The notes below the pieces were generated by a model that worked only from the letters and a program-made list of their open reading frames with translations, was not told the DNA's origin and did not search any database. Made by a program: the position numbers and the translations under genes. DNA of 64,000 bases. Source: Chitinispirillum alkaliphilum (lineage in GTDB: Bacteria; Fibrobacterota; Chitinivibrionia; Chitinivibrionales; Chitinispirillaceae). Below, piece after piece: positions 1 through 64,000 of this stretch; the first letter of the stretch is position 1; every line of letters starts with the position of its first letter. The stretch is taken from assembly GCA_001045525.1 (NCBI GenBank), contig LDWW01000004.1, positions 62,001 to 126,000 on the forward strand, read 5' to 3'.

Positions 1-258
1 ACCCCGCCCTTTTCTTATCCCTGACTATCTTCTGCTCCGCTGATTAAATTACAGACTCTTGTTGTTACCACTTTCCCTCTATCGTCCACTCCGATCTGCA
101 GCTCATAATAGAATTTTGGTGATCTTTTCTGGTTTATTTCAATAAAAAACCTATTAATACTCACAAATCGCAGAGGAATCTATTTATATTTATTAATCAG
201 GTGTACATAACTTTTGTTCATCTCTTAGAAATATCGTTCTTCAGGATTGTTTTCATCG

Positions 259-1434
259 ATGAATAATTCTCACAAGCCTTCAGTTTATGACATAATCATT
301 ATAGGTGCAGGACCGGCAGGACTGAAAGCCGGCTTAACCGTAACAGAAAATTCCGGATTAAAGGTTTTGGTAACCGATAAGATTGTGCCATGGGACAAAC
401 CGATTCCATGTGCCGAAGGAGTTGGGAGGCTGGGCCTTGAAAGATCCCTCGAAGTGCGCCCGGCCTGGATAAGACAGGTCATAAGCAAAGCTTGTTTCCA
501 TGCTCCCAATAACACCACTGTTACCTATCAGGATAAAAATAAGGGATACATAATCGACCGTGCACGGATGCAAAAAGACCTTTATGAGACGATCAGTTCA
601 AGGGGCGGGGAGTTTATCTTTGGCAAAAAAGTCATCGGTGTGGAATCATCTCTAAACGGGCACCGTCTTATACACTTTGATGACACAACGAGTTTAAAAG
701 CCCGGGTAGTTATTGATGCATCCGGCCCTGTGGGATTGCTGGGAAGAAAAGAGCAGATTTGCTGGAAACCATATGATCTTGAGTCTGCATGCTTTGTAGT
801 TGCAGAAAATGTAGATATACCACAGGATACAGTACATATTCAGGCCGGCAGCTCAATTGCCCCCGGAGGTTATGCCTGGATTTTTCCAAGGGGTGAAAAC
901 AGAGCTAATATTGGGGTTGTGGTTGGAGGGAAATTCAGAAATGGTGTGAATATCAGAGATCTGCTGGACCAACATCTAAAGACCAATTTTCCTGATGCCA
1001 AAGTGATTACAACCTTTGCAGGGTCAATCTCCTGTGGATACCAAAGGAAAACAATCGCTCTGCCCGGTTTTATTAAAGCGGGAGATGCTGCAAGTGCAGT
1101 CAATCCGATCTCAAGGGCGGGTATTTCCGAGGCACTTCTTTCCGGTGACCTGGCTGGTACCAGCGCGATAGAGATGCTTAAAACCTCTCAAGAAAATAAG
1201 CAGAGGCAAATCTGTAGAAAATATGAGAAAATGTGGTACAAAGAACTTGGCCGCAGACACCTTAAACTTGCCAAAGTAAAAGCTTCCCTCTACTCTGTTC
1301 CCGATGAGGATTACAACAAAGCAGCTGCCACACTGCAATCTCTCTCATTGGAGGAAATTACCATGTCAAAAATCTTCAAGGTAAGCCTTGGAAGATTCCC
1401 CAGACTGGTGTGGGCACTTCGACATTTGATGTAA
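259..1434 (+). CDS. Geranylgeranyl reductase family FAD-dependent oxidoreductase
   Basis: This is a flavoprotein of the geranylgeranyl reductase/FixC-like family, whose members reduce isoprenoid double bonds or hydroxylate aromatic substrates using FAD. The N-terminus carries the dinucleotide-binding motif GAGPAG at residues 16-21. A second family motif, GYAWIFPRGENRANIG, lies mid-protein, and the FAD-contact segment GDAASAVNPISRAGI follows near residue 275. Its length of 391 residues is normal for the family. The ATG at 259 is preferred because AGGA lies about 12 nt upstream; an in-frame TTG at 247 sits directly on that AGGA and is unlikely. The substrate cannot be told from sequence; lipid or quinone side chains are family-based guesses. 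A glycosyltransferase follows after 96 bp in the same direction. Confidence 0.85.
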   Translation: MNNSHKPSVYDIIIIGAGPAGLKAGLTVTENSGLKVLVTDKIVPWDKPIPCAEGVGRLGLERSLEVRPAWIRQVISKACFHAPNNTTVTYQDKNKGYIIDRARMQKDLYETISSRGGEFIFGKKVIGVESSLNGHRLIHFDDTTSLKARVVIDASGPVGLLGRKEQICWKPYDLESACFVVAENVDIPQDTVHIQAGSSIAPGGYAWIFPRGENRANIGVVVGGKFRNGVNIRDLLDQHLKTNFPDAKVITTFAGSISCGYQRKTIALPGFIKAGDAASAVNPISRAGISEALLSGDLAGTSAIEMLKTSQENKQRQICRKYEKMWYKELGRRHLKLAKVKASLYSVPDEDYNKAAATLQSLSLEEITMSKIFKVSLGRFPRLVWALRHLM

Positions 1435-1530
1435 TAATTTTCTTTATTTAATGCGTATTAAGATCAATCATTGTAAACTAAAAGAGCACATAATTCACAG
1501 TAGTACCCCATTTTCACTGCAGGATAGCCC

Positions 1531-2637
1531 ATGTCGACAGCCCTGATACATGAATGGCTTGTTACATTAGCAGGTGCAGAGAGCGTTCTTCAATCGATTC
1601 ACTCCCTTTATCCCGGGAAGATTTATACTCTTTTCCACAACTCCAGGGAGTTGAAAGGATCGATTTTTGACGGGGTTCCGATTCAAACCTCTTTTTTACA
1701 GAAACTACCTTTCAGCCGTAAGCACCGCCTTTTTCTGCCTCTGTTCCCCATGGCTATTGAGCAGTTTGACCTAAGGGATCATAACCTCATTATATCCTCA
1801 TCCTATGCGGTAGCCAAAGGGGTTCTCAATTCTTCCGACCAGCTGCATATCTGTTATTGTCACTCCCCTATGAGATATATCTGGGATCTTACGTTCGAAT
1901 ATCTCGAAGCAGAGGGGCTGACCCGGGGGATGAAAAGTTTCATTATCAGAAGCATGATGCATTACATCCGGATCTGGGACCAGGTCTCATCCAACCGTGT
2001 CAACGAGTTCGTTACCAATTCTAATTATATCGCAAACAGAATAAAAAAGTGCTACAACAGAAGAGCAAAAGTTATCTACCCGCCGGTTGATATTGAAAGA
2101 TTCTCTGTAAGCCCAAGTAAGGATAACTATTTCATTACGGTATCACGTTTGGTCCCCTATAAAAGAGTTGACCTTATTATTGAAGCATTCAAAAAACTCA
2201 AACTTCCCCTGTTGATTGTAGGAGACGGACCATCCCGCTCGCAGCTGGAGAAAATATCTGATTCAAATATTGAATTTACCGGATATGTAACACCGACAAG
2301 GCTTGAAAACCTGCTCAGCAGAGCAAGAGCATTTGTGTTTTGTGCTGAAGAGGATTTTGGGGTGGCGAATGTGGAAGCTCAGGCATGTGGTGTTCCGGTA
2401 ATTGCCTTTGGCAGAGGTGGTGCGCTGGAAACGGTTATCGACAAAAAAACCGGGTTGTTTTTCTACAAGCGCTCAGTTGATTCACTTATGGAAAAAATCA
2501 AGGAATTTATCCGTACGGAAGACAATTTCGATCCTCTGAAGATCAGAGAAAATGCAGAACGGTTTCCCAGATCAAGATTCGAGAGCGAATTCAAAAAATT
2601 TGTCGATGAGGCCTGGGAGCGGTTCCCTTACAAGTAG
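1531..2637 (+). CDS. Glycosyltransferase family 4 (group 1)
   Basis: This is a GT-B fold retaining glycosyltransferase of 368 residues that probably transfers a sugar from a nucleotide sugar during envelope polysaccharide or glycolipid synthesis. The N-terminal half opens with HEWLVTLAGAESVL, typical of the acceptor-side Rossmann domain. The C-terminal donor domain begins near VSRLVPYKRVDLIIEAF. The donor-binding EX7E region reads EEDFGVANVEAQACGVPV. There is no signal peptide, so it should act on the cytoplasmic face of the membrane. Acceptor and linkage are not identifiable. It shares direction with the upstream flavoprotein and may be co-transcribed with it. Confidence 0.85.
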   Translation: MSTALIHEWLVTLAGAESVLQSIHSLYPGKIYTLFHNSRELKGSIFDGVPIQTSFLQKLPFSRKHRLFLPLFPMAIEQFDLRDHNLIISSSYAVAKGVLNSSDQLHICYCHSPMRYIWDLTFEYLEAEGLTRGMKSFIIRSMMHYIRIWDQVSSNRVNEFVTNSNYIANRIKKCYNRRAKVIYPPVDIERFSVSPSKDNYFITVSRLVPYKRVDLIIEAFKKLKLPLLIVGDGPSRSQLEKISDSNIEFTGYVTPTRLENLLSRARAFVFCAEEDFGVANVEAQACGVPVIAFGRGGALETVIDKKTGLFFYKRSVDSLMEKIKEFIRTEDNFDPLKIRENAERFPRSRFESEFKKFVDEAWERFPYK

Positions 2638-2847
2638 TATACACCCGCAGGATATCATTCTCTCAGCAATTGCTATATCTATCCCACCCCGAGATCTATT
2701 TGCATAGATAAAAATATTCAGATTGTATAAACGTATTAAAAACAGAAGAGTTTATGAATTACTCTTTTAACCTTAAAAAGAACAACATTCTGATGCAGGA
2801 TAATTTTAGCTTTTCACAACTGTGGAGACTAAAATTCAGGAGGTAGT

Positions 2848-3699
2848 ATGAATGCCATGAAAACGACCGTACTTCTTGCAACTCTAACCGGTATGCTGAT
2901 ATTGTTCGGTCATATGATGGGAGGCCATCAGGGTGCAACAATGGCACTGCTTTTTGCAGGTGTAATGAATTTTGTCAGCTTTTGGTATTCCGATAAAATC
3001 GTTCTCAAAATGTACAGAGCTCAGGAAATCGGCCCTCGGGATGTCCCGCAGCTGTATAATATCGTAAAAAACCTTGCAGAAAAAAACAACATGCCTATGC
3101 CCAGGGTTTATGTAATAAACTCCGAATCACCCAATGCTTTTGCAACCGGCAGAAGTCCCAGACACGCTTCGGTTGCTGCAACCGTAGGCATAATGAGACT
3201 ATTGAACAACGACGAGCTTGAGGGAGTAATGGCCCACGAGCTTGCGCATGTTAAAAATCGGGACACTCTTATAAGTACAGTTGCTGCTACTATTGCCGGA
3301 GCCATCACCTGGATAGCAATGATGATTCGCTGGGGTGCGATGTTTGGAGGTGGAATGCGCGGTGGCAATAATCGTAACAATGCTCTGGGAAGCCTTGCTC
3401 TTGCCATTTTGGCCCCCATTGCTGCGATGTTTATTCAAATGGCGATTTCACGTTCAAGAGAGTTTTCAGCTGATGCTACGGGGGCAAAGATCTGTGGGAA
3501 GCCTCTGGCTCTCGCAAACGCCCTGACCAAATTACAACAAGCCTCTCAGGTAAGACCTATGAGAGGCGGCAGCCCGTCTACAGCACATATGTTTATCGTG
3601 AACCCCTTCAAGGGGGGGATCGGTTCCCTGTTCAGTACACACCCTCCAATGGAAGAGCGTGTGCAGAAACTTCAACAGCTATCACGGATGATGCCTTAA
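2848..3699 (+). CDS. htpX: Membrane zinc metalloprotease HtpX (M48B)
   Basis: HtpX is an inner-membrane, heat-shock-type endopeptidase that degrades damaged membrane proteins. The 283 residues match the family length. Two hydrophobic segments lie in residues 5-45. The catalytic zinc motif HELAH is near residue 130, and the third ligand is in the downstream segment SRSREFSADATGAKI. Further membrane segments surround residues 150-200. A strong ribosome-binding site, AGGAGG, lies 6 nt before the ATG. The gene stands alone, with a good terminator just after the stop. The 210 bp upstream contain an ATCTAT/ATAGAT inverted repeat that could be a regulatory site, but no clear promoter was recognised. 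Confidence 0.95.
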   Translation: MNAMKTTVLLATLTGMLILFGHMMGGHQGATMALLFAGVMNFVSFWYSDKIVLKMYRAQEIGPRDVPQLYNIVKNLAEKNNMPMPRVYVINSESPNAFATGRSPRHASVAATVGIMRLLNNDELEGVMAHELAHVKNRDTLISTVAATIAGAITWIAMMIRWGAMFGGGMRGGNNRNNALGSLALAILAPIAAMFIQMAISRSREFSADATGAKICGKPLALANALTKLQQASQVRPMRGGSPSTAHMFIVNPFKGGIGSLFSTHPPMEERVQKLQQLSRMMP

Positions 3700-3720
3700 C
3701 ATAAAGCCCTCCTCGAAAAA

Positions 3721-3757
3721 CGGGTGGATCTCGCAAGAGTCCACCTGTTTTTTTTTC
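3721..3757 (+). terminator. Rho-independent terminator after htpX
   Basis: A hairpin with stem GGTGGA/TCCACC plus inner CTC/GAG pairs and a GCAA loop is followed by nine T residues. It lies between the convergent htpX and glycogen synthase genes and should end htpX transcripts. Confidence 0.85.
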
Positions 3758-5580
3758 TAGAAAACTCCCCGGGAAGAAGCTGTATCATAAATAGTCCTGT
3801 ACTTCTCTATAGCCTGATCCCAGGAGAAGAGTTCAAGGCTCTTCAGACCGTTATAAATCATCTTACCATAACTTTCTTTGTCAGAATACAGATCTAATGC
3901 GGTGATAAGAGATTTCTCCGCAGCGTTTATCATCGACCTGTAGAATTTGTTCTTGATTCTATCCCCCGGAGCAAGTTTTAAGCATTCGACCCACCCCTGT
4001 CCAGCTGTTTTTTCATCACATTTTTCACGATACAATATTCCGGTAGCATTGTCGATAGATCCACTGAAATCAAACAAAGATTTATAAAACCGGGGAACAT
4101 GTATGCCATTATATGGATTTACCTGAACCCAAAGCCCTCCGGTAGCTCTTGCCAAAACCGGTGTGCCGTGTAGAAATCCCTCGGTCGCAGCTCCAAACGG
4201 TTCATAAAATGAGGGCATTACGAGAAAACTGGCCCCCTTGAGGATAGCTCTGTAGTTCTCGGTGGGAACCCTGAATGGCCAGATTGTGATATCACCCTCA
4301 AGTTTTTTCTGTATCTTCTCAAAAAGCGCCAGTTCTTTTCTTGACCCGTTATCAGAGCAGCTCGGACAGAAGAAGAGTTTTATTTTTCCTTTTGGCAGAC
4401 GGCTGATTGCCTGAAAAATCACATCAAACCCTTTCTGCATCAGATCCAGCCTTCCTGACATAAAAAACACCGGAACATCCTCATCTGCACAAGAGAGATC
4501 AAGCTTTCCGATTATTTCTGGATTTTTTTCCCCTTGTACAATCTCTTCCAGCTCATTTCTGAATTTATTCTTTTCTTTCAAAAGGAGAGAAAAATCCCCT
4601 TTTACTGCATTGGACTCAGCTTTACTAGTAAAAGGATGAGCGGGGTTTCCAAACATTCCATTCTCGATACCAATCGGTGTATTCATACTGAAGTAATCCT
4701 GCAGATGATTGGTGAAAACCGTGCGCTGAAGAGGATCGTATTTAAGCTCGTAGGCAAAGGGAGCACTAACAGTCGTTAACGGGCCGTTAAGAAGCGGCAT
4801 TACGCATTGGAGAATGGTGTGTCCGGGAAATTCTTTTCCGAAAAATCTTTTTTTGTGTACCGCCGATATCGCTCCGTCAAAGGAGTTATGCAGTGTTAAA
4901 ACGGTTCTTGCATTATCTAAAACCCCACTTAACACAGCCATTTTGGACGTTATGGCAATCGGAGCGGTTTCCCAATCATGTGCATGAAATATCAGACTAT
5001 CCTTTATACCCACTCTGTTAAGAACCACAGGTACAGCAGCAGAAAACACCAATGCGTCAAGGACCAGTTTTTCATTGTCTCTATATGAATAGGGATCATC
5101 AACTGCAGTAAAATAGTTCTCAACATCGATATAGTAGCAAGGCAGGACAGAAGTGGTGTCTCTGTAGCAGGATAGGACTCCCTTAAAGTTACAAATGTCT
5201 AGTTTCTCGTTTTCAAACAAGGTTTCAAATGCCCCTTCATCCAGGGCCGTTTTAACTCTGGAATTATTTTTATAGAAGGGGGTAACTAAGATGGTTTTTT
5301 CCCCAGAGTTTAGCAGCTGTGAAGGCAGCAGTCCCATAACTGCGGCAAGTCCGCCTAACTTTGCATACTTGTTCTCAAAGGAGAGAAATATCACCTGTCT
5401 TCGCTTGTCCTGGAAAGTTCGCTCAGACCGGCTCAGTGTGTCAATTTCCAGCTGTGAAAAGTATTCATAAAAACCACTTCTCAAAATGGTCCACGACTCT
5501 GTTCTTGAGTTAAAAAGGTAATCCGGTCGACAGTTATCTTTGCAGTTCATGTTCGTTTTCCCGTTGCATACATTCCACAT
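3757..5580 (-). CDS. glgA: Glycogen/starch synthase (GT5) with N-terminal extension
   Basis: The enzyme elongates alpha-1,4-glucan from ADP- or UDP-glucose. The donor-binding loop, usually KxGGLxxV near residue 15, appears here as KLGGLAAVMGLLP at about residues 74-86, so there is an N-terminal extension of about 55-60 residues of unknown role. The C-terminal active-site loop reads SFYEPFGAATEGFLHGTPV, with TGGL following, as in GT5 enzymes. Length is 607 residues against about 480 for typical GlgA. The ATG at 5550 (residue 11) is an alternative start with GGGA upstream. The gene overlaps the end of the upstream membrane-protein gene and is probably translationally coupled to it. Confidence 0.85.
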   Translation of the reverse strand: MWNVCNGKTNMNCKDNCRPDYLFNSRTESWTILRSGFYEYFSQLEIDTLSRSERTFQDKRRQVIFLSFENKYAKLGGLAAVMGLLPSQLLNSGEKTILVTPFYKNNSRVKTALDEGAFETLFENEKLDICNFKGVLSCYRDTTSVLPCYYIDVENYFTAVDDPYSYRDNEKLVLDALVFSAAVPVVLNRVGIKDSLIFHAHDWETAPIAITSKMAVLSGVLDNARTVLTLHNSFDGAISAVHKKRFFGKEFPGHTILQCVMPLLNGPLTTVSAPFAYELKYDPLQRTVFTNHLQDYFSMNTPIGIENGMFGNPAHPFTSKAESNAVKGDFSLLLKEKNKFRNELEEIVQGEKNPEIIGKLDLSCADEDVPVFFMSGRLDLMQKGFDVIFQAISRLPKGKIKLFFCPSCSDNGSRKELALFEKIQKKLEGDITIWPFRVPTENYRAILKGASFLVMPSFYEPFGAATEGFLHGTPVLARATGGLWVQVNPYNGIHVPRFYKSLFDFSGSIDNATGILYREKCDEKTAGQGWVECLKLAPGDRIKNKFYRSMINAAEKSLITALDLYSDKESYGKMIYNGLKSLELFSWDQAIEKYRTIYDTASSRGVF

Positions 5581-6592
5581 TCAACTTATGTTGTTGAGGT
5601 GATTTGCATTGTTTTTTAGTGTCAAGATAGATCCAGATTAGTCCCGCAAGTGCCGGCAAAATAATGTTGCATATAAGTACCGCAGCCGATACCCCTACAG
5701 CCGCAGCATCTATTCCTACCGCTACCATGCCCCAGTCCCTTTGTGCCATAAATGTAGCGAATGAGAACTCGCGTATACCGGCATTTGCAACGAAAATTGG
5801 AAGAAATATCATAAAAGCGTAACTCTGGGCAGCGGTCAGTAGATTCCACATAAAATCTGTAAAACCCAGCATATAGAACAGTATTGAAGTCTGCAGAAGT
5901 AAAAACAGATGACTCATCAGTGTTAACACCAGAAATCGCGGCTGTTTCATTAGAGCAAAAACATCCCTGAAAAACTGAAACACCGTTTCCTGTGATAGTT
6001 TTACAAATCCTGGCAATCTCAAAAACCTGCTCCAATATCGAAAAAAACACAGTCCTGTCAGTACAACACTCATGATAACCAACACTGGCAGTATAAATAT
6101 TGCCAGTGGCTCCAATCCAGTATATACTTTTTGCGCAACCGCAGCAGACATACCAACTATCAATACTACAATTACCGCATATGCGCGGTCAAGAACTGTA
6201 GCTTTTACAGAGCGGATCTTTAAAGAGGGATCAAGATCAAATCCCCTAAAAAGCTCCCCTGATCGTCCCGGGGTCATGAAACCCAAAAAACATCCCTTAA
6301 GAAATGATCTTACCACATCGGTGAATGAAACCTGAAATTTCATGGCACTTAGAACTATGCGCCATCTCAGCACCTGAAGAAATGTTGCAATCAATCCAAA
6401 CAAAAATGATAGTCCCAGGTATCGTAGAGAAATGTTTTCTGAAAGAATACGTATATCGTCTGAAGTCAACGATCCGTTTACAAACCATACAAAAAGCAGT
6501 GTTATTATTATCCGCAATATCCATTTGGCACCACCGGTTTTATACACATTCATACATGTTTTAATAACATTACTGACAGCTTTGTTTTTCAA
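5534..6592 (-). CDS. UPF0104 / lysylphosphatidylglycerol-synthase-type membrane protein
   Basis: This is a polytopic inner-membrane protein of 352 residues with about eight hydrophobic segments. It resembles the membrane domain of MprF/AglD (LPG synthase TM family, UPF0104). Characteristic stretches are the FLKGCFLGFMTPGRSGE loop and ARIRE-like NAGIREFSFATFMA. Related proteins flip or modify lipid-linked substrates, but none is implied here. It overlaps the glycogen synthase gene downstream and starts 9 bp after the end of priA, so priA, this gene and glgA may be one leftward transcript. Confidence 0.75.
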   Translation of the reverse strand: MKNKAVSNVIKTCMNVYKTGGAKWILRIIITLLFVWFVNGSLTSDDIRILSENISLRYLGLSFLFGLIATFLQVLRWRIVLSAMKFQVSFTDVVRSFLKGCFLGFMTPGRSGELFRGFDLDPSLKIRSVKATVLDRAYAVIVVLIVGMSAAVAQKVYTGLEPLAIFILPVLVIMSVVLTGLCFFRYWSRFLRLPGFVKLSQETVFQFFRDVFALMKQPRFLVLTLMSHLFLLLQTSILFYMLGFTDFMWNLLTAAQSYAFMIFLPIFVANAGIREFSFATFMAQRDWGMVAVGIDAAAVGVSAAVLICNIILPALAGLIWIYLDTKKQCKSPQQHKLNVECMQRENEHELQR

Positions 6593-6601
6593 TCACAGCT
6601 C

Positions 6602-8884
6602 CTAAAGCATGTTTGTCGGATCAACATCTATGATACATCTGCTGTTACTTTGTAATCTGCTGCCATAGCTTCTGATTAGTTTCAGTACATTCGAAAGCTT
6701 CACAACGGAATCTGATTTCAAAAGCATTGAATATCTGTAAACGTTGTCTATTTTGGAAAGAACAGCAGGAGAGGGTCCTAAAATTACGATTCCGTCAATG
6801 TTTTTTCTGTTTATTTCACCGGCAATCTGAAATGAAGTATTTCTCACATACTGTTCAGAAGCACCTTCGAACACAACCCTTGCCAGTTTTCCGTGTGGCG
6901 GATACTTCAGAACTTTTCTTGTCTCTATTTCCCCGTTGAAAAAGGTTATATAATCATGTTTCTGAGCGGTAGTGATTGCTACCTCTTCGGGGAAATAGGT
7001 CTGTACCACAACTTCACCGGGGGTAGTGCTTCTGCCAGCCCTGCCAGCGACCTGAGTAAGAAGCTGAAAAGTACGTTCTGAAGCTCTGAAATCAGGAAAA
7101 TGGAGCCCAGTATCCGCCTGAAGCACACCCACAAGTGTCACCTTTGGAAAATTCAACCCCTTAGAAACCATCTGGGTTCCAAGCAGAATATCGGCTTCCC
7201 CTCTGGCGAAAGTTTCAAGGATTGAAACATGCGCACCCTTTCGCCGTGTGGTATCCTGATCCATGCGGATAATTCTGGTACCGGGAAAATGCTCATGCAA
7301 AAGTTCCTCAACTTTTTGAATCCCTGTTCCCACATACTTAACATTTTCACCAGCGCACTTTGGACAAACATCCGGAGCCTGTTGGTGATACCCGCACAAG
7401 TGACATTTGAGCAGAGTGTCGACACGGTGATATTTAAGGTTAACCGAACAGTTGGGGCATGTATATGTAAAACTGCAGGACTTACACATTAGAACCGCGG
7501 AAAACCCTCTGCGATTGAGAAGAAGAATAACCTGCTGCTTAAGTGATACGACTTCAAGAATTTTTTCCTGCAGGTATTGTGAGAACGGAGTCCAGTTATT
7601 GGCTTTCCTCTCCTCCCCCATATCAATTATCTTCACCTCCGGTAACCGTGATGAACCGAATCGTTGAGTAAGTGTGATCAGTTCATATTTGCCGCACAGA
7701 GCATTTTGATAGCTCTCCATGCTTGGAGTGGCACTTCCAAGTGCTACAACAGATTTTTGGATGTGCCCTCTCATGACCGCTACATCCCGTGCATTATACC
7801 TGGGCTCCATGTCACTCTGTTTATAACTCCCATCGTGCTCCTCATCGACTATTATAAGCCCCACATTTTCCATAGGAATCAAAACAGCGCTCCTGACACC
7901 TATAACGACACGCTTTGTTCCGGTCACTATTTCCTGAATACTGTCACGCCTTTCCCCATCGGACATATTACTGTGAATAACAGTAATAGTATCTCCTATA
8001 GCAGTCTTGAAACACTGTATGGTTTGAGGGGTCAGGGATATTTCAGGTACCAGAATTATCACACCCCTGCCGCACTTAAGCATTTTCCTGGTAAGCTCGA
8101 CATAAATATGGGTTTTACCGCTGCCTGTTATTCCGTGGATAAGGAAAGGTTTTTCCGGCCCGGTGAAACTTTCTTCGATTCTGCTGACAGCTTCAGCCTG
8201 ACTTTGAGTAAGGGTAATGTCCTTATCCTGCAAAGCCAATCCCAGTTCATCAGCCTGGCGGATAACCGGAATTTTTTCTGCTTTGATATTACCCTTTGTG
8301 ACAAGTAGTTTAACGGTGGAGTAAGAGAGAGAAAACCTGTGTTCGATTTCCTTTAAACTCAGAGCACACCCACACTCCCGCATTTTTTCCAAAAACTCAA
8401 CATGGCGCCTTATCAACCCCTCCATGGATTTATCTGTTACACTGTATACATTTACAGTTTTCTCCTTCACCTTAAAAAGTGATTTGGAGATCATCGGACG
8501 AAACACCCTTCCCAGATCACATTGATAGTAGGATGCCATCCACTCGTAAAGAGCCATCAGAGTCTGGTTTGAATCTGTCCACTGTCCGCTTTTTACCTCA
8601 AGGACTTCCTTTAAGTGAGGGTAACGGGATTTTTTTTTCAGCTCTACAGCCACACCCCAGGTTTTCCTTCTTTTAACCTCAACCAGAACAGGAGCCCCCT
8701 GAACAACCTCACAACGCAGGTTTGAGGGTATATGATAGTCATAAACACCCGGAATAGCAGCGGGAAAAGCAACCCCAACTACAGTGAAAGCTGTTGGTTT
8801 CTGAAAATCGGATTGACATTCTTGATAAGTCATGGTAGATTTAAAATAGTGCCCTTTTAAGCAGGATAAAGGAGAAAAATACAC
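6602..8884 (-). CDS. priA: Primosomal replication restart helicase PriA
   Basis: PriA is the 3'-5' superfamily 2 helicase that reloads the replisome at stalled forks. The N-terminal DNA-binding domain occupies about residues 30-230. Walker A reads GITGSGKTHIY and the DEAH-type box reads DEEHD. A zinc-binding insertion has the eight-cysteine pattern CKSC..CPNC..CHLC..CPKC. The C-terminal helicase half contains GTQMVSKGLNFPKVTLV and QVAGRAGR. Length is 760 from the GTG at 8884; an in-frame ATG at 8833 (MTYQECQ) gives a length closer to the usual 730 but has a poor ribosome-binding site. Confidence 0.95.
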   Translation of the reverse strand: MYFSPLSCLKGHYFKSTMTYQECQSDFQKPTAFTVVGVAFPAAIPGVYDYHIPSNLRCEVVQGAPVLVEVKRRKTWGVAVELKKKSRYPHLKEVLEVKSGQWTDSNQTLMALYEWMASYYQCDLGRVFRPMISKSLFKVKEKTVNVYSVTDKSMEGLIRRHVEFLEKMRECGCALSLKEIEHRFSLSYSTVKLLVTKGNIKAEKIPVIRQADELGLALQDKDITLTQSQAEAVSRIEESFTGPEKPFLIHGITGSGKTHIYVELTRKMLKCGRGVIILVPEISLTPQTIQCFKTAIGDTITVIHSNMSDGERRDSIQEIVTGTKRVVIGVRSAVLIPMENVGLIIVDEEHDGSYKQSDMEPRYNARDVAVMRGHIQKSVVALGSATPSMESYQNALCGKYELITLTQRFGSSRLPEVKIIDMGEERKANNWTPFSQYLQEKILEVVSLKQQVILLLNRRGFSAVLMCKSCSFTYTCPNCSVNLKYHRVDTLLKCHLCGYHQQAPDVCPKCAGENVKYVGTGIQKVEELLHEHFPGTRIIRMDQDTTRRKGAHVSILETFARGEADILLGTQMVSKGLNFPKVTLVGVLQADTGLHFPDFRASERTFQLLTQVAGRAGRSTTPGEVVVQTYFPEEVAITTAQKHDYITFFNGEIETRKVLKYPPHGKLARVVFEGASEQYVRNTSFQIAGEINRKNIDGIVILGPSPAVLSKIDNVYRYSMLLKSDSVVKLSNVLKLIRSYGSRLQSNSRCIIDVDPTNML

Positions 8885-8987
8885 CTTTAAACAGATAAAT
8901 TCTATAAATTAAAGTCAGAATAACAATATTCCAAATTTTTATGAATAAACCGGGTGTTTTAACTGATCCCAGAATAGCTGAAGCCAT

Positions 8988-11156
8988 ATGAAACAATTAA
9001 ATATAAATGACGTTACGGAAGGAATGGTTTTAGCCGAAGATATCAACCTCTCAGAAGGACGTCTTCTTCTGAGCGAATCTCACAGGTTAGATGCAGAATC
9101 AATCAAGCTGCTAAAGAAATACGAAATTGAGAAGATCAGCATAAAACCAGAAGAATCCCGTTCTCAATCCCAAAAAAACCTCTGCGATCCTCATGACTTT
9201 ATAAAGATATTCATATCAGGGGATTCCATGCACGCCTCACTTACCATAGAGGCTGGCCTGAATAAGGAGCTCCTCAGTTTGGAGCTTCTTAAAGACTCTC
9301 TGACTCTGGCTGGAGTTGTTGAGGGTATAAAGGAGAGTGCACTGGTCAGTGCCGTAGAAAAATGGCCCACACACAATGGAATGTACAAAATTGAGACTGT
9401 TGCTCAGGGAACTCCCCCCCTACCCCATCACGAGGGTCCGTTCACCATGAAAGTAAAGTACCTGAACAGCAAAAAGATGGTAGAAGACGCAAAGGGGGTT
9501 CACTATTACTGGGAATTTGCAAAGATCTGCGATACTACAGAAAGGATCGATCCCGAGACCGTTATTGCTGAGCGCAGCAGCGGCACGCCTTCGATTCCCG
9601 GTAAAACAGTTGGGGGTGAACTTCTGTTTAACGATGAGATTGTAGAGAGAAAAATCAATCTCGATGGAGGTGTGCGTCTTTCCGATGATGGAACACAGAT
9701 CATTGCCACCATCACCGGAGTGGCATTTTGTATTGATGATACTATAGGAGCCATACCCATTGATTACAACGGGTCTGTTGAGCTCGAAGTAAAACCGGAC
9801 AACATGGCTGCTTCGTTAATGGTTCATCCGCCTGGTAGCAAAGGAAGCGCCCCGGGTACAGGTGAGATTTATACTTTGTTGCAGAACCAGGGTATCACCC
9901 ACGGAATAATAAAGGAGGAAATAGAAAAGACCGTTAAAAATATGTCCTCAGGAATCTCTCCTTCCCAGCCGGTGGTTATTGCCAAAGGGACGGAACCTGT
10001 CAATGGAGAAAACGGTAAAATAAAATACCTGGTTAGCATTGAGACTTCACTTAAACCAAAAGTCAACGAAAATGGTGTCGCCGATTACAAGAATGTAGAT
10101 ATAATTGTGCCTGTTGCAAAAGGCAGAAAATTAGCACAGTTGATTTCTCCTCAAAAAGGAACCCCGGGTGTTGATGTCAGGGGGAATGAAAAAGCAGCAT
10201 CGGACGGTAAAGCCGCTCAGCTCCCCATTGGCCAGAATACAGAACAATCGCGGGAAGAACCAGATTTTCTGATCGCCACAATAGATGGAATAGTAAAATA
10301 TGACGGCAGCAATATCAATATTTTTGAAGGTTACGTTGTAGAAGGGGATGTGGATTTCTCGACAGGTAATATCAAGTATGAAAAATCTGTGACGATAAAC
10401 GGCGATGTGCATTCAGGTTTCAAAATCGAATGTGGCGGGGACCTTCAGGTTGGAGGAACGATAGAAGACTGCAATCTTGAAATTGGCGGCAATGTTCTGT
10501 GTAAATATGGATTTATTGGCCAGGGCAAAGGGGTTCTGGAAGCAAAGGGTGATGTTAACCTTGGGTTTATAAAAAATCAGACAGTAAAAAGCAGAGGCAA
10601 TGTAAATATTGCCAAAGAAGCCCTCAACAGCATCATATTTTCCAGAAAGTCGGTTGAAATACATGGAGGGTCGCTTTCTGTAGCAGGCGGCAGCATAACT
10701 GCCAGACACTCTATAGTGCTCAATGTGGTTGGCAATTCCAGTGGTATCAGAACCCATCTGGAAGTGGGTATTGATTATGCGCTGGGAGAAGAGATGCGCA
10801 GAATCGATTTACAGCTGGAAGAATTGCACCTTAATCTCAAAAAAGTTCTCGAAACAAATAACCGGTTTGAAAAAAACCTCAAATTCAGAAAACAACTCAC
10901 CACTCAAAACCAACAAATGTACAAAAAGGTAAAAGAAACTATTCTGACGTATCAAAACCAGATCAAAATACTTGAAGACCGCAAAAACATTGCTTCTTCC
11001 AAGCTGCATAACATTGACAATTGCTATATCAGAATAAAAAAAGCCGCACTACCCGGCACTATATTCAAGATTTCCGACAGACACCATCTTGTAAAAGAGA
11101 AAATTACAGGCCCCAAAACTATCAGAGTCCTGAACAATGAAATAAAAATAATCTGA
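8988..11156 (+). CDS. FapA (DUF342) family protein with N-terminal HD-GYP-associated-like segment
   Basis: This 722-residue cytoplasmic protein belongs to the FapA/DUF342 family, named for flagellar assembly protein A but of poorly understood function. Residues 1-52 (VTEGMVLAEDINLSEGRLLL and following) look like the short segment found at the start of many HD-GYP and HDOD proteins. The central part is the DUF342 N-terminal region, then a right-handed beta-helix-like stretch from about 430 to 590 with repeated GGD/GN turns. The C-terminus, about 600-690, is rich in charged residues and predicted coiled coil. No flagellar genes are visible in the window. Confidence 0.75.
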   Translation: MKQLNINDVTEGMVLAEDINLSEGRLLLSESHRLDAESIKLLKKYEIEKISIKPEESRSQSQKNLCDPHDFIKIFISGDSMHASLTIEAGLNKELLSLELLKDSLTLAGVVEGIKESALVSAVEKWPTHNGMYKIETVAQGTPPLPHHEGPFTMKVKYLNSKKMVEDAKGVHYYWEFAKICDTTERIDPETVIAERSSGTPSIPGKTVGGELLFNDEIVERKINLDGGVRLSDDGTQIIATITGVAFCIDDTIGAIPIDYNGSVELEVKPDNMAASLMVHPPGSKGSAPGTGEIYTLLQNQGITHGIIKEEIEKTVKNMSSGISPSQPVVIAKGTEPVNGENGKIKYLVSIETSLKPKVNENGVADYKNVDIIVPVAKGRKLAQLISPQKGTPGVDVRGNEKAASDGKAAQLPIGQNTEQSREEPDFLIATIDGIVKYDGSNINIFEGYVVEGDVDFSTGNIKYEKSVTINGDVHSGFKIECGGDLQVGGTIEDCNLEIGGNVLCKYGFIGQGKGVLEAKGDVNLGFIKNQTVKSRGNVNIAKEALNSIIFSRKSVEIHGGSLSVAGGSITARHSIVLNVVGNSSGIRTHLEVGIDYALGEEMRRIDLQLEELHLNLKKVLETNNRFEKNLKFRKQLTTQNQQMYKKVKETILTYQNQIKILEDRKNIASSKLHNIDNCYIRIKKAALPGTIFKISDRHHLVKEKITGPKTIRVLNNEIKII

Positions 11157-11243
11157 AGAACCAAGCGGATAATGAATTCTTGCGGAGAGCACCTCCACAC
11201 AGGTTGTAATTTTATCCTGAAGAGTGTCCATATTGTATGGGTT

Positions 11244-12593
11244 CTAACCACGCCTCTTTACAGCCATGACCCTGTTCCCTCGTTGGTTGAAATCTATTTC
11301 ATCCATGTAATTTTTCACAAGGAATATACCTCTGCCATGATCCTTCACCCTGTTTTCCGGATGAAGCGGATCAGGAAGATTATTGTAATCGAACCCATCA
11401 CCTTCATCGATAACGCTGACCTTAAGACTGAGAGCATCTACCTTGTAAATAACAAATACATTTCTGGAAAAATCATTCCTGTTTCCATGAACGATTGCGT
11501 TTGTAATCATCTCAAAAAGGCAGATTTTGGTCTGGCGTATGGTCCTGTCAGAGAAATCACAGTTATCCATATCTTTGAGAATAAAAGACACTACATCTTC
11601 CATCTCCCGGTAACTGTGTACAAGGCGCATTTCAGGTTCCTCCTCGGACAAAAATCCAGACTCCAGCAACAACTCATCTGAAGCACCAGCTTCCAGAGCA
11701 AGAACAGCGAGGTCATCGGGAAGCGGTACACCATCTCTGAAACGGGCCTGATGTTCCAGGACTGCACTAACCGTCTGCTCAAGGTTCTTACCCCCGCTTT
11801 CCTTTACAACGCCACATAATCGCTCACTGCCGTACATTGTGCCTCTTGGATTGACTGCTTCTGTGAGTCCATCGGTGTAGAGGATGATTTTATCCCCGAC
11901 ATTTATGACGACTTCAGATTCAGCGAAGTCCATATCTTCGGGTAACTCACTGTGTCCAAGCAGAAACCCTTTGGTCATGAGGCTATACACCCTGTTTCTG
12001 TTGTGTTGAAACACAACAGGTGGGGGGTGTCCAGCCTGAGAATAGAGAAGTTTTCTGCTTAACCTGTCATAGACTCCCAGAAATGCAGTAAGATAATGGT
12101 CTGTTTTGATAAACTTGTTGAGCTCAAGATTTACCTGCCTGAAAACTTCTGCAGGTGAGTCAGATTTTTCAAGGTAGAAAGCAAAAAGCATTTTTGCCGT
12201 AGCCCCGATAAGAGCCGCAGGAAAGTCACTGCCACTTACATCATAAATCAAAAAAGCGATTTTTTGCCGGGGGGTAACAATAATGTCGTAGAAATCCCCG
12301 CCAACTTTTCCGGCCGGGATGTATGCCGTAACGGTTTTTAAATCCCCGGTTTCGGGAAAACTTTGTGACAGGAGATCCAGCTGAATTTTCCCTGCCAGCT
12401 CCATATCTTCCTTTTTAATAAACATGAGATCTTTATCTGCTTCATCCAACCGTTTTTTTAGCGATTCGATCTCTTTTTGAAAAGCAATGTTCTGGTCTGT
12501 GAGAGCACGACACTTCTCTTTTTCTGCATCGTAGAGTCGGAGCAGTTTTCTCAGACGATTCTCTAGAAGGTTTGATACGTTTTCAGAACCCAT
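11244..12593 (-). CDS. SpoIIE-type PP2C phosphatase fused to an anti-sigma-type HATPase domain
   Basis: The protein has three parts. Residues 1-55 form a probable coiled coil. About 65-290 is a PP2C/SpoIIE serine phosphatase, with metal-binding stretches AGKVGGDFYDI, YDVSGSDFPAAL and YTDGLTEAVNPRG. About 325-449 is an RsbW-like ATPase with the N box FEMITNAIVHGNRND and the G1 box IDEGDGFD. Such fusions combine the kinase and phosphatase arms of partner-switching systems that control anti-sigma antagonists. No matching STAS partner or sigma factor is next to it. It starts 16 bp after the rhomboid gene stop and is likely the last gene of that leftward operon. Confidence 0.85.
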   Translation of the reverse strand: MGSENVSNLLENRLRKLLRLYDAEKEKCRALTDQNIAFQKEIESLKKRLDEADKDLMFIKKEDMELAGKIQLDLLSQSFPETGDLKTVTAYIPAGKVGGDFYDIIVTPRQKIAFLIYDVSGSDFPAALIGATAKMLFAFYLEKSDSPAEVFRQVNLELNKFIKTDHYLTAFLGVYDRLSRKLLYSQAGHPPPVVFQHNRNRVYSLMTKGFLLGHSELPEDMDFAESEVVINVGDKIILYTDGLTEAVNPRGTMYGSERLCGVVKESGGKNLEQTVSAVLEHQARFRDGVPLPDDLAVLALEAGASDELLLESGFLSEEEPEMRLVHSYREMEDVVSFILKDMDNCDFSDRTIRQTKICLFEMITNAIVHGNRNDFSRNVFVIYKVDALSLKVSVIDEGDGFDYNNLPDPLHPENRVKDHGRGIFLVKNYMDEIDFNQRGNRVMAVKRRG

Positions 12594-12609
12594 TGTCTTT
12601 ACGATCGTT

Positions 12610-13449
12610 TCAGCTAAATAAATTGAAAGGCAAAATTCTGCGGCGTTTCAGACGCTCTTTATCCATCTTTGCCGCTTTCTTAAGAACCCGTTTCTCATCT
12701 TTTGTCAGTGAATCCATACCCTGTTTTGAAATCTTTTCAAGTACCGGGTCAACTTCCTGCTCAAAATACCGTTTGTTTTTAATCTGCTCCTGAACCTGTG
12801 CACGCTGAGCTTTCTCTGACCAGGTTTCTTTGATATCTGTTGCCCATCTGGTAACTAAGCGGGAATATTTAAGATAGATATAGGCCACCAATATTCCACC
12901 CAGGTGAGTGATGTGAGATATGGTACCCCTGCCAACTCCAAAAGAAAACAGGAAGGAATAAATCGCATACCCAATAATCAGAACTTTAATATTGATAGGG
13001 ATGATAAAGAACAGCAGAACCTGCCTATGAGGATAATAGAAGGCGTAGGCAGTTAACACACCAATCACAGCTCCTGATGCTCCAATTACAGGAGTGACTG
13101 CAGCCAGAGGCTGTAGGAGACTGAAAAGGGAAAACAGGGCAGAACCGGCCCCGCAGATAAAGTAGAATCTGAGGAATTTCGAAGTTCCCCAGATATTCTC
13201 CATCTCAACGCCAAACATCCACAAGATGAGCATATTGAAAACGATATGAAATATGCTTACGGTGGAATGAAGAAACATGTAGGTAAATATGCGCCAGATC
13301 TGTCCCTGCAGAAATGTATTACGCGGTATGAGTGCCCCATATGTCTCAACAAAACCACCCACTCCGGGTATGTTCTGCAGTATAAAAACAGCTAAGTTTG
13401 CAATCAGCAGATATCGAACAGCTTTACCTGTACCCTGTTGTCCCAACAT
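12610..13449 (-). CDS. Rhomboid family intramembrane serine protease
   Basis: This is a six-helix rhomboid protease of the inner membrane. The catalytic serine lies in IGASGAVIGVL (GxSG) and the partner histidine in the helix containing SHITHLGGILVAY. The N-terminal region LAVFILQNIPG and the loop with WRIFTYMFLHS (a WR motif) fit the family. After about residue 195 there is a charged cytoplasmic tail of about 85 residues. The start at 13449 is chosen because GGAG lies 8 nt upstream; an ATG two codons earlier is too close to it. It sits between coaD and a phosphatase gene in the same direction. Confidence 0.9.
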   Translation of the reverse strand: MLGQQGTGKAVRYLLIANLAVFILQNIPGVGGFVETYGALIPRNTFLQGQIWRIFTYMFLHSTVSIFHIVFNMLILWMFGVEMENIWGTSKFLRFYFICGAGSALFSLFSLLQPLAAVTPVIGASGAVIGVLTAYAFYYPHRQVLLFFIIPINIKVLIIGYAIYSFLFSFGVGRGTISHITHLGGILVAYIYLKYSRLVTRWATDIKETWSEKAQRAQVQEQIKNKRYFEQEVDPVLEKISKQGMDSLTKDEKRVLKKAAKMDKERLKRRRILPFNLFS

Positions 13450-13520
13450 AATCATGACTCCATATCAGGTTAAGTTTTCGAAGCGAACAGTTATGGTAAG
13501 CAAAAATGTGGCCGACAGAA

Positions 13521-14003
13521 TCAGCTTCTGCCATATTTTTCCATTAATTTCTTCTGTACGAAATCAGGTACAAAAGAGCTTACATCTTCGCCATAGTGAG
13601 CGATCTGTTTTACAAGGGTCGAATTGAGATATGTATATTCAGCGCTTGGCATGAGAAAGATTGTTTCGGCACTATTGTGCATATTACGGTTAGTAAATGC
13701 CATTTGAAATTCATAATCTATATCAGAAACCGCTCTGAGTCCTCTTATAAGCGCAGTAGCATTGTTTTCCCTCAGACAATTGACTATGAGCCCGGAATGG
13801 CTGATCACCTCTATATGTGGCACATGGCACAGAGCTTCTCTTACCATCTCCACACGTTCATCAACTGAAAAGAGGGGGGATTTAACCGGATTGGCAGCAA
13901 CAACCGCTATCACTTTTTTGAAAATGTTCGAAGCTCTGACAGCGATATCTATGTGTCCGAAAGTAATAGGATCAAAAGTACCCGGGTATAGGGCAGTGGG
14001 CAT
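13521..14003 (-). CDS. coaD: Pantetheine-phosphate adenylyltransferase
   Basis: CoaD transfers AMP from ATP to 4'-phosphopantetheine, the penultimate step of coenzyme A synthesis. The nucleotidyltransferase signature is at the N-terminus, YPGTFDPITFGHIDI, with T/HxGH present as TFGH. The C-terminal phosphate-binding segment reads YLNSTLVKQIA, and GLRAVSDIDYEFQMA is the family's substrate loop. Length, 160 residues, is standard. It follows rsmD by 14 bp, a very common bacterial pairing. Confidence 0.95.
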   Translation of the reverse strand: MPTALYPGTFDPITFGHIDIAVRASNIFKKVIAVVAANPVKSPLFSVDERVEMVREALCHVPHIEVISHSGLIVNCLRENNATALIRGLRAVSDIDYEFQMAFTNRNMHNSAETIFLMPSAEYTYLNSTLVKQIAHYGEDVSSFVPDFVQKKLMEKYGRS

Positions 14004-14017
14004 ATTAATTTACCTTT

Positions 14018-14581
14018 TCAACTTTTATGTATTTTGTAAAATTCTACAACAGTATCTCCAAATATCCTTCTGTCATACATATTTTCTGCAGCTTTTTTTG
14101 AATCAGGTTTTTTCTCTCCCGGTAATCTGCGCCGCTCATAGACAAGAATACCTTCGGGTGAAAGCCTCTTGACAAGCAAAGGCACCATTTGGGGGAGCTG
14201 GTCACAGTCATACGGAGGATCATAATATATCAACTGATAACGTTCATCAGATGAAGTTACAAACTTGCGCACGTCCTGCCGGATCACCCTGACCCGATCT
14301 TTAACTGCCAGGTATTCTGAATTTTTTTCTATCCCGGAAGCATAGACCTTATCACTTTCAATAAAATCAACCCTTTTAGCCCCGCGGCTGAGCATTTCAA
14401 ATCCCATCGTGCCACTGCCGGCACAAACATCCGCCACATATGCATCCAGCAAATGAACTTTCAGTATTTCCGCCACCGATTCCCGGGCACGCTCTGTTGT
14501 GGGACGGAATTGTTTTTTAGCTTTTTCGCTGACCTTTATTATCCGCCCTTTCAGCTCCCCGGAGATGATTCTAAGTCCCAT
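14018..14581 (-). CDS. rsmD: 16S rRNA (guanine-966-N2)-methyltransferase RsmD
   Basis: RsmD methylates G966 of 16S rRNA in the assembled 30S subunit. The 187 residues begin with the family signature RIISGELKGR and the substrate segment FRPTTERARESV. The SAM-binding loop reads VCAGSGTMGFEMLSRGA and the catalytic motif is YYDPPYD (D/NPPY). It is directly upstream of coaD and 8 bp downstream of the pilN-like gene. Confidence 0.95.
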   Translation of the reverse strand: MGLRIISGELKGRIIKVSEKAKKQFRPTTERARESVAEILKVHLLDAYVADVCAGSGTMGFEMLSRGAKRVDFIESDKVYASGIEKNSEYLAVKDRVRVIRQDVRKFVTSSDERYQLIYYDPPYDCDQLPQMVPLLVKRLSPEGILVYERRRLPGEKKPDSKKAAENMYDRRIFGDTVVEFYKIHKS

Positions 14582-14589
14582 TTACTATA

Positions 14590-15495
14590 CTACTCTCTGA
14601 CGATAAAAAGGAGTTCAAGTTCAAGACGTATGTTTCCCCCGGAACGCGCCCTTAGATTGATATTTCTGAACGCGCAGGGAATATTTTCTTTATGCAGCGA
14701 GAGAATGAATCTTACAAAATCCCTGTATGAAGATTCTCCCTCGACCCTGTAAAGTATTCTTCTGTAGTTACCGGTTTTATCACTTGAAATCTGTCGCGGT
14801 GCATGGCTGAGATTTACACTGTTAGCAGAAGCCAGTGAAGAGAACTGCCTCACAAGGCCGGGAACAGCTTCCCGAAAAGGAAGATTATCAAGCACTTCAA
14901 ACGGATCGGAGTGTTCGAGTCCAAACTCTTTAGTACAGGTAAAAACGAAACGATACCCTTCACCAGGCACTTCGCTGATTGCACTGTGAGGTCGTGGAAG
15001 AAGCTCTGCCCCATTTTTTCTGAGCAAACTGAACATCGAGCTCACATCCCCTCTGGATGAACTCAGACCATGAGCCCGTATAGTGGTAAAATCCTCTGTT
15101 TCCAAAGTTGTCAATCGTATACCGCTACCCATGGTGCGGTTAAGAAGTTCCACCACATTTTTTGCAAACAATATTTCGTAGCTTATTTTTTCTGATGCAG
15201 ACATCTCACTATAAGGAATAACAAGGAGTTTCTTTTCTGACGAACTATCAGTTATATCTGTAACCACATCCTCGATCATGTCAGGTCTGTAATGTGTTGA
15301 CGGTTTGATATCTGTAGAGAGCACAGGAAGCTGCTGCTGAGATTCCTCCGTGCTCCTGTCAAGAATAAGAAAATAAGCAGATGCAGCCATACCAATCATC
15401 AAAGTGGTTCCCAGAAACGGAAAAACCCATCTCTTACCGGTTTTAGAGCGTTTTTTCTGTGCAGTAGTGTTCTTTTGCAGATTTATACGTATCAT
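14590..15495 (-). CDS. PilN/PilO-like inner-membrane pilus assembly protein
   Basis: This is a 301-residue bitopic membrane protein with a basic cytoplasmic N-terminus (RINLQK, then many Lys/Arg), one membrane helix at about residues 28-46, and a periplasmic part with two ferredoxin-like alpha/beta stretches. The start RINL matches the PilN motif that docks onto PilM. Its first codon overlaps the stop of the PilM-like gene by 4 nt (ATGA). Sequence similarity to PilN/PilO is weak to the eye, so the call rests mainly on architecture and neighbour. It may serve as an alignment platform for a type IV pilus or competence pilus. Confidence 0.6.
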   Translation of the reverse strand: MIRINLQKNTTAQKKRSKTGKRWVFPFLGTTLMIGMAASAYFLILDRSTEESQQQLPVLSTDIKPSTHYRPDMIEDVVTDITDSSSEKKLLVIPYSEMSASEKISYEILFAKNVVELLNRTMGSGIRLTTLETEDFTTIRAHGLSSSRGDVSSMFSLLRKNGAELLPRPHSAISEVPGEGYRFVFTCTKEFGLEHSDPFEVLDNLPFREAVPGLVRQFSSLASANSVNLSHAPRQISSDKTGNYRRILYRVEGESSYRDFVRFILSLHKENIPCAFRNINLRARSGGNIRLELELLFIVRE

Positions 15496-16406
15496 ACGTT
15501 CTCTTCATTTCCACGTAATGCTAATCCTGCAGCTACAGCCAGCTGTGCAGAATAGCCCTTAAGTTGCGACTCATCACCCACCTGACAATTAACTTTGCGG
15601 AATGGATCAAGAAGTTCAGGTTCAGGTTTCAGAGAACTAAGCTCTGACAGTTTCTCCTGGTTGGTAAAAAGTGAACCGGCCAGAAAGAGGCAGGGCATGG
15701 TTTTGCTGATCTGGTTTTGATTCAGAGCTGCAAGCTGATTCACCAGATCAGAAATTTTCCCGCGGTAGAATTCGCTTTCCAACTGTTCTGAGTTATGATC
15801 AAAAAAGACACTATCCAAGTAATTTCCGTTTACAGTTAGAATAAGCTTTGTTCTGTGCTCTTCACCATGGATTATAATAACCGGCACAGGAACCATTTCA
15901 GGGTAATTTTTTTCAAATATATTGATCAGTGCAAACGCGTCGAGATCAATAATGGATGGTTTGAGCTTGATAGGTTTAAATGATACATTTAACTGTTCAA
16001 TCATTTGGTTCCGAAATGCAACCATCAAAAATGCCTTTTCGCTCCGGTCAGATTCATTAATTGGCTGAAAATCATAGGAATAATCTTTAAGGGGTGAGAT
16101 GATCTGCTGGCTTAACTCCCACTCAAGGACCTGATCGATTTTCTTTTCGTTCCAGTCCACAACGATTTTTTTTACGACAGAGTGTTCACAGGGCAAAGAA
16201 CATGCAACTTGTGAACTGAAAAATTTAAACCCTTTTTTGAGACCCTTAAGCTCGGCAATAACGGTATCCCAATATTGATTGGGATAATCATACTTAAGGG
16301 GCAAAATCGCTACTTTGGCAACGTAATCCTCATCAGGAGAATACTGCACTACACTTATGTAGTTCTTCTGAAGATCGAAACCGTTATTGCAAACCTGTAG
16401 TTTCAT
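15492..16406 (-). CDS. PilM-like actin-fold pilus assembly protein
   Basis: This 304-residue soluble protein resembles PilM/GspL cytoplasmic domains. The region SLPCEHSVVKKIVV followed by a WELSQQI segment corresponds to PilM's strand and the 'EAEKYLPF' helix. A later PSIIDLDAFALINIFE segment matches the PilM 'vDv.a.al.r' region. The usual N-terminal GIDIGSSSIK phosphate loop is degenerate (NNGFDLQKNYISVV), so nucleotide binding may be lost. The ATG overlaps nothing upstream; 163 bp without a gene separate it from comEA and probably contain its promoter. It is coupled to the pilN-like gene. Confidence 0.65.
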   Translation of the reverse strand: MKLQVCNNGFDLQKNYISVVQYSPDEDYVAKVAILPLKYDYPNQYWDTVIAELKGLKKGFKFFSSQVACSLPCEHSVVKKIVVDWNEKKIDQVLEWELSQQIISPLKDYSYDFQPINESDRSEKAFLMVAFRNQMIEQLNVSFKPIKLKPSIIDLDAFALINIFEKNYPEMVPVPVIIIHGEEHRTKLILTVNGNYLDSVFFDHNSEQLESEFYRGKISDLVNQLAALNQNQISKTMPCLFLAGSLFTNQEKLSELSSLKPEPELLDPFRKVNCQVGDESQLKGYSAQLAVAAGLALRGNEENV

Positions 16407-16569
16407 ATGTCTGGGGTTACATCCGTTCTTTAAAAACTGCTGAGATAGACATCAATAATGTATTTACTCTATAAATATCATTTTTTTCTGCAAAAAGGGC
16501 AAATCCTTAAGCCTTTTCCCTAAGTACGAGAGGGCATAGTAAAGCGGAAAAGAAATTCTGAATTATGTG

Positions 16570-17124
16570 TTAAAAACAAATCAGCTCTGCTATCCTCCCC
16601 AGCCTTGAAGGCCCGATTCCGCTTACTTCCAGAAGATCATCAGCTTTTTTGAAATTTCCATGCTGTGTTCTCCTCTCAATTATTCTCTGCGCAAGCACAG
16701 GCCCTATCCCGGGCAGCCCTACAAGCTTGCTGATATCAGCAGTATTGACATTAGTACACCCGGGTTTCGGTTGCAACTCTTGGCCGATACCGTTTTCATC
16801 TTCATTCTCAATTTCAGGCTGCGGCTGTTGAGCGACATCGTCGTTTGCAGCGACATTCACCGCTTCAGGCTGCTGATTTTGGGCGACACCGGGTTGGGCT
16901 TCATTTGCGATTTCAGGCTGAAGCTCCCGGGCGACACTGTTTTCATCAAAACTTACGACCAATCCGACTTCACCCTGCGGCAGAAGTGAATCTAAAGGGA
17001 ATCTGTTCCCAACGGCATCGGTTACATATACAACTGAAGGCTCCTCACTGCCGAAACCATGTTTGAAAAGCAACATGGCGGCAGCTACCCACAGGAGAAC
17101 AACAATAACGTTTGTTGTTTTCAT
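16570..17124 (-). CDS. ComEA-like helix-hairpin-helix protein
   Basis: The 184-residue protein has an N-terminal membrane or signal segment (residues 5-22), a low-complexity linker with degenerate 12-15 residue repeats of the form QPEIANEAQPG / QPEAVNVAAN / QPEIENED, and a C-terminal pair of helix-hairpin-helix motifs. The HhH part reads VNTADISKLVGLPGIGP and DLLEVSGIGPSRL. ComEA proteins bind incoming double-stranded DNA in the periplasm during natural transformation. The start overlaps the stop of the HD-GYP regulator gene by 4 nt. Together with pilB and pilM/N nearby it suggests DNA uptake. Confidence 0.8.
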   Translation of the reverse strand: MKTTNVIVVLLWVAAAMLLFKHGFGSEEPSVVYVTDAVGNRFPLDSLLPQGEVGLVVSFDENSVARELQPEIANEAQPGVAQNQQPEAVNVAANDDVAQQPQPEIENEDENGIGQELQPKPGCTNVNTADISKLVGLPGIGPVLAQRIIERRTQHGNFKKADDLLEVSGIGPSRLGRIAELICF

Positions 17125-18551
17125 TTATTCCGATTCATTATATCAAGAAATGCATCGACCATTTCAGGATCGAACTGTTTTCCCTTTTCTTTCTTTAAAA
17201 TATCAAATGCCACCTGTTCCGGAAGAGACTTTCTATACGGTCTGTTTGAAGTCATAGCTTCAAACGCATCAGCGATGCTAAGGATTCTTGCTCCGTAGGG
17301 GATCTCTTTTCCTGCGATCCCTGAAGGGTATCCTCCACCGCAATAGAATTCGTGATGATGATACACCAGAGGTACAAGATCTTTGAGGGAAGGTACGTCG
17401 CTTATGATTCTGGCACCCTGCCCGGGATGTTTCTTAATTTCATCGAACTCCTGGGTGGTGAGCTTTCCGGGTTTATTTATAATCAGTTCACTGACACCGA
17501 TTTTCCCAATATCATGAAGCAAGCCGGCGTATTTAACCAGTTCAATCTCAGATTCGGACAATCCCAAATGTCTGGCTAAACGAACGGTGTATTTCATAAC
17601 ATTTTCAGAATGTCCGTGTGTATACTGATCCTTTGCTTCAACTGCCAATGCAAAAGCTCTGATGGTTTTCAGATAATTATTACGGCTGCTTTGATACAGT
17701 CTTGCATTATCGATTGAGATACTTGCCTGGGAAGCCAGAACGTTAAAGATTTCCAGATCGAGATTTGAAAAATATGGTTTATCTTTTGTTCTGAGCACAT
17801 TCAAAACGCCCGAAGTAGTTGAATGTGCTTTGAGCGGAAATACAATATAGGAACTTAGTTCAGGGGGAAGGCGATGGCTGTTTTCAGCAGCAGCTTCAAT
17901 TACCAGCGGTTCCTGGTTGTCTACCACCCAGATTGATGCTTCGATGAATTCCCGCCTGCTCCAGTACTCTTCACTGAAACAACCGCAGCAAGATGATAAG
18001 ACCAGCTTTGATTTCGAGTTGAGAAAAAACAGTGCCCCGCTGTCAGCTTTTATAATCCGGGTAGAATAATGGAGAAGTTTACGGTTAAGCTCAGAAGTTT
18101 GAAGAGTAGCGGAGAGTACTTTGGTGACTTCGTGAAGAGATACAAGCTTTGAAAAGAGAAGGTTTTCCTCTTCCACCCTTTTTGTTTTGAGTACCCTTTT
18201 TACCTTCTCCCCTATTTCCTCAAGATGGAACGGCTTAGTAATGTAATCACAGGCCCCAAGCCTGAGCCCTTCGATTGCGGAAGAAAGGGCCGGATATCCT
18301 GTAGTGAACATAACAGGTATGGTGCTGTCATATTCTTTAACCCATTTCAATAATTCCACTCCGGACATTTGTGGCATGTGAAGGTCGGTGATAACCATAT
18401 CAACATTTAGCTTTTGAATAATATCTATAGCCTCAGGTCCACTTAACGCAATTTTTACACTAAACCCACCGGCGCTCAGATATTGGGACAATATATCACA
18501 GATTGCCTTCTCATCATCGACAACGAGAATCCGCTTCTCTTCAGAGCTCAT
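17121..18551 (-). CDS. Response regulator with REC, GAF and HD-GYP domains
   Basis: This is a probable cyclic-di-GMP phosphodiesterase controlled by phosphorylation. Residues 7-120 are a receiver domain with acidic pocket VVDDE, phospho-acceptor D56 in MVITDLHMP and the KPF lysine. Residues about 140-290 form a GAF domain. Residues 300-470 are HD-GYP, with HDIGKIGV, the metal-binding HH of YHHHEF and the GYP box GGGYPSG. The cognate kinase is not adjacent. It is directly upstream of, and overlaps, the comEA-like gene, which hints at control of pilus or uptake functions. Confidence 0.93.
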   Translation of the reverse strand: MSSEEKRILVVDDEKAICDILSQYLSAGGFSVKIALSGPEAIDIIQKLNVDMVITDLHMPQMSGVELLKWVKEYDSTIPVMFTTGYPALSSAIEGLRLGACDYITKPFHLEEIGEKVKRVLKTKRVEEENLLFSKLVSLHEVTKVLSATLQTSELNRKLLHYSTRIIKADSGALFFLNSKSKLVLSSCCGCFSEEYWSRREFIEASIWVVDNQEPLVIEAAAENSHRLPPELSSYIVFPLKAHSTTSGVLNVLRTKDKPYFSNLDLEIFNVLASQASISIDNARLYQSSRNNYLKTIRAFALAVEAKDQYTHGHSENVMKYTVRLARHLGLSESEIELVKYAGLLHDIGKIGVSELIINKPGKLTTQEFDEIKKHPGQGARIISDVPSLKDLVPLVYHHHEFYCGGGYPSGIAGKEIPYGARILSIADAFEAMTSNRPYRKSLPEQVAFDILKKEKGKQFDPEMVDAFLDIMNRNK

Positions 18552-18621
18552 TTAACTTACCAATCATGCGCTACAAAGCCGCAGTTATTATTTACCAGTC
18601 AGACAAAAGACCCAGATATTG

Positions 18622-18909
18622 TCAACCACCGATAACCTTAGGTACAGCAAAGTGTCCTTTCTTTACACTTGGTCCGTTTGAGAGAGTCTGTTCCGGATTC
18701 AGAGACCCCGTCGGTTCATCATCCCTTAAAGGATCGTGGGCGGGAGCAACCATACATGTGGGCTCAACCCCTTCAGTTGGCGCGGAGTTCAGCAGATCTA
18801 TATAGTCGATAATCGAGCCAAGTTGTGAGGTGAAATTTTGGACTTCAGTGTCGGACAATTTCAGCTTTGCCAGCTCGGCGACATAAAGAACGGTTTGTTT
18901 GTCAATCAT
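18622..18909 (-). CDS. gatC: Asp/Glu-tRNA amidotransferase subunit C
   Basis: GatC is the small 95-residue stabilising subunit of the GatCAB complex, which converts misacylated Glu-tRNA(Gln) or Asp-tRNA(Asn) to the correct form. The N-terminal signature VAELAKLKLSDTEV and the C-terminal LRDDEPTGSL segment are typical. GatA and GatB are not in this window, so the subunit genes are split. It starts 18 bp downstream of the pcrA stop. Confidence 0.92.
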   Translation of the reverse strand: MIDKQTVLYVAELAKLKLSDTEVQNFTSQLGSIIDYIDLLNSAPTEGVEPTCMVAPAHDPLRDDEPTGSLNPEQTLSNGPSVKKGHFAVPKVIGG

Positions 18910-18927
18910 ATGGTTTCCCTTCGTATA

Positions 18928-21171
18928 TCAATGTTCAAGATTAGCAAATTTAGCCATAAGCCTGCGGCGTGTACCATCATTGAATAAAACTGTCAGTTTC
19001 ATATCTTCACCGGAGCCACTTAAGCTTAGGATTCTACCCCTTCCATAAGTTTTATGGGTTACAGTCTGTCCCATTCTGAACTCCACTGCTTCTTGTGAAA
19101 AATATTCCGGTGCAGAGTATTTGTCATAACTTTTCTCATTGCGTGCTCTTCTTTTTTGAGTCTGCTGAGAGCGGTACCTGGATTGGGAGTGTATCGGGGG
19201 TCTTATGTCTTGTCGTGCACCGAAGAAAGAGGTTTGGTCCTTGAAACTGAAGAGTGATTTTGAGACATCCTGCAGAAATCTTGTTGGTTCACTTGGCAGG
19301 ATCTCCCCAAAGCGTCTTCTCTGATCTACATAAGAGCACTCCAGTTGCCCCATGGCACGGGTGGCCCCCACATAGAAAAGTCTGCGTTCCTCTTCAATTT
19401 TCGCTTCATCTTCAATGTTTTGTCGTGAAGGGATTATTCCATCTTCCATTCCAACCAGGAATACATGTTTGAATTCAAGTCCTTTGGCACAATGCATTGT
19501 CATGAAATTTACCGCATTGTCCCTGACCTCCCAGCTGTCCACATCGGAGGCAAGTGATACTTCCTCAAGAAATCCGTTAAGTGATTTGCCGGGATTTTCC
19601 TGAGCCCACGCTGCAAGTGCATTCAAAAGTTCATTTATATTTTCTATTCTTCCGGCAGCCTCTTCTGATTCCTGCTGAGAGAGCATGTCCATATATCCTG
19701 AGAGCTGAAGAATTTGCCGCAAGATTTCATCTGGTCCCTCTCCGGCGGACTCCATATCCTTAAGCAGCTCGAAAATCTCTTTTAGCTGAGCAAACCCTTT
19801 TTGTGATCGGGCACTAAGGTTTGCGGCCTCCCCGCTGAGGACGGTTTCCAGAAGTGACCGTCCGTTTTTTTCCGCCGCAGCGATAAGGTCTTTACGGGCC
19901 TTGTCTCCAAGACCGCGGGGCGGAACATTTACGATTCTCTCAAAGCTTATGTTGTCTTTTGAATTTACAAGTAATCTCAGGTAGGCGATACAGTCCTTAA
20001 TCTCAGCCCGATCATAAAAACTTGTTCCCCCCACAAGAACATAGGGGATGTTCATTTTCCTGAAAGCTTCCTCAAAGGATCTTGATTGTGCATTGGTTCT
20101 GAAAAGCACTGCGATATCAGAGCCTCTCATTTTTTCAAGGAGCATCTGTACTTTCTCCCCCACGCTTTGCGCTTCCTGGCGGTCATCCCGGTATCTGCTC
20201 ACGAGTACCTGTGATCCGCCACTTCGGTCTGTCCACAGTTTTTTTGCAGCCCGGTTGATATTGTGAGCGATGATTGCGTTTGAGAAGTTTATTATCTCTT
20301 TTGTCGAGCGGTAATTTTGCTCCAGTTTAAATATTTTCGTTTGCGGAAAGTGGTTTTCAAAAGAGAGGATATTGTCAATTTTGGCCCCTCTCCATCCATA
20401 AATACTCTGATCATCATCACCCACGGCGAAGATATGTCTGTGCCCCTTTGAGAGGAGATGTACGAGCCTGAACTGGGCGGTGTTGGTATCCTGATACTCG
20501 TCAACCAGCACGTACCGGAACATGTTCTGATATTTTCCAAGCAGCTGATCGTTATCCCTGAGCAGATAAACTGTATTTGTGATAAGATCATCGAAATCCA
20601 TTGCCTGCTGTTCTCTCAAAGATTTCTGGTAAGCTTTGTAAAGTTTGGCGATCTCCCTGTCCCTGAACCCCTGAGCTCTCTGCTCCACCTCATCGGGACT
20701 GACGCATGAAGACTTGTAGCCGGAGATGATTGCCAGGAGATATTTAGGGGGCATCGTGCGGTCATCTACATCGAACTTTTTGAGCATCTTTTTGATCAAC
20801 GAGAGCTGATCGTTGGAATCGAAGATAGAAAAGTATGGAGTGTAATTCAATGCCGATGCTTCCCTGCGCAGGATTCTCACACACAGCGAGTGAAAAGTCC
20901 CGATCCACAAACCCTGTGCGGGCATTCCAAGAAAACTCTCAACCCTGGAGCGCATCTCCCTTGCGGCCTTATTGGTGAAAGTAGCGGCAAAAATTGTGTC
21001 TGGTGAATATCCCTGAGATATCAGGTAAGCGATTTTTGCCGTGAGCACCCGTGTTTTACCGGTACCGGCACCTGCGAACACCAACTCCGGCCCATCAATG
21101 TATGTGACAGCCTGATGCTGTATACTGTTTAATACCATTTTGTCCAGAACAGACGATTTGTTCTTATTCAT
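18928..21171 (-). CDS. pcrA: UvrD/PcrA-type superfamily 1 DNA helicase
   Basis: This 3'-5' helicase of 747 residues acts in repair and in clearing replication forks. Motif Q region LNSIQHQAV, Walker A AGAGTGKTRVL, motif II VDEYQDTN, motif III GDDDQSIYGWRGA, motif IV NYRST and motif VI YVGATRA are all present. The C-terminal tail ends with a Tudor-like segment, GQTVTHKTYGRGRIL, that binds RNA polymerase in PcrA. The ATG at 21171 has GGAG 8 nt upstream; a TTG at 21186 would destroy that ribosome-binding site. The start overlaps the pilB stop by 8 nt. Confidence 0.95.
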   Translation of the reverse strand: MNKNKSSVLDKMVLNSIQHQAVTYIDGPELVFAGAGTGKTRVLTAKIAYLISQGYSPDTIFAATFTNKAAREMRSRVESFLGMPAQGLWIGTFHSLCVRILRREASALNYTPYFSIFDSNDQLSLIKKMLKKFDVDDRTMPPKYLLAIISGYKSSCVSPDEVEQRAQGFRDREIAKLYKAYQKSLREQQAMDFDDLITNTVYLLRDNDQLLGKYQNMFRYVLVDEYQDTNTAQFRLVHLLSKGHRHIFAVGDDDQSIYGWRGAKIDNILSFENHFPQTKIFKLEQNYRSTKEIINFSNAIIAHNINRAAKKLWTDRSGGSQVLVSRYRDDRQEAQSVGEKVQMLLEKMRGSDIAVLFRTNAQSRSFEEAFRKMNIPYVLVGGTSFYDRAEIKDCIAYLRLLVNSKDNISFERIVNVPPRGLGDKARKDLIAAAEKNGRSLLETVLSGEAANLSARSQKGFAQLKEIFELLKDMESAGEGPDEILRQILQLSGYMDMLSQQESEEAAGRIENINELLNALAAWAQENPGKSLNGFLEEVSLASDVDSWEVRDNAVNFMTMHCAKGLEFKHVFLVGMEDGIIPSRQNIEDEAKIEEERRLFYVGATRAMGQLECSYVDQRRRFGEILPSEPTRFLQDVSKSLFSFKDQTSFFGARQDIRPPIHSQSRYRSQQTQKRRARNEKSYDKYSAPEYFSQEAVEFRMGQTVTHKTYGRGRILSLSGSGEDMKLTVLFNDGTRRRLMAKFANLEH

Positions 21172-23053
21172 TCTGTGTAGCTCCAAGCACTTGCTCTATA
21201 GTTGTAATTCCCTGAATAGCTTTTCTTAGTCCATCTCTGCGAAGAGTATCATAATCCCCTCTGCCCAGCAAATATTTGCGGATCTCCTCACTTGAGGACC
21301 GCTGGACAACCATTTTCCCCATGGTTGCATCGGGGATTAAAAGTTCATACAATCCCAGCCGTCCCCTGTATCCGCTGCCCTCGCATAGGTTACACCCTTT
21401 TCCCCTGTAAAACTGAGTATCAGCCTTGAGCCCCAGCTGTGCCAAGAGCTCCGGATCGGGCTGATAAACCTCTTTGCATTTAGAACAGATCTTTCTGACC
21501 AGTCTCTGAGCAACTACCCCGATGATCGTAGAGGTGACAAGAAAGGGCTCCAATCCCATATCAAGCAAACGGGTGTAGGTGCTGGGAGCATCATTGGTGT
21601 GAAGCGTTGAAAGTACAAGATGCCCTGTCAATGCAGCCTGAATAGCCATCTCACATGTTTCAGAGTCACGCATCTCACCGATCAGAATTATGTCCGGATC
21701 CTGACGCAGTATCGAACGCATCCCCTCGGCAAAGGTAAAACCGGCCCGGGAATTGATCTGCCCCTGATTGATTCCATCAAAATGAAGCTCCACCGGGTCT
21801 TCCATGGTGACGATGTTTTTTGTTGTATCGTATATGTGCTGAAGTGAAGCGTAAAGAGTGGAGGTTTTTCCACTGCCGGTCGGTCCGGTGACCAGAAGAA
21901 TTCCGTCAGGCTTCTTTAAAATCTCGAGAAACCTTTTCTGCACATGTGGAAGAAACCCAAGTTTGTCAATTGTGATCCCAAGTGATTCCGGATCAAGAAT
22001 ACGCATTACGACCTTTTCGTTCACACCTCTTTTTCTTGTCATGGCCGGGAATGTAGAGACGCGAAGGTCAATCTCTCTTCCATCATGACGAATCTGAAAT
22101 CTTCCATCCTGGGGTTTACGCTTTTCGGCGATATCCATCCCTGCCATAATCTTGAGACGGGAGATGATCTGAGCCCTGAGCTGCAGGGGAATGGGATTTT
22201 TCTCAATCAAAACGCCGTCAATTCTGTACCTCAGGCGCAGATACCCCTCCATCGGTTCAAGATGAATGTCAGATGCTCTCTCGGAGATAGCCTGATTTAC
22301 CAGAAGATTAACCAGTTTTACAACCTGAGCCCCCTCCTCATCGGAGAGGGATTCGGTACCCTCTTCAACCTTTACCAGATCAAGTTCCCCGGCTTCTTTC
22401 ACATCACCCAGCAGCTGAGTCATCTCCTCAAGCCCGGAAGAGTAGTGTTTGTCAATTGCACCGACAATTCCCTTCTCTGTGGCAATCACCGGTTCGATCT
22501 CTTTACCGGTTTTAAATTTCAGGTGATCCAGAGTACGCAGGTTTGAAGGATCTGCCATGGCGACAGTCAAGATTCCGTCCTGCTCAAAGAGTGGAATTAC
22601 TTTGTATTTTCTTGCGATCTCCTCCGGTATTGTTTTCAGCACATTTTTTGAGAGTGTGAGGTTCTCGATCACCACATGCTGAACATCGAGCTGGGCACTA
22701 AGCACATCCACCAGCTTGTTTTCTGTGAGGTACTTAAGTTGAGTGAGACATTTCCCAAGACGCAAACCAGTACGACGCTGCTCTTCGAGCCCCTTGTTGA
22801 GCTGCTCTTCGGTGATAAGCCCCTGCTCGATCAACACTTCACCGATTCGTTTCCTTTGAGTTAGCTGGATCTGTTCACCGAGAACGGCCGACAACTCCTC
22901 ATCGGTAATAAACCCATTGCCAACCAGGATTTTCCCGACACTGACCCCGGTCCTTTTATGCTCCTGCAGAGCCATAAGCAGCTGCTCATGAGTGATCATG
23001 CCCTGAGCGATGAGGATCTCTCCAAGCTTTTTACGTCGTCTTTGCATAACCAT
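21164..23053 (-). CDS. pilB: Type IV pilus / type II secretion assembly ATPase (PilB/GspE)
   Basis: This 629-residue hexameric ATPase powers pilus or pseudopilus extension at the inner membrane. Two N-terminal MshEN-type units are visible (KLGEILIAQGMI near residue 9 and RIGEVLIEQGLI near 69), the c-di-GMP-binding module. Walker A is GPTGSGKTSTLYASL, the Asp box RQDPDIILIGEMRD and Walker B with GHLVLSTLHTNDAP follow. The zinc tetracysteine is CSKC..CNLC. It is followed by pcrA rather than by pilT/pilC. The HD-GYP protein downstream could modulate it through c-di-GMP; that is inference. Confidence 0.93.
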   Translation of the reverse strand: MVMQRRRKKLGEILIAQGMITHEQLLMALQEHKRTGVSVGKILVGNGFITDEELSAVLGEQIQLTQRKRIGEVLIEQGLITEEQLNKGLEEQRRTGLRLGKCLTQLKYLTENKLVDVLSAQLDVQHVVIENLTLSKNVLKTIPEEIARKYKVIPLFEQDGILTVAMADPSNLRTLDHLKFKTGKEIEPVIATEKGIVGAIDKHYSSGLEEMTQLLGDVKEAGELDLVKVEEGTESLSDEEGAQVVKLVNLLVNQAISERASDIHLEPMEGYLRLRYRIDGVLIEKNPIPLQLRAQIISRLKIMAGMDIAEKRKPQDGRFQIRHDGREIDLRVSTFPAMTRKRGVNEKVVMRILDPESLGITIDKLGFLPHVQKRFLEILKKPDGILLVTGPTGSGKTSTLYASLQHIYDTTKNIVTMEDPVELHFDGINQGQINSRAGFTFAEGMRSILRQDPDIILIGEMRDSETCEMAIQAALTGHLVLSTLHTNDAPSTYTRLLDMGLEPFLVTSTIIGVVAQRLVRKICSKCKEVYQPDPELLAQLGLKADTQFYRGKGCNLCEGSGYRGRLGLYELLIPDATMGKMVVQRSSSEEIRKYLLGRGDYDTLRRDGLRKAIQGITTIEQVLGATQNE

Positions 23054-23142
23054 AGAATTTTCGCAATACCTTCTTGATTATTTTATAAAACCTTCAGAAT
23101 ATGAAACTTTAAACTTTACAAAATCCCGACTTCAGGGACAAG

Positions 23143-24159
23143 TCATCTGCAGTGGTCGTAGCTTTCTGCAGTGAGAACCTGCAGCCTGTTTTGAGAATCC
23201 CGCACCATCATGCCGTTATATTCAGGAGTAAATCTGCCCAGAGAGATAAATTTCAGTCCCAGTTCTTTATAGCATTTTTCATCGGGATTGAACGTTTCAT
23301 CTGCTGCAAAAAGAAGCTCATACTCCTCGCCTCCGTGATAGAACCACTCCGCGCACTCCCGGCTCAGTTCCTCTGCTAATTTTACCATTTCCCCACAGTG
23401 TTGTAAATAATTTGTTTCAAACAAAAAACCAATCCCATTTTCATAACAGAGTGTCCCCACATCCTTTGAGAGACCGTCTGAGAGGTCCATTCCCGCGTGG
23501 ACCCTTTTGTCAGAAGCAAGCAGAACCGCAGCCTCAATGCGGGGTGCAGGTGAGATATGCGCCTCGAGCAGAGAACAGTACATTTCAGGAACGGCCCCGG
23601 GCCCGTAATAATTCAAGGCAGCAAGACCCGCAGAACTTCTTCCCGGCACCCCCGTAACCCACAACCGGTCACCGGGCCGGATCCCTTTTCTTTTCAACAC
23701 TCTTCCCCCCTGGGGCACCCTTCCCATGAGGGTCACTGCAATTACCCATACAGGACCAGCAGAAATGTCCCCACCCACAATCGGGAATTTCCACTTTTCA
23801 GTTGCCTTTGAGAATCCCAGATAGATTTTTTCGATCTGAGAAATTGTTTTTTCCTGATGTTTGGGGAACACCAGCTGCACTACCGCACTGTCAGGCACGG
23901 CTCCCATTGCAGCACAATCGCTGATATTGCTGACCATCGCCTTGTAGGCGATTTGCTCAAGGGTCATGTAGTCAGTTGAGAAATGAACATTTTCCACAGA
24001 CACATCTGCTGTTATTATCAGCTTCTCCCTGTCAGATCCCACCCTCACAGCCGCATCATCACCAATCATCTCCTCATAGCTGGGATTATCCCCCGAGTTG
24101 CTCAGAGCGGATTTGATTTTTTCGATTATTTCATACTCTGCCGATGGAAAAGGGTGCAC
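23143..24159 (-). CDS. thiL: Thiamine-monophosphate kinase
   Basis: ThiL phosphorylates thiamine monophosphate to the active diphosphate. The PurM-like fold shows the metal-binding MIGDDAAV motif near residue 31, the second ADVSVENVHF segment, and SDCAAMGAVP. Residues HAGMDLSDGLSKD and the C-terminal GGEEYELLF motif are diagnostic. Length, 338 residues, is normal. thiE lies 9 kb away at 33207, so the pathway genes are scattered. It is divergent from the kinase gene at 24296. Confidence 0.95.
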   Translation of the reverse strand: MHPFPSAEYEIIEKIKSALSNSGDNPSYEEMIGDDAAVRVGSDREKLIITADVSVENVHFSTDYMTLEQIAYKAMVSNISDCAAMGAVPDSAVVQLVFPKHQEKTISQIEKIYLGFSKATEKWKFPIVGGDISAGPVWVIAVTLMGRVPQGGRVLKRKGIRPGDRLWVTGVPGRSSAGLAALNYYGPGAVPEMYCSLLEAHISPAPRIEAAVLLASDKRVHAGMDLSDGLSKDVGTLCYENGIGFLFETNYLQHCGEMVKLAEELSRECAEWFYHGGEEYELLFAADETFNPDEKCYKELGLKFISLGRFTPEYNGMMVRDSQNRLQVLTAESYDHCR

Positions 24160-24164
24160 ATTTT

Positions 24165-24193
24165 CTCCTTTGGGGATAATTTTCAGGTATAAT
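24165..24193 (+). promoter_or_regulatory. Possible promoter for the PfkB-type kinase gene
   Basis: A perfect TATAAT lies at 24188-24193 in the AT-rich divergent interval, about 100 nt before the kinase start. The -35 match at 17 bp spacing (CTCCTT) is poor, so this is tentative. Confidence 0.25.
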
Positions 24194-24295
24194 ATAGATA
24201 ATAGTAGGGAATTTTTCCTGTACTTCTCCTATGAAGTTACCATTTACTATTTTTTTCTCTTTAATCACATTTTTCTCTTTCGCTCAGGTAATCCT

Positions 24296-25324
24296 ATGAA
24301 AATCCCTTACATTCCCCAAGACGGCAAAGACAAAATAAGCGCATTCGGCTCAGCTTTGGTTGATCTCTGTATACTGGAGCGCGATGAATTTTTGAAATCC
24401 TGCGGTGCCAGCAAAGGCGGGATGGTTCTGACAGACCACCTCTTCATCAAATCACTTCTGGAGAAGGCCTCAAGTGCACCGACCATCATTCCCGGTGGCT
24501 CAGCCTGCAATACGATTTTGGGAATCGGGAAACTGGGGGGCAATGCCTGCTTTATAGGGAAAAGAGGGGCAGATAAGCTTGGAGATCTTTTTGAGCAGGG
24601 ATTGCGGGAACATAATGTGGAATCAGTTCTTTTGAATTCTGAGATTCCCACAGGTCATGTGTTGTCCATTATCACCCCCGATGCACAGCGTTCAATGTTT
24701 ACCTTTCTGGGGGCTTCGGCAGATACAAAGCCTGAAGAGATTAGTGAGAGCTATTTTAAGGATACTGCCCTGGTTCACTTCGAGGGATACCTGGTCAGCA
24801 ATCGCCCGCTGCTCCTTAAGGCTCTTGAGTGCGCCAAATCTTCGGGAGCTTTGATTTCACTTGATCTTGCAAGCTATACGGTTGTGGAACAGTCAAAAGC
24901 GTTTCTTGATGAGATTATCGACAACTATGTCGATATTCTTATCGCAAACGAGGATGAGGCCGCGGCCTTCAGTGGTCTTTCCGTTGAAGAGGAAGCGTTT
25001 GAGTACCTTGCCTCCAGGGCGGAGATTGCGGTTATGAAGCTTGGTAAAAGGGGGAGCATAATTGGCCACGACGGAGAGACGATTATTATCGCCCCGCAGG
25101 GTGAGGGTGACGCCATAGATACCACCGGGGCGGGGGATCTATGGGCTGCGGGCTTTTTATATGGACTGATAAACGGCATGTCACTTAGAGAGTGCGGAGC
25201 TTTGGGAAGTGAGTGCGGGTTTGAAGTATGTCAGAATATTGGAGCGGTTATTCCCCCCCAGGGGTGGGAGAGGATAAAGATAAGACTGCAGGTGGAAGAG
25301 AAGGGGATGCCTGCATTATCCTGA
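24296..25324 (+). CDS. PfkB family carbohydrate/nucleoside kinase (adenosine kinase-like)
   Basis: This ribokinase-fold kinase of 342 residues is most similar in layout to bacterial adenosine kinase-like proteins. Visible are the N-terminal FGSALVDL strand, the GGSACNTILGIGKLGG substrate motif and the C-terminal anion-hole motif DTTGAGDLWAAGF with catalytic Asp. The ATG at 24296 is preferred: CAGGTAA lies 6-12 nt upstream, while the upstream in-frame extension is hydrophobic and overlaps thiL. The true substrate (adenosine or a sugar) cannot be fixed from sequence. A terminator follows the stop. Confidence 0.85.
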   Translation: MKIPYIPQDGKDKISAFGSALVDLCILERDEFLKSCGASKGGMVLTDHLFIKSLLEKASSAPTIIPGGSACNTILGIGKLGGNACFIGKRGADKLGDLFEQGLREHNVESVLLNSEIPTGHVLSIITPDAQRSMFTFLGASADTKPEEISESYFKDTALVHFEGYLVSNRPLLLKALECAKSSGALISLDLASYTVVEQSKAFLDEIIDNYVDILIANEDEAAAFSGLSVEEEAFEYLASRAEIAVMKLGKRGSIIGHDGETIIIAPQGEGDAIDTTGAGDLWAAGFLYGLINGMSLRECGALGSECGFEVCQNIGAVIPPQGWERIKIRLQVEEKGMPALS

Positions 25325-25361
25325 GATTGACGGCAACAGAAGGGCACAAAGAGGGTGAAAA

Positions 25362-25392
25362 GGGATCCTGTGAAAGCAGGGTCCTTTTTTTT
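25362..25392 (+). terminator. Rho-independent terminator after the PfkB kinase gene
   Basis: The hairpin GGATCCTG/CAGGGTCC with one G-U pair and a short loop is followed by eight T residues. It separates the kinase gene from the aldolase gene. Confidence 0.8.
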
Positions 25393-25466
25393 GGTCGGGT
25401 ATTTGCTTCTTTTTTTTGGGGGGAAGTCATTATGGGATTGGAAAAAAACAGGAAAAGGAGCTCAAT

Positions 25467-26495
25467 ATGTATCTTGAAACCGATACACTTCTTACCACCG
25501 CACAGGCGATGATGATGCAGGGCAAGGGAATACTTGCAGCCGATGAGAGTATGGGCACGATAGGCAAAAGGTTTCAGAAGGTAAACCTAGACTCCACCCC
25601 TAAGCTTCGTCAGGCCTACAGGGAGATGCTCTTCACCGCCCCGGGAATAGAGCAGTATATTTCTTCGGTTATACTGTTTGATGAGACGATACGTCAGAGA
25701 AGCAGCAAAGGTGTTCCTTTTCCGGTTTTGCTCAGGGAACGGGGTATAATACCCGGTATCAAGGTAGACCGCGGGACCTCAGAGATTCCCTTCTCCCCCG
25801 AGGAGAAAGTCACCGAAGGGCTTGATGGTCTTCGGGAGCGTCTTTTGGAGTACAGAGAGCTTGGAGCACAGTTTTGCAAATGGAGAGCGGTATTTTCTAT
25901 CAGCTGCGATACCCCAACAGATATCTGCATCTCCTCCAATGTGCATGCGCTTGCACGCTATGCCGCGCTCTGCCAGGAAGTGAACCTTGTACCCATGATT
26001 GAGCCAGAAGTGCTAATGGATGGGGATCACGATATCGAAACGTGTGCAAGGGTGACCCTGAGAGTGAATAATCTTCTGTTTAAGGAACTCCTCGATCACA
26101 AAGTTAAACTTGAGGGAGCGATTCTCAAGCCCAACATGGTTTTACCGGGCAAAGAGAGTGAGCGGCGGGCAGATGTTTCCGAAATAGCCCAGAGCACAGT
26201 CAGGTGCTTTAACCGTACCGTTCCCCCTGCAGTCTGTGGCATAGCGTTTCTCTCCGGAGGTCAGTCACCGTTTGAAGCCACGGAGAATCTCAATGCAATA
26301 AACAAATCAGGTTCATACCCCTGGCGTCTCACGTTCTCTTTCTCCAGAGCCCTGCAGCAGCACCCCCTTGAGATCTGGAGAGGCAAAGAGGAGAAAGTTA
26401 AGGAGGCACAGGCAGCTTTTGTTCACCGTGCCCGGTGCAATAGTGCAGCCAGCACAGGAAATTACACAAAGGAGCTCGAAGAGCACTTTGAATAG
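25467..26495 (+). CDS. Class I fructose-bisphosphate aldolase
   Basis: This is a metal-independent, Schiff-base aldolase of the animal/plant type that cleaves fructose 1,6-bisphosphate in glycolysis. The signature GILAADESMGTIGKRF is near residue 22, the KWRAVFSI lysine follows, and the Schiff-base lysine lies in ILKPNMVLPG. The C-terminal phosphate site reads LSGGQSPFEATENLNAIN. The ATG at 25467 has AAGGAG upstream; an earlier in-frame start at 25416 would include unrelated sequence. It is followed by Ku with 23 bp between them. Confidence 0.95.
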   Translation: MYLETDTLLTTAQAMMMQGKGILAADESMGTIGKRFQKVNLDSTPKLRQAYREMLFTAPGIEQYISSVILFDETIRQRSSKGVPFPVLLRERGIIPGIKVDRGTSEIPFSPEEKVTEGLDGLRERLLEYRELGAQFCKWRAVFSISCDTPTDICISSNVHALARYAALCQEVNLVPMIEPEVLMDGDHDIETCARVTLRVNNLLFKELLDHKVKLEGAILKPNMVLPGKESERRADVSEIAQSTVRCFNRTVPPAVCGIAFLSGGQSPFEATENLNAINKSGSYPWRLTFSFSRALQQHPLEIWRGKEEKVKEAQAAFVHRARCNSAASTGNYTKELEEHFE

Positions 26496-26518
26496 TTTCG
26501 ATTCTTTGGAGGTGAGAG

Positions 26519-27310
26519 ATGCGTTCGATCTGGAGCGGAGCATTGGCATTTGGTCTTATCTATATACCTGTGAAACTCTACGATGCCACCAGGACTCACA
26601 GGATAAATTTCGATATGCTCAGAAAAGAGGACCTCTGCCGTGTGAGATATGTTCGGGTTTGCGGAGAGAGTGGAGAGGAGGTGCCCTTTGATGAGATAGT
26701 CAAGGGGTACCAGTACCGCAAAGGCGAATATGTAGTGCTTGATCCACAGGATTTCAGGAGAGCCAATGTCAAAAAAACACAAACCATTGAGATACATGGT
26801 TTTGTGGATGGTGGGGAGGTGGATCAGAAATTTCTCGAAAAACCCTATTACCTTGAACCCCTCAGAGGAGCTGCAAAAGCCTATTCACTGTTAATCGAGG
26901 CGCTGCAGAAAAGCGGCAAAGTGGCTGTGGCAAGATACGTGATGAAAACCCGGGAGCATATGGCTCTTATAAAGCCGTATGAAAACGTACTGGTGCTGAA
27001 TCAGATGCGTTTTGCAGATGAGATCCGTTCCTCTTCACAGCTTGATCTCCCATCGGTCAAAGAGCAGCAGATTCCGCAGCGTGAACTGGAAATGGCAGTT
27101 AATCTGATTGAGCAGCTTACGATCCCCTGGGAACCGGAGAAATATCACGATTCCTATTTTGAAGATCTTCAGAGAATAATACAGGAAAAAGTGGAAGGCA
27201 AGGCCCCAGAGGAAATCCCTGCGGAACCACCCCCTTCCCAAATCGGTGACCTTTTCTCCTCCCTTTCAAAAAGTCTTGAGGAAGCTAAAAAAAGACAAAA
27301 GGCAGCATAA
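26519..27310 (+). CDS. ku: Bacterial Ku DNA end-binding protein
   Basis: Ku homodimers ring broken DNA ends and recruit LigD in bacterial non-homologous end joining. The protein of 263 residues begins with the typical RSIWSGALAFGLIYIPVKLY strand and includes EVVxGYEY-like EIVKGYQYRKGEYVVL and the ring segment MKTREHMALIKPY. The short charged C-terminus ends in Lys-rich sequence that may contact ligase. A GGAGG ribosome-binding site lies 7 nt before the ATG. The ligase gene starts 8 bp after its stop, so the two form one transcriptional unit. Confidence 0.95.
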   Translation: MRSIWSGALAFGLIYIPVKLYDATRTHRINFDMLRKEDLCRVRYVRVCGESGEEVPFDEIVKGYQYRKGEYVVLDPQDFRRANVKKTQTIEIHGFVDGGEVDQKFLEKPYYLEPLRGAAKAYSLLIEALQKSGKVAVARYVMKTREHMALIKPYENVLVLNQMRFADEIRSSSQLDLPSVKEQQIPQRELEMAVNLIEQLTIPWEPEKYHDSYFEDLQRIIQEKVEGKAPEEIPAEPPPSQIGDLFSSLSKSLEEAKKRQKAA

Positions 27311-27318
27311 ACCAGGAA

Positions 27319-29316
27319 ATGAAACAGGATTACTACCCTGAAGAGACGGATAACAACTCTGCAGCGAAATCAAACCAAAAGCATCGGGGCGCAGTGCAGA
27401 AGCTCCACCCCGATGTCTATACCCTGGGGGCAAAGGTTCAGTTCAAGGGCCCGCTCAGACCAATGCTGCCGGTACTGGTCGAAACGCCCTTTGACAGAAG
27501 GGGGTGGCTTTTTGAAATTAAATGGGATGGATACAGGGCAATAGCGGAGTGTTTAGGTGATAAAACTGAACTTTATTCCCGCAACGGCAAAAGCTTCCTC
27601 TCCCATTATCCCACTATAGTCAAAGAGCTTAAAGAGCTTGATTTTGAAGCTGTTTTTGATGGTGAAATCGTGGTCATAGATGAAAATGGCCGCTCTGACT
27701 TCTCAAGACTCCAGAACTACCGGCGCACCGGAGCCGGCACTGTTATCTACTACATTTTTGATCTGATCTACTTCAGAGGATATGACATCACCGGACTTCC
27801 GCTTCGCACCAGAAAAGCACTTCTTCAATCCATACTCCCCAGATCACTGCAGTTCATAAAGTTCAGTAACCATCTTGAAGAGCAAGGAAAGGCTTTTTTT
27901 AACACTGCCCAGAAATTTGGAGTCGAGGGTATTGTAGGTAAAGATGGTGCAAGCCCTTATATACCGGGAACAAGGAGCAGACGCTGGCAAAAAATTAAAT
28001 TCACCCAACAACAGGAGATGGTGATCGGAGGTTATACGGTACAGGATAAAACAGAGGAGCTGCTCAGTTCGTTAATCACCGGAGTATACGAATCGGGAAA
28101 TCTTATTTACACAGGAAACGTGGGAAGCGGTTTCAGCCATGATGAGCTTGCCGAAATTCCCCAAAAACTTAGCAAGTATTCCAAAGAGAGCTCTCCTTTT
28201 TCCAACCCACCGGCCTTTGATAGCAACACACGCTGGATTGCTCCTGAGCCTGTGGCAGTGGTGAGATTTTCCGAGTGGACAAAAGACAACATAATGCGTC
28301 ACCCTGTATTTCTGGGGTTTCGGGAAGATGCAGAAGCGGGTAATGTAAAATTGGAACGAGCAGAGAAATCTGTTCAGCGCTATAATATCAAAACCGATGA
28401 AACAAAAATCTGCATAGATGACATTCTTATTACAATTACAAACAGCAAAAAGGTCTATTTCCCCCATGATAACGTCAGCAAGGGGGAGGTTATTGAATAT
28501 TATCGTCAGATTGCCCCCTGGATACTGCCCCATCTAAGGGGCAGACCGCAGTCGCTGCACCGTTTTCCTGATGGTATAAGGGGAAAGGATTTTTACCACA
28601 AAAACATTGAAATCACCCCGTCCTGGATTACCACAGAAGAGATTGGTTCCGACGACTCAGAGGAGAAAATCAGATATATCTTATGTCAAAATGAAGCATC
28701 CCTTGTTTATATGGTTAATCTTGGGGCACTTGAAATAAACCCCTGGCTCTCAAGAGTTGGCAACCTTGACAATCCTGACTATATGGTAATTGATCTTGAT
28801 CCTGTTGAGTGCCCTTTTTCAGAAGTGGTAAGAGTGGCGCTTGAGTTCCATTCGATTCTAAACAGAATATCTGCCCCAAATTACGTAAAGACAAGCGGTG
28901 CAACAGGACTTCACATCTTTGTACCCCTAAACGGCGCTTACAATTATGCCCAGGTTCGCCAGTTTGCCATGCTTCTGGCCCACACAGTCAACACTCAGCT
29001 TCCCGCAACAACCAGCATTGAACGCTCCCCAGCGCGACGAGTGGGCAAAGTGTATCTTGATTATCTGCAGAACATAAAGGGCAAGACTATTGCCAGTGTA
29101 TATTCCTTACGCCCCAGAGATATGGCACCTGTGTCGATGCCCTTAAGCTGGGATGAGGTAAATGAATCACTTAACCCCAATCAATTTACAATCAAGACAG
29201 CACTTCAAAGGCTTCAGGCGAAGGGAGATTTGTGGAGACCGGTATTAGGCGAGGGCATCAGTATGGAGAACTGCCTTAGAAGGCTTGGTAAGATATTGTT
29301 TGATACGGGAGGATAG
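27319..29316 (+). CDS. ligD: ATP-dependent DNA ligase LigD (ligase-polymerase, no phosphoesterase domain)
   Basis: LigD fills and seals ends held by Ku. Residues about 55-365 form the ATP-dependent ligase: nucleotidyl lysine in FEIKWDGYRA, motif III FDGEIVVI, motif IV EGIVGKDGASPY and motif V WQKIKF. Residues about 375-660 form the primase-like polymerase: VYFPHDNVSKGEVIEYY, RFPDGIRGKDFYHKN, catalytic IDLDP (DxD) and the SGATGLHIFVPL motif. The 3'-phosphoesterase domain found in Pseudomonas and mycobacterial LigD is absent. Domain order is LIG then POL. Confidence 0.93.
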   Translation: MKQDYYPEETDNNSAAKSNQKHRGAVQKLHPDVYTLGAKVQFKGPLRPMLPVLVETPFDRRGWLFEIKWDGYRAIAECLGDKTELYSRNGKSFLSHYPTIVKELKELDFEAVFDGEIVVIDENGRSDFSRLQNYRRTGAGTVIYYIFDLIYFRGYDITGLPLRTRKALLQSILPRSLQFIKFSNHLEEQGKAFFNTAQKFGVEGIVGKDGASPYIPGTRSRRWQKIKFTQQQEMVIGGYTVQDKTEELLSSLITGVYESGNLIYTGNVGSGFSHDELAEIPQKLSKYSKESSPFSNPPAFDSNTRWIAPEPVAVVRFSEWTKDNIMRHPVFLGFREDAEAGNVKLERAEKSVQRYNIKTDETKICIDDILITITNSKKVYFPHDNVSKGEVIEYYRQIAPWILPHLRGRPQSLHRFPDGIRGKDFYHKNIEITPSWITTEEIGSDDSEEKIRYILCQNEASLVYMVNLGALEINPWLSRVGNLDNPDYMVIDLDPVECPFSEVVRVALEFHSILNRISAPNYVKTSGATGLHIFVPLNGAYNYAQVRQFAMLLAHTVNTQLPATTSIERSPARRVGKVYLDYLQNIKGKTIASVYSLRPRDMAPVSMPLSWDEVNESLNPNQFTIKTALQRLQAKGDLWRPVLGEGISMENCLRRLGKILFDTGG

Positions 29317-29331
29317 AAAGGAGCTTAGCAG

Positions 29332-30996
29332 ATGAGCAGTTTTGATGCTATAGTGCTGGCATCAGATTTAGCGGGTGAACTGAGCAGGGATCCTCAGCTT
29401 ACGCATTCGGCTCTTGTCCCGCTTTTCGGCAAGCCAATGCTTGATTGGGTTGTCGATGCTTTGAGGCAATCCAGACAGATAGAAAGCATAACCGTTGTAG
29501 GTCCTGAATTTCTTGATGAGCTTTTAAGTAAGAGACATATCCATAAGCGCATCTCCCCTGCAGCTGCGACACTAAGTGATTTTCGAAGTTCTCCGAACAG
29601 AGTGGATGGGTATATAATTGTACCTTGCGAAGCGGTTTATCTTACATCAGAAACCATAGACAAAGCTACAGAGGCATTTGTGAATACAGGGGCAGACATG
29701 GGTATACCCTATGTTTTGCCTGAAAAGTTTCCTTCAGGAATGCCTCTTCCCTTAAGTACCGAGGTACATAGTCAACGGGTTATCCCGGGCGTGGTTTCGT
29801 TTGTCAAAAACCCGAAATTGATTCCTGCAGCAATTAATAAACTGGTGCAATTCAACCGGGAGAAAAAAATTCTCTCCGATGCAGGAGTAATACTTCCGGC
29901 CATAGCAGCCATCGAGGACTCTATTCTTGAGCGTACAGATTTTAGGTTTGAACTTTTCCGATCAGATAATCCTGAAGTTGCCTTACTGGTCCGGAGCAAT
30001 GAAGAGCTTAGGCATGCAGCCAGGATACTTCCCAATCCATATACCCCAAAGTTTAAAAAGGTCAAACTGATAGCAAATCCGAAATCGGGCCAGGGCATCA
30101 AGCTTCCCAATTTTCTTCAAAAAGCGTTTGGGGTCCGAAAACGCGCACTGGACAATATATCCGATCCACATCTTTTTCTTCAAAGAATCTCTCAGTATTT
30201 GCATGAGTATGGCTTGACTCCGGAAATAGAAATAGGAAAGAGCAGCGAAGATGCCTCCCGGATTGCCAGAGATTGTGCCCGGAAAAAGTACGATCTTGTT
30301 ATTGCAGCCGGAGGAGACGGAACGATAAATGCAGTAATCAACGGTCTTGCATCGAGCGAGACAGCTTTTGGAGCAATACCTCTGGGAACGGTTAATCTGT
30401 TTGCTTTGCAGTTTAATATTCCCATGGAGGTCCGCGCCTCATGTCAGGTAATTGCAGAGGGAAACATCCGCACAGTGGATCTTGGTAAAGCGGATGAGCA
30501 TTTCTTTATCTGTCTTTCAGGGATAGGGTTTGATGCCTTTGTGATCAGGAATGCAGATACCAAATTGAAAAAATTTCTTGGTGTTGCCGCTTACATACTG
30601 ACCGGTATAACCAAACTCCCCCGTTATTCATTTAATCCTGTAAAACTTTATGTGGAAACTGAGGATGGAATATTTCAGAGTAAGGGTTATTCAGTTATCA
30701 TAGGGAACGGCAAATATTACAGTGCCAATATGCTGATCGCTCCTCAGGGCAAAATTGATGATGGTTTTTTTGATGTTATAATATTCAAGAGAAAAAGCAT
30801 ATTCAGCTTTTTTCACTATATAAGGGAATTTAGAAAAGGTAACCTCACAGAGGCTGCAAATGTTGAGTATTACCGGTGCAAAAAGGTGTGGGTATTAAAA
30901 CATGGACGCCATTATTTCCATATAGACGGCGAACCTCTCGGGCGCACGCCGGTAAATTACACAATTAATCCGGCGGCACTTAAGGTTGTTTGCTGA
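29332..30996 (+). CDS. Nucleotidyltransferase-like domain fused to diacylglycerol/lipid kinase
   Basis: This is a two-domain protein of 554 residues. Residues 1-220 resemble a nucleotide-sugar/MobA-like transferase fold (FDAIVLASDLAGEL, then VPLFGKPMLDWVVDAL), but the usual GxG-R loop is degenerate, so activity is uncertain. Residues about 240-554 are a YegS/DgkB-type lipid kinase: KLIANPKSGQG, the ATP loop AAGGDGTINAVINGL and LGTVNLFALQF. AGGAG precedes the ATG at good spacing. It follows ligD by 15 bp and may be read through from that operon. The unusual fusion suggests coupling of lipid phosphorylation to head-group chemistry, which is inference. Confidence 0.75.
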   Translation: MSSFDAIVLASDLAGELSRDPQLTHSALVPLFGKPMLDWVVDALRQSRQIESITVVGPEFLDELLSKRHIHKRISPAAATLSDFRSSPNRVDGYIIVPCEAVYLTSETIDKATEAFVNTGADMGIPYVLPEKFPSGMPLPLSTEVHSQRVIPGVVSFVKNPKLIPAAINKLVQFNREKKILSDAGVILPAIAAIEDSILERTDFRFELFRSDNPEVALLVRSNEELRHAARILPNPYTPKFKKVKLIANPKSGQGIKLPNFLQKAFGVRKRALDNISDPHLFLQRISQYLHEYGLTPEIEIGKSSEDASRIARDCARKKYDLVIAAGGDGTINAVINGLASSETAFGAIPLGTVNLFALQFNIPMEVRASCQVIAEGNIRTVDLGKADEHFFICLSGIGFDAFVIRNADTKLKKFLGVAAYILTGITKLPRYSFNPVKLYVETEDGIFQSKGYSVIIGNGKYYSANMLIAPQGKIDDGFFDVIIFKRKSIFSFFHYIREFRKGNLTEAANVEYYRCKKVWVLKHGRHYFHIDGEPLGRTPVNYTINPAALKVVC

Positions 30997-31099
30997 AAAG
31001 GAGCGAAGAACATCTTTGACCGTAAATGGTAGTGTCGCCCCCCTTAGCCATTCTGTAAGCTGGCAGGACCCGGAAAACTACATATCTCAATTAATCAGA

Positions 31100-32791
31100 T
31101 TATTTCATCCCGGTCATCGCTTCAGCCACATTCACTATATGATCCTTGACTCTTCTGTAACTGTTCAGAATATCCGCAAAAACGGTGCTGAGCATTGGAT
31201 CTATTTTCGTTTCTGAGATTCTGACAAGATGGCGGCTTCTCAGGTCCCTGAATTTTTCGGTGATATAGTCGCCGTTTGGAAGAGACTTTGTGAGGACAGT
31301 CTTTTGTCTTGTTGCATTGGCATCGTTGATGATGTCAAAATACTGAGACACCATATCATGGAGCTCGAGCATCTCATTTCTCATATCTTCCGGCATCACG
31401 ATACCTGCGTTTATAATTCTCAGGTATAATTTAAGAATATTGGTTGTGTAATCACTTATAGTCTCATATTCATCAGAAAGCCGCATTTGTCTGCGTGCCT
31501 CATCGGAAATACTCTGTGAGATATTCAGTCCACCTCCCAGAAGCTCGGTAAGAAACATAATTATCTCGCTTTGCATATTATCAAGAATATCTTCCCGCTT
31601 GAATATTCTCGCAACGGCTTCTTCATCGGGCTCCTGCTGTACAATAACCTCGCGCAACCCATCGATCATTTTCCGGTTCAGTTCCCCCATAATCACAATC
31701 TCTTTACGTGACTGCTCAATACCCATCAGAGGTGTTTCAAGCATGAAAAAATCAAGGTGAGTGAGCTTAGGTTTTTCACGGGTCTTTTTGTCTGGAACGT
31801 ATTTAACCAAAAGGGAGGTAATGGCAGGTATAAGCGGTAGAAAGAAGATTGTATTGATAATATTGAAACCGGTATGCGCTGCCGCGATTCCGGCATTAAC
31901 ATAAGGATAAGTTTCCACCCCATTTACCACCACCATTGCAGTTGGGTCTACAAAAATGAGAGATTGGATAACCTTTATGTATATCTGGAAGAATGCTGTT
32001 ATCCATAATGCTCCTCCCAGATTAAATATGATGTGTCCATATGCAGCTCTTCTTGCATTGGTTGTATTGGTTCCCAGAGATGCAAGAAATGCGGTGATAG
32101 TGGTACCAATATTTTCACCCATAACAAGTGCAGCTGCGGTCTGAAAGTTGATGATACCAGTTGAAGCAAGGGTCATGGTTATTGCCAGAGTGGCAGATGA
32201 GGACTGTACCATGAAAGTCAGAATACAGCCAAGCAGAACACATTTTAGCACTCCCCAGTAAGTGTCTGCAGAAAACATGCTGAACCATTCTACAAATACA
32301 GGAATGTCCCGAATCGGCCGTAATCCATCATTCATGAGCTGCAGGCCGAAAAATATCATCCCTATACCCATTACGGTCATTCCAGTATACCTCAATTTCT
32401 CGTTTTTGGAGAAAAGAAATGCCAGTGCCGATACACCAAGGATTGGTAATCCATATTTTCCGATTGCAAGAACCACTATCCATCCGGTGATTGTGGTGCC
32501 AATATTTGCCCCCATAATTACACCAATGGCCTGTCTCAGTGTCATCAAGCCAGAATTAACGAACCCCACCACCATAACGGTGGTAATGGAGCTGGACTGA
32601 ACAACACAGGTAACAACTGTACCTACTCCGGTTGCCATCAGGCGGTTGTTGGTGACCATACCGATCATGCGTCTCAGACGATTCCCTGCAATGGTCTGAA
32701 GACCATCTGACATATACCGCATTCCAAGCAGAAACAATCCCAGGCCACCTATGACACTGAATGCAATTGACAATAATAGCGATCGGTCCAT
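31100..32791 (-). CDS. Na+/phosphate cotransporter with C-terminal PhoU-like domain
   Basis: This inner-membrane Na/Pi symporter of 563 residues has two inverted repeat halves with the QSSS motifs VVQSSSITTVMVVGF and FMVQSSSATLAITMTLAS. Hydrophobic segments extend through about residue 330. The C-terminal 220 residues are helical and PhoU-like (ISDEARRQMRLSDEYETISD), a common arrangement in bacterial NptA-like proteins. No other phosphate genes are nearby. It converges with the lipid kinase gene, with 103 bp between them and no obvious terminator. Confidence 0.9.
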   Translation of the reverse strand: MDRSLLLSIAFSVIGGLGLFLLGMRYMSDGLQTIAGNRLRRMIGMVTNNRLMATGVGTVVTCVVQSSSITTVMVVGFVNSGLMTLRQAIGVIMGANIGTTITGWIVVLAIGKYGLPILGVSALAFLFSKNEKLRYTGMTVMGIGMIFFGLQLMNDGLRPIRDIPVFVEWFSMFSADTYWGVLKCVLLGCILTFMVQSSSATLAITMTLASTGIINFQTAAALVMGENIGTTITAFLASLGTNTTNARRAAYGHIIFNLGGALWITAFFQIYIKVIQSLIFVDPTAMVVVNGVETYPYVNAGIAAAHTGFNIINTIFFLPLIPAITSLLVKYVPDKKTREKPKLTHLDFFMLETPLMGIEQSRKEIVIMGELNRKMIDGLREVIVQQEPDEEAVARIFKREDILDNMQSEIIMFLTELLGGGLNISQSISDEARRQMRLSDEYETISDYTTNILKLYLRIINAGIVMPEDMRNEMLELHDMVSQYFDIINDANATRQKTVLTKSLPNGDYITEKFRDLRSRHLVRISETKIDPMLSTVFADILNSYRRVKDHIVNVAEAMTGMK

Positions 32792-33206
32792 TTTTAAATT
32801 TTACTCCAGGAGAATAAGAGAAAGTGAACACAGCTGGGTAACAGCACAGACTGCACTCCGGTTAGAATGATTTTGGAAGAATGATAGAATAAAGTTTGTG
32901 TTTTCATGAGGAGAGATAAAAATAAGTTTGTACCCAATTTAAAACAATTTTTTTTTGATAACTTATCCTGTTAAAACCGTTTTTTCGTGTGAAAAGCTAA
33001 AATATTATCAACCACGTTACTCTGTTTTGTTTTTTATACTCTTTTTTAACCATAAAATTTGGAATAGGTTTTTACAACCTTATAATAGAAGATCCCACAT
33101 TTCTGTTTTTATACAGTTTACTCCTCAACATCCCACTTCCGGCCTACAGTAATAATTATTTTTACCCTATAGTTTTCACTACTTTCTGATTCAAAACGGG
33201 GAAAAA
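32792..33206 (-). other. Intergenic region between divergent symporter and thiE genes
   Basis: This 415 bp interval is AT-rich with a run of nine T residues near 32949. It must hold the promoters of both divergent genes, but none stands out. I looked for the conserved boxes of a thiamine pyrophosphate riboswitch before thiE and did not find them. Confidence 0.5.
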
Positions 33207-33833
33207 ATGAACATTCCGGCCAAATTCGGTTTTTACGCGGTACTAACCGATCCCATAAAGGGTTATGAATATCTTACAAAGCTTCTGGTTGATAACGAAA
33301 CGGCATTCGTTCAGCTGAGAATGAAAAATGCATCTCTGTATGAGATTGAAAAAGTCGCGCATATGATGAAAAAAATAACAGAGGGCACTAAAACAAGGTT
33401 CATTGTAAATGATCACCCCGATATAGTCATGAAAACAGATGCCGATGGGGTACATATAGGTCAGGATGACCAGCCATATGAAAAGGTGCGTGCATTATTG
33501 GGACCAGATAAGATAATCGGGGTTTCCACCCATTCCCCCTTACAAACAGAGCTGGCATGCAAAAAGTCTCCCGATTATATAGGTGTCGGCCCTGTTTTCC
33601 CTACACCCACAAAGAAAAATCCAGATCCGGTCATAGGCCTTGAAGGGATGGAAGAGATGCTTAAAAGAGCCACGGTTCCTGCAGTGTGTATCGGTGGTAT
33701 AGATCTGCAGAGTCTGGCCGATGTTCTAAAAGCGGGAGGGGAAAATTTCTGCATGGTTAGACAATTAACGCAGAGCGACGATCCACAGAAGGTTCTGGAC
33801 AAGATTTCGGAGATCTGCTCAGGTAGTTTGTAA
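33207..33833 (+). CDS. thiE: Thiamine phosphate synthase
   Basis: ThiE joins HMP diphosphate and thiazole phosphate to make thiamine phosphate. The TIM-barrel protein of 208 residues contains the substrate motifs VQLRMKN, FIVNDHPDIV, ADGVHIGQDD, GVSTHS, IGVGPVFPTPTKK and CIGGID. Length is standard. A GGGGA sequence precedes the ATG. It is monocistronic here and separate from thiL. Confidence 0.95.
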   Translation: MNIPAKFGFYAVLTDPIKGYEYLTKLLVDNETAFVQLRMKNASLYEIEKVAHMMKKITEGTKTRFIVNDHPDIVMKTDADGVHIGQDDQPYEKVRALLGPDKIIGVSTHSPLQTELACKKSPDYIGVGPVFPTPTKKNPDPVIGLEGMEEMLKRATVPAVCIGGIDLQSLADVLKAGGENFCMVRQLTQSDDPQKVLDKISEICSGSL

Positions 33834-33996
33834 TTTTCAGATGGCTTATCTGTGGGTTATCAATCCGGATGTGCCGTAATTGCAATGCTTTATATGAAAG
33901 AAATAAATATTGGAGAATAGAAAAGTCATGCTCAAAAGCAGGCTTTTCGTTCCCTTAGGGCTAAGAATTGGGACCACACAGGGTTAAAGCGATATC

Positions 33997-34368
33997 TTAC
34001 CCTGCACAATTCCGGTTCTCAAATCTTTTAAGGAACTGTTTGCGTTTATGCTCATTACGATGTTCGGGGCAGTACTTAGGATATACAAATTGCCGGGGAT
34101 ACACCTTAACATCGTACTCTTGATCACACCGATCGAGAGAGCATTTAAACACTACGTGGGCTATCTCACTGTTCTCATGTTCGAAAATGAGGTTTTCTTC
34201 TGAGATGTCCTTGTGCTCGACCTTCTTTTTCTCCCGGTTCTGAGGGTTTTTGTGAAATGCACAATATTTCGCCGATTTGATTCCGTAAAAGACTTCCTCA
34301 CACCCCGGGACTGCACACTTTATCTCAGTCATTTTCTGTTTTCTGTAGTTTCTCGGTATCTGCATCAT
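33997..34368 (-). CDS. Small cysteine/histidine-rich protein, probable zinc binder
   Basis: This 123-residue protein is not recognised. It has two similar halves, each with a likely zinc site: C-x4-C then CAFHK in the first, and CSLDRCDQ then CPEHR in the second. The pattern C...C...C-x2-H is repeated about 60 residues apart, suggesting an internal duplication. It is highly charged between the halves. AAAGAGAT lies just before the ATG pair at 34368/34365. It marks the left edge of the accessory region. DNA or RNA binding is possible but not shown. Confidence 0.55.
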   Translation of the reverse strand: MMQIPRNYRKQKMTEIKCAVPGCEEVFYGIKSAKYCAFHKNPQNREKKKVEHKDISEENLIFEHENSEIAHVVFKCSLDRCDQEYDVKVYPRQFVYPKYCPEHRNEHKRKQFLKRFENRNCAG

Positions 34369-34778
34369 ATTATCTCTTTTCTACAGGGAATAATTCAACA
34401 TTTTACAGCATAAGAGATTATAGCTTTATAGCAGCAATAAATCCAACAATAAAGTTTTTTTGAATGGGGACGATTGGAGATCAGTTTAAGTTTCTGTGTT
34501 ACGACAACAAAAATCCAGCTTGTTATTGCTCTGTCAGTCCCAAAACCAATTATTCAGCACAATCCCATGCCCCCTCTGTGTGTCCTAATACTTTAAACGA
34601 CTAACTCACAGGATTGTCAACAATTCTTTTGCTTTGCACGGTTCTGCAGTAGTCTATCAAAATACTGATTCAAAACTCTGTTGTCCTATCTTTTGCCAGG
34701 TAAAACCGAAGATGAACAGTGCTGCGCCCATATTTTTCGCTTGGGTAATCAGCGGCAGGTAAGACTGCAGTTAGGTAA
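34369..34778. other. Gene-free accessory DNA
   Basis: No convincing coding region, RNA gene or repeat was recognised here. It is AT-rich and leads into the two dispersed repeats that follow. Confidence 0.4.
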
Positions 34779-34930
34779 ATTCCCATTGTCCACCCACCCC
34801 CTTCACAAAAGCGAAGTTTGCGGAGCGCTATAAGCGCGGCACCCGAGGAAGAATGACGAGTTGAAAGGAGAACCGGTAAGTTTACAGTTGGTTTGGTCGA
34901 AGTTGCCCGGCAGCCGCCCGGAATTTTCTT
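34779..34930 (+). repeat. GC-rich dispersed repeat, copy 1
   Basis: This segment matches 39137-39262 on the opposite strand and, in its second half, 35952-36059. Shared stretches include ATTGTCCA at one end, a GAGGAAGAATGACGAG core, AAGGAGAACCGGT and GCAGCCGCCCGG at the other end. It is visibly richer in GC than its surroundings and has no plausible reading frame. Confidence 0.65.
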
Positions 34931-34980
34931 AAGATCCCATTTTAAAACAGTCCGGTATTTCCCTCTCTGCAGCTCCGATT

Positions 34981-35275
34981 TATTACTCCGGCAATACATA
35001 AAAATTTTCTCCATCTATCTCACAGGGCAAACGGCAGTAAGCTCCTAAAAAAAAACTATCGGGTACAAATCCGCCCCAATCACTGGCGAATCGCCGGTCC
35101 TTTCCCGGGGCCAATTGTTCGAGTCCTCGAGTTTTGGCCCTGGGAAGAATGTAGGTCGGTGTTTGGGGCTGAAGGCCCCAATTGTTTTTGAAACAGCGCT
35201 TCTTAGCGCTGGACTCTTAAAAAAAGTAATGAAACTCAAACACTCTCTTATGTATATATAATTACCGGAGTAATA
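34981..35275 (+). mobile_element. MITE-like element, copy A
   Basis: A 295 bp element bounded by TATTACTCCGGCAAT and ATTACCGGAGTAATA, inverted repeats with one mismatch. It contains two internal hairpins, TTGGGGC/GCCCCAA and AGCGCT/AGCGCT. Related copies lie at 39753 and 55028. The central 60 bp differ from the other copies. The outermost TA at both ends could be a target duplication, as in IS630/Tc1-type elements. It encodes no transposase, so movement would need an enzyme supplied elsewhere. Confidence 0.75.
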
Positions 35276-35462
35276 AGTATGCCTGCGCGGGTGATTTTCA
35301 CCTATCCCCATTGAATGATATATGGCTTACAAATTGCACTATTTTTTGTTAATACGCCAGTCGTAACCTACTATATACATTACCGGGCAGTTTATGGGCT
35401 TACTGAAGTGTTAAGGCCTGCCACAATCTGGTTTGTTGCAAAAACAGAAAGGGAGAACAGCT

Positions 35463-35867
35463 ATGTACAAACGACGAATACTTGTTTCCTTGCTTTGTAT
35501 TTCTGTGCTTCTCTTTAACAGTATCAACTGTGCTTATATTCTTGATGGTGCAAAGGAGCCACACGAAAGAACCACCGAAATTCAGTGGGCGTATGTTGTT
35601 ATGGATATTTTTCTAACCGGCTCTATCGGTTTGGTTATAGATTTTGCTACCGGGGCAATTTACAAAAAGGTTGAAAATACCCCTTGTGTTCTTGAGGATA
35701 AAATAAAGATGCATCTGGTAGAGCTGAAGATGCCAGTGTATGTAATGAGAAATGACGTTTTTTACGCTGTAACAAATTCTGATACAGATGGTATTGTATA
35801 TACTGAGATATCAAGTGATATTTTTCCCCAACATGTTTTGGAAGCAATAATGAATGAACTCCAATAG
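35463..35867 (+). CDS. Small exported protein of unknown function
   Basis: This 134-residue protein has an N-terminal signal-like segment (basic MYKRR, then a hydrophobic stretch ending ...NSINC at about residue 22), which could be a signal peptide or a non-canonical lipoprotein signal. A second hydrophobic stretch, MDIFLTGSIGLVIDFATGAIY, follows near residue 50. The family is not recognised. The ATG at 35463 has GGGAGA about 8 nt upstream. It sits between repeats and has no operon partner. Confidence 0.5.
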   Translation: MYKRRILVSLLCISVLLFNSINCAYILDGAKEPHERTTEIQWAYVVMDIFLTGSIGLVIDFATGAIYKKVENTPCVLEDKIKMHLVELKMPVYVMRNDVFYAVTNSDTDGIVYTEISSDIFPQHVLEAIMNELQ

Positions 35868-36240
35868 CATAAACTTGAGCTGTCAAGAGCACCTGAAGAT
35901 TGGAACTGGTAAACAGTTCAGTTGTCCTGTTCCCTTAAAAAAAACAAAATTCCGTAAAGCGCTGTAAACATAAAACCGGGAAGAATGAGAATCCGCAAGG
36001 AGAACCGGTAAAGTTACGGTTAGTTTAATCGAACTGGTCGGGCTGCAGCCCGGAATATCCTCACCCTTTTAGATATTAAACACTCTGTATTCCCCTACCC
36101 TCAACATCAGTTTCTTTAAGTAAATAGCATTACAAATGTTTTTCGCGTTAAGCAAAGAACTATAGGCAGGTATTCTGATCCAGGATATATATTGAAACCG
36201 TCACAAATGAAAAGCACACATCTTTTTTACGCTATTTTTT
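35868..36240. other. Gene-free interval with a partial dispersed repeat
   Basis: The only structure recognised is the partial GC-rich repeat at 35952-36059. The last 60 bp before 36241 should contain the promoter of the exported protein gene, but no clear boxes were seen. Confidence 0.4.
35952..36059 (+). repeat. GC-rich dispersed repeat, copy 3 (partial)
   Basis: This segment aligns with the second half of copy 1 (34779-34930): both have GGAAGAATGA, then AAGGAGAACCGGTAA, a GTTAC/TTACA-type stretch, and end with GCAGCC/GCCGCCCGGAAT. The first half is missing. Confidence 0.55.
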
Positions 36241-36795
36241 ATGGAAAAAATTCCGATCTTACTTCTTTTGGTTTTGATTTCCCCCAGAGCATCATTTGGA
36301 TTAACTTCGGGCAGCAGTTTCAATTACGGGGACAGCAGCTATCATTATGAAATGTTTATTCATACAAGCCTCGATATTGACACTCTGAGGGATTTTGTCA
36401 TAGGTGAAGAAAGTACAAGAGCATTCAGTCCTACAGTTGATACTATCATTTACAAACCAGTGGATTCATTTTCCGCAGATGTGGAGATGAAGTATAGATA
36501 TCTTACTTTCACTGGCTACTCAAAATTCCGCAAAACATTTGTTCCCCCTGACACTGTCAGACTGGAACTTATGGAATTTGAGAGTAACTGGTCTGCACTA
36601 CCGACCCCTCAGATAACAGAGATAACCTATTCTGTTCATAAAAATGATATAGGAACAGTTCTTTTCTATTCGCAACAGGTTACTCTGAACAGAAATATTA
36701 ACGCACTCCAGCTGATACTGTTGAAATGGAACTTAAATTTCTTTAGAAAAAGGGTAGAACATACGATAAAGGAAATGGAGCTAAATGTTTACTAA
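36241..36795 (+). CDS. Exported protein, possibly SRPBCC/START-like fold
   Basis: This 184-residue protein starts with a clear signal peptide (IPILLLLVLISPRASFG). The mature part alternates strands and ends in a long amphipathic helix (NFFRKRVEHTIKEME), a layout reminiscent of SRPBCC/START-like lipid-binding proteins; this is a weak structural guess. The next gene, a methyltransferase, starts within its last codons (overlap 11 nt), so the two are translationally coupled. No ribosome-binding site is obvious before the ATG. Confidence 0.55.
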   Translation: MEKIPILLLLVLISPRASFGLTSGSSFNYGDSSYHYEMFIHTSLDIDTLRDFVIGEESTRAFSPTVDTIIYKPVDSFSADVEMKYRYLTFTGYSKFRKTFVPPDTVRLELMEFESNWSALPTPQITEITYSVHKNDIGTVLFYSQQVTLNRNINALQLILLKWNLNFFRKRVEHTIKEMELNVY

Positions 36796-37669
36796 GATTA
36801 TAAATATGTTAAGAAAGTTTTTTAACAGAGTATATCTAAATCTGAGAGTTTTGGTCCTGATATTTAAAAACAGGTGGCTTAAAGCAGATGATTTAGGGCA
36901 GAGCTATAATTCCATATCACCCCATTATGATGAAAACTGGCTTAATCATCTTCGAGATGTAACTGAGCGGCTTTTGTTAAATCTTCCAGATCGGGATTTG
37001 AAAACAATTGCAGATCTGGGATGCGGAACAGGATTTACCACTGAGATCATTTCAGCCAGATACCCTAAAGCCCGCATCACCGGGATCGATATTTCCAAAG
37101 GAATGATTGAAATTGCCAGAGAGCGCACCGGGGAGCAGGTCTCATACTGTGTTGATGATATGCTGAATTGGCTGAGAATGCAGGAGAGTGAGAAATTTGA
37201 TCTTGTTGTTTCTGCGTGGTCAATGGGGTATTCTTATCCTGCAAAGATTTTCAGGGAAGTATCCAGAGTTTTAAAAAAGGGCGGATGTTTCTTGTTTGTG
37301 GTAAACTTTTCCGATACACTCCAGCCTGTATTTAATGTGTTCAGAAGTTGTATGCGCACTTATCCATCATACGTAGAGAAGATAGTCCTGCCCCGTTTCC
37401 CTTCAAACGGAAAACAGGTAAAGCGTATGATGAAAGGGGCGGGACTGGAGGAGTTGTTTTATGAGGAAGGCAGACATATGATTAAGGAGAATCAAACAAC
37501 AGAGCCTTTGTGGTCATGGATTGTCAACACCGGAGTATTGGCTGGTTTTGACAAGATAATGCCACTTCGGGAGGAGAAGGTTCTTCAGAATTTTTTCGAG
37601 GAGCAGTTACGCACAAACTGGCAACCTCTAACCCATCACTACGTAATGTCATCAGGGCGGAAACAATGA
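36785..37669 (+). CDS. Class I SAM-dependent methyltransferase
   Basis: This 294-residue methyltransferase has SAM motif I DLGCGTGFTTEI near residue 80, the acidic motif II GIDISKGMIEIA, and motif IV FDLVVSAWSMGYSY. The first 30 residues form an amphipathic or hydrophobic helix (NLRVLVLIFKNRW) that may tether it to the membrane. GGAG lies before the ATG. Its stop overlaps the radical SAM start by 4 nt (ATGA). Substrate is unknown; context suggests small-molecule or lipid modification with the two neighbours. Confidence 0.85.
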   Translation: MFTKIINMLRKFFNRVYLNLRVLVLIFKNRWLKADDLGQSYNSISPHYDENWLNHLRDVTERLLLNLPDRDLKTIADLGCGTGFTTEIISARYPKARITGIDISKGMIEIARERTGEQVSYCVDDMLNWLRMQESEKFDLVVSAWSMGYSYPAKIFREVSRVLKKGGCFLFVVNFSDTLQPVFNVFRSCMRTYPSYVEKIVLPRFPSNGKQVKRMMKGAGLEELFYEEGRHMIKENQTTEPLWSWIVNTGVLAGFDKIMPLREEKVLQNFFEEQLRTNWQPLTHHYVMSSGRKQ

Positions 37670-38949
37670 TCAGACAGATTTTTATACTTATTCGCATTCT
37701 TCTTGACAGAAAAATCACTACAGTTCCACTATCAGTTCTCAAAGAACTCAGGAAAAAGGGCATACGACGTCTTCCTGTTGATGTTGACAGGAAATTAAAC
37801 CGTGGTTTACCAGCACTAAGCTCTGTACGTTTTCTTCACAGCTGGCTTGGATCAGAAATGATTACCCGTCATAATGATCAGTGGGTTATAAACTCCTTTA
37901 CCCCGCCATTTCCGGGTGCATCCTTTAACCGCGCATTCGAGAACCTGCGCAGTGGCAGACGCTATAATCCGATATCCTGTTTTGTTGCTTTGACAAAAGA
38001 TTGCTCCTATGATTGCTGGCATTGCAGTGTGCAGACCCGAAGAAATGGAAATCTATCAACAAAAGAGTGGTTATCTGCTATAGGGGAACTAAATAATATT
38101 GGTCTGAGTATCATAGGATTTACCGGAGGAGAACCACTGAGTCGTGAAGATCTGCCTGAAATTATAAGAGCGGCTTCAAATGGCGGTGCATCAACAATAC
38201 TTTTCACTTCAGGAGCTGGCCTGGATGCTCGAAAAGCAGCCCAGCTTAAGGATGCAGGGTTATGGGCGATCTGTATCAGCCTTGACACTCCTGACAAAGA
38301 TCTCTATAATAAAATGCGCGGGTCAGAATCGGCCTTTGACAATGCAGTAAAAGCAGTGCAATTGTCGAAAGAAGCCAACCTTTATACTATGATAGGGGCT
38401 GTTGCCACAAGAGAATTTGTTGAGAAAAAAACATATCTGCCACTTTATGATTATATTCGGAGCCTCGGGGTTCAGGAGTTGCGCATTGTGGAGCCTATGC
38501 CCTGCGGAAAGCTTAAAGCAGACAGTCAGGATCATCTTCTTACAGAGGAGCACACAAAGACAATCAGGGATTTTCACAGAAATGTAAACCGCAAAGGGAA
38601 ACTGCCAAAAGTTTGCGCATTCAACCAGATTGAAAGCCCAGAAGTATTTGGCTGTTCCGGTGGGATTCAGCATCTTTACATTGACACTGCAGGTGAGGTA
38701 TGTCCCTGTGATTTCACTCCCCTCAGCTTTGGAAACGTTACACAGGAAAACCTGAGCAGCATAATTGACCGTATGAGCGAAGCTCTCGGTGGCCCGCGCT
38801 GTGACTGTATGCTGCAGAAACATCACACCCTTTTCTCATCCTACTATGATCAGGGATATCCTCTGCCAGTTGAAACAAGTCTTGAAATCTGCAAAAAACT
38901 TCCACAGGAAGCACTGCCTGGGTATTATAAGATGGTGTCAGGGAGGTAA
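37666..38949 (+). CDS. Radical SAM protein with SPASM-like C-terminus
   Basis: This 427-residue enzyme has the 4Fe-4S cluster motif CSYDCWHC (CxxxCxxC) near residue 112 and the SAM-binding GGE box GFTGGEPLSRED. The C-terminal 110 residues contain several cysteines (VCAF, FGCSGG, VCPCDF, CDCM), consistent with a SPASM/Twitch auxiliary cluster domain. Such enzymes mature peptides or modify cofactors and lipids. It is coupled to the methyltransferase by ATGA overlap. No precursor peptide gene was recognised next to it. The N-terminal 80 residues have no recognised domain. Confidence 0.85.
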   Translation: MIRQIFILIRILLDRKITTVPLSVLKELRKKGIRRLPVDVDRKLNRGLPALSSVRFLHSWLGSEMITRHNDQWVINSFTPPFPGASFNRAFENLRSGRRYNPISCFVALTKDCSYDCWHCSVQTRRNGNLSTKEWLSAIGELNNIGLSIIGFTGGEPLSREDLPEIIRAASNGGASTILFTSGAGLDARKAAQLKDAGLWAICISLDTPDKDLYNKMRGSESAFDNAVKAVQLSKEANLYTMIGAVATREFVEKKTYLPLYDYIRSLGVQELRIVEPMPCGKLKADSQDHLLTEEHTKTIRDFHRNVNRKGKLPKVCAFNQIESPEVFGCSGGIQHLYIDTAGEVCPCDFTPLSFGNVTQENLSSIIDRMSEALGGPRCDCMLQKHHTLFSSYYDQGYPLPVETSLEICKKLPQEALPGYYKMVSGR

Positions 38950-39136
38950 GATATCGGATCTCTTGCTATGGTGGGGGATTATGTAAATTTTTGTTTCCGG
39001 TTTTATTCTTAGTTCCGCTCACACTGCCTGTCCTGAGCTCCCAGTCGAAGGGAGCATCCCGATTTCCGAATCGGGATAGTCGAAGTGTTCTTAAAATTAT
39101 AATTGAAAGTAAAAGAGATTGAGTGAGAGAATAAGG

Positions 39137-39262
39137 ATGATTTGGGCGGCTGCCGCGGACAGCACCGGTCCTCCTTTCGGCTCGTCGTTCCTCCTCGGTC
39201 CCTCGTTTATACCGCTCCGAGGACTCCGCTTTTTGGAGGGGACTGGACAATAGGAATTGTCC
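39137..39262 (-). repeat. GC-rich dispersed repeat, copy 2 (inverted)
   Basis: The reverse strand aligns with 34779-34930 through ATTGTCCA, a GAGGAGGAACGACGAG core, AAAGGAGGACCGGT and GCGGCAGCCGCCC. A 94-codon open frame across it is a by-product of its composition. Confidence 0.65.
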
Positions 39263-39554
39263 ACCTGCAGTCCTCCCTGCCGCGGTTTACCCGGGCGGTA
39301 TTTGCATTAATCAGTTAAGATGTGTTTTAAACCACACTCTTCACATAAGCTAAGGTTTGACATATGGATTTTTCAATCTAAAGGGCTACAATATCGCTTA
39401 CCTTAGCGTGCCCCCGTGACGTACGACCGCATTGAATGGGTAGCGGAAGATCCCGTTGAGGTCCTCCGAAAAGGGAGCTGCAGCGAGGGAAAGGCTTTTC
39501 CCATCCATATTTCCCTGTGTACAGAATGAGATTAAGAATGATCTGGGCGACTGA

Positions 39555-39755
39555 CGCAGCGCCTACAGGAGACGCAAATACAGAAAAGGAAGAAAAAGAA
39601 GGCTTAAACCGACTCTGCCCAAGATAACAGCTAAGACCAGCGAAAGTTTACAGGAGAACTCAGTACCTGTACCGGTACAGGAGCCAAATGAGAGTTTTGA
39701 AAATCCACACTCAGTGGATCCCGGCTCACAGCCGTACAGCTCAGACGGAAGCTAA
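39555..39755 (+). pseudogene. Possible C-terminal gene remnant
   Basis: A 66-codon open stretch without a start codon begins right after a TGA. It reads as a basic segment (RRRKYRKGRKRRLKP) followed by a Pro/Ser/Glu-rich tail ending SQPYSSDGS. It looks more protein-like than neighbouring frames. Its TAA stop coincides with the left end of the MITE copy at 39753, so an element insertion may have supplied the stop. No family was recognised. Confidence 0.25.
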
Positions 39756-40021
39756 GACTCCGGCAATTAAACTTGCATAAAAATTTTCTCCATCTATCTC
39801 ACAGGGCGAACGGCAAACTATCGGGTACAAATCCGCCCCAATCACTGGCGAAAGCGCGAATATTGGAGCAAGTGTGGGTTTGGCCCTGGAAAGAAAGTAG
39901 GTCGGGGTTTGGGGCTGAAGGCCCCAATTGTTTTTGAAACAGCGTTTCTTAGCGCTGGACTCTTAAAAAAAGTAATGAAACTCAAACACTCTCTTATGCA
40001 TATATAATTGCCGGAGTAATT
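39753..40021 (+). mobile_element. MITE-like element, copy B
   Basis: About 269 bp, same orientation as copy A. The left end is diverged (TAAGACTCCGGCAATTA) and the right end reads TAATTGCCGGAGTAATTA. The internal hairpins TTGGGGC/GCCCCAA and AGCGTT/AGCGCT are kept. The variable centre is shorter than in copy C. No reading frame fits a transposase. Confidence 0.75.
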
Positions 40022-40960
40022 AGACTGTACTTTTATGTAAAACCATTTCTCTTTACTGCCCTCAACGCATTTTCTAACAGATGCGACATCCCCCCTTTGT
40101 CTTTAAAATAGAAAAAATCACCCATTTATAACTAAAATCCCTGCATAACCCACAAAGTTGCCTGCATAACTGTTCAGTTTATCTGTTCCATACCCAGAAA
40201 TGTCCTGAATCTGTTCGCACTCATACAGCAAAGATACCAAACATGCCACGATTATAATCTTTCAAAGTGTGCATACAACTGCTTTGCACCATGTAAACGT
40301 ATATATAGCAATCTGTTAACAATGAATTATCACCCTGCGAACAGCACATTGCCACTATGATAACAGACCAGTATAACCCTGTTAACCCAAAACAAATTCT
40401 TTGAAAACGATGGTAAAACGGGTATAAACAGTATCATTCAAAAACTGCACTGGGGCTGTTTGCAGGTTGTAGAAACCAGATTCGCAACCACTCAGAAGCC
40501 TGTTAGTCTAATGACGAGGTTACGTTTTCACACTACAACATACAACCGACTACTGGTTTTCCGATATGTTCTTTGCTTTCAGAGGGCTTTTTGCTGTTAC
40601 TTGCTTTCTGTTCGCCAGCCTACGACAAGTAAAAAGCACAATTTTCTTTACATCATACCATACCCTGTTATATTGTATAGAATGAGAGTTTCCCTGTTTT
40701 ACCGCCTTACAATTACCCGCTCACAGATCTGCTTCAGGCTGCTCTCATAATTATCGCAACATTTTTGATGTTCTCTGGGTTTGCAGGCAACAGATGCGCT
40801 TGCCCGTGCTTATATCAGGTGAAAATGAAAAATTCCCTGATGCAAACACTTTGTTGATGGTGAGCTTTGAGGCAGAAGAGAGAAACCGGTCGGAATATGA
40901 AAAGGGCTGATTAGCTTTAAATAGTTATTTATACTTGACACTGAAGTAGTGAAAAAGCAA
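40022..40960. other. Gene-free interval left of the recombinase remnant
   Basis: About 940 bp without a convincing gene. A short 38-codon frame at 40792-40908 (beginning MRLPVLISGENEKF) has protein-like composition and may be debris. A TTGACA at 40936-40941 lies before the recombinase remnant, but no good -10 follows it. Confidence 0.35.
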
Positions 40961-41040
40961 TTTATTACAATGAAAACACCAGATACAAGCAGGGAAAAGC
41001 ACACCGATCATTCTGTGCCCAAACACAAAACACCGCTACA

Positions 41041-41371
41041 GTGGCGAGATTGCTACCACACGTATATTCGGAAACTGAGGTAAAAAAAATCATTACTGCT
41101 CACAACAACATTAAACACCAATTGATGCTCTATCTTGCATACGGATGTGGAATGAGACTCAATGAAATAAGGTTAATAAAAAAGGAACATCTGGATTTTT
41201 TGCGCAAAATTATCAGGGTGGAAGGGTGCGTTATTAATGGGGCACAGCAGCTCAAAAACCACCGAAATTTATACCCATGTTAATTCTGAGAGCATAAAAA
41301 AAATAAAAAGTCCTTTAGCAAACCTTAACCTGTCTGAGGACGACCAGAATAACAAAGAACGAACCAAATGA
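41041..41371 (+). pseudogene. Tyrosine recombinase/integrase remnant with internal deletion and frameshift
   Basis: The first part (41041-41226) reads LPHVYSETEVKKII and YLAYGCGMRLNEIRLIKKEHLDF, the start of the catalytic domain including the first conserved Arg (GMRLNE). The frame then shifts, and from 41234 reads LMGHSSSKTTEIYTHV, with the last catalytic His and the nucleophile Tyr, followed by IKKIKSPLANLNL, an ending shared with integron-type and related recombinases. The roughly 100 residues between, including the HxLRH box, are missing. It lies 100 bp before the first gene cassette and points the same way as the cassettes, as in reverse integrons. It cannot be active. Confidence 0.85.
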
Positions 41372-41436
41372 AAAAAAAAGTTCAACATTTACTACAATAT
41401 GGTACAAATATATAACTTTTATGTGTTTTAGTTTAT

Positions 41437-41466
41437 TAAAGTGTGACCTAAGAAGTTCACACTTTA
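41437..41466 (+). promoter_or_regulatory. Perfect inverted repeat next to the first cassette boundary
   Basis: TAAAGTGTGA and TCACACTTTA, 10 bp each, flank a 10 nt loop. It ends 5 bp before the GTTGGCT box that starts the cassette array, so it may be part of an attI-like site, a recombinase-binding site or a terminator lacking its T tract. Confidence 0.5.
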
Positions 41467-41470
41467 AGGA

Positions 41471-41477
41471 GTTGGCT
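41471..41477 (+). other. Leading R' recombination box of cassette 1 (attI/cassette junction)
   Basis: The box GTTGGCT is the exact reverse complement of the R'' box AGCCAAC at 42676-42682, at the other end of the same cassette. It is followed by GCAATTG, which also follows the R' boxes at 46201 and 47206. This marks the left boundary of the array. Confidence 0.75.
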
Positions 41478-41535
41478 GCAATTGTAACCCGAGGAAAAAT
41501 GAGATCGCGCGCGGATTTATGAAAAAGGAAATTTT

Positions 41536-42627
41536 ATGACATTGCAAGAATTAAATAAAAGTGCCATCGCAGAATTGCCCAAATCATATAAATGCTATTT
41601 TCCTGATTTCATCAAAGATATTTTTGACAACTATATACGCGAACTTCAGAATTTGTCCCCACAAAACAGGCTACATCAAGAAAAGTATGTATTGATATCA
41701 CAAAAGCTTACGTACGTTCAAAAACTTGCGAATGAAATCCATATGGCAATAAATGATTATTTTAATGGAAATGTGAAGTCTTGCTATAAACGATTAGAAG
41801 AAGTAATTGAAGAAGAAAGAGACTTGTTTGAAAGACTTATTACCAGCCCTAAAGATCAAATGACTATTCAGAATATTCATCCACGCGGTCTTTTCCGAAT
41901 TAGAAAGATTGTTAACCCCACGTCACAAATTGACCGTAAAGAATTGTTTCATGTTCCTTTTCAATACCGACATAATGTAGCAACTGCACGTTATAGTATA
42001 CCCGGCTTACCCTGCTTGTACTTATCTTCAAGTCTTCATATTGCGAAGAAAGAGCTAGGCTTGAGAAAGAGTTTAAACAAAGTGTATGTTTCACGATTTG
42101 AAGCATCACCAGATTTCAATATGCGTATTCTAGATTTTGGTTATCAACCAGAATTACTAGGTGATTGGAACTGTCAGTGTTTTGATCGCATTGTCTTTCC
42201 ACGGATAATATTCTGGCCATTGATTGCGGCATGTTCCATTTCCGTAAATTGTCAAAAAGCAACATTCAAACCAGAATATATTGTACCTCAATTCTTATTT
42301 CAAATAGCTTCTACTTTGTTTAATTTCGATGGAATCCGATATTTCTCTACCAAAGTTGGCTATGAAAGACCTGTGAACATTAATTATGCAATTAAAGTGA
42401 AACACATCCACAAAACTGAATATTGCACTTGGCTTAAAGACCAGTTTCTTTTAACGACGCCAATTTTATGGGATGAAATTAAATCAATTACAGAACAATC
42501 ACATTCGATGTTATTGCAGAATGAAAAATGCCAAATTCGCCAAGGAAAAAAAATGATAGATTATATCGAAACTGAATATAACCAGTTAGAACAAAAAATC
42601 GAAACTCTGTCATTGGCAAAAATATAA
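41536..42627 (+). CDS. RES-domain protein (cassette 1)
   Basis: The C-terminal two thirds of this 363-residue protein are RES-like: Arg in RGLFRIRK, the core RYSIPGLPCLYLSSSL and the Glu in AKKELGL. RES-domain toxins of RES-Xre systems degrade NAD+, and other RES proteins are uncharacterised. Here there is an N-terminal extension of about 110 helical residues and no Xre-type antitoxin beside it. The gene is the only one in the first integron cassette. AT-rich composition differs from core genes. AAGGAAATTTT lies before the ATG. Toxin or defence function is inference. Confidence 0.75.
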   Translation: MTLQELNKSAIAELPKSYKCYFPDFIKDIFDNYIRELQNLSPQNRLHQEKYVLISQKLTYVQKLANEIHMAINDYFNGNVKSCYKRLEEVIEEERDLFERLITSPKDQMTIQNIHPRGLFRIRKIVNPTSQIDRKELFHVPFQYRHNVATARYSIPGLPCLYLSSSLHIAKKELGLRKSLNKVYVSRFEASPDFNMRILDFGYQPELLGDWNCQCFDRIVFPRIIFWPLIAACSISVNCQKATFKPEYIVPQFLFQIASTLFNFDGIRYFSTKVGYERPVNINYAIKVKHIHKTEYCTWLKDQFLLTTPILWDEIKSITEQSHSMLLQNEKCQIRQGKKMIDYIETEYNQLEQKIETLSLAKI

Positions 42628-42675
42628 GAGATCAGGAGCGCGCGAGGAAAACAGAACGAATCGGGTTACAACAAC

Positions 42676-42833
42676 AGCCAACAGCCGCATGCCGGGTGAG
42701 TACACCCCAAATTGCGCTGATACTGGTGGTAGGTAAAATTATCGCCTGCTCAAGCTTCGAAGACTCGCTTAGACAGGCAATAATTTTACAATGCTTTTAG
42801 GCGCAACTTCGGCATGCGGCGGAACGTTGTATG
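42676..42833 (+). other. attC recombination site 1
   Basis: R'' AGCCAAC (42676-42682) and L'' GCCGCATGCCG (42684-42694) pair with L' CGGCATGCGGC (42810-42820). The site ends at R' GTTGTATG (42826-42833), which belongs to cassette 2. An inner stem GTAAAATTATCGCCTG/CAGGCAATAATTTTAC has one mismatch. The spacer is 1 nt on the left and 5 nt on the right, the asymmetry expected of attC. R'' is an exact complement of the box at 41471 that leads the same cassette. Confidence 0.85.
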
Positions 42834-42914
42834 AAATGCTTGGGAGGCTATCAGAAACCATGAGAAGATACATGTGCGAAGAAATAGAAGAAAAACTACC
42901 AATTGAGGCATATT

Positions 42915-45900
42915 ATGAAATCAAGTAAGTACGCATTAGTCCACATCGCCGATATTCATTATCGGAAAGAAACACCAGAAGGTGCATCCAGTATCATAAA
43001 GGCGTTTCTTAAAGACTTGGAAGAGCAAATTAAAACAAAAAGTGACTATCAATTCATGATTGCCATTACGGGTGATATTGTCCAAAAGGGTTTTGATTTA
43101 GACTCATATCAAGCTTTTATAAACGAGCTTGATAGCAAATTAAATGAAATGGGATTACCCAAAAATGCCCGGTTATTAGTGCCAGGAAACCATGATATAG
43201 ACCGTAATTTGGTCGCAGAAAAAACGGACGAATTTCTTGATATACATAAAAATGTTTCCAAAAATGAGACAATTTTTAATGATGCATTGAGCAATAGTAA
43301 TATTATTTCATCTAAGTTTGAAAATTACGACCTATTCTTAACTGAATTTACTGACCATAAAGAGCCCTATTCTGTTTTAGGTTGGGGGAAAAATATAAAC
43401 AATGAATTAGGAGTGTATTGTCTAAATACTGCTTTGTGTTCATTTGGCGGTCATAACGAAATAAATGACGATGGTGAACTAGCGATTTGTACACGCAATT
43501 TAGTCAGTTGGTGTAATTCTCAAAACAATAAAACAAATATTTTGCTAATGCACCACCCAATCGACAACCTTAATGCTTGGAGTAAAAGTGAATTGCAAAA
43601 AATAATCGATAATCACTTTCCGATATGTTTATGTGGTCATAGTCATCTTACAAAAGTATATAGTTCCAAACTACCTCCATCCTCATACATCTGCGTTGCA
43701 CCACCTCTGTTTTGTGGAAAAGACAGTCTCTTAGCTTATTCAATAATCGAAATAGAAGAGAATGAACCCTCAAGAATATTTTACAGAGAATACTCAAACG
43801 GTAAATTTTTCCCGAGTCATAATCTAACTAAGAACGTAAACGGTGTAATTGACCTTGATAATGTGAATCTAAAATATTTAAAAGAGTTTGAAGACGATCT
43901 CAATCAAGCATTAACTGCATATAAAGGGCAGCCAATAATATTTATTGAACCATATATCTCTGAATCCAGAGAATTTAACGATACGGAAAATCTAGTTAAT
44001 TCGGTTATTGATTCTCCTGAGAACATATTAATCGTTGCACCTCCACAGTTTGGACTATCTTGTTTGGGACGATACATGCGCTTGGAAGCATTAAAGGCAA
44101 ACAATTTTTGGCTATATATTGATATACTTCGGGAAAATAGAAAAAATATTCATAGAAACATTGAAAAAGAACTACTTAGATTTAAAAAAAATAAATCAGA
44201 TGTTAGATGTGTAATCATTGATAATTGGGATAAGGCAAATCAAGAGCATAAAATTATTTCAGAAAATTTGGACAAATATTTTGAAGGTATTCCCTTGATC
44301 TTCTTATCAAGCGAAAATTCGTATTCTGGTCCGCTTTCTGGTTTAGAAAAGCTTCAACGACAGTTTCGGCTACTTCACTTACAAGCGTTAAAAAGAAATT
44401 CCATTAGACAGTTTGTTTCTCATTACAATAGTCAAGACTCAGATGAAGAAGACGAACTTTTAACGCTCACAACCTCGCACCTCGAATCTCTAAACATCCA
44501 CAGAACCCCTTTGAATTGCCACACCTTGTTGAGAGTTCACCAGAGTGGCTATAGTGAAAAACTCTTGAATAAATCAAAACTAATGAAAGCCATTCTATTT
44601 GTGCTTTTCACTGACCCTGAAAGTTTTTACTATTCTAACTCCAAACCCGAAGTGGATGATAGCACTTTTGTATTAGGATGGTTTTGCAAGAAGTTGATTG
44701 AGAATGGCACGAGAAGTTTTAACAGTATCGAGTTCAAAAAAGAAATTAAAGATCTTTGTGAAAAAAGATATATTACTCTCAATATAGAAGCCATGATGAA
44801 TGTGTTAACAGACAACAACATTTTAATCAAGTATGGAGACACGCTTGAATTCAAGCACAGATACTGGGTTTTTTACTTTGCAGCAGAATATATGCACCAT
44901 GATGTTAATTTTAAAGAGTATATTTTGCAGAATAGAAGATATGCAAATTTTCCAGAAATATTGGATTTTTATTCGGGCTCTGACGGAAGAAGGGAAGATA
45001 TTCTCGAAATATTACACAGTGATCTTCAGTCGTTAATTTCTGAAGTTGATGAAAAAATTGGCATTAAAGGCGAGTTTAATCCGTTGTCTAAGTTCTTATG
45101 GTCACCACCTGATAAATTGATAGAAGAAACAAGGGTGAAAATCGCAGAAAAAATTGAATCCTCAAATTTGCCCGCAGAACTAAAAGACCAACAAGCCGAT
45201 AAGCATTATAATTCTAATGCTCCATATAACCAGAGTATCAATAATTTTCTGAATGAATATTCTGTTATTTGCCTCATGGGAAGTATTTCAGCATCTTCCA
45301 GAGCGTTAAGAAATAGTACATTTGTAAAACCTGAATTAAGGTTAAAGGTTGCTGAGACAATTTTCAAAGCGTGGGAAGAAATTTCGAAGGTCATATTCTG
45401 GCTTTCTCCTATTTTGGCAATAAATGGACGTGCTATGCACGATGGATTTTCTCTTGTTTTATCAGAAGATTTTTCAAACGACCCTCAAATCAGATTTAAG
45501 CAAGTTTTGACAGCTAACCCCAATAATGTGGTTCGTTTGTTGAAGGATGACTTGGCATCCAAGAAAATAGGGAAATTATTTTATGAATTATTAAAGGATG
45601 GGACTACTGAACTCCAGAAGCACTTTATTTCTATTTTTCTTTTAGAAGTTCGACCTTCTGGTTGGTTTGACAATTTACTTGAACACCTTAACCGTTTACA
45701 TCCAAGTTCTTATTATTTAGGGGATTTTCTGTCTTCTATAAAAAGTGAAATTCAATTGGGAAGTATGAGAAAAAGTGAAGAAGCGCAATTAAAGCAACTA
45801 GTAGGTGCAATACTTGCCAAACGCCGATATGCATCTAAGGCTTTGCAAAATAGAACGAAAGAGATACCTTCAAATATGGTTATTAGTGAAAAAAATAAAT

Positions 45901-45971
45901 TACCAGTCGATCAACTGTTAGCAAAGTATAACCCTAGTAGTCCAGAAAACCATTCGAGAACACTTCGTTAA
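42915..45971 (+). CDS. Metallophosphoesterase fused to STAND-like NTPase domain (cassette 2)
   Basis: Residues 1-270 of this 1018-residue protein are a calcineurin-like phosphoesterase: metal motifs IADIH, ITGDIV, PGNHDID, MHHP and CGHSH. From about residue 340 there is an NTPase-like region with a degenerate P loop (VAPPQFGLSCLGRY, no GKS/T), a Walker B-like CVIIDNWDK and a winged-helix segment LEFKHRYWVFYFAAEYM typical of STAND ATPases. The C-terminal 300 residues are helical. STAND proteins are frequent sensors in antiphage and conflict systems, so this is a defence candidate by inference. The ATG at 42915 has GAGG upstream. The gene fills its integron cassette. Confidence 0.75.
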   Translation: MKSSKYALVHIADIHYRKETPEGASSIIKAFLKDLEEQIKTKSDYQFMIAITGDIVQKGFDLDSYQAFINELDSKLNEMGLPKNARLLVPGNHDIDRNLVAEKTDEFLDIHKNVSKNETIFNDALSNSNIISSKFENYDLFLTEFTDHKEPYSVLGWGKNINNELGVYCLNTALCSFGGHNEINDDGELAICTRNLVSWCNSQNNKTNILLMHHPIDNLNAWSKSELQKIIDNHFPICLCGHSHLTKVYSSKLPPSSYICVAPPLFCGKDSLLAYSIIEIEENEPSRIFYREYSNGKFFPSHNLTKNVNGVIDLDNVNLKYLKEFEDDLNQALTAYKGQPIIFIEPYISESREFNDTENLVNSVIDSPENILIVAPPQFGLSCLGRYMRLEALKANNFWLYIDILRENRKNIHRNIEKELLRFKKNKSDVRCVIIDNWDKANQEHKIISENLDKYFEGIPLIFLSSENSYSGPLSGLEKLQRQFRLLHLQALKRNSIRQFVSHYNSQDSDEEDELLTLTTSHLESLNIHRTPLNCHTLLRVHQSGYSEKLLNKSKLMKAILFVLFTDPESFYYSNSKPEVDDSTFVLGWFCKKLIENGTRSFNSIEFKKEIKDLCEKRYITLNIEAMMNVLTDNNILIKYGDTLEFKHRYWVFYFAAEYMHHDVNFKEYILQNRRYANFPEILDFYSGSDGRREDILEILHSDLQSLISEVDEKIGIKGEFNPLSKFLWSPPDKLIEETRVKIAEKIESSNLPAELKDQQADKHYNSNAPYNQSINNFLNEYSVICLMGSISASSRALRNSTFVKPELRLKVAETIFKAWEEISKVIFWLSPILAINGRAMHDGFSLVLSEDFSNDPQIRFKQVLTANPNNVVRLLKDDLASKKIGKLFYELLKDGTTELQKHFISIFLLEVRPSGWFDNLLEHLNRLHPSSYYLGDFLSSIKSEIQLGSMRKSEEAQLKQLVGAILAKRRYASKALQNRTKEIPSNMVISEKNKLPVDQLLAKYNPSSPENHSRTLR

Positions 45972-46108
45972 ATAAAAAAACTAGGAATTATCACACATAT
46001 GATTGATAAATATTTTTAGCCTTAAGAGAAAACGTATTAAAAGGTATTCCAATGACAATATTTTTAAGAAAAGAAGCAGTAAACATGAAAACCGCCTCCC
46101 AAGCACAT

Positions 46109-46208
46109 CATACAACAACGGCTATGCGGTTCGGGCGGAGTACCGCCCTCTCCCAAATTGCCCTACGCTACGCTTCGGGCAACTTCGCATAGCCGCAAAC
46201 GTTGTTTG
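46109..46208 (+). other. attC recombination site 2
   Basis: R'' CATACAAC (46109-46116) and L'' CGGCTATGCG (46119-46128) pair with L' CGCATAGCCG (46186-46195). The 5 nt right spacer CAAAC precedes R' GTTGTTTG (46201-46208). R'' is an exact complement of GTTGTATG at 42826, which begins cassette 2. Total length is 100 bp. The site occupies most of the interval without a gene between 45972 and 46296. Confidence 0.88.
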
Positions 46209-46296
46209 CAATTGGGGCGGTACTCAAAGACAGAAGACTGCGCCGAAATAAATCTAAAGACAGACAGAAATCAACATCGTTATAGGAGGAATAGAT

Positions 46297-46572
46297 ATGG
46301 ATGTACCTAATACAAGTTATCCTGATTTTCAGAGAAGGGTAATAGCAGCACTTAATAACAAAAAAGTTAATAATAAATGCAACTCATGTGGAGAAAATGA
46401 TTGGAGTATTTCCGACCAACCATTTGGCATTGTAATAACGTCTCCGAATGCGGGGTTCAGCTTACCACCTCCTAATATTCCAGTTGCGTTTATAGCTTGT
46501 AATAATTGTGGAAATATTAGGATGCATTCACTTGCTGCACTTGGTGTTGACAATCAAGGAGGTACTAAATGA
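46297..46572 (+). CDS. Small zinc-ribbon protein (cassette 3)
   Basis: This 91-residue protein has two CxxC knuckles, CNSCGEND near residue 28 and CNNCGNIRMHS near residue 70, which together make one zinc ribbon. The region between includes a Pro-rich stretch. AGGAGGAATAGAT precedes the ATG, one of the best ribosome-binding sites in the window. Its stop overlaps the next start (ATGA), so the two genes are coupled in one cassette. Function is not known. Confidence 0.7.
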   Translation: MDVPNTSYPDFQRRVIAALNNKKVNNKCNSCGENDWSISDQPFGIVITSPNAGFSLPPPNIPVAFIACNNCGNIRMHSLAALGVDNQGGTK

Positions 46573-46988
46573 ATGCTCAATTACCGAGATGCTATATACA
46601 CTATGATCCAGAGAGAATTGACTACACATTATCCGAGCAAGAATTGAACGAACTTAAAGACCTTTCAGAAAATAACTGGAAAGATTTTTGTATAGGTTGC
46701 CTTGGAGTAGGAATACCATGCGCGATAAATGCTGCAGTATTTTATTTCGATGCTGCCTCCAATAACACAACTCCATCTTTTTCATTTAACCTTAACCTAA
46801 TATTTGCAATTCTTGGAATAGTGCTGGGAATAGCATTTCTCCTTTCTTGGATAAGGACACAAAAAAAATCTGACAAAATTGTAGAAAAAATAAAGGCAAA
46901 ACCGAGAATGCAATTTCCTATGAATATGCAGCCTGTCGGACAACTTCCTGAAAATAATTTTGGCATTCCAACTGTTACACAACCATAA
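46569..46988 (+). CDS. Small membrane protein (cassette 3)
   Basis: This 139-residue protein has two probable membrane helices (about residues 38-58 and 75-95), a short N-terminal cytoplasmic part and a basic C-terminal tail with a Pro/Met-rich end. The family is not recognised. It is translationally coupled to the zinc-ribbon gene. A soluble zinc-binding partner with a membrane partner could form a sensor-effector pair, which is speculative. Confidence 0.6.
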   Translation: MNAQLPRCYIHYDPERIDYTLSEQELNELKDLSENNWKDFCIGCLGVGIPCAINAAVFYFDAASNNTTPSFSFNLNLIFAILGIVLGIAFLLSWIRTQKKSDKIVEKIKAKPRMQFPMNMQPVGQLPENNFGIPTVTQP

Positions 46989-47072
46989 ATTTGATAGAAT
47001 GATTTCAACATAAATGTAAAAATCAAGACAGATTTAAGATCGGCGGTCGAAAAAAAGCATCGCCCCAACAAC

Positions 47073-47213
47073 CAAACAACAGCGCCATGCCAAAATTACT
47101 TTAAACTAAGGTAGGCGGAATTATCGCCAGATCAAGCTTCGAAGACTCGCTCGACAGGCAATAACTTCGCAATACTTTTAGCCGTAACTTCGGCATGCGG
47201 CGGAAGTTGTGCG
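47073..47213 (+). other. attC recombination site 3
   Basis: R'' CAAACAAC (47073-47080) is an exact complement of GTTGTTTG at 46201, which begins cassette 3. L'' GCGCCATGCC pairs imperfectly with L' GGCATGCGGC. R' GTTGTGCG is at 47206-47213. The right half (ACTTCGGCATGCGGCGGAA) and the inner part (TCAAGCTTCGAAGACTCGCT) are nearly identical to attC1, so the two sites are related and site 3 may be a hybrid. Confidence 0.82.
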
Positions 47214-47326
47214 CAATTGTCAGCCGCGAGGAATAAGACCGCAACGGAAAATAAGAGGCGCGCGGAGAAAAAACTATTAAGATGTTAAAAAGGAATTTGC
47301 ATAACTAAGCTTAAAGGATAAAATCA

Positions 47327-48328
47327 ATGATCCGAGAAATTGCTAATAAAATTAATGAACTATCGAAAATTTATGAGATTGGCAAGCTGCAAAATATTCG
47401 CACAGAAATAAAGAAATTAAAGCGGAGGCCAGGTTCTGACATTTTTGATCATTCGACAATTGATAAAAATGATAAGTGGGCATTTCATTATGGTGGTCGA
47501 AAGGAATTACAATTTAATATTGGTCTTGAAGAAGAAGGATTCAGGTATGGTTTAGCACTATCACTTGAAGCAAGTCATACCTTGCCGGATATTTCTATTC
47601 TTTATCCAAAAGCAAAACGATTAAATCAATTCATCCGGCAATATCCAGATTTTTTTTCTGATTATAAAATGTGGCATTACCAAGAAAATGGAAGAAGCAA
47701 TATTTATCCTGTAAAACCAATTTCTGAAGATCTGCTTAAATTGCATACGTTTATATTCATAGGTAAGTTATTACCAGAAAACAAAATTGATTATGATGAA
47801 GTTCTTAAGACATATGACGAGCTTTTAAAGCCATATGTATTCGTTGAAAAAAATGTAAATAGTGAAATTATTGAATACGGTATGAATGAGGACAATGCAT
47901 TTAATTTTGAACTTAAAACTCGTAAGCTGCCTAGGAAACGTGATTACACTATTGAGGAAAAATCTATAAACTTGGCGGTAAGGCATACATTGGTGCAGGA
48001 AAAACTGATTCAAATCTTATGTGAGAAATACGGAGCAGACAATGTTTCTCCGGAGCATCCTATCAGTGGAAAAAAAATAGATGTTGTATTGAAAAACGGA
48101 AAAACAATCGTCTTTTATGAAGTTAAAATATGCGGCTCTGCAAAAGCTTGTATTCGCGAAGCACTCGGTCAACTAATGGAATATTCCTATTGGCCAAATA
48201 GAAAAAATGCTGATTTGTTGGTTGTGGTAGGTGAAGAAGAAATAGATTCAAAAACTGCAAAATATTTGAAGTATTTGAATAGCGTTTTTAGTTTACCTAT
48301 TCAATATGAAAGTATATCAATCAATTAA
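47327..48328 (+). CDS. PD-(D/E)XK-type nuclease domain protein (cassette 4)
   Basis: The C-terminal 130 residues of this 333-residue protein look like a restriction-endonuclease fold: the core Asp in GKKIDVVLKNGK followed by EVK in VFYEVKICGS and a helix with QLMEYSYWP. The N-terminal 200 residues have no recognised domain. Such proteins include Mrr-like and other DNA-degrading enzymes of defence systems, but the exact family is not clear. It is the sole gene of integron cassette 4, with no methylase alongside. Confidence 0.7.
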   Translation: MIREIANKINELSKIYEIGKLQNIRTEIKKLKRRPGSDIFDHSTIDKNDKWAFHYGGRKELQFNIGLEEEGFRYGLALSLEASHTLPDISILYPKAKRLNQFIRQYPDFFSDYKMWHYQENGRSNIYPVKPISEDLLKLHTFIFIGKLLPENKIDYDEVLKTYDELLKPYVFVEKNVNSEIIEYGMNEDNAFNFELKTRKLPRKRDYTIEEKSINLAVRHTLVQEKLIQILCEKYGADNVSPEHPISGKKIDVVLKNGKTIVFYEVKICGSAKACIREALGQLMEYSYWPNRKNADLLVVVGEEEIDSKTAKYLKYLNSVFSLPIQYESISIN

Positions 48329-48443
48329 ATAAAATTGGCGGTGTACGGAGAAAAAATTTACAAAACAATAATAAAGACAAAAACAATTAAGAGCGCGCCG
48401 GAAATAGGAGTTGCGGGGAAATAAGATCGCGGCTGCCAACAGA

Positions 48444-48499
48444 CGCACAACATCAAGCGTTTTTTCTGCATTCAGGATGCAGAAAAAACCTGTTGAACG
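48444..48499 (+). other. attC-like recombination site 4 (atypical)
   Basis: R'' CGCACAAC (48444-48451) is an exact complement of GTTGTGCG at 47206, which begins cassette 4. A perfect 13 bp stem GTTTTTTCTGCAT/ATGCAGAAAAAAC with loop TCAGG follows, then a possible R' GTTGAACG (48492-48499). It is much shorter than the other three sites and the L boxes are AT-rich. It could be a degraded site or the end of the array. Confidence 0.65.
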
Positions 48500-48644
48500 A
48501 AGCGTTCATCAAAGCAACTGCTGCTATATTATTTATAGGAAAAAGTATTCAGGGCTTAACTTCAGATTCCGGGGCATTCTGTTGTGCAGCAGACACCAAT
48601 CCCTTAAAAACACATACTGTATGACGATTCTTATCTGACATTAC
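48444..48644 (+). repeat. Dispersed repeat following attC, copy 1
   Basis: This stretch is repeated at 56019-56183. Both begin with an attC-type R'' (C-G/A-CACAAC) plus ATCAAGC and continue with GAAGCG, AAAGCAACTGCTGCTATATT, AAGTATTCAGGGCTTAACTTC and end TTATCT[GA]ACATTAC. Copy 1 has an extra hairpin near its start. Both share an open frame (ATAAILF...KSIQGLTSD), so it may be debris of a gene or cassette. Confidence 0.65.
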
Positions 48645-48753
48645 TCCCCCACAGAGTTTAAAAATTCCTTTTTTGACATAGCAAACCTACAGGCATCCAT
48701 AAATGCTCATTTGACATCGGCATTGACACACTCCTTTACCGCCCATTCAGCTC

Positions 48754-49368
48754 CTATGTTACCATTGCATCCCTCCTGCCAGGAGGGATGATCAATACCA
48801 GTTTCAACAGACCCCTTTTGCACCTTTGACATATCAGCGGGTTCTTCCCTGTTCTTTCCAGAATCTGCTCCCACCAGCTGCCAATTGTTTCCTTTGCAGC
48901 CACCGCATACTCACCCATAAGTTTTCTGCACAGGTTAATGTTTTCCCTGCGATCACGGTTTGCAAACAGACCGAAGTGCCGTATTCTCATAAAGCCACCG
49001 GGAAGAACGTGGAGCAGAAACCGCCGTATAAACTCCACCGCAGACAGGGTCATCACCTTGCGTTTACAATCGTTGCGGTAATCGGTATAGGAGAAGGTGA
49101 CTTGACCGTCTTTAAAGGAGAGAATGCGATTTTCGCTTATGGCTATACGGTGAGTGTAGTTGCCAAGGTAGTTAAGAACAGCCTTGGGAGATGCAAATGA
49201 GGGTTTGATATAGACAACCCACTCCTTTCTGTAGAGGAGACTGAAGAGGTCGTGAAGTTTACCTTTATCAGTAAACACTTCCAGAACACCGTGGTACTTT
49301 ATCTCCCCTGCGGCAAGCGCCTGTTTAAAGTACTCCATAAATTTTCCACGGTACACCTGCTTTATCAC
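48754..49368 (-). pseudogene. IS91-family transposase, N-terminally truncated
   Basis: The 204 residues match the C-terminal half of IS91/IS801-type rolling-circle transposases: YLGNYTHRIAISENRIL, then FIRRFLLHVLPGGFMRIRHFG and LFANR, and a C-terminal CxxC knuckle. Sequence upstream in the same frame continues the family (LRLKDNLWKHCRNDFFAH) to a TGA at about 49434, so the conserved N-terminal zinc and catalytic region is lost. The coding remnant starts beside the tandem-repeat array. It is not expected to be active. Confidence 0.8.
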
Positions 49369-49541
49369 ATCAATATGAGCGAAGAAATCGTTTCTGCAGT
49401 GTTTCCACAGGTTGTCTTTTAAACGAAGTCCACCTGCTCATCATCTCAATGAGGAAGTACTTGCTGGTGCCCTTACATGGCGGGACTATTTCAAAAAACA
49501 CCAAAATGCCATTTCGCTCTGTAGGAGCGACACACCTGTAG

Positions 49542-49570
49542 CCTGGGGTGAAGCCCGGCGTAACCCCAGG
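49542..49570. repeat. Short inverted repeat
   Basis: CCTGGGGT and ACCCCAGG flank a GC-rich loop (GAAGCCCGGCGTA). It resembles short extragenic palindromes. It lies 30 bp left of the tandem-repeat array. Confidence 0.55.
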
Positions 49571-49600
49571 TAAGGAAATAAAAAAATCATCCGGTCCAAA

Positions 49601-50404
49601 TAATTGTAAGGCCAGTGCCAAAATATGCTGTGCAAGTGCCGAATTTTGCACATCCAGCGCCCTGACCGACCAGTGCAAGCGCATATAATTGTAAGGCCAG
49701 TGCCAAAATATGCTGTGCAAGTGCCGAATTTTATACATCCAGCGCCCTGACAGACCGATGCAAGCGCATATAATTGTAAGGCCAGTGCCAAAATATGCTG
49801 TGCCAGCGCAGAATTTTGCACATCCAGCGCCCTGACCGACCAGTGCAAGCGCAAATAATTGTAAGGCCAGCGCCAAAATATGCTGTGCAAGCGCCGAATC
49901 TTGTACATCCAGCGCCCTGACAGACCGATGACAAGCGCATATAATTGTAAGGCCAGTGCCAAAATATGCTGTGCAAGCGCCGAATTTTGCACATCCAGCG
50001 CCCTGACCGACCAGTGCAAGCGCATATAATTGTAAGGCCAGCGCCAAAATATGCTGTGCAAGCGCCGAATTTTGTACATCCAGCGCCCTGACAGACCAGT
50101 GCAAGCGCATATAATTGTAAGGCCAGTGCCAAAATATGCTGTGCAAGTGCCAAATCTTGTACATCCAGCGCCCTGACGACCAGTGCAAGCGCATATAATT
50201 GTAAGGCCAGCGCCAAAATATGCTGTGCAAGCGCCGAATCTTGTACATCCAGCGCCCTGACCGACCAGTGCAAGCGCATATAATTGTAAGGCCAGTGCCA
50301 AAATATGCTGTGCAAGTGCCAAATCTTGCACATCCAGCGCCCTGACGACCAGTGCAAGCGCATATAATTGTAAGGCCAGCGCCAAAATATGCTGTGCAAG
50401 CGCC
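49601..50404. repeat. Tandem repeat array, about 9.5 units of 85 bp
   Basis: Units begin TAATTGTAAGGCCAG at 49601, 49686, 49771, 49856, 49942, 50027, 50112, 50196, 50281 and 50365; spacing is 84-86 bp. Each contains TATGCTGTGCAAG, a CATCCAGCGCCCTGAC segment and CAGTGCAAGCGCA. Units differ by a few substitutions and single-base indels. Because 85 is not a multiple of three and the minus strand lacks stops, long repetitive frames run through all three minus phases; they are not considered genes. Confidence 0.92.
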
Positions 50405-50505
50405 CCTTTGGGAGCTACACAATAAGAACTAATCATTATTCAAAAGCTGTTTTTCAGATTTTTGCTGGTTTGCAGATATGATTGCTTTATTTCGTTGTCG
50501 TCTAA

Positions 50506-50751
50506 GGTGGAAAGGATCGTTACACCATTCTTTCACCACAATGCCTTTCAACACTGGAACAGTACTACCGGGCATTCAAACCCAAACTGTAATTTTTTGA
50601 AGGACATGGTGAAAAGCAGCTCTCATCCCACATGGCAGAGATTGCCGTTAGCAATGCTGCGAAACGTGCCGATATTAAAAAGACCATTGCTCCTCATGTG
50701 CTCAGACACTGTATACCACTTCTGAAAGTAAGAAGAGAGTATACCTATTAG
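50506..50751 (+). pseudogene. Second tyrosine recombinase remnant (central part)
   Basis: One frame reads GGKDRYTILSPQCLSTLEQY then YRAFKPKL, a TAA stop at 50590-50592, FFEGHGEKQLSS, NAAKRADIKKTIAPHVLRHC. This is the middle of a tyrosine recombinase: the active-site Lys region (GGKDR) and the HxLRH box. The start and the C-terminal Tyr part are missing. It covers just the segment that the remnant at 41041-41371 lacks. The extra helix patch typical of IntI integrases is not visible between FFEG and APHVLRH. Confidence 0.8.
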
Positions 50752-50925
50752 AAATAGCTACTCTCTATCTCCTTATCATACGTGTTTTTCTTGTCATTGA
50801 TCAGTTATAAATATATAATTGAATACCTTCAGATATTAGTTGTTTGCTCAGCAGCATTTTGTTCAGACAGGTTAAAACGATTCAGATAAGAAAAATGTAA
50901 TATCATCATAAGGAAAAGTATTAAA

Positions 50926-52896
50926 GTGCTTTATAATGTAACCAATGCAGAAATTATTCTTTTTTTGTTTATCGGTATATTTTTAATACCCGTCACAATC
51001 ATTTGGATTTTCATATACAGAAAGTATAAAAAAACCGAAAAAGCATTATTAGAGAAGTCCAGGGAACTTGATAGTTTCTTTTCCTCATCAAGGGATCTTT
51101 TATGCATTGCTGACCTGCATGGGAATATAAAGAGAATAAATAAAGAATGGGAAACCACTCTTGGCTACAGACATGTAGATGTTCAGGATCATAAATTTTT
51201 TGAATTCATTCACCCGGAAGATTTACAGAATACTATCAGTGCAATAGATTCCCTCAGAAACAACAAACAGCTTTTGAACTTTGTAAACAGGTTCCGTGCC
51301 AAAGACGGATGTTATCGTTCTATCGAATGGCGTTCGGTTTCACATGAATCCATGATTTACGCCTCTGCCCGCGATGTAACTGAACAGCTCAGGGAGCGGG
51401 AATCTCTGCTTTTAACACAGTATATTCTGGACAGAGCGCCGGATAGTTGTATATGGCTCGACGATGAAGCCAATGTGATATATGTCAACCAAAAAGCGTG
51501 TATCTCTCTTGGATACACAAAAGAAGAGTTGCTTTCGAAGAAACTTTTTGATATTGATCCATGCTATTCAAGTTCTCAATTTGTCACCGACAAGGAGTCC
51601 CTTAAGCAAAAGAAATCTATGATTTTCGAAACAACACATCGAACCAAGGCTGGAGTGGATTTCCCTGTTGAAGTCAGTGTGAATTATTTTGAATACAAGG
51701 GTAAATTCTATAGTCTTACATTCGACAGGGACCTAACGGAGAGAAAGAAAGCAGAGGAACAGAGAAAACGAATTGAACAAAAGTTAAACCAGGTGCAAAG
51801 GATCCAATCTCTTGGCATATTAGCTGGTGGTATCGCTCACGATTTCAACAATATTCTAAGCGGACTTTTCGGGTTTATCGATCTTGCCCTTATGCAAAGT
51901 AATGATTCCTCTGTTAATAAAAACCTGTCAAATGCCTTGAGTGCTATTGAAAGAGCCCGGGGACTCTCTTCACAGCTACTCACCTTTTCAAAGGGCGGAG
52001 AACCAATTAGAAGGCCTGAAGACCTTTTCCCTTTTGTTAAAGATACAGTTCAATTTGCACTCAGTGGTTCAAATGTATCATGCACCTTCAGCAGCGAAAA
52101 ACTACACACCTGCAATATCGATAAGAATCAAATTGGTCAGGTAATTAATAATCTAACAATCAACGCGCTGCAGGCAATGCCCGGAGGTGGTGTCCTTTCG
52201 ATTACAGCTAAGAATGTCCTCTTAAGAGAGGATCAGAATCAGCCCCTTCCAAATGGGTTATATGTGCAGCTATCTTTTAGCGACACTGGTACAGGTATTC
52301 CAGAAGAGAAGTTACCGCACATTTTTGATCCCTTTTACACTACAAAGCCAAACGGACACGGACTGGGACTCTCAACTTGCTATTCTATAATCCATCGACA
52401 TGGTGGCAGTATTGAGGTTGAATCAGAGACTGGTAAGGGGACAACTTTTAAAGTACTACTGCCAGCTACAAACGAGTCACCAACAATAACAGATCCGGAA
52501 CAGAGAGTCATTCATAAAGGGTCAGGAATATTTATTATCATGGATGATGAGGAATTCATTCGATATTTTCTCAGTAGAATTATCGAAAGTTTCGGATATA
52601 CGGTGCTATGTGCCAAAAATGGAAAGGAAGCAATAGACTTGTATACTGAGACAAACAAGAAAGGAAAGAAAGTCAGATCAATGATTTTCGATCTAACAGT
52701 TCCTAATGGTATGGGTGGGTATGAGGCGATACAGGAGATAAGAAAAGCAGATCCTGAAACACCTGTTTTTGTTTCAAGTGGCTATGCGGATGATCCAATC
52801 ATGGCAAACCCCCGAAAATATGGTTTTACCGCCAGCATTTGCAAACCTTGCCAGACTAATGAACTGGCCCAAATACTTGATGAGTGCCTTATATAA
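50926..52896 (+). CDS. Hybrid histidine kinase with two PAS domains and receiver
   Basis: This is a membrane-anchored sensor kinase of 656 residues. A helix at residues 8-30 is followed by a short coiled segment, PAS 1 (about 45-160), PAS 2 (about 165-280), a dimerisation domain with phospho-His in GGIAHDFNNILSG, an HATPase domain (N box NNLTINALQAM, G boxes DTGTGIPEEK and GHGLGLST) and a C-terminal receiver with MIFDLTVPNGMGG as phospho-acceptor site. Start is GTG at 50926 with AAGGAAA about 10 nt upstream. No partner regulator is adjacent. Confidence 0.92.
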   Translation: MLYNVTNAEIILFLFIGIFLIPVTIIWIFIYRKYKKTEKALLEKSRELDSFFSSSRDLLCIADLHGNIKRINKEWETTLGYRHVDVQDHKFFEFIHPEDLQNTISAIDSLRNNKQLLNFVNRFRAKDGCYRSIEWRSVSHESMIYASARDVTEQLRERESLLLTQYILDRAPDSCIWLDDEANVIYVNQKACISLGYTKEELLSKKLFDIDPCYSSSQFVTDKESLKQKKSMIFETTHRTKAGVDFPVEVSVNYFEYKGKFYSLTFDRDLTERKKAEEQRKRIEQKLNQVQRIQSLGILAGGIAHDFNNILSGLFGFIDLALMQSNDSSVNKNLSNALSAIERARGLSSQLLTFSKGGEPIRRPEDLFPFVKDTVQFALSGSNVSCTFSSEKLHTCNIDKNQIGQVINNLTINALQAMPGGGVLSITAKNVLLREDQNQPLPNGLYVQLSFSDTGTGIPEEKLPHIFDPFYTTKPNGHGLGLSTCYSIIHRHGGSIEVESETGKGTTFKVLLPATNESPTITDPEQRVIHKGSGIFIIMDDEEFIRYFLSRIIESFGYTVLCAKNGKEAIDLYTETNKKGKKVRSMIFDLTVPNGMGGYEAIQEIRKADPETPVFVSSGYADDPIMANPRKYGFTASICKPCQTNELAQILDECLI

Positions 52897-53084
52897 CAAA
52901 ACAAACAGGAAGACCAAAATACCACAGCCCTAACGGACATTACTATACATTGTAATCATTTCACAATTTGTACAGAACCATAACGTCAAAATACCCCCCT
53001 AAAAGTTAATCTTTTCTCCCTGACATTTAATTATATTGCACTTCGGGAATTAAGGGTGCTTTTCAGATTTTTTTGGAGGATACA

Positions 53085-53894
53085 ATGAGAATTATTTTGA
53101 CAATTCTGGCTATTACCACTCTTACAGCCGGACAAACCATACCCGTTCCGCTCGAAGATGGTGAAGGTACCAGACCTTCAGGAGTTACTATAAGCGGGAC
53201 ACCCCCTGGTCAGATACGACTTACCACAGGTTACAGGACTCAGATTGGAGATGAACGTCCGTTTTCATTATTGTCAGGTGAAATTTCAGAAGAAAGTATG
53301 GTCCTGAAAACAGGTGATAAGCTTGCGGAGGGGAAGATAGGATGGGGATTTGGTGTTGCCCTTGAAACTTCAGTTCAAAACCCATTTCATTTCTCCATTG
53401 GCTTTGATGGACAGTACGGAACGTTCGATTATGTTTCATTTTCAATTGGAGCGGGATACAATTATCAGCTTATAAGTAACAAGCTTTGGGCTCAGGTAAA
53501 ATCGGACTTTTTGTTGGGCAAGATAAATTTTGAATTAGGTAATCTGCCAGATGTGTCGGGAAACACTAATATACTGGGGAGCACTTTCACGGGAAAAAAC
53601 ATAAATACAACTATAAGTGCCGGTACCATTATGGTCCGTCCGGAGCTTAACATTTTTCTGAGATTACGGCCCAGGGGGCTTTTGATGTTTGGTAGTGGAT
53701 ATCAGTTACCATTGTCAAAGCCAGAGTTCAAAGTAATATTTGAAGGAAAAGACATCTCCAATGAGGAAATAAGTGAGAATACATCATTGACATCTTCAGA
53801 GGTTTCCTTAGTATTGGATGAGAAGAAGGTGAACACAATTGACATATCACCCAAAGGTCTGGTTCTGAGTATCTCCTGGATATTTGAACTTTAG
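53085..53894 (+). CDS. Secreted, probable outer-membrane beta-barrel protein
   Basis: This 269-residue protein has a signal peptide (residues 1-17, RIILTILAITTLTAG) and a mature part rich in alternating hydrophobic strands with aromatic ends (GWGFGVALETS, FDYVSFSIGAGYNYQL, LVLSISWIFEL), ending in a C-terminal aromatic-flanked strand as in barrel proteins. The family is not recognised. The ATG has GGAGG 6 nt upstream; an in-frame TTG at 53073 overlaps that site. It is 12 bp upstream of a CsgG-like lipoprotein gene and likely co-transcribed with it. Confidence 0.6.
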   Translation: MRIILTILAITTLTAGQTIPVPLEDGEGTRPSGVTISGTPPGQIRLTTGYRTQIGDERPFSLLSGEISEESMVLKTGDKLAEGKIGWGFGVALETSVQNPFHFSIGFDGQYGTFDYVSFSIGAGYNYQLISNKLWAQVKSDFLLGKINFELGNLPDVSGNTNILGSTFTGKNINTTISAGTIMVRPELNIFLRLRPRGLLMFGSGYQLPLSKPEFKVIFEGKDISNEEISENTSLTSSEVSLVLDEKKVNTIDISPKGLVLSISWIFEL

Positions 53895-53906
53895 GAGGAA
53901 AATTAA

Positions 53907-54878
53907 ATGAAAAAAATTTTTTCTAACATTATAAGGTCTGTGTGCACACTTTTAATTGGAACTGCATGTTTGGGATGTGCTCTTGGCGGCAGAAGTGCTG
54001 ATGTTAGTCTGACTTATGTCAGTTATCCAGAAACCTCTTTTATCGGAATAACAAATATTGCAGTAATGCCGTTTGATGACGGGTCTTTGCAGCGCGAACG
54101 GGATTTTTGGTCTTTTTGGAGCATATTGGAAACACACTATCAAAGAAATTCTCTCCCCATACTGCTTGCCGAAAACCTGTCAACAAATCTAATTCAAAGC
54201 GGAGAATTCAATGTTTTTGACAGAAGCATGGTGAGCGAGAACAGCAATCTCGATATGGTTATAAGCGGACTGATAACCAGCAGAGATGTTTCCTATGATG
54301 TTGAACGCAGAACCAGTACTGATAGCCAGGGTAACAGAAGAACAACCTACAGGGGTTCACTAAAGGGACTACTTTCAGTAAATTACCGTTTCATCAACCC
54401 TGAAACCGGACAAATCATACACAGCCTCAGCCTTGAGACCAATCACACCCAAAACTCAAGAGGCAACACTTACTCCGAAGCCAGAAATCGTTTGGCAGAT
54501 GAAAACACAGTACTGAGGGATTTAGTTCAGAGGTCAAACTGGAAATTCATGGGCATGTTTGTACCGCGTGAAATAACTGCAAACTATGCTCTTGCAGTGA
54601 TAAGGGAAGATGAAATTTTCAGCAAATCTCTTTTGGCTGCCAGAAACAATCGCTGGGATGAGGCATCTGGAATATGGAACACCTACCAGAATCAAAACTA
54701 CAGTGAAGCGTACTATAACAATATGCTCTATTTGAGGTATATCAGAAATGATCTGGAAGCCACTCTTCAACATTTAAAATCTGCATTGGAAATTACCAAA
54801 GAACCATCTTTTGCACTATGGAAAAGGAAGTTTGAAAGAGAACTTGAGAGAAAAAACGCCTACTATTCTGAAAAGTAA
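53907..54878 (+). CDS. CsgG/LpoB-like lipoprotein
   Basis: This 323-residue protein has a lipoprotein signal peptide with lipobox TACLGC at about residues 20-25. The next part, IAVMPFDDGSLQ followed by LAENLSTNLIQSGEFNVFDR, is the core of CsgG/LpoB-type proteins, which oligomerise in the outer membrane or activate cell-wall enzymes. The C-terminal 70 residues form TPR-like helices. AGGAGG precedes the ATG. The partner upstream is a probable outer-membrane barrel, consistent with a small envelope complex. Confidence 0.7.
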   Translation: MKKIFSNIIRSVCTLLIGTACLGCALGGRSADVSLTYVSYPETSFIGITNIAVMPFDDGSLQRERDFWSFWSILETHYQRNSLPILLAENLSTNLIQSGEFNVFDRSMVSENSNLDMVISGLITSRDVSYDVERRTSTDSQGNRRTTYRGSLKGLLSVNYRFINPETGQIIHSLSLETNHTQNSRGNTYSEARNRLADENTVLRDLVQRSNWKFMGMFVPREITANYALAVIREDEIFSKSLLAARNNRWDEASGIWNTYQNQNYSEAYYNNMLYLRYIRNDLEATLQHLKSALEITKEPSFALWKRKFERELERKNAYYSEK

Positions 54879-55027
54879 AAGTGTTGTTTTGTTAATCAGG
54901 AAGAAAAATTTCGCCCGGTAGAAATGAAATGTTAAGCCAGATGGGAAAAGCAGAGGCTGTCTCAAACTAAAGATTGAGAATAGTGCCACAAAGAATTCGA
55001 GATTATTCTTAATCTTCTATCAATAGT

Positions 55028-55340
55028 TATTACTCCGGCAATTATATATGCATAAGAGAGTGTTTGAGTTTCATTACTTTTTTTTTGAGTCCAGCGCTAA
55101 GAAGCGCTGTTTCAAAAACAATTGGGGCCTTCAGCCCCAAACCCCGACCTACTTTCTTTCCAAGGTCAAAGAAAGTAGGCAAAGAACGCCTTGGGAGCCC
55201 CACACTGGCTCCAATATTCGCGCTTTCGCCAGTGATTGGGGCGGATTTGTACCCGATAGTTTTTTTTAAGAGCTTACTGCCGTTCGCCCTGTGAAATAGA
55301 TGGAGAAAATTTTTATGCAAGTTTAATTGCCGGAGTAATA
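55028..55340 (-). mobile_element. MITE-like element, copy C (inverted, perfect termini)
   Basis: A 313 bp element bounded by TATTACTCCGGCAATTA (55028-55044) and TAATTGCCGGAGTAATA (55324-55340), a perfect 17 bp inverted repeat. It is inverted relative to copies A and B. Internal hairpins AGCGCT/AGCGCT and TTGGGGC/GCCCCAA are intact. The centre holds AAAGAAAGTAGGCAAAGAA. It appears to be the most intact of the three copies. TA dinucleotides sit at both outer ends. Confidence 0.85.
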
Positions 55341-55483
55341 GTAAATAATCAGTAAAACTTTTGAGCTTCGTCCAAATGGAGTAAGTCGCAATCACCAGTT
55401 TACAATAAATATCAGATTTTGCCGGAGCATAGGCGGACCAAGAGCGCTGGGGAAAGAAAAATTGAGATCAAAGGTAATCGGTT

Positions 55484-55930
55484 ATGTTCAGGTTAAGAGA
55501 TGCATCTAAAGAGGATTATGATTTTCTGTATAACTTATTAAAATCAACTATGAAGCAATACTATATCGAGGCTTTTAAAAAATGGGATGAAACATTGGAA
55601 AAGCAATATTTTGATGAAAGCTTTTCAAAAGACGTATATAAAATCATTATTTGGGCGGATTACAATGTTGGTTGTATTTCAATAACAGAAACCGATCAAT
55701 CCCTGTTTATAAATGAATTCCAAATATTACCAGAATTTCAAAATAGAGGGATTGGAAAAATAATTCTAAAATCAATAATCGAAGAATCAAACAGGCTGCT
55801 TATTCCCATTAAACTTGAAGTTTTAAAAGTGAACAAGAAGGCAAGAGCATTCTATAGTAATTTTGGGTTTATATTTGACGGTCAGAAAGAATACCATGAT
55901 TCGATGTATAGAAACCCTTGTAGGGAATAA
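55484..55930 (+). CDS. GNAT family N-acetyltransferase
   Basis: This 148-residue acetyltransferase has the family's acetyl-CoA loop in FQNRGIGKIILKSI and the preceding beta strand LFINEFQILPEF. The C-terminal YSNFGFIFDGQ strand completes the fold. The acceptor is unknown. It is AT-rich and is followed at 56019 by a copy of the repeat that carries an attC-type R'' box, so it may be a cassette whose left end was lost to the MITE insertion. No complement of that box (GTTGTGTG) is seen upstream. Confidence 0.8.
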   Translation: MFRLRDASKEDYDFLYNLLKSTMKQYYIEAFKKWDETLEKQYFDESFSKDVYKIIIWADYNVGCISITETDQSLFINEFQILPEFQNRGIGKIILKSIIEESNRLLIPIKLEVLKVNKKARAFYSNFGFIFDGQKEYHDSMYRNPCRE

Positions 55931-56018
55931 AATCATGAAAAGAATAGGAGCCCACGCTGAAACTGTCTTTCGGAGGCAAAATTATAAAAGAACACTAAGG
56001 TAGTTAAACTGGTAACAA

Positions 56019-56183
56019 CACACAACATCAAGCTTTACGAAGCGCTCATCAAAGCAACTGCTGCTATATTGTTTAAAAGGAAAAGTATTCAGGGCTTAAC
56101 TTCAGATTTTGGGGCATCCTTTTTGAGACAGATACCAATCCCTTAAAGATATATACTGTATAACGATTCTTATCTAACATTAC
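56019..56183 (+). repeat. Dispersed repeat following GNAT gene, copy 2
   Basis: It aligns with 48444-48644 over most of its length, lacking the extra hairpin of copy 1. It starts with CACACAACATCAAGC, an attC-type R'' motif. The shared frame reads KLYEALIKATAAILFKRKS here. No other repeats adjoin it. Confidence 0.65.
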
Positions 56184-56197
56184 AAGTCGATTCTTTT

Positions 56198-56240
56198 AAA
56201 AAAAAAGGCCTCCACTCTCTTCTCGAGAACGGAAGCCTTT
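56198..56240 (-). terminator. Terminator of the tRNA-Lys gene
   Basis: Reading leftward, AAGGCTTCC and GGAGGCCTT pair with one G-U, followed by nine T residues. It lies directly after the tRNA 3' end. Confidence 0.75.
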
Positions 56241-56316
<76 letters not shown>

Positions 56317-56481
56317 TTGTTTCTGTCAGTCAGTTGATTAAACCCCGACGTGAAGTCGGAAGATCAACTTTCCAAGAATAACAAAATAAATAGTTTTTCC
56401 TTACAGAACAACACTAAAATCGACATAATGGTTTAAAGACAGGCGAAACATGATTCATTCAGTCAAATTATGCCCAAAATG

Positions 56482-57393
56482 TCACACAAATATCAGCTTC
56501 TTTTTTTCTAACTCTATTTCCCCATCAAACCTGTAAGCTACCAGATGCCCTTCTTTAGCAACACTGTAATCTAAACAGCAGATGTTTTTCCCAATAAGTA
56601 CATCAGCTTTTTTCATCCAATAATGGCCAAAAAAGACAGGCTTTTCATCTGGTGGATAGTAATCAGAATTATTCAGTTCGGATATATCAACCGGAACATC
56701 AGGAAGTGAGTCAATTTGTTCCACACTTATTTCTTTATAGTTGACCCGGGATGGATCCACCCACCACTTAATTCTCATTCTTTTCCTTCTTACACCATCC
56801 TTGTCATAAAACTCCAGATCATCCGGTAGTCTGAGCTCTTTGCCTTTCAATATTATTTCAACAGCCTCATTCAGTGGTGTTCCAGCCATCACAGATTTTC
56901 TAATCAACTCATCATTAAACCTGTCGTTTTCCAGCTTTGATCTCAGTAGATCTATATGGTTGATATCCCAGCACGCATGTACGGCCCTGAAATTTTCTGA
57001 TTCATGATATAGTGGCAGTGTTTTAAACCAATTAACGTAATCGTCGTATAGGGTCTGCTGGTTTGTAAATTGTTTCAGCGTATCATAGTGCTGAAGGATA
57101 TTCTTGATGGAGTGTCTTCTTAAATAACCGCCGTTTTTCTTCTCACAATTAAAACAGATAGCATTATACTCATGATTACCCATCAGAGCGACAGCATCCC
57201 CCCTGTCGACCATTGCTTTTATTATACTTAAAACTTTTGGGATTTGTGGACCTCTGTCAATGTAATCACCAAGAAACAAAACTTTTCTTGAAGGGTGTGA
57301 AAAGGAGTTGTCCTTTTTTTTATACCCAAGTTTTTTGAGAAGGATTTCAAGCTTATGGGCATAGCCATGTATATCACCGATTAGATCAAACAT
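56482..57393 (-). CDS. Metallophosphoesterase (PrpE/ApaH-like)
   Basis: This is a calcineurin-like phosphatase of 303 residues with motifs GDIHG (residues 6-10), GDYIDRG, GNHEYN, and late His residues in FGHYWM. Length and motif spacing fit bis(5'-nucleosyl)tetraphosphatase PrpE or protein phosphatase 1-like bacterial enzymes; the substrate is uncertain. It is the first gene after the tRNA. A histidine kinase gene lies upstream with 105 bp between. Confidence 0.85.
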   Translation of the reverse strand: MFDLIGDIHGYAHKLEILLKKLGYKKKDNSFSHPSRKVLFLGDYIDRGPQIPKVLSIIKAMVDRGDAVALMGNHEYNAICFNCEKKNGGYLRRHSIKNILQHYDTLKQFTNQQTLYDDYVNWFKTLPLYHESENFRAVHACWDINHIDLLRSKLENDRFNDELIRKSVMAGTPLNEAVEIILKGKELRLPDDLEFYDKDGVRRKRMRIKWWVDPSRVNYKEISVEQIDSLPDVPVDISELNNSDYYPPDEKPVFFGHYWMKKADVLIGKNICCLDYSVAKEGHLVAYRFDGEIELEKKKLIFV

Positions 57394-57498
57394 ATACCAA
57401 ACCTATTTAATATTGCGCACATTTACTGTCTTGGTAAAATAAGAAAGGCTGATTTGTTCATCCCAAATTAATTTCACAATCTACACCAGCTCAAATAA

Positions 57499-58494
57499 TC
57501 AGTATTGGGCCCCTACATTGGAACTATCTAAGCCCGGGTTTTGCATACCTTCCCTGTACTCGTTACAAATTGGTATTCTCATTGAAAATACAGCTCCCCC
57601 GAGGTGAGATTTACCGGCCTTAACCTCCCCACCATACGAGGCTGCAAAAGCCTGCACAGACATCAGCCCCAAGCCGCTTCCATCTGTTTTTGTTGTAAAA
57701 CCGGCATCAAAGATGTTTTCCATTTCCCCGCAGGGAATACCGGGACCATTATCATGAACCCCGAAGCAAAACATATCATCCGTCAGATTTGTTGTAACCT
57801 CGATTATTCCACCTTCTCCGGTAGCCTGAGCAGCATTTACCACCAGATTCATCACACACTGCTCAAAAAGCTCCACATCAAGTAATGAGATAATATGAGG
57901 AGGCTTTTTGTAGATTATTTCACACTTTCTTACATCAGGATGTTTCATTACAAATTCAATAACAGAATCAAACAGCGGGCTTATATCCACCTCTTTGGTA
58001 CAATTCTTTTGAGGCGATTTGTATGCAGATGTCAGGCGTTTAGAAAATCTGGCAAGATTACTGGTTGCCCGCTCCAAAGCCTCATAGTCTTTCATTTCTA
58101 TGTCCCCGGCACTTTGATCTTTGATCTTATATACCACACCCCAAAGCCCCATCAACAGGTTATTCAAATCATGAGTCAGTACAGAGCTATATTTTGATGC
58201 GAATTCCCTCTTCTCGCTGTTAACAAGCAAAATCCTTTGGGAATTCACTTTTCTCCACCAGCCGTATGATATCAGAAAAAAGAAAAACCCTGTTATACCT
58301 ACATATATGATTCCCTTTATGATCTCGATTCTCTGGTACTGCTCTGTTGATGTAGCGACCAATCCCGCCACCCGGCTTGATACAATTATGTAAACAACCG
58401 CAAGTAGCACATATATGAGCGCAGAAACGGCAGCTGAACGGACAGGGTTATTTTCGGGCAGTATCTTGGCGCACCCCTTACCCACTGATTTCAT
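57499..58494 (-). CDS. Membrane histidine kinase
   Basis: This 331-residue kinase has two membrane helices (about residues 20-44 and 52-75) with almost no periplasmic part, a His box in VLTHDLNNLLMGLWG, the N box NLVVNAAQATGEGG and G boxes DNGPGI and GSGLGLMSVQ. It lacks PAS or HAMP domains. No response regulator is adjacent. It is divergent from the fibro-slime gene. Confidence 0.9.
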   Translation of the reverse strand: MKSVGKGCAKILPENNPVRSAAVSALIYVLLAVVYIIVSSRVAGLVATSTEQYQRIEIIKGIIYVGITGFFFFLISYGWWRKVNSQRILLVNSEKREFASKYSSVLTHDLNNLLMGLWGVVYKIKDQSAGDIEMKDYEALERATSNLARFSKRLTSAYKSPQKNCTKEVDISPLFDSVIEFVMKHPDVRKCEIIYKKPPHIISLLDVELFEQCVMNLVVNAAQATGEGGIIEVTTNLTDDMFCFGVHDNGPGIPCGEMENIFDAGFTTKTDGSGLGLMSVQAFAASYGGEVKAGKSHLGGAVFSMRIPICNEYREGMQNPGLDSSNVGAQY

Positions 58495-58718
58495 TTTCTG
58501 CTCCTTACACTTCGTTTAACCAGTATTTTTTCTCTCAACAACTTTGCAGAATGGTTAATCCTGGTGTTTAAGTACAATGTCAAGATATTTTATGGCAGCA
58601 CGATTCTTTTCAAATATTTCTCTTCAAAACTGCATTTTAGTATTTTCTCGCCATATTTTGACTATATTATATAATAATAGATCATTTTGTGATTAGGAAT
58701 CAAATATAAGGAGAGCAT

Positions 58719-61700
58719 ATGACTTATTCGCTTAAACTACTTACCCGGACTTCGAGAAATGCTTCCCTTGTCCTCTTTTTAACCTTTGTCTCGGTCTTCA
58801 GCCAGCAACTTACGATCTTTGTGCAGAATCCCTGGGATGATGATACAGACCTCTTTATTGAAGGAGTTGCTGAAACAGGCTACTGGGCCGGTGAGGGTCA
58901 GGGTACAGCCCTTACCAACCATGGTGATGGGTGGCACTCCTATACCTTTACTCAAACCAACAAAGGAAACACAAGCCAACTGCGGCTGGTTTCCTGGCCA
59001 ATTCCAGGCCAGTGGTCACGGAGAGAATTTGACATACCCAGTCTGAGTACAATTTTTGACGGATCTTCATCAGATCAAAACTCAGCCTGGATCTACATCA
59101 ACCAAAACCAAAATATCACAATCAGCCTGTACCCTGTTGACGGGACAATAATCATGTTCCTCAACCCCTGGGTTAATAACTCTCCCAAGATTATCGCAGG
59201 GGATTCTGACCCTGAGCAGATGGAAAGAAATGATGATTTTGATGGATGGTACAGCAGCTTGTTTTTCGGTTCAGCAAGCAGTGCTCTTTTTATGTTCACT
59301 GATTATTTCGAAACTGAACTGTATACATCCGAAGGAATGCGGGATGGTGATTTTATCAACGTGTCATCATATGTTGAAGAACACGATACAGTATGGATCA
59401 TGGCGCGTCCATATCCAAACGGGACACCTGTAATCACCATTATCGAACCGGAGGAAAGGGGAGAAAGACCGGTGCGTTTTCTTTCAGCTCTTATCAGAGA
59501 CTGGAAACGCGATCCAGCCTTTGGTTTTCTTGGTCCAGGCGACTGGAGCCCCAATGAAGTTATGACCGGAATGGTTCTTCCTGAGCTTGATGAGAACGGG
59601 CGGATACAGCGCGGAAATGGTGCCCATATGTCAGACAGTGTGGAAGCATGGTTTGAAACCAGGGAAATCGCCCCCGGCAGGACAAATGATACCTGCATAA
59701 ACCTTGAATTCAGAAAAGACAATGCGGGAAGATGGTATTACGATTCCTGGGAAAATGATCCACCTGACTTTTTGCCTATAAACGATTTTAATGTCTGGGA
59801 TGAATGGCATGAAAATTCAGATGGTACCCCCTCAAATTTTCTTTTCACCACCGAGATGCATACCCAGTTTGTGTACCGTGAAGGAGGTAATCAGGAATTT
59901 TTCTTTCGGGGCGATGATGATGTGTGGGTTTTTATCAATGGGAGACTGGCAATAGACCTTGGCGGATTTCATCAACCGGCTGAGGACAGTGTAAATCTTG
60001 ACGATATAAGAATAAGTCATGATCTTGAAGACGGAGGAACCTATCAGCTTTCTGTTTTCCATGCTGAGAGAAAACCTTACGGATCAAACTTCATGATCAG
60101 AACTTCGATTGACCTGAGGAATGACCGATCACTTTTTTACTCCTCCATGAATGCTGGAAATGGCAGAACTCTTTATGAAATATTTGAGTTCTATATCGAT
60201 ATCGATGATCTTGTTGACGGATGTGGTTTTAATCTTCAGGACCTTACCGATGCAGATACCATACCCGCTACGGTTGACTTTTTTATTTCCGGCCCGGAGT
60301 TTGGAATGGATAATGTTGAACTGCAGCCCGGAACACATTTTGGCGGGTTAACGTTATCTGAGAATACCATAATGATTGACTCCGCCGCTATTACCGGACT
60401 TGCATCGGGCAGTTACACAGTAACTTTTGTTAACAGGTATGCCCCAAATTCGCGTGGAACAGTCACGTTCACAGTCCCGGCAGTCACGACACTGGAAATT
60501 CTCTATGGCGCAGTATACGCCGATTCGGGAGATGGAAGTGTAAACAGGCTGGAAATCCATTACCTCAATGACCTGGAAACAATACCGGATTCAGTTATTC
60601 TTTTTTGGCCGTCAAGAACCTCTGATGAATACAGGAAGGTTATACGCGATCCGGAGAATATCACATTAAATCCGTCCAATTCAAGACATGTAACTGTTAT
60701 TCTTCCGGAACCGTTTCCCGAAGGTATAACCACCTACAGGGGAATGAACCGTCTTGGGACACATATGTACCATCCTACCGACCCTAACGCTTCCCCGGTC
60801 GAGGAGAGTTTCCAGGTAGTCGACAGTGTGGGACCTCTGATCGCAGCTGCAGATATCATCGAGCGCTTTGATTCCGGTCTGGAGGATGTGATACTCATCT
60901 CATTTACCGAAAATATCACCTCACCGTCAACTTCTCTGAGAGGAAAAACTCTTGAACTTATCAAATCAGAAACCGGTTCAAAATTCACTCTTGATGTAAT
61001 TAACGCAACCGAAACTGACGGGCTGTTTCAGCTTACTGTCAGAAGTGTCGATGAGCAAAACATTCCCCGTGCCGGAGACAGTCTCAGGTTTAATCCCGGC
61101 AGTGAAATTTACGATCTGCACGGGGTACCGATTCATGAGCTCAACAGACCTGTTGTTATCGGCTTGCGTGCTGTACCTCCCGAAATTGATTCAGCCTTCT
61201 ATTTCGACACAAACGCAGACGGTATTGTTGATCAGGTTTTGATAAATTTCAATAAAGAGGTAAATCCGGAAAATATGATCATCGATTTCCAGTGGGGGGA
61301 AGAAAATATTGAACCTCAGGACATAACACATCATGAGGGCGACAATACCAGAATAGCAGTACAGCTTACAACAGATCACGGAATAAGAACTTCCGGCAGA
61401 ATGATAGCTACTGTATACTTTACCGATTTCAATGCATCTGCTCAGGGAACGGTAAGAGACCGTGCCGCTGCGGTATTATTGGAAGCCTCTTACATCCCGG
61501 GAGGTATTATCCAGGGAGAAAGAAGTGCAGATACATTGATGGTGATCTTTAGCGAACCAATGAATACTACAACCACAGGCAGCAGTACTGAACCTTTCTC
61601 ATTTATATCTTCAGCTGAAGGAGAACAGTATTCGCTTCGATTGAATTATAACAGGAATGTTGGCAACAAATACTTCTTTGAGGTTGAAGACACTCCGCCA

Positions 61701-62144
61701 GGTGTGGTTGTCAGAGGAAATGATTCTGTCTATATCAACCCCGGTGCGGAGCTTGCTGATGGGGAGGGAAATATTCAGAACAATTCTCAGAACAGGCGTG
61801 TTCCTCTTGTCATGGGAGAGCTGCCAATAGAGCTTCGCGCTGTGGTTTTTCCAAACCCCTGCAAAATCGGGGAACAACTTACAGTACGGATCGAATCTGT
61901 TACCGGGGTCATTGAAACAGAGCTTCTGGTTTCCGTAGGGATATATGACAAATTGGGTAACCTCATCTTTTCTCAGCAGCAACACAGAAATAATGAAAAC
62001 ACAATCGATATACAATGGGACCTTCGAAACAGGAATAACAGATATGTGGCAGAGGGAACTTACCTGATAATTATCAATGCAGTTGATGCACAAAATAGAA
62101 ATATTCTTAACGAGAGGATTAAAGCTGCAATCAACAGACAATAG
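58719..62144 (+). CDS. Large secreted fibro-slime domain protein
   Basis: This 1141-residue protein has a signal peptide (residues 1-28) and an N-terminal beta-rich region resembling starch-binding modules. The fibro-slime domain lies around residues 250-470, with the conserved FFFRGDDDVWVFINGRLAID block near residue 390. A long run of beta-sandwich repeats follows. The C-terminal 95 residues begin VVFPNPCKIGEQLTV and match FlgD-like/T9SS-type sorting domains. Fibro-slime proteins are cell-surface or slime components linked to adhesion to polysaccharide in Fibrobacterota. AAGGAGA lies before the ATG and a strong terminator follows. Confidence 0.85.
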   Translation: MTYSLKLLTRTSRNASLVLFLTFVSVFSQQLTIFVQNPWDDDTDLFIEGVAETGYWAGEGQGTALTNHGDGWHSYTFTQTNKGNTSQLRLVSWPIPGQWSRREFDIPSLSTIFDGSSSDQNSAWIYINQNQNITISLYPVDGTIIMFLNPWVNNSPKIIAGDSDPEQMERNDDFDGWYSSLFFGSASSALFMFTDYFETELYTSEGMRDGDFINVSSYVEEHDTVWIMARPYPNGTPVITIIEPEERGERPVRFLSALIRDWKRDPAFGFLGPGDWSPNEVMTGMVLPELDENGRIQRGNGAHMSDSVEAWFETREIAPGRTNDTCINLEFRKDNAGRWYYDSWENDPPDFLPINDFNVWDEWHENSDGTPSNFLFTTEMHTQFVYREGGNQEFFFRGDDDVWVFINGRLAIDLGGFHQPAEDSVNLDDIRISHDLEDGGTYQLSVFHAERKPYGSNFMIRTSIDLRNDRSLFYSSMNAGNGRTLYEIFEFYIDIDDLVDGCGFNLQDLTDADTIPATVDFFISGPEFGMDNVELQPGTHFGGLTLSENTIMIDSAAITGLASGSYTVTFVNRYAPNSRGTVTFTVPAVTTLEILYGAVYADSGDGSVNRLEIHYLNDLETIPDSVILFWPSRTSDEYRKVIRDPENITLNPSNSRHVTVILPEPFPEGITTYRGMNRLGTHMYHPTDPNASPVEESFQVVDSVGPLIAAADIIERFDSGLEDVILISFTENITSPSTSLRGKTLELIKSETGSKFTLDVINATETDGLFQLTVRSVDEQNIPRAGDSLRFNPGSEIYDLHGVPIHELNRPVVIGLRAVPPEIDSAFYFDTNADGIVDQVLINFNKEVNPENMIIDFQWGEENIEPQDITHHEGDNTRIAVQLTTDHGIRTSGRMIATVYFTDFNASAQGTVRDRAAAVLLEASYIPGGIIQGERSADTLMVIFSEPMNTTTTGSSTEPFSFISSAEGEQYSLRLNYNRNVGNKYFFEVEDTPPGVVVRGNDSVYINPGAELADGEGNIQNNSQNRRVPLVMGELPIELRAVVFPNPCKIGEQLTVRIESVTGVIETELLVSVGIYDKLGNLIFSQQQHRNNENTIDIQWDLRNRNNRYVAEGTYLIIINAVDAQNRNILNERIKAAINRQ

Positions 62145-62171
62145 TAATTCAGTAATCTCATGTTTACAGCA

Positions 62172-62208
62172 GTTCGAACAGAGTTGAGTCTCTGTTCGAA
62201 CCTTTTTT
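62172..62208 (+). terminator. Rho-independent terminator after the fibro-slime gene
   Basis: GTTCGAACAGAG and CTCTGTTCGAAC form a perfect 12 bp stem with a 6 nt loop, followed by CTTTTTT. It sits 28 bp after the stop. Confidence 0.92.
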
Positions 62209-62333
62209 ATATAGATTATTCCCTGATAATCATCACAAAAAGTCCGCTCTTCCGGCCAGTGAATAGTTTAGCAGGATTGTAAGATGAGGAGTCTTATGGA
62301 TGAAGGTTTCTGAGGTGAAGTTTACTGATATTT

Positions 62334-62382
62334 GCCATGTTCTATGCCTTCCCAAGCCCGGTTTTTCAGCATAGAGCATGGC
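62334..62382. repeat. Inverted repeat
   Basis: GCCATGTTCTATGC and GCATAGAGCATGGC pair with one G-U across a 21 nt loop. It lies 40 bp from the stop of the ankyrin gene (leftward) and could end its transcript, although a T tract is not evident. Confidence 0.5.
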
Positions 62383-62421
62383 GTACTGTTGGTAAGGTAG
62401 TACTCTTCCAAAAAAGGCGTG

Positions 62422-63516
62422 TCAACTTCTCCCGCGATGATTTCTTATCAGCTGTGCTGCTTCGGTGAATTCATTGTTCTGAGCCATTGCAAGAGGAGTT
62501 CTTTCCCTTTTATCCAGCGCATTAACATCTGCACCGTTTTGAATCAGCAATCTTATGACATCTGAATTAGGTTTACCCTGAACATGCCCCAATGCCCCCA
62601 CAGTTTCATGAAGCGGAGTGCTTCCGGAGATGCTGACAGCATTCACATCCGCACCGTTACTTACAAGGACCTTGCATACATCCAGTAGTCCCAGACCGGC
62701 AGAGGTGTGTAAAGGTGTAATTCCGTTTAGACTCACAGCATTTACCTCAGCCCCCCTGTTTAACAGTAAGGCGACTGTCTTGTGGTGACCACCGGAAGAG
62801 GCTGCATGAAGGGGAGTAAGCTGATGGTTATTTCTTATATTTATATCTGCTCCGAATTGAAGCAAAAGCTCAACGATTTCATTTTCTCCATTTAAAGCCG
62901 CCCAGAACAGAGGTGTTTTACCCCCATGAACTTTTCCGTCAACATCAGCACCATTCTGCAACAGAACATCAACGGCCTCTCTGTTTTTACTCAATGCAGC
63001 AAGATACAAAGGTGTATCGCCGTTATCACTTCGTTCATTTACCGATTTACCATTTTCTATATGGGTTTCGATGTCCTGCACATAACCGTTGTAGGCAGCC
63101 TCATGCAACGTTTCAAAAATCAAATACTGCGTGGTGATGTTTGCTCTTGAAGAATTACTCTTTTCCCTCAATGACACAGAGAGACTGTCAAAACCAGCTC
63201 TGCGGGCCAGAAATGCCGGAGTAAACTTGCCCTTGTTTGTTATGTCTATAACAGCACCGTTTTGTATAAGGTAGTCAACAACTTCAAAATGTCCATTGGA
63301 TGCAGCAGAGTGCAGAGGCGTATTTCCCCCAACATCACGGCTGTTTACTGCAACCCCATTCTGGAGATAATCTCTAACTTTCTCCAGGTCCCCTCTCCCA
63401 GCAGCAGTATGTATGGTTTCATACCTCACACTTTCTTCTCCACCACAACCATTCAGAATCATAAAAAAAGCACCGGTGCAAAAAACACTTTTGCAGATCT
63501 TAAAAAATTTTCCCAT
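62422..63516 (-). CDS. Ankyrin-repeat lipoprotein
   Basis: This 364-residue protein has a lipoprotein signal with lipobox ILNGC at about residues 20-24 and then about ten ankyrin repeats with the G-x-TPLH-x-AA consensus (GNTPLHSAASNGHFEVVDYL, GKTPLFWAALNGENEIVELL and others). Ankyrin arrays mediate protein binding; here in the periplasm or on the outer membrane. The partner is unknown. Two repeats (about residues 95-130) are degenerate. Confidence 0.88.
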   Translation of the reverse strand: MGKFFKICKSVFCTGAFFMILNGCGGEESVRYETIHTAAGRGDLEKVRDYLQNGVAVNSRDVGGNTPLHSAASNGHFEVVDYLIQNGAVIDITNKGKFTPAFLARRAGFDSLSVSLREKSNSSRANITTQYLIFETLHEAAYNGYVQDIETHIENGKSVNERSDNGDTPLYLAALSKNREAVDVLLQNGADVDGKVHGGKTPLFWAALNGENEIVELLLQFGADINIRNNHQLTPLHAASSGGHHKTVALLLNRGAEVNAVSLNGITPLHTSAGLGLLDVCKVLVSNGADVNAVSISGSTPLHETVGALGHVQGKPNSDVIRLLIQNGADVNALDKRERTPLAMAQNNEFTEAAQLIRNHRGRS

Positions 63517-63594
63517 CCTTTACCTCTTGTTCTAAAAGCACGATTCTACTCTATAATAATTAAACTACTTTCAGCCAAATCACAAATAAACACC

Positions 63595-64000
63595 TTATGA
63601 ACAGTACCAGCTCTCGTATTTCTTCCCGATCACTTCCTGAGAATACTTTAAAGCTGTAGCGAACCCGTTATTCCGGAGTTTTTCGCGTAAAATTGTATCA
63701 CTGAGCACACGTAATAATGTTTTCCCCAGGTCATTTGGTTCACAAAGCATGCCGTCAATGCCGGATGTGATTATTTGATCAGTTCCGTGATTATGAGTTG
63801 CCACCACGGCAGCCCCTCCAGCCATAGCTTCAATCACAGGGACACCGAAGCCCTCATATGAACTGCACATACAGTATACCCATGAGCTGCTATACTCTTC
63901 TATAAGCTTTGAATCTTCGAGACGCCCTAAGTAATCTATGTTTTTACCACAGCAGGGCTGAGGCCCCACAATTCTCAGTCTGCAATCAGGCAGAGCAGGC
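63595..64000 (-). CDS. Glycosyltransferase family 4, C-terminal part (cut by window edge)
   Basis: This is the C-terminal end of a GT-B glycosyltransferase. The reading frame stays open to the window edge (LRIVGPQPCCGKN near the start of the visible part). The donor site reads CSSYEGFGVPVIEAMAGGAAV, with DGMLCEPNDLGKTLLRVL after it. The N-terminus lies beyond the window. A GTG at 63969 is only an internal codon. Confidence 0.85.
   Translation of the reverse strand, partial: PALPDCRLRIVGPQPCCGKNIDYLGRLEDSKLIEEYSSSWVYCMCSSYEGFGVPVIEAMAGGAAVVATHNHGTDQIITSGIDGMLCEPNDLGKTLLRVLSDTILREKLRNNGFATALKYSQEVIGKKYESWYCS

What the first reader, a model, noticed from the sequence alone, without database searches (positions are those of the whole stretch)
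42915..45971. Cassette-borne metallophosphoesterase-STAND fusion as a candidate defence gene
A 1018-residue protein couples a complete calcineurin-like phosphoesterase to an NTPase/winged-helix region whose P loop is degenerate. STAND proteins with N-terminal effector domains are common phage sensors, and mobile cassettes often carry such genes. A gene this long is unusual for an integron cassette.
Basis: partly seen in the sequence, partly recalled or inferred. Interest (0 to 1): 0.7.

Follow-up and report, generated by a model that had tools for sequence, protein, structure and literature searches.

The report
Lysine-less STAND immune sensor with phosphoesterase
An integron cassette carries a large protein built like the NLR immune sensors of animals, with an intact metal-dependent phosphoesterase as its likely weapon; it belongs to a family in which every sensor examined has lost the lysine thought to be needed to bind ATP, although the weapon part is swapped between members as in phage-defence proteins.

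Summary
Window 42915-45971 encodes a 1018-aa protein: an intact calcineurin-like phosphoesterase (MPE), a NACHT/STAND-fold core with P loop APPQFGLS (no lysine), a winged-helix region, and a C-terminal all-helical domain without significant solved match. It lies alone in a ~3.4-kb integron-type cassette between two attC-like elements. The nearest tested relative is DS-8, a proven one-gene anti-phage protein (MPE + NACHT), but it scores 145 bits on the DS-8 model (cut-off 790) and a true DS-8 member keeps GKT. Searching with the C-terminal module, not the P loop, gave a separate clade in Bacteroidota, Thermodesulfobacteriota, Pseudomonadota, Chloroflexota and Verrucomicrobiota. All 41 readable P loops lack lysine (39 Leu), while flanking residues stay conserved. 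The N-terminus is swapped: two MPE types, TIR-like DUF4062, trypsin-like protease; 4-5 switches, single MPE origin rejected (p-AU 0.003). It is sporadic (1 of 168 genomes in its phylum); relatives neighbour restriction, CBASS, MADS and pAgo genes. Most likely: a phage sensor that unleashes its phosphoesterase without canonical ATP hydrolysis. Defence is inferred from homology, swaps and context; no function was tested. New variant of a known kind.

The parts
42915..45971 (+). MPE-STAND protein, 1018 aa (P0001)
42915..43814 (+). Calcineurin-like metallophosphoesterase domain (residues ~1-300), catalytic motifs intact; likely effector
   Evidence: Pfam PF00149 E 4.7e-13; motifs; weak profile match to GpdQ-type and Lmo2642 structures
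43992..44414 (+). STAND/NACHT NTPase core (residues ~360-500)
   Evidence: AF2 model; Foldseek NLRP3 NACHT E 4.5e-9, prob 1.00
44037..44060 (+). Degenerate Walker A, residues 375-382 APPQFGLS; the Lys position is Leu381
   Evidence: Lys absent in all 41 clade members with this region readable
44208..44222 (+). Walker B-like strand CVIID (residues 432-436); Asp436 invariant in 39 of 39
44571..44894 (+). Winged-helix region (residues ~553-660), with nSTAND_NTPase4 Pfam match at 601-656
44895..45848 (+). C-terminal all-helical domain (residues ~661-978), candidate sensor; conserved across effector types; no significant solved fold match
   Evidence: A7 mean column identity 52%; model pLDDT 82.3; Foldseek best E 0.035
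42676..42832 (.). attC-like element upstream; R' box GTTGTAT at 42826
   Evidence: (z -7.2)
46103..46207 (.). attC-like element downstream, the cassette's own; R' box GTTGTTT at 46201
   Evidence: (z -5.5)
42827..46201 (.). Inferred cassette between the two recombination points, 3375 bp
   Evidence: coordinates of the GTT boxes; inference
47074..47212 (.). Third attC-like element of the same array
   Evidence: (z -2.7)

Best explanation
A single-protein, NLR-like anti-phage system carried on an integron cassette. The C-terminal helical domain (about 661-978) and winged-helix region hold the protein inactive and recognise a phage-made cue; the lysine-less STAND core acts as a structural or oligomerising hinge rather than an ATP-hydrolysing switch; recognition frees the N-terminal two-metal phosphoesterase, which then cleaves a nucleotide or nucleic-acid phosphodiester and stops phage production, probably by disabling the cell. 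Shown here: domain anatomy, intact catalytic motifs, NACHT-type fold, family-wide absence of the Walker A lysine, effector swapping, sporadic distribution, cassette position. Inferred: anti-phage role, sensing by the C-terminal domain, ATP-independent activation, the substrate.
For: Homology to PADLOC PDC-S60 (E 5e-48 over residues 9-804) and to DS-8 (145 bits); in DS-8 point mutations in the MPE or in the NACHT ATPase residue abolish defence (PMC13092281). Intact MPE motifs. NACHT fold. Relatives retrieved by C-terminal motifs carry four N-terminal kinds: MPE-a, MPE-b, DUF4062, trypsin-like; 4-5 switches on the tree, and a single MPE origin is rejected (p-AU 0.0026). DUF4062 is the NADase effector of the Swarozyc anti-phage system (preprint PMC13174449). 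Context: the Chryseobacterium member sits inside a type I restriction locus beside CBASS cyclase and 4TM effector genes, the P. mandelii member near a CBASS cyclase; nearest neighbours match 183 PADLOC families in 142 proteins against 40 in 98 more distant ones. Lys absent in 41 of 41, while G380, T/S382 and D436 are invariant and A375, P376, F/Y379 nearly so. Low GC (34.0% against 42.4% for the window).
Against: No phage test. In its own array the neighbours are only suggestive (weak RES-like, PD-(D/E)XK-like). In the STAND defence proteins where it was tested the Walker A residues are essential (Avs5; DS-8), so a lysine-less member could be less active, act only as a partner, or bind nucleotide in another way. 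PADLOC PDC families are computational candidates. The PADLOC neighbour tally counts families, not proteins, so it overstates the contrast, and many DUF4062 members are close kin.
Confidence: 0.6

Rival explanations
1. A nucleotide-driven STAND switch after all: the site still binds ATP or ADP through the conserved Gly380, Thr/Ser382, Asp436 and perhaps clade-specific Arg498, and the lysine is replaced by another group, so it works like DS-8 with an altered P loop.
For: Thr/Ser and Asp remain invariant and Arg498 is invariant in the clade but not in the two GKT outgroup proteins; in Avs5 a Walker B E-to-Q change still protects, so hydrolysis may be dispensable there.
Against: The lysine is absent in all 41 members and Leu occupies the site in 39; no other Lys of the core is invariant. 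Replacing the lysine abolished Avs5 immunity.
Confidence: 0.3
2. A regulated toxin or mobile-element stabiliser: the MPE acts when the cassette or plasmid is threatened, with no specific role against phages.
For: Found on plasmids, in an integron-type array and at scattered chromosomal sites.
Against: Single gene with no antitoxin partner in the cassette; DS-8 homology; defence-gene neighbourhoods; sensor module conserved apart from the effector.
Confidence: 0.13
3. A MalT-like STAND regulator or metabolic phosphodiesterase with a housekeeping role.
For: STAND proteins include regulators; MPE relatives include GpdQ-type phosphodiesterases.
Against: Present in 1 of 168 genomes of the phylum; effector changes to a TIR-like NADase domain or a protease; no DNA-binding output domain recognised.
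Confidence: 0.05
4. A decaying copy: the lysine-less P loop is loss of function and the cassette gene is dying.
For: The recombinase remnant nearby is truncated.
Against: Full-length frame, intact MPE motifs, the same P-loop change in 41 members of at least five phyla with strong conservation around it.
Confidence: 0.02

Closest known systems
DS-8 (DefensePredictor system; NCBIfam NF053861; PMC13092281)
   Same: Single protein; N-terminal metallophosphoesterase, NACHT/STAND core; about 1000 aa; alignable over residues 10-753
   Different: 145 bits against a cut-off of 790; DS-8 member L087 has P loop GDEKAGKTT and Walker B LLVDD, here APPQFGLS and VIIDN; different, clade-specific C-terminal domain
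PADLOC PDC-S60 (phage defence candidate)
   Same: PDLC05051 matches residues 9-804 (E 5e-48); the candidate also holds a DUF4062-headed model (PDLC05050), echoing the swap
   Different: Computational candidate; intact-P-loop members score far higher (402 and 364 bits against 162); no paper found that names it or a lysine-less clade
Swarozyc (DUF4062 NADase; preprint PMC13174449)
   Same: 28 of 41 lysine-less proteins carry a DUF4062 or DUF4062-like N-terminus; same logic of N-terminal effector plus C-terminal phage sensor
   Different: Swarozyc's sensor is a small HTH/winged domain that binds the portal; here a STAND core plus helical domain, and in the window an MPE instead of DUF4062
Avs (AVAST) STAND proteins
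   Same: Effector + STAND NTPase + C-terminal sensor; Avs3 is Foldseek hit rank 20
   Different: Walker A needed for Avs5 immunity and absent here; different sensor domain; different effector

Membership tests
DS-8 (NF053861) | Score above curated cut-off (790 bits) | tested here: not met
   145 bits; true member L087 scores 1073
DS-8 (NF053861) | Intact metallophosphoesterase site | tested here: met
   DIH, GD, GNHD, HH, GHSH all present
DS-8 (NF053861) | NACHT Walker A lysine (an ATPase residue was needed for DS-8 defence) | tested here: not met
   Leu381 aligned with Lys of L087
DS-8 (NF053861) | Protection against phage | not testable with these tools
   needs plating assay
STAND NTPase superfamily | NACHT/AP-ATPase-type fold followed by winged helix | tested here: met
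   NLRP3/NLRC4/NOD2 top matches, prob 1.00; nSTAND_NTPase4 above cut-off
STAND NTPase superfamily | Walker A GxxxxGK[ST] | tested here: not met
   APPQFGLS; lysine absent in all 41 clade members with this region readable
STAND NTPase superfamily | Swappable N-terminal effector | tested here: met
   Four effector kinds on one module, 4-5 switches
Avs (AVAST) | Sequence or domain match to Avs models | tested here: not met
   No Avs model among PADLOC matches; only fold-level similarity to Avs3
Swarozyc | N-terminal DUF4062 | tested here: not met
   Window protein has MPE; relatives have DUF4062
Integron gene cassette | Flanked by attC sites that fold on the bottom strand | tested here: met
   group II intron beside one copy
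Integron gene cassette | Integron integrase in the genome | tested here: inconclusive
   Only a truncated tyrosine recombinase beside the array; complete ones look like XerC/D and IS91-type; draft assembly that breaks at array ends

The most novel reading that the evidence does not exclude
A widespread clade of NLR-like bacterial immune sensors has permanently replaced the Walker A lysine (mostly with leucine) and works without ATP hydrolysis, perhaps without nucleotide, firing interchangeable effectors (phosphoesterases, TIR-like NADase, protease) through a new helical sensor domain.
Probability: 0.4. Interest if true: 0.78.

Novelty: new variant of a known kind. Interest (0 to 1): 0.6.

Why it matters
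Nucleotide binding at the P loop is held to be the switch of NLR/STAND immune proteins, and mutating it kills the bacterial ones that were tested. A natural, conserved, effector-swapping clade without the lysine would let one ask whether the ATP switch is needed at all, and would add a compact sensor module and several effector pairings to phage defence. It also adds a large NLR-like gene to the defence repertoire found in integron cassettes.

Tried and rejected
Single-sequence search of genome contigs gave nothing, as did phage records and two scans of viral contigs: no viral member found. PDB sequence search with the whole protein and with the A3 profile gave nothing. The C-terminal domain alone has no significant solved match. 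The Lys at position 374, present in 25 of 39, was considered as a substitute for the Walker A lysine and rejected, since it is Val here and Ser, Ile or Asn elsewhere. The hits in two other genomes of the same order or family cover only an MPE domain of unrelated proteins. The reading that contig C58 holds an integron integrase was dropped: it sits with an IS91-type transposase.

Full report
The gene. The frame at 42915-45971 is real and complete. It encodes 1018 residues. Residues 8-244 match Metallophos (E 4.7e-13) and hold the full set of metal and catalytic motifs (DIH, GD, GNHD, HH, GHSH). The AlphaFold2 model from a 39-sequence alignment is good (pLDDT 81.5; pTM 0.64, so domain placement is less certain). 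Its best solved matches are NACHT domains of NLRP3, NLRC4 and NOD2 (E down to 4.5e-9, prob 1.00), with phage-sensing Avs3 at rank 20. After the NTPase core follow a winged-helix region with the nSTAND_NTPase4 match, and a helical domain (about 661-978) that, modelled alone (pLDDT 82.3, pTM 0.84), has no significant solved match (best E 0.035).

The cassette. The gene lies between imperfect palindromes at about 42676-42832 and 46103-46207; a third follows at 47074-47212. They fold on the bottom strand better than shuffles (z -7.2, -5.5, -2.7), share CAAC/GTTG end boxes, and the type recurs 9 times in the genome, often at contig ends. One copy has a group II intron with its reverse transcriptase beside it, as group IIC introns do at attC sites (own knowledge). 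The inferred cassette is 3375 bp with one gene. The array lacks a working integrase in this assembly. Anti-phage genes in integron cassettes are known (Kieffer et al., 10.1126/science.ads0915; Darracq et al., 10.1126/science.ads0768; both seen only as references in PMC13092281). The gene's GC is 34.0% against 42.4% for the window.

What it resembles. PADLOC's PDC-S60 candidate matches residues 9-804 (E 5e-48). NCBIfam's DS-8 model matches 10-753 with 145 bits, far below its cut-off of 790. DS-8 is a single protein with a metallophosphatase and a NACHT domain; changing either of two MPE residues or one NACHT ATPase residue abolished defence (PMC13092281). To compare the P loops I fetched a DS-8 above the cut-off (L087, 1073 bits): it reads GDEKAGKTT, as expected for an active NTPase. 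Two more proteins with the DS-8 core carry a TIR-like N-terminus (by eye) and also keep GKT (L088, L089). So the window protein resembles DS-8 in build but is not a DS-8.

The lysine-less clade. A profile of the C-terminal module (window, a Chryseobacterium plasmid protein, a P. mandelii plasmid fragment) was used to scan one genome per species. The search patterns lay at FPEIIEFY and LKDxxADK, away from the P loop, so the retrieval did not select on it. The alignment of 37 of the 41 loci with the window and Chryseobacterium proteins shows [AS]xxx[FY]G[LA][TS]-type loops in 39 of 39, with 38 Leu and 1 Ala at the lysine position. Two genes with broken frames, left out of that alignment, read PPQFGLSC (L054) and QQYGSTS (L047). 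That makes 41 without lysine. Gly380, Thr/Ser382 and Asp436 are kept in 39 of 39. The change is therefore fixed and constrained, not decay.

Effector swapping. Upstream of this module stand four kinds of domain: MPE of the window's type (9 members), a second MPE type (2), DUF4062 or DUF4062-like (28), and a trypsin-like protease (2). On a careful tree of the module the labels need 5 changes (4 with MPE merged); forcing all MPE members together is rejected (p-AU 0.0026). Two long-branch MPE members were left out of that tree; the first, larger tree agrees in giving several switches. DUF4062 was reported in 2026 as a TIR-like NADase in the portal-sensing Swarozyc system (preprint). Interchangeable killing domains on a conserved sensor are the mark of NLR-like immunity (own knowledge).

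Distribution and context. In the host's phylum only this genome of 168 has the module or a PDC-S60 match. The Chryseobacterium relative lies between the subunits of a type I restriction locus, beside a CBASS cyclase and a 4TM effector; the Pseudomonas relative is near a CBASS cyclase. Across loci the two nearest genes on each side match restriction enzymes, MADS, pAgo, SoFic, AriA and others; genes farther out match fewer (183 families in 142 proteins against 40 in 98). This tally counts families, not genes, and is only supportive.

Mechanism. Best reading: the resting protein is held off by the STAND/helical part; a phage product binds the helical part; the MPE is released or assembled and cleaves a phosphodiester substrate. 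Whether the site binds nucleotide without the lysine is open. In Avs5, changing the Walker A Gly or Lys abolished immunity (PMC12931631), which makes a natural lysine-less clade notable. The substrate is unknown: there is weak profile kinship to GpdQ-type phosphodiesterases and Lmo2642, and PADLOC's CBASS 'Endonuclease' effector model matches related MPE domains (E 2.8e-26 for P0004), which leaves nucleic acid or a small phosphodiester.

Limits. No function was tested. Relatives come from a capped search. Literature was searched in the held open-access library only; no paper found names this clade.

Noticed in passing
window 41536-42627 (+): Neighbouring cassette gene with a weak RES-domain match (E 0.0059) and a strong match to a phage family of unknown function, phrog_7835 (E 2.8e-53).
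   Followed up: partly
window 47327-48328 (+): Neighbouring cassette gene with a PD-(D/E)XK-like C-terminus (weak SfsA, YraN and phage nuclease matches; IDVVLKNGKTIVFYEVK).
   Followed up: partly
window 41041-41345; L075 926-1255; contig C12 near 1139: Near-identical truncated tyrosine-recombinase remnant stands beside attC-like elements at three places in the genome.
   Followed up: partly
L074 637-2855 (-): Group II intron with reverse transcriptase inserted beside an attC-like element.
   Followed up: partly
window 49506-50431: 85-bp tandem repeat, about ten copies, just after the array.
   Followed up: no
window 48754-49368 (-); L073 2985-5152: Fragment of an IS91-type transposase; a full copy with a companion tyrosine recombinase lies elsewhere in the genome.
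   Followed up: no
L088, L089: DS-8-type core (intact GKT) fused to a TIR-like N-terminus (by eye): DS-8 too seems to swap effectors.
   Followed up: partly
L090: MPE of the DS-8 type fused to what looks by eye like a SIR2-type C-terminal domain.
   Followed up: no
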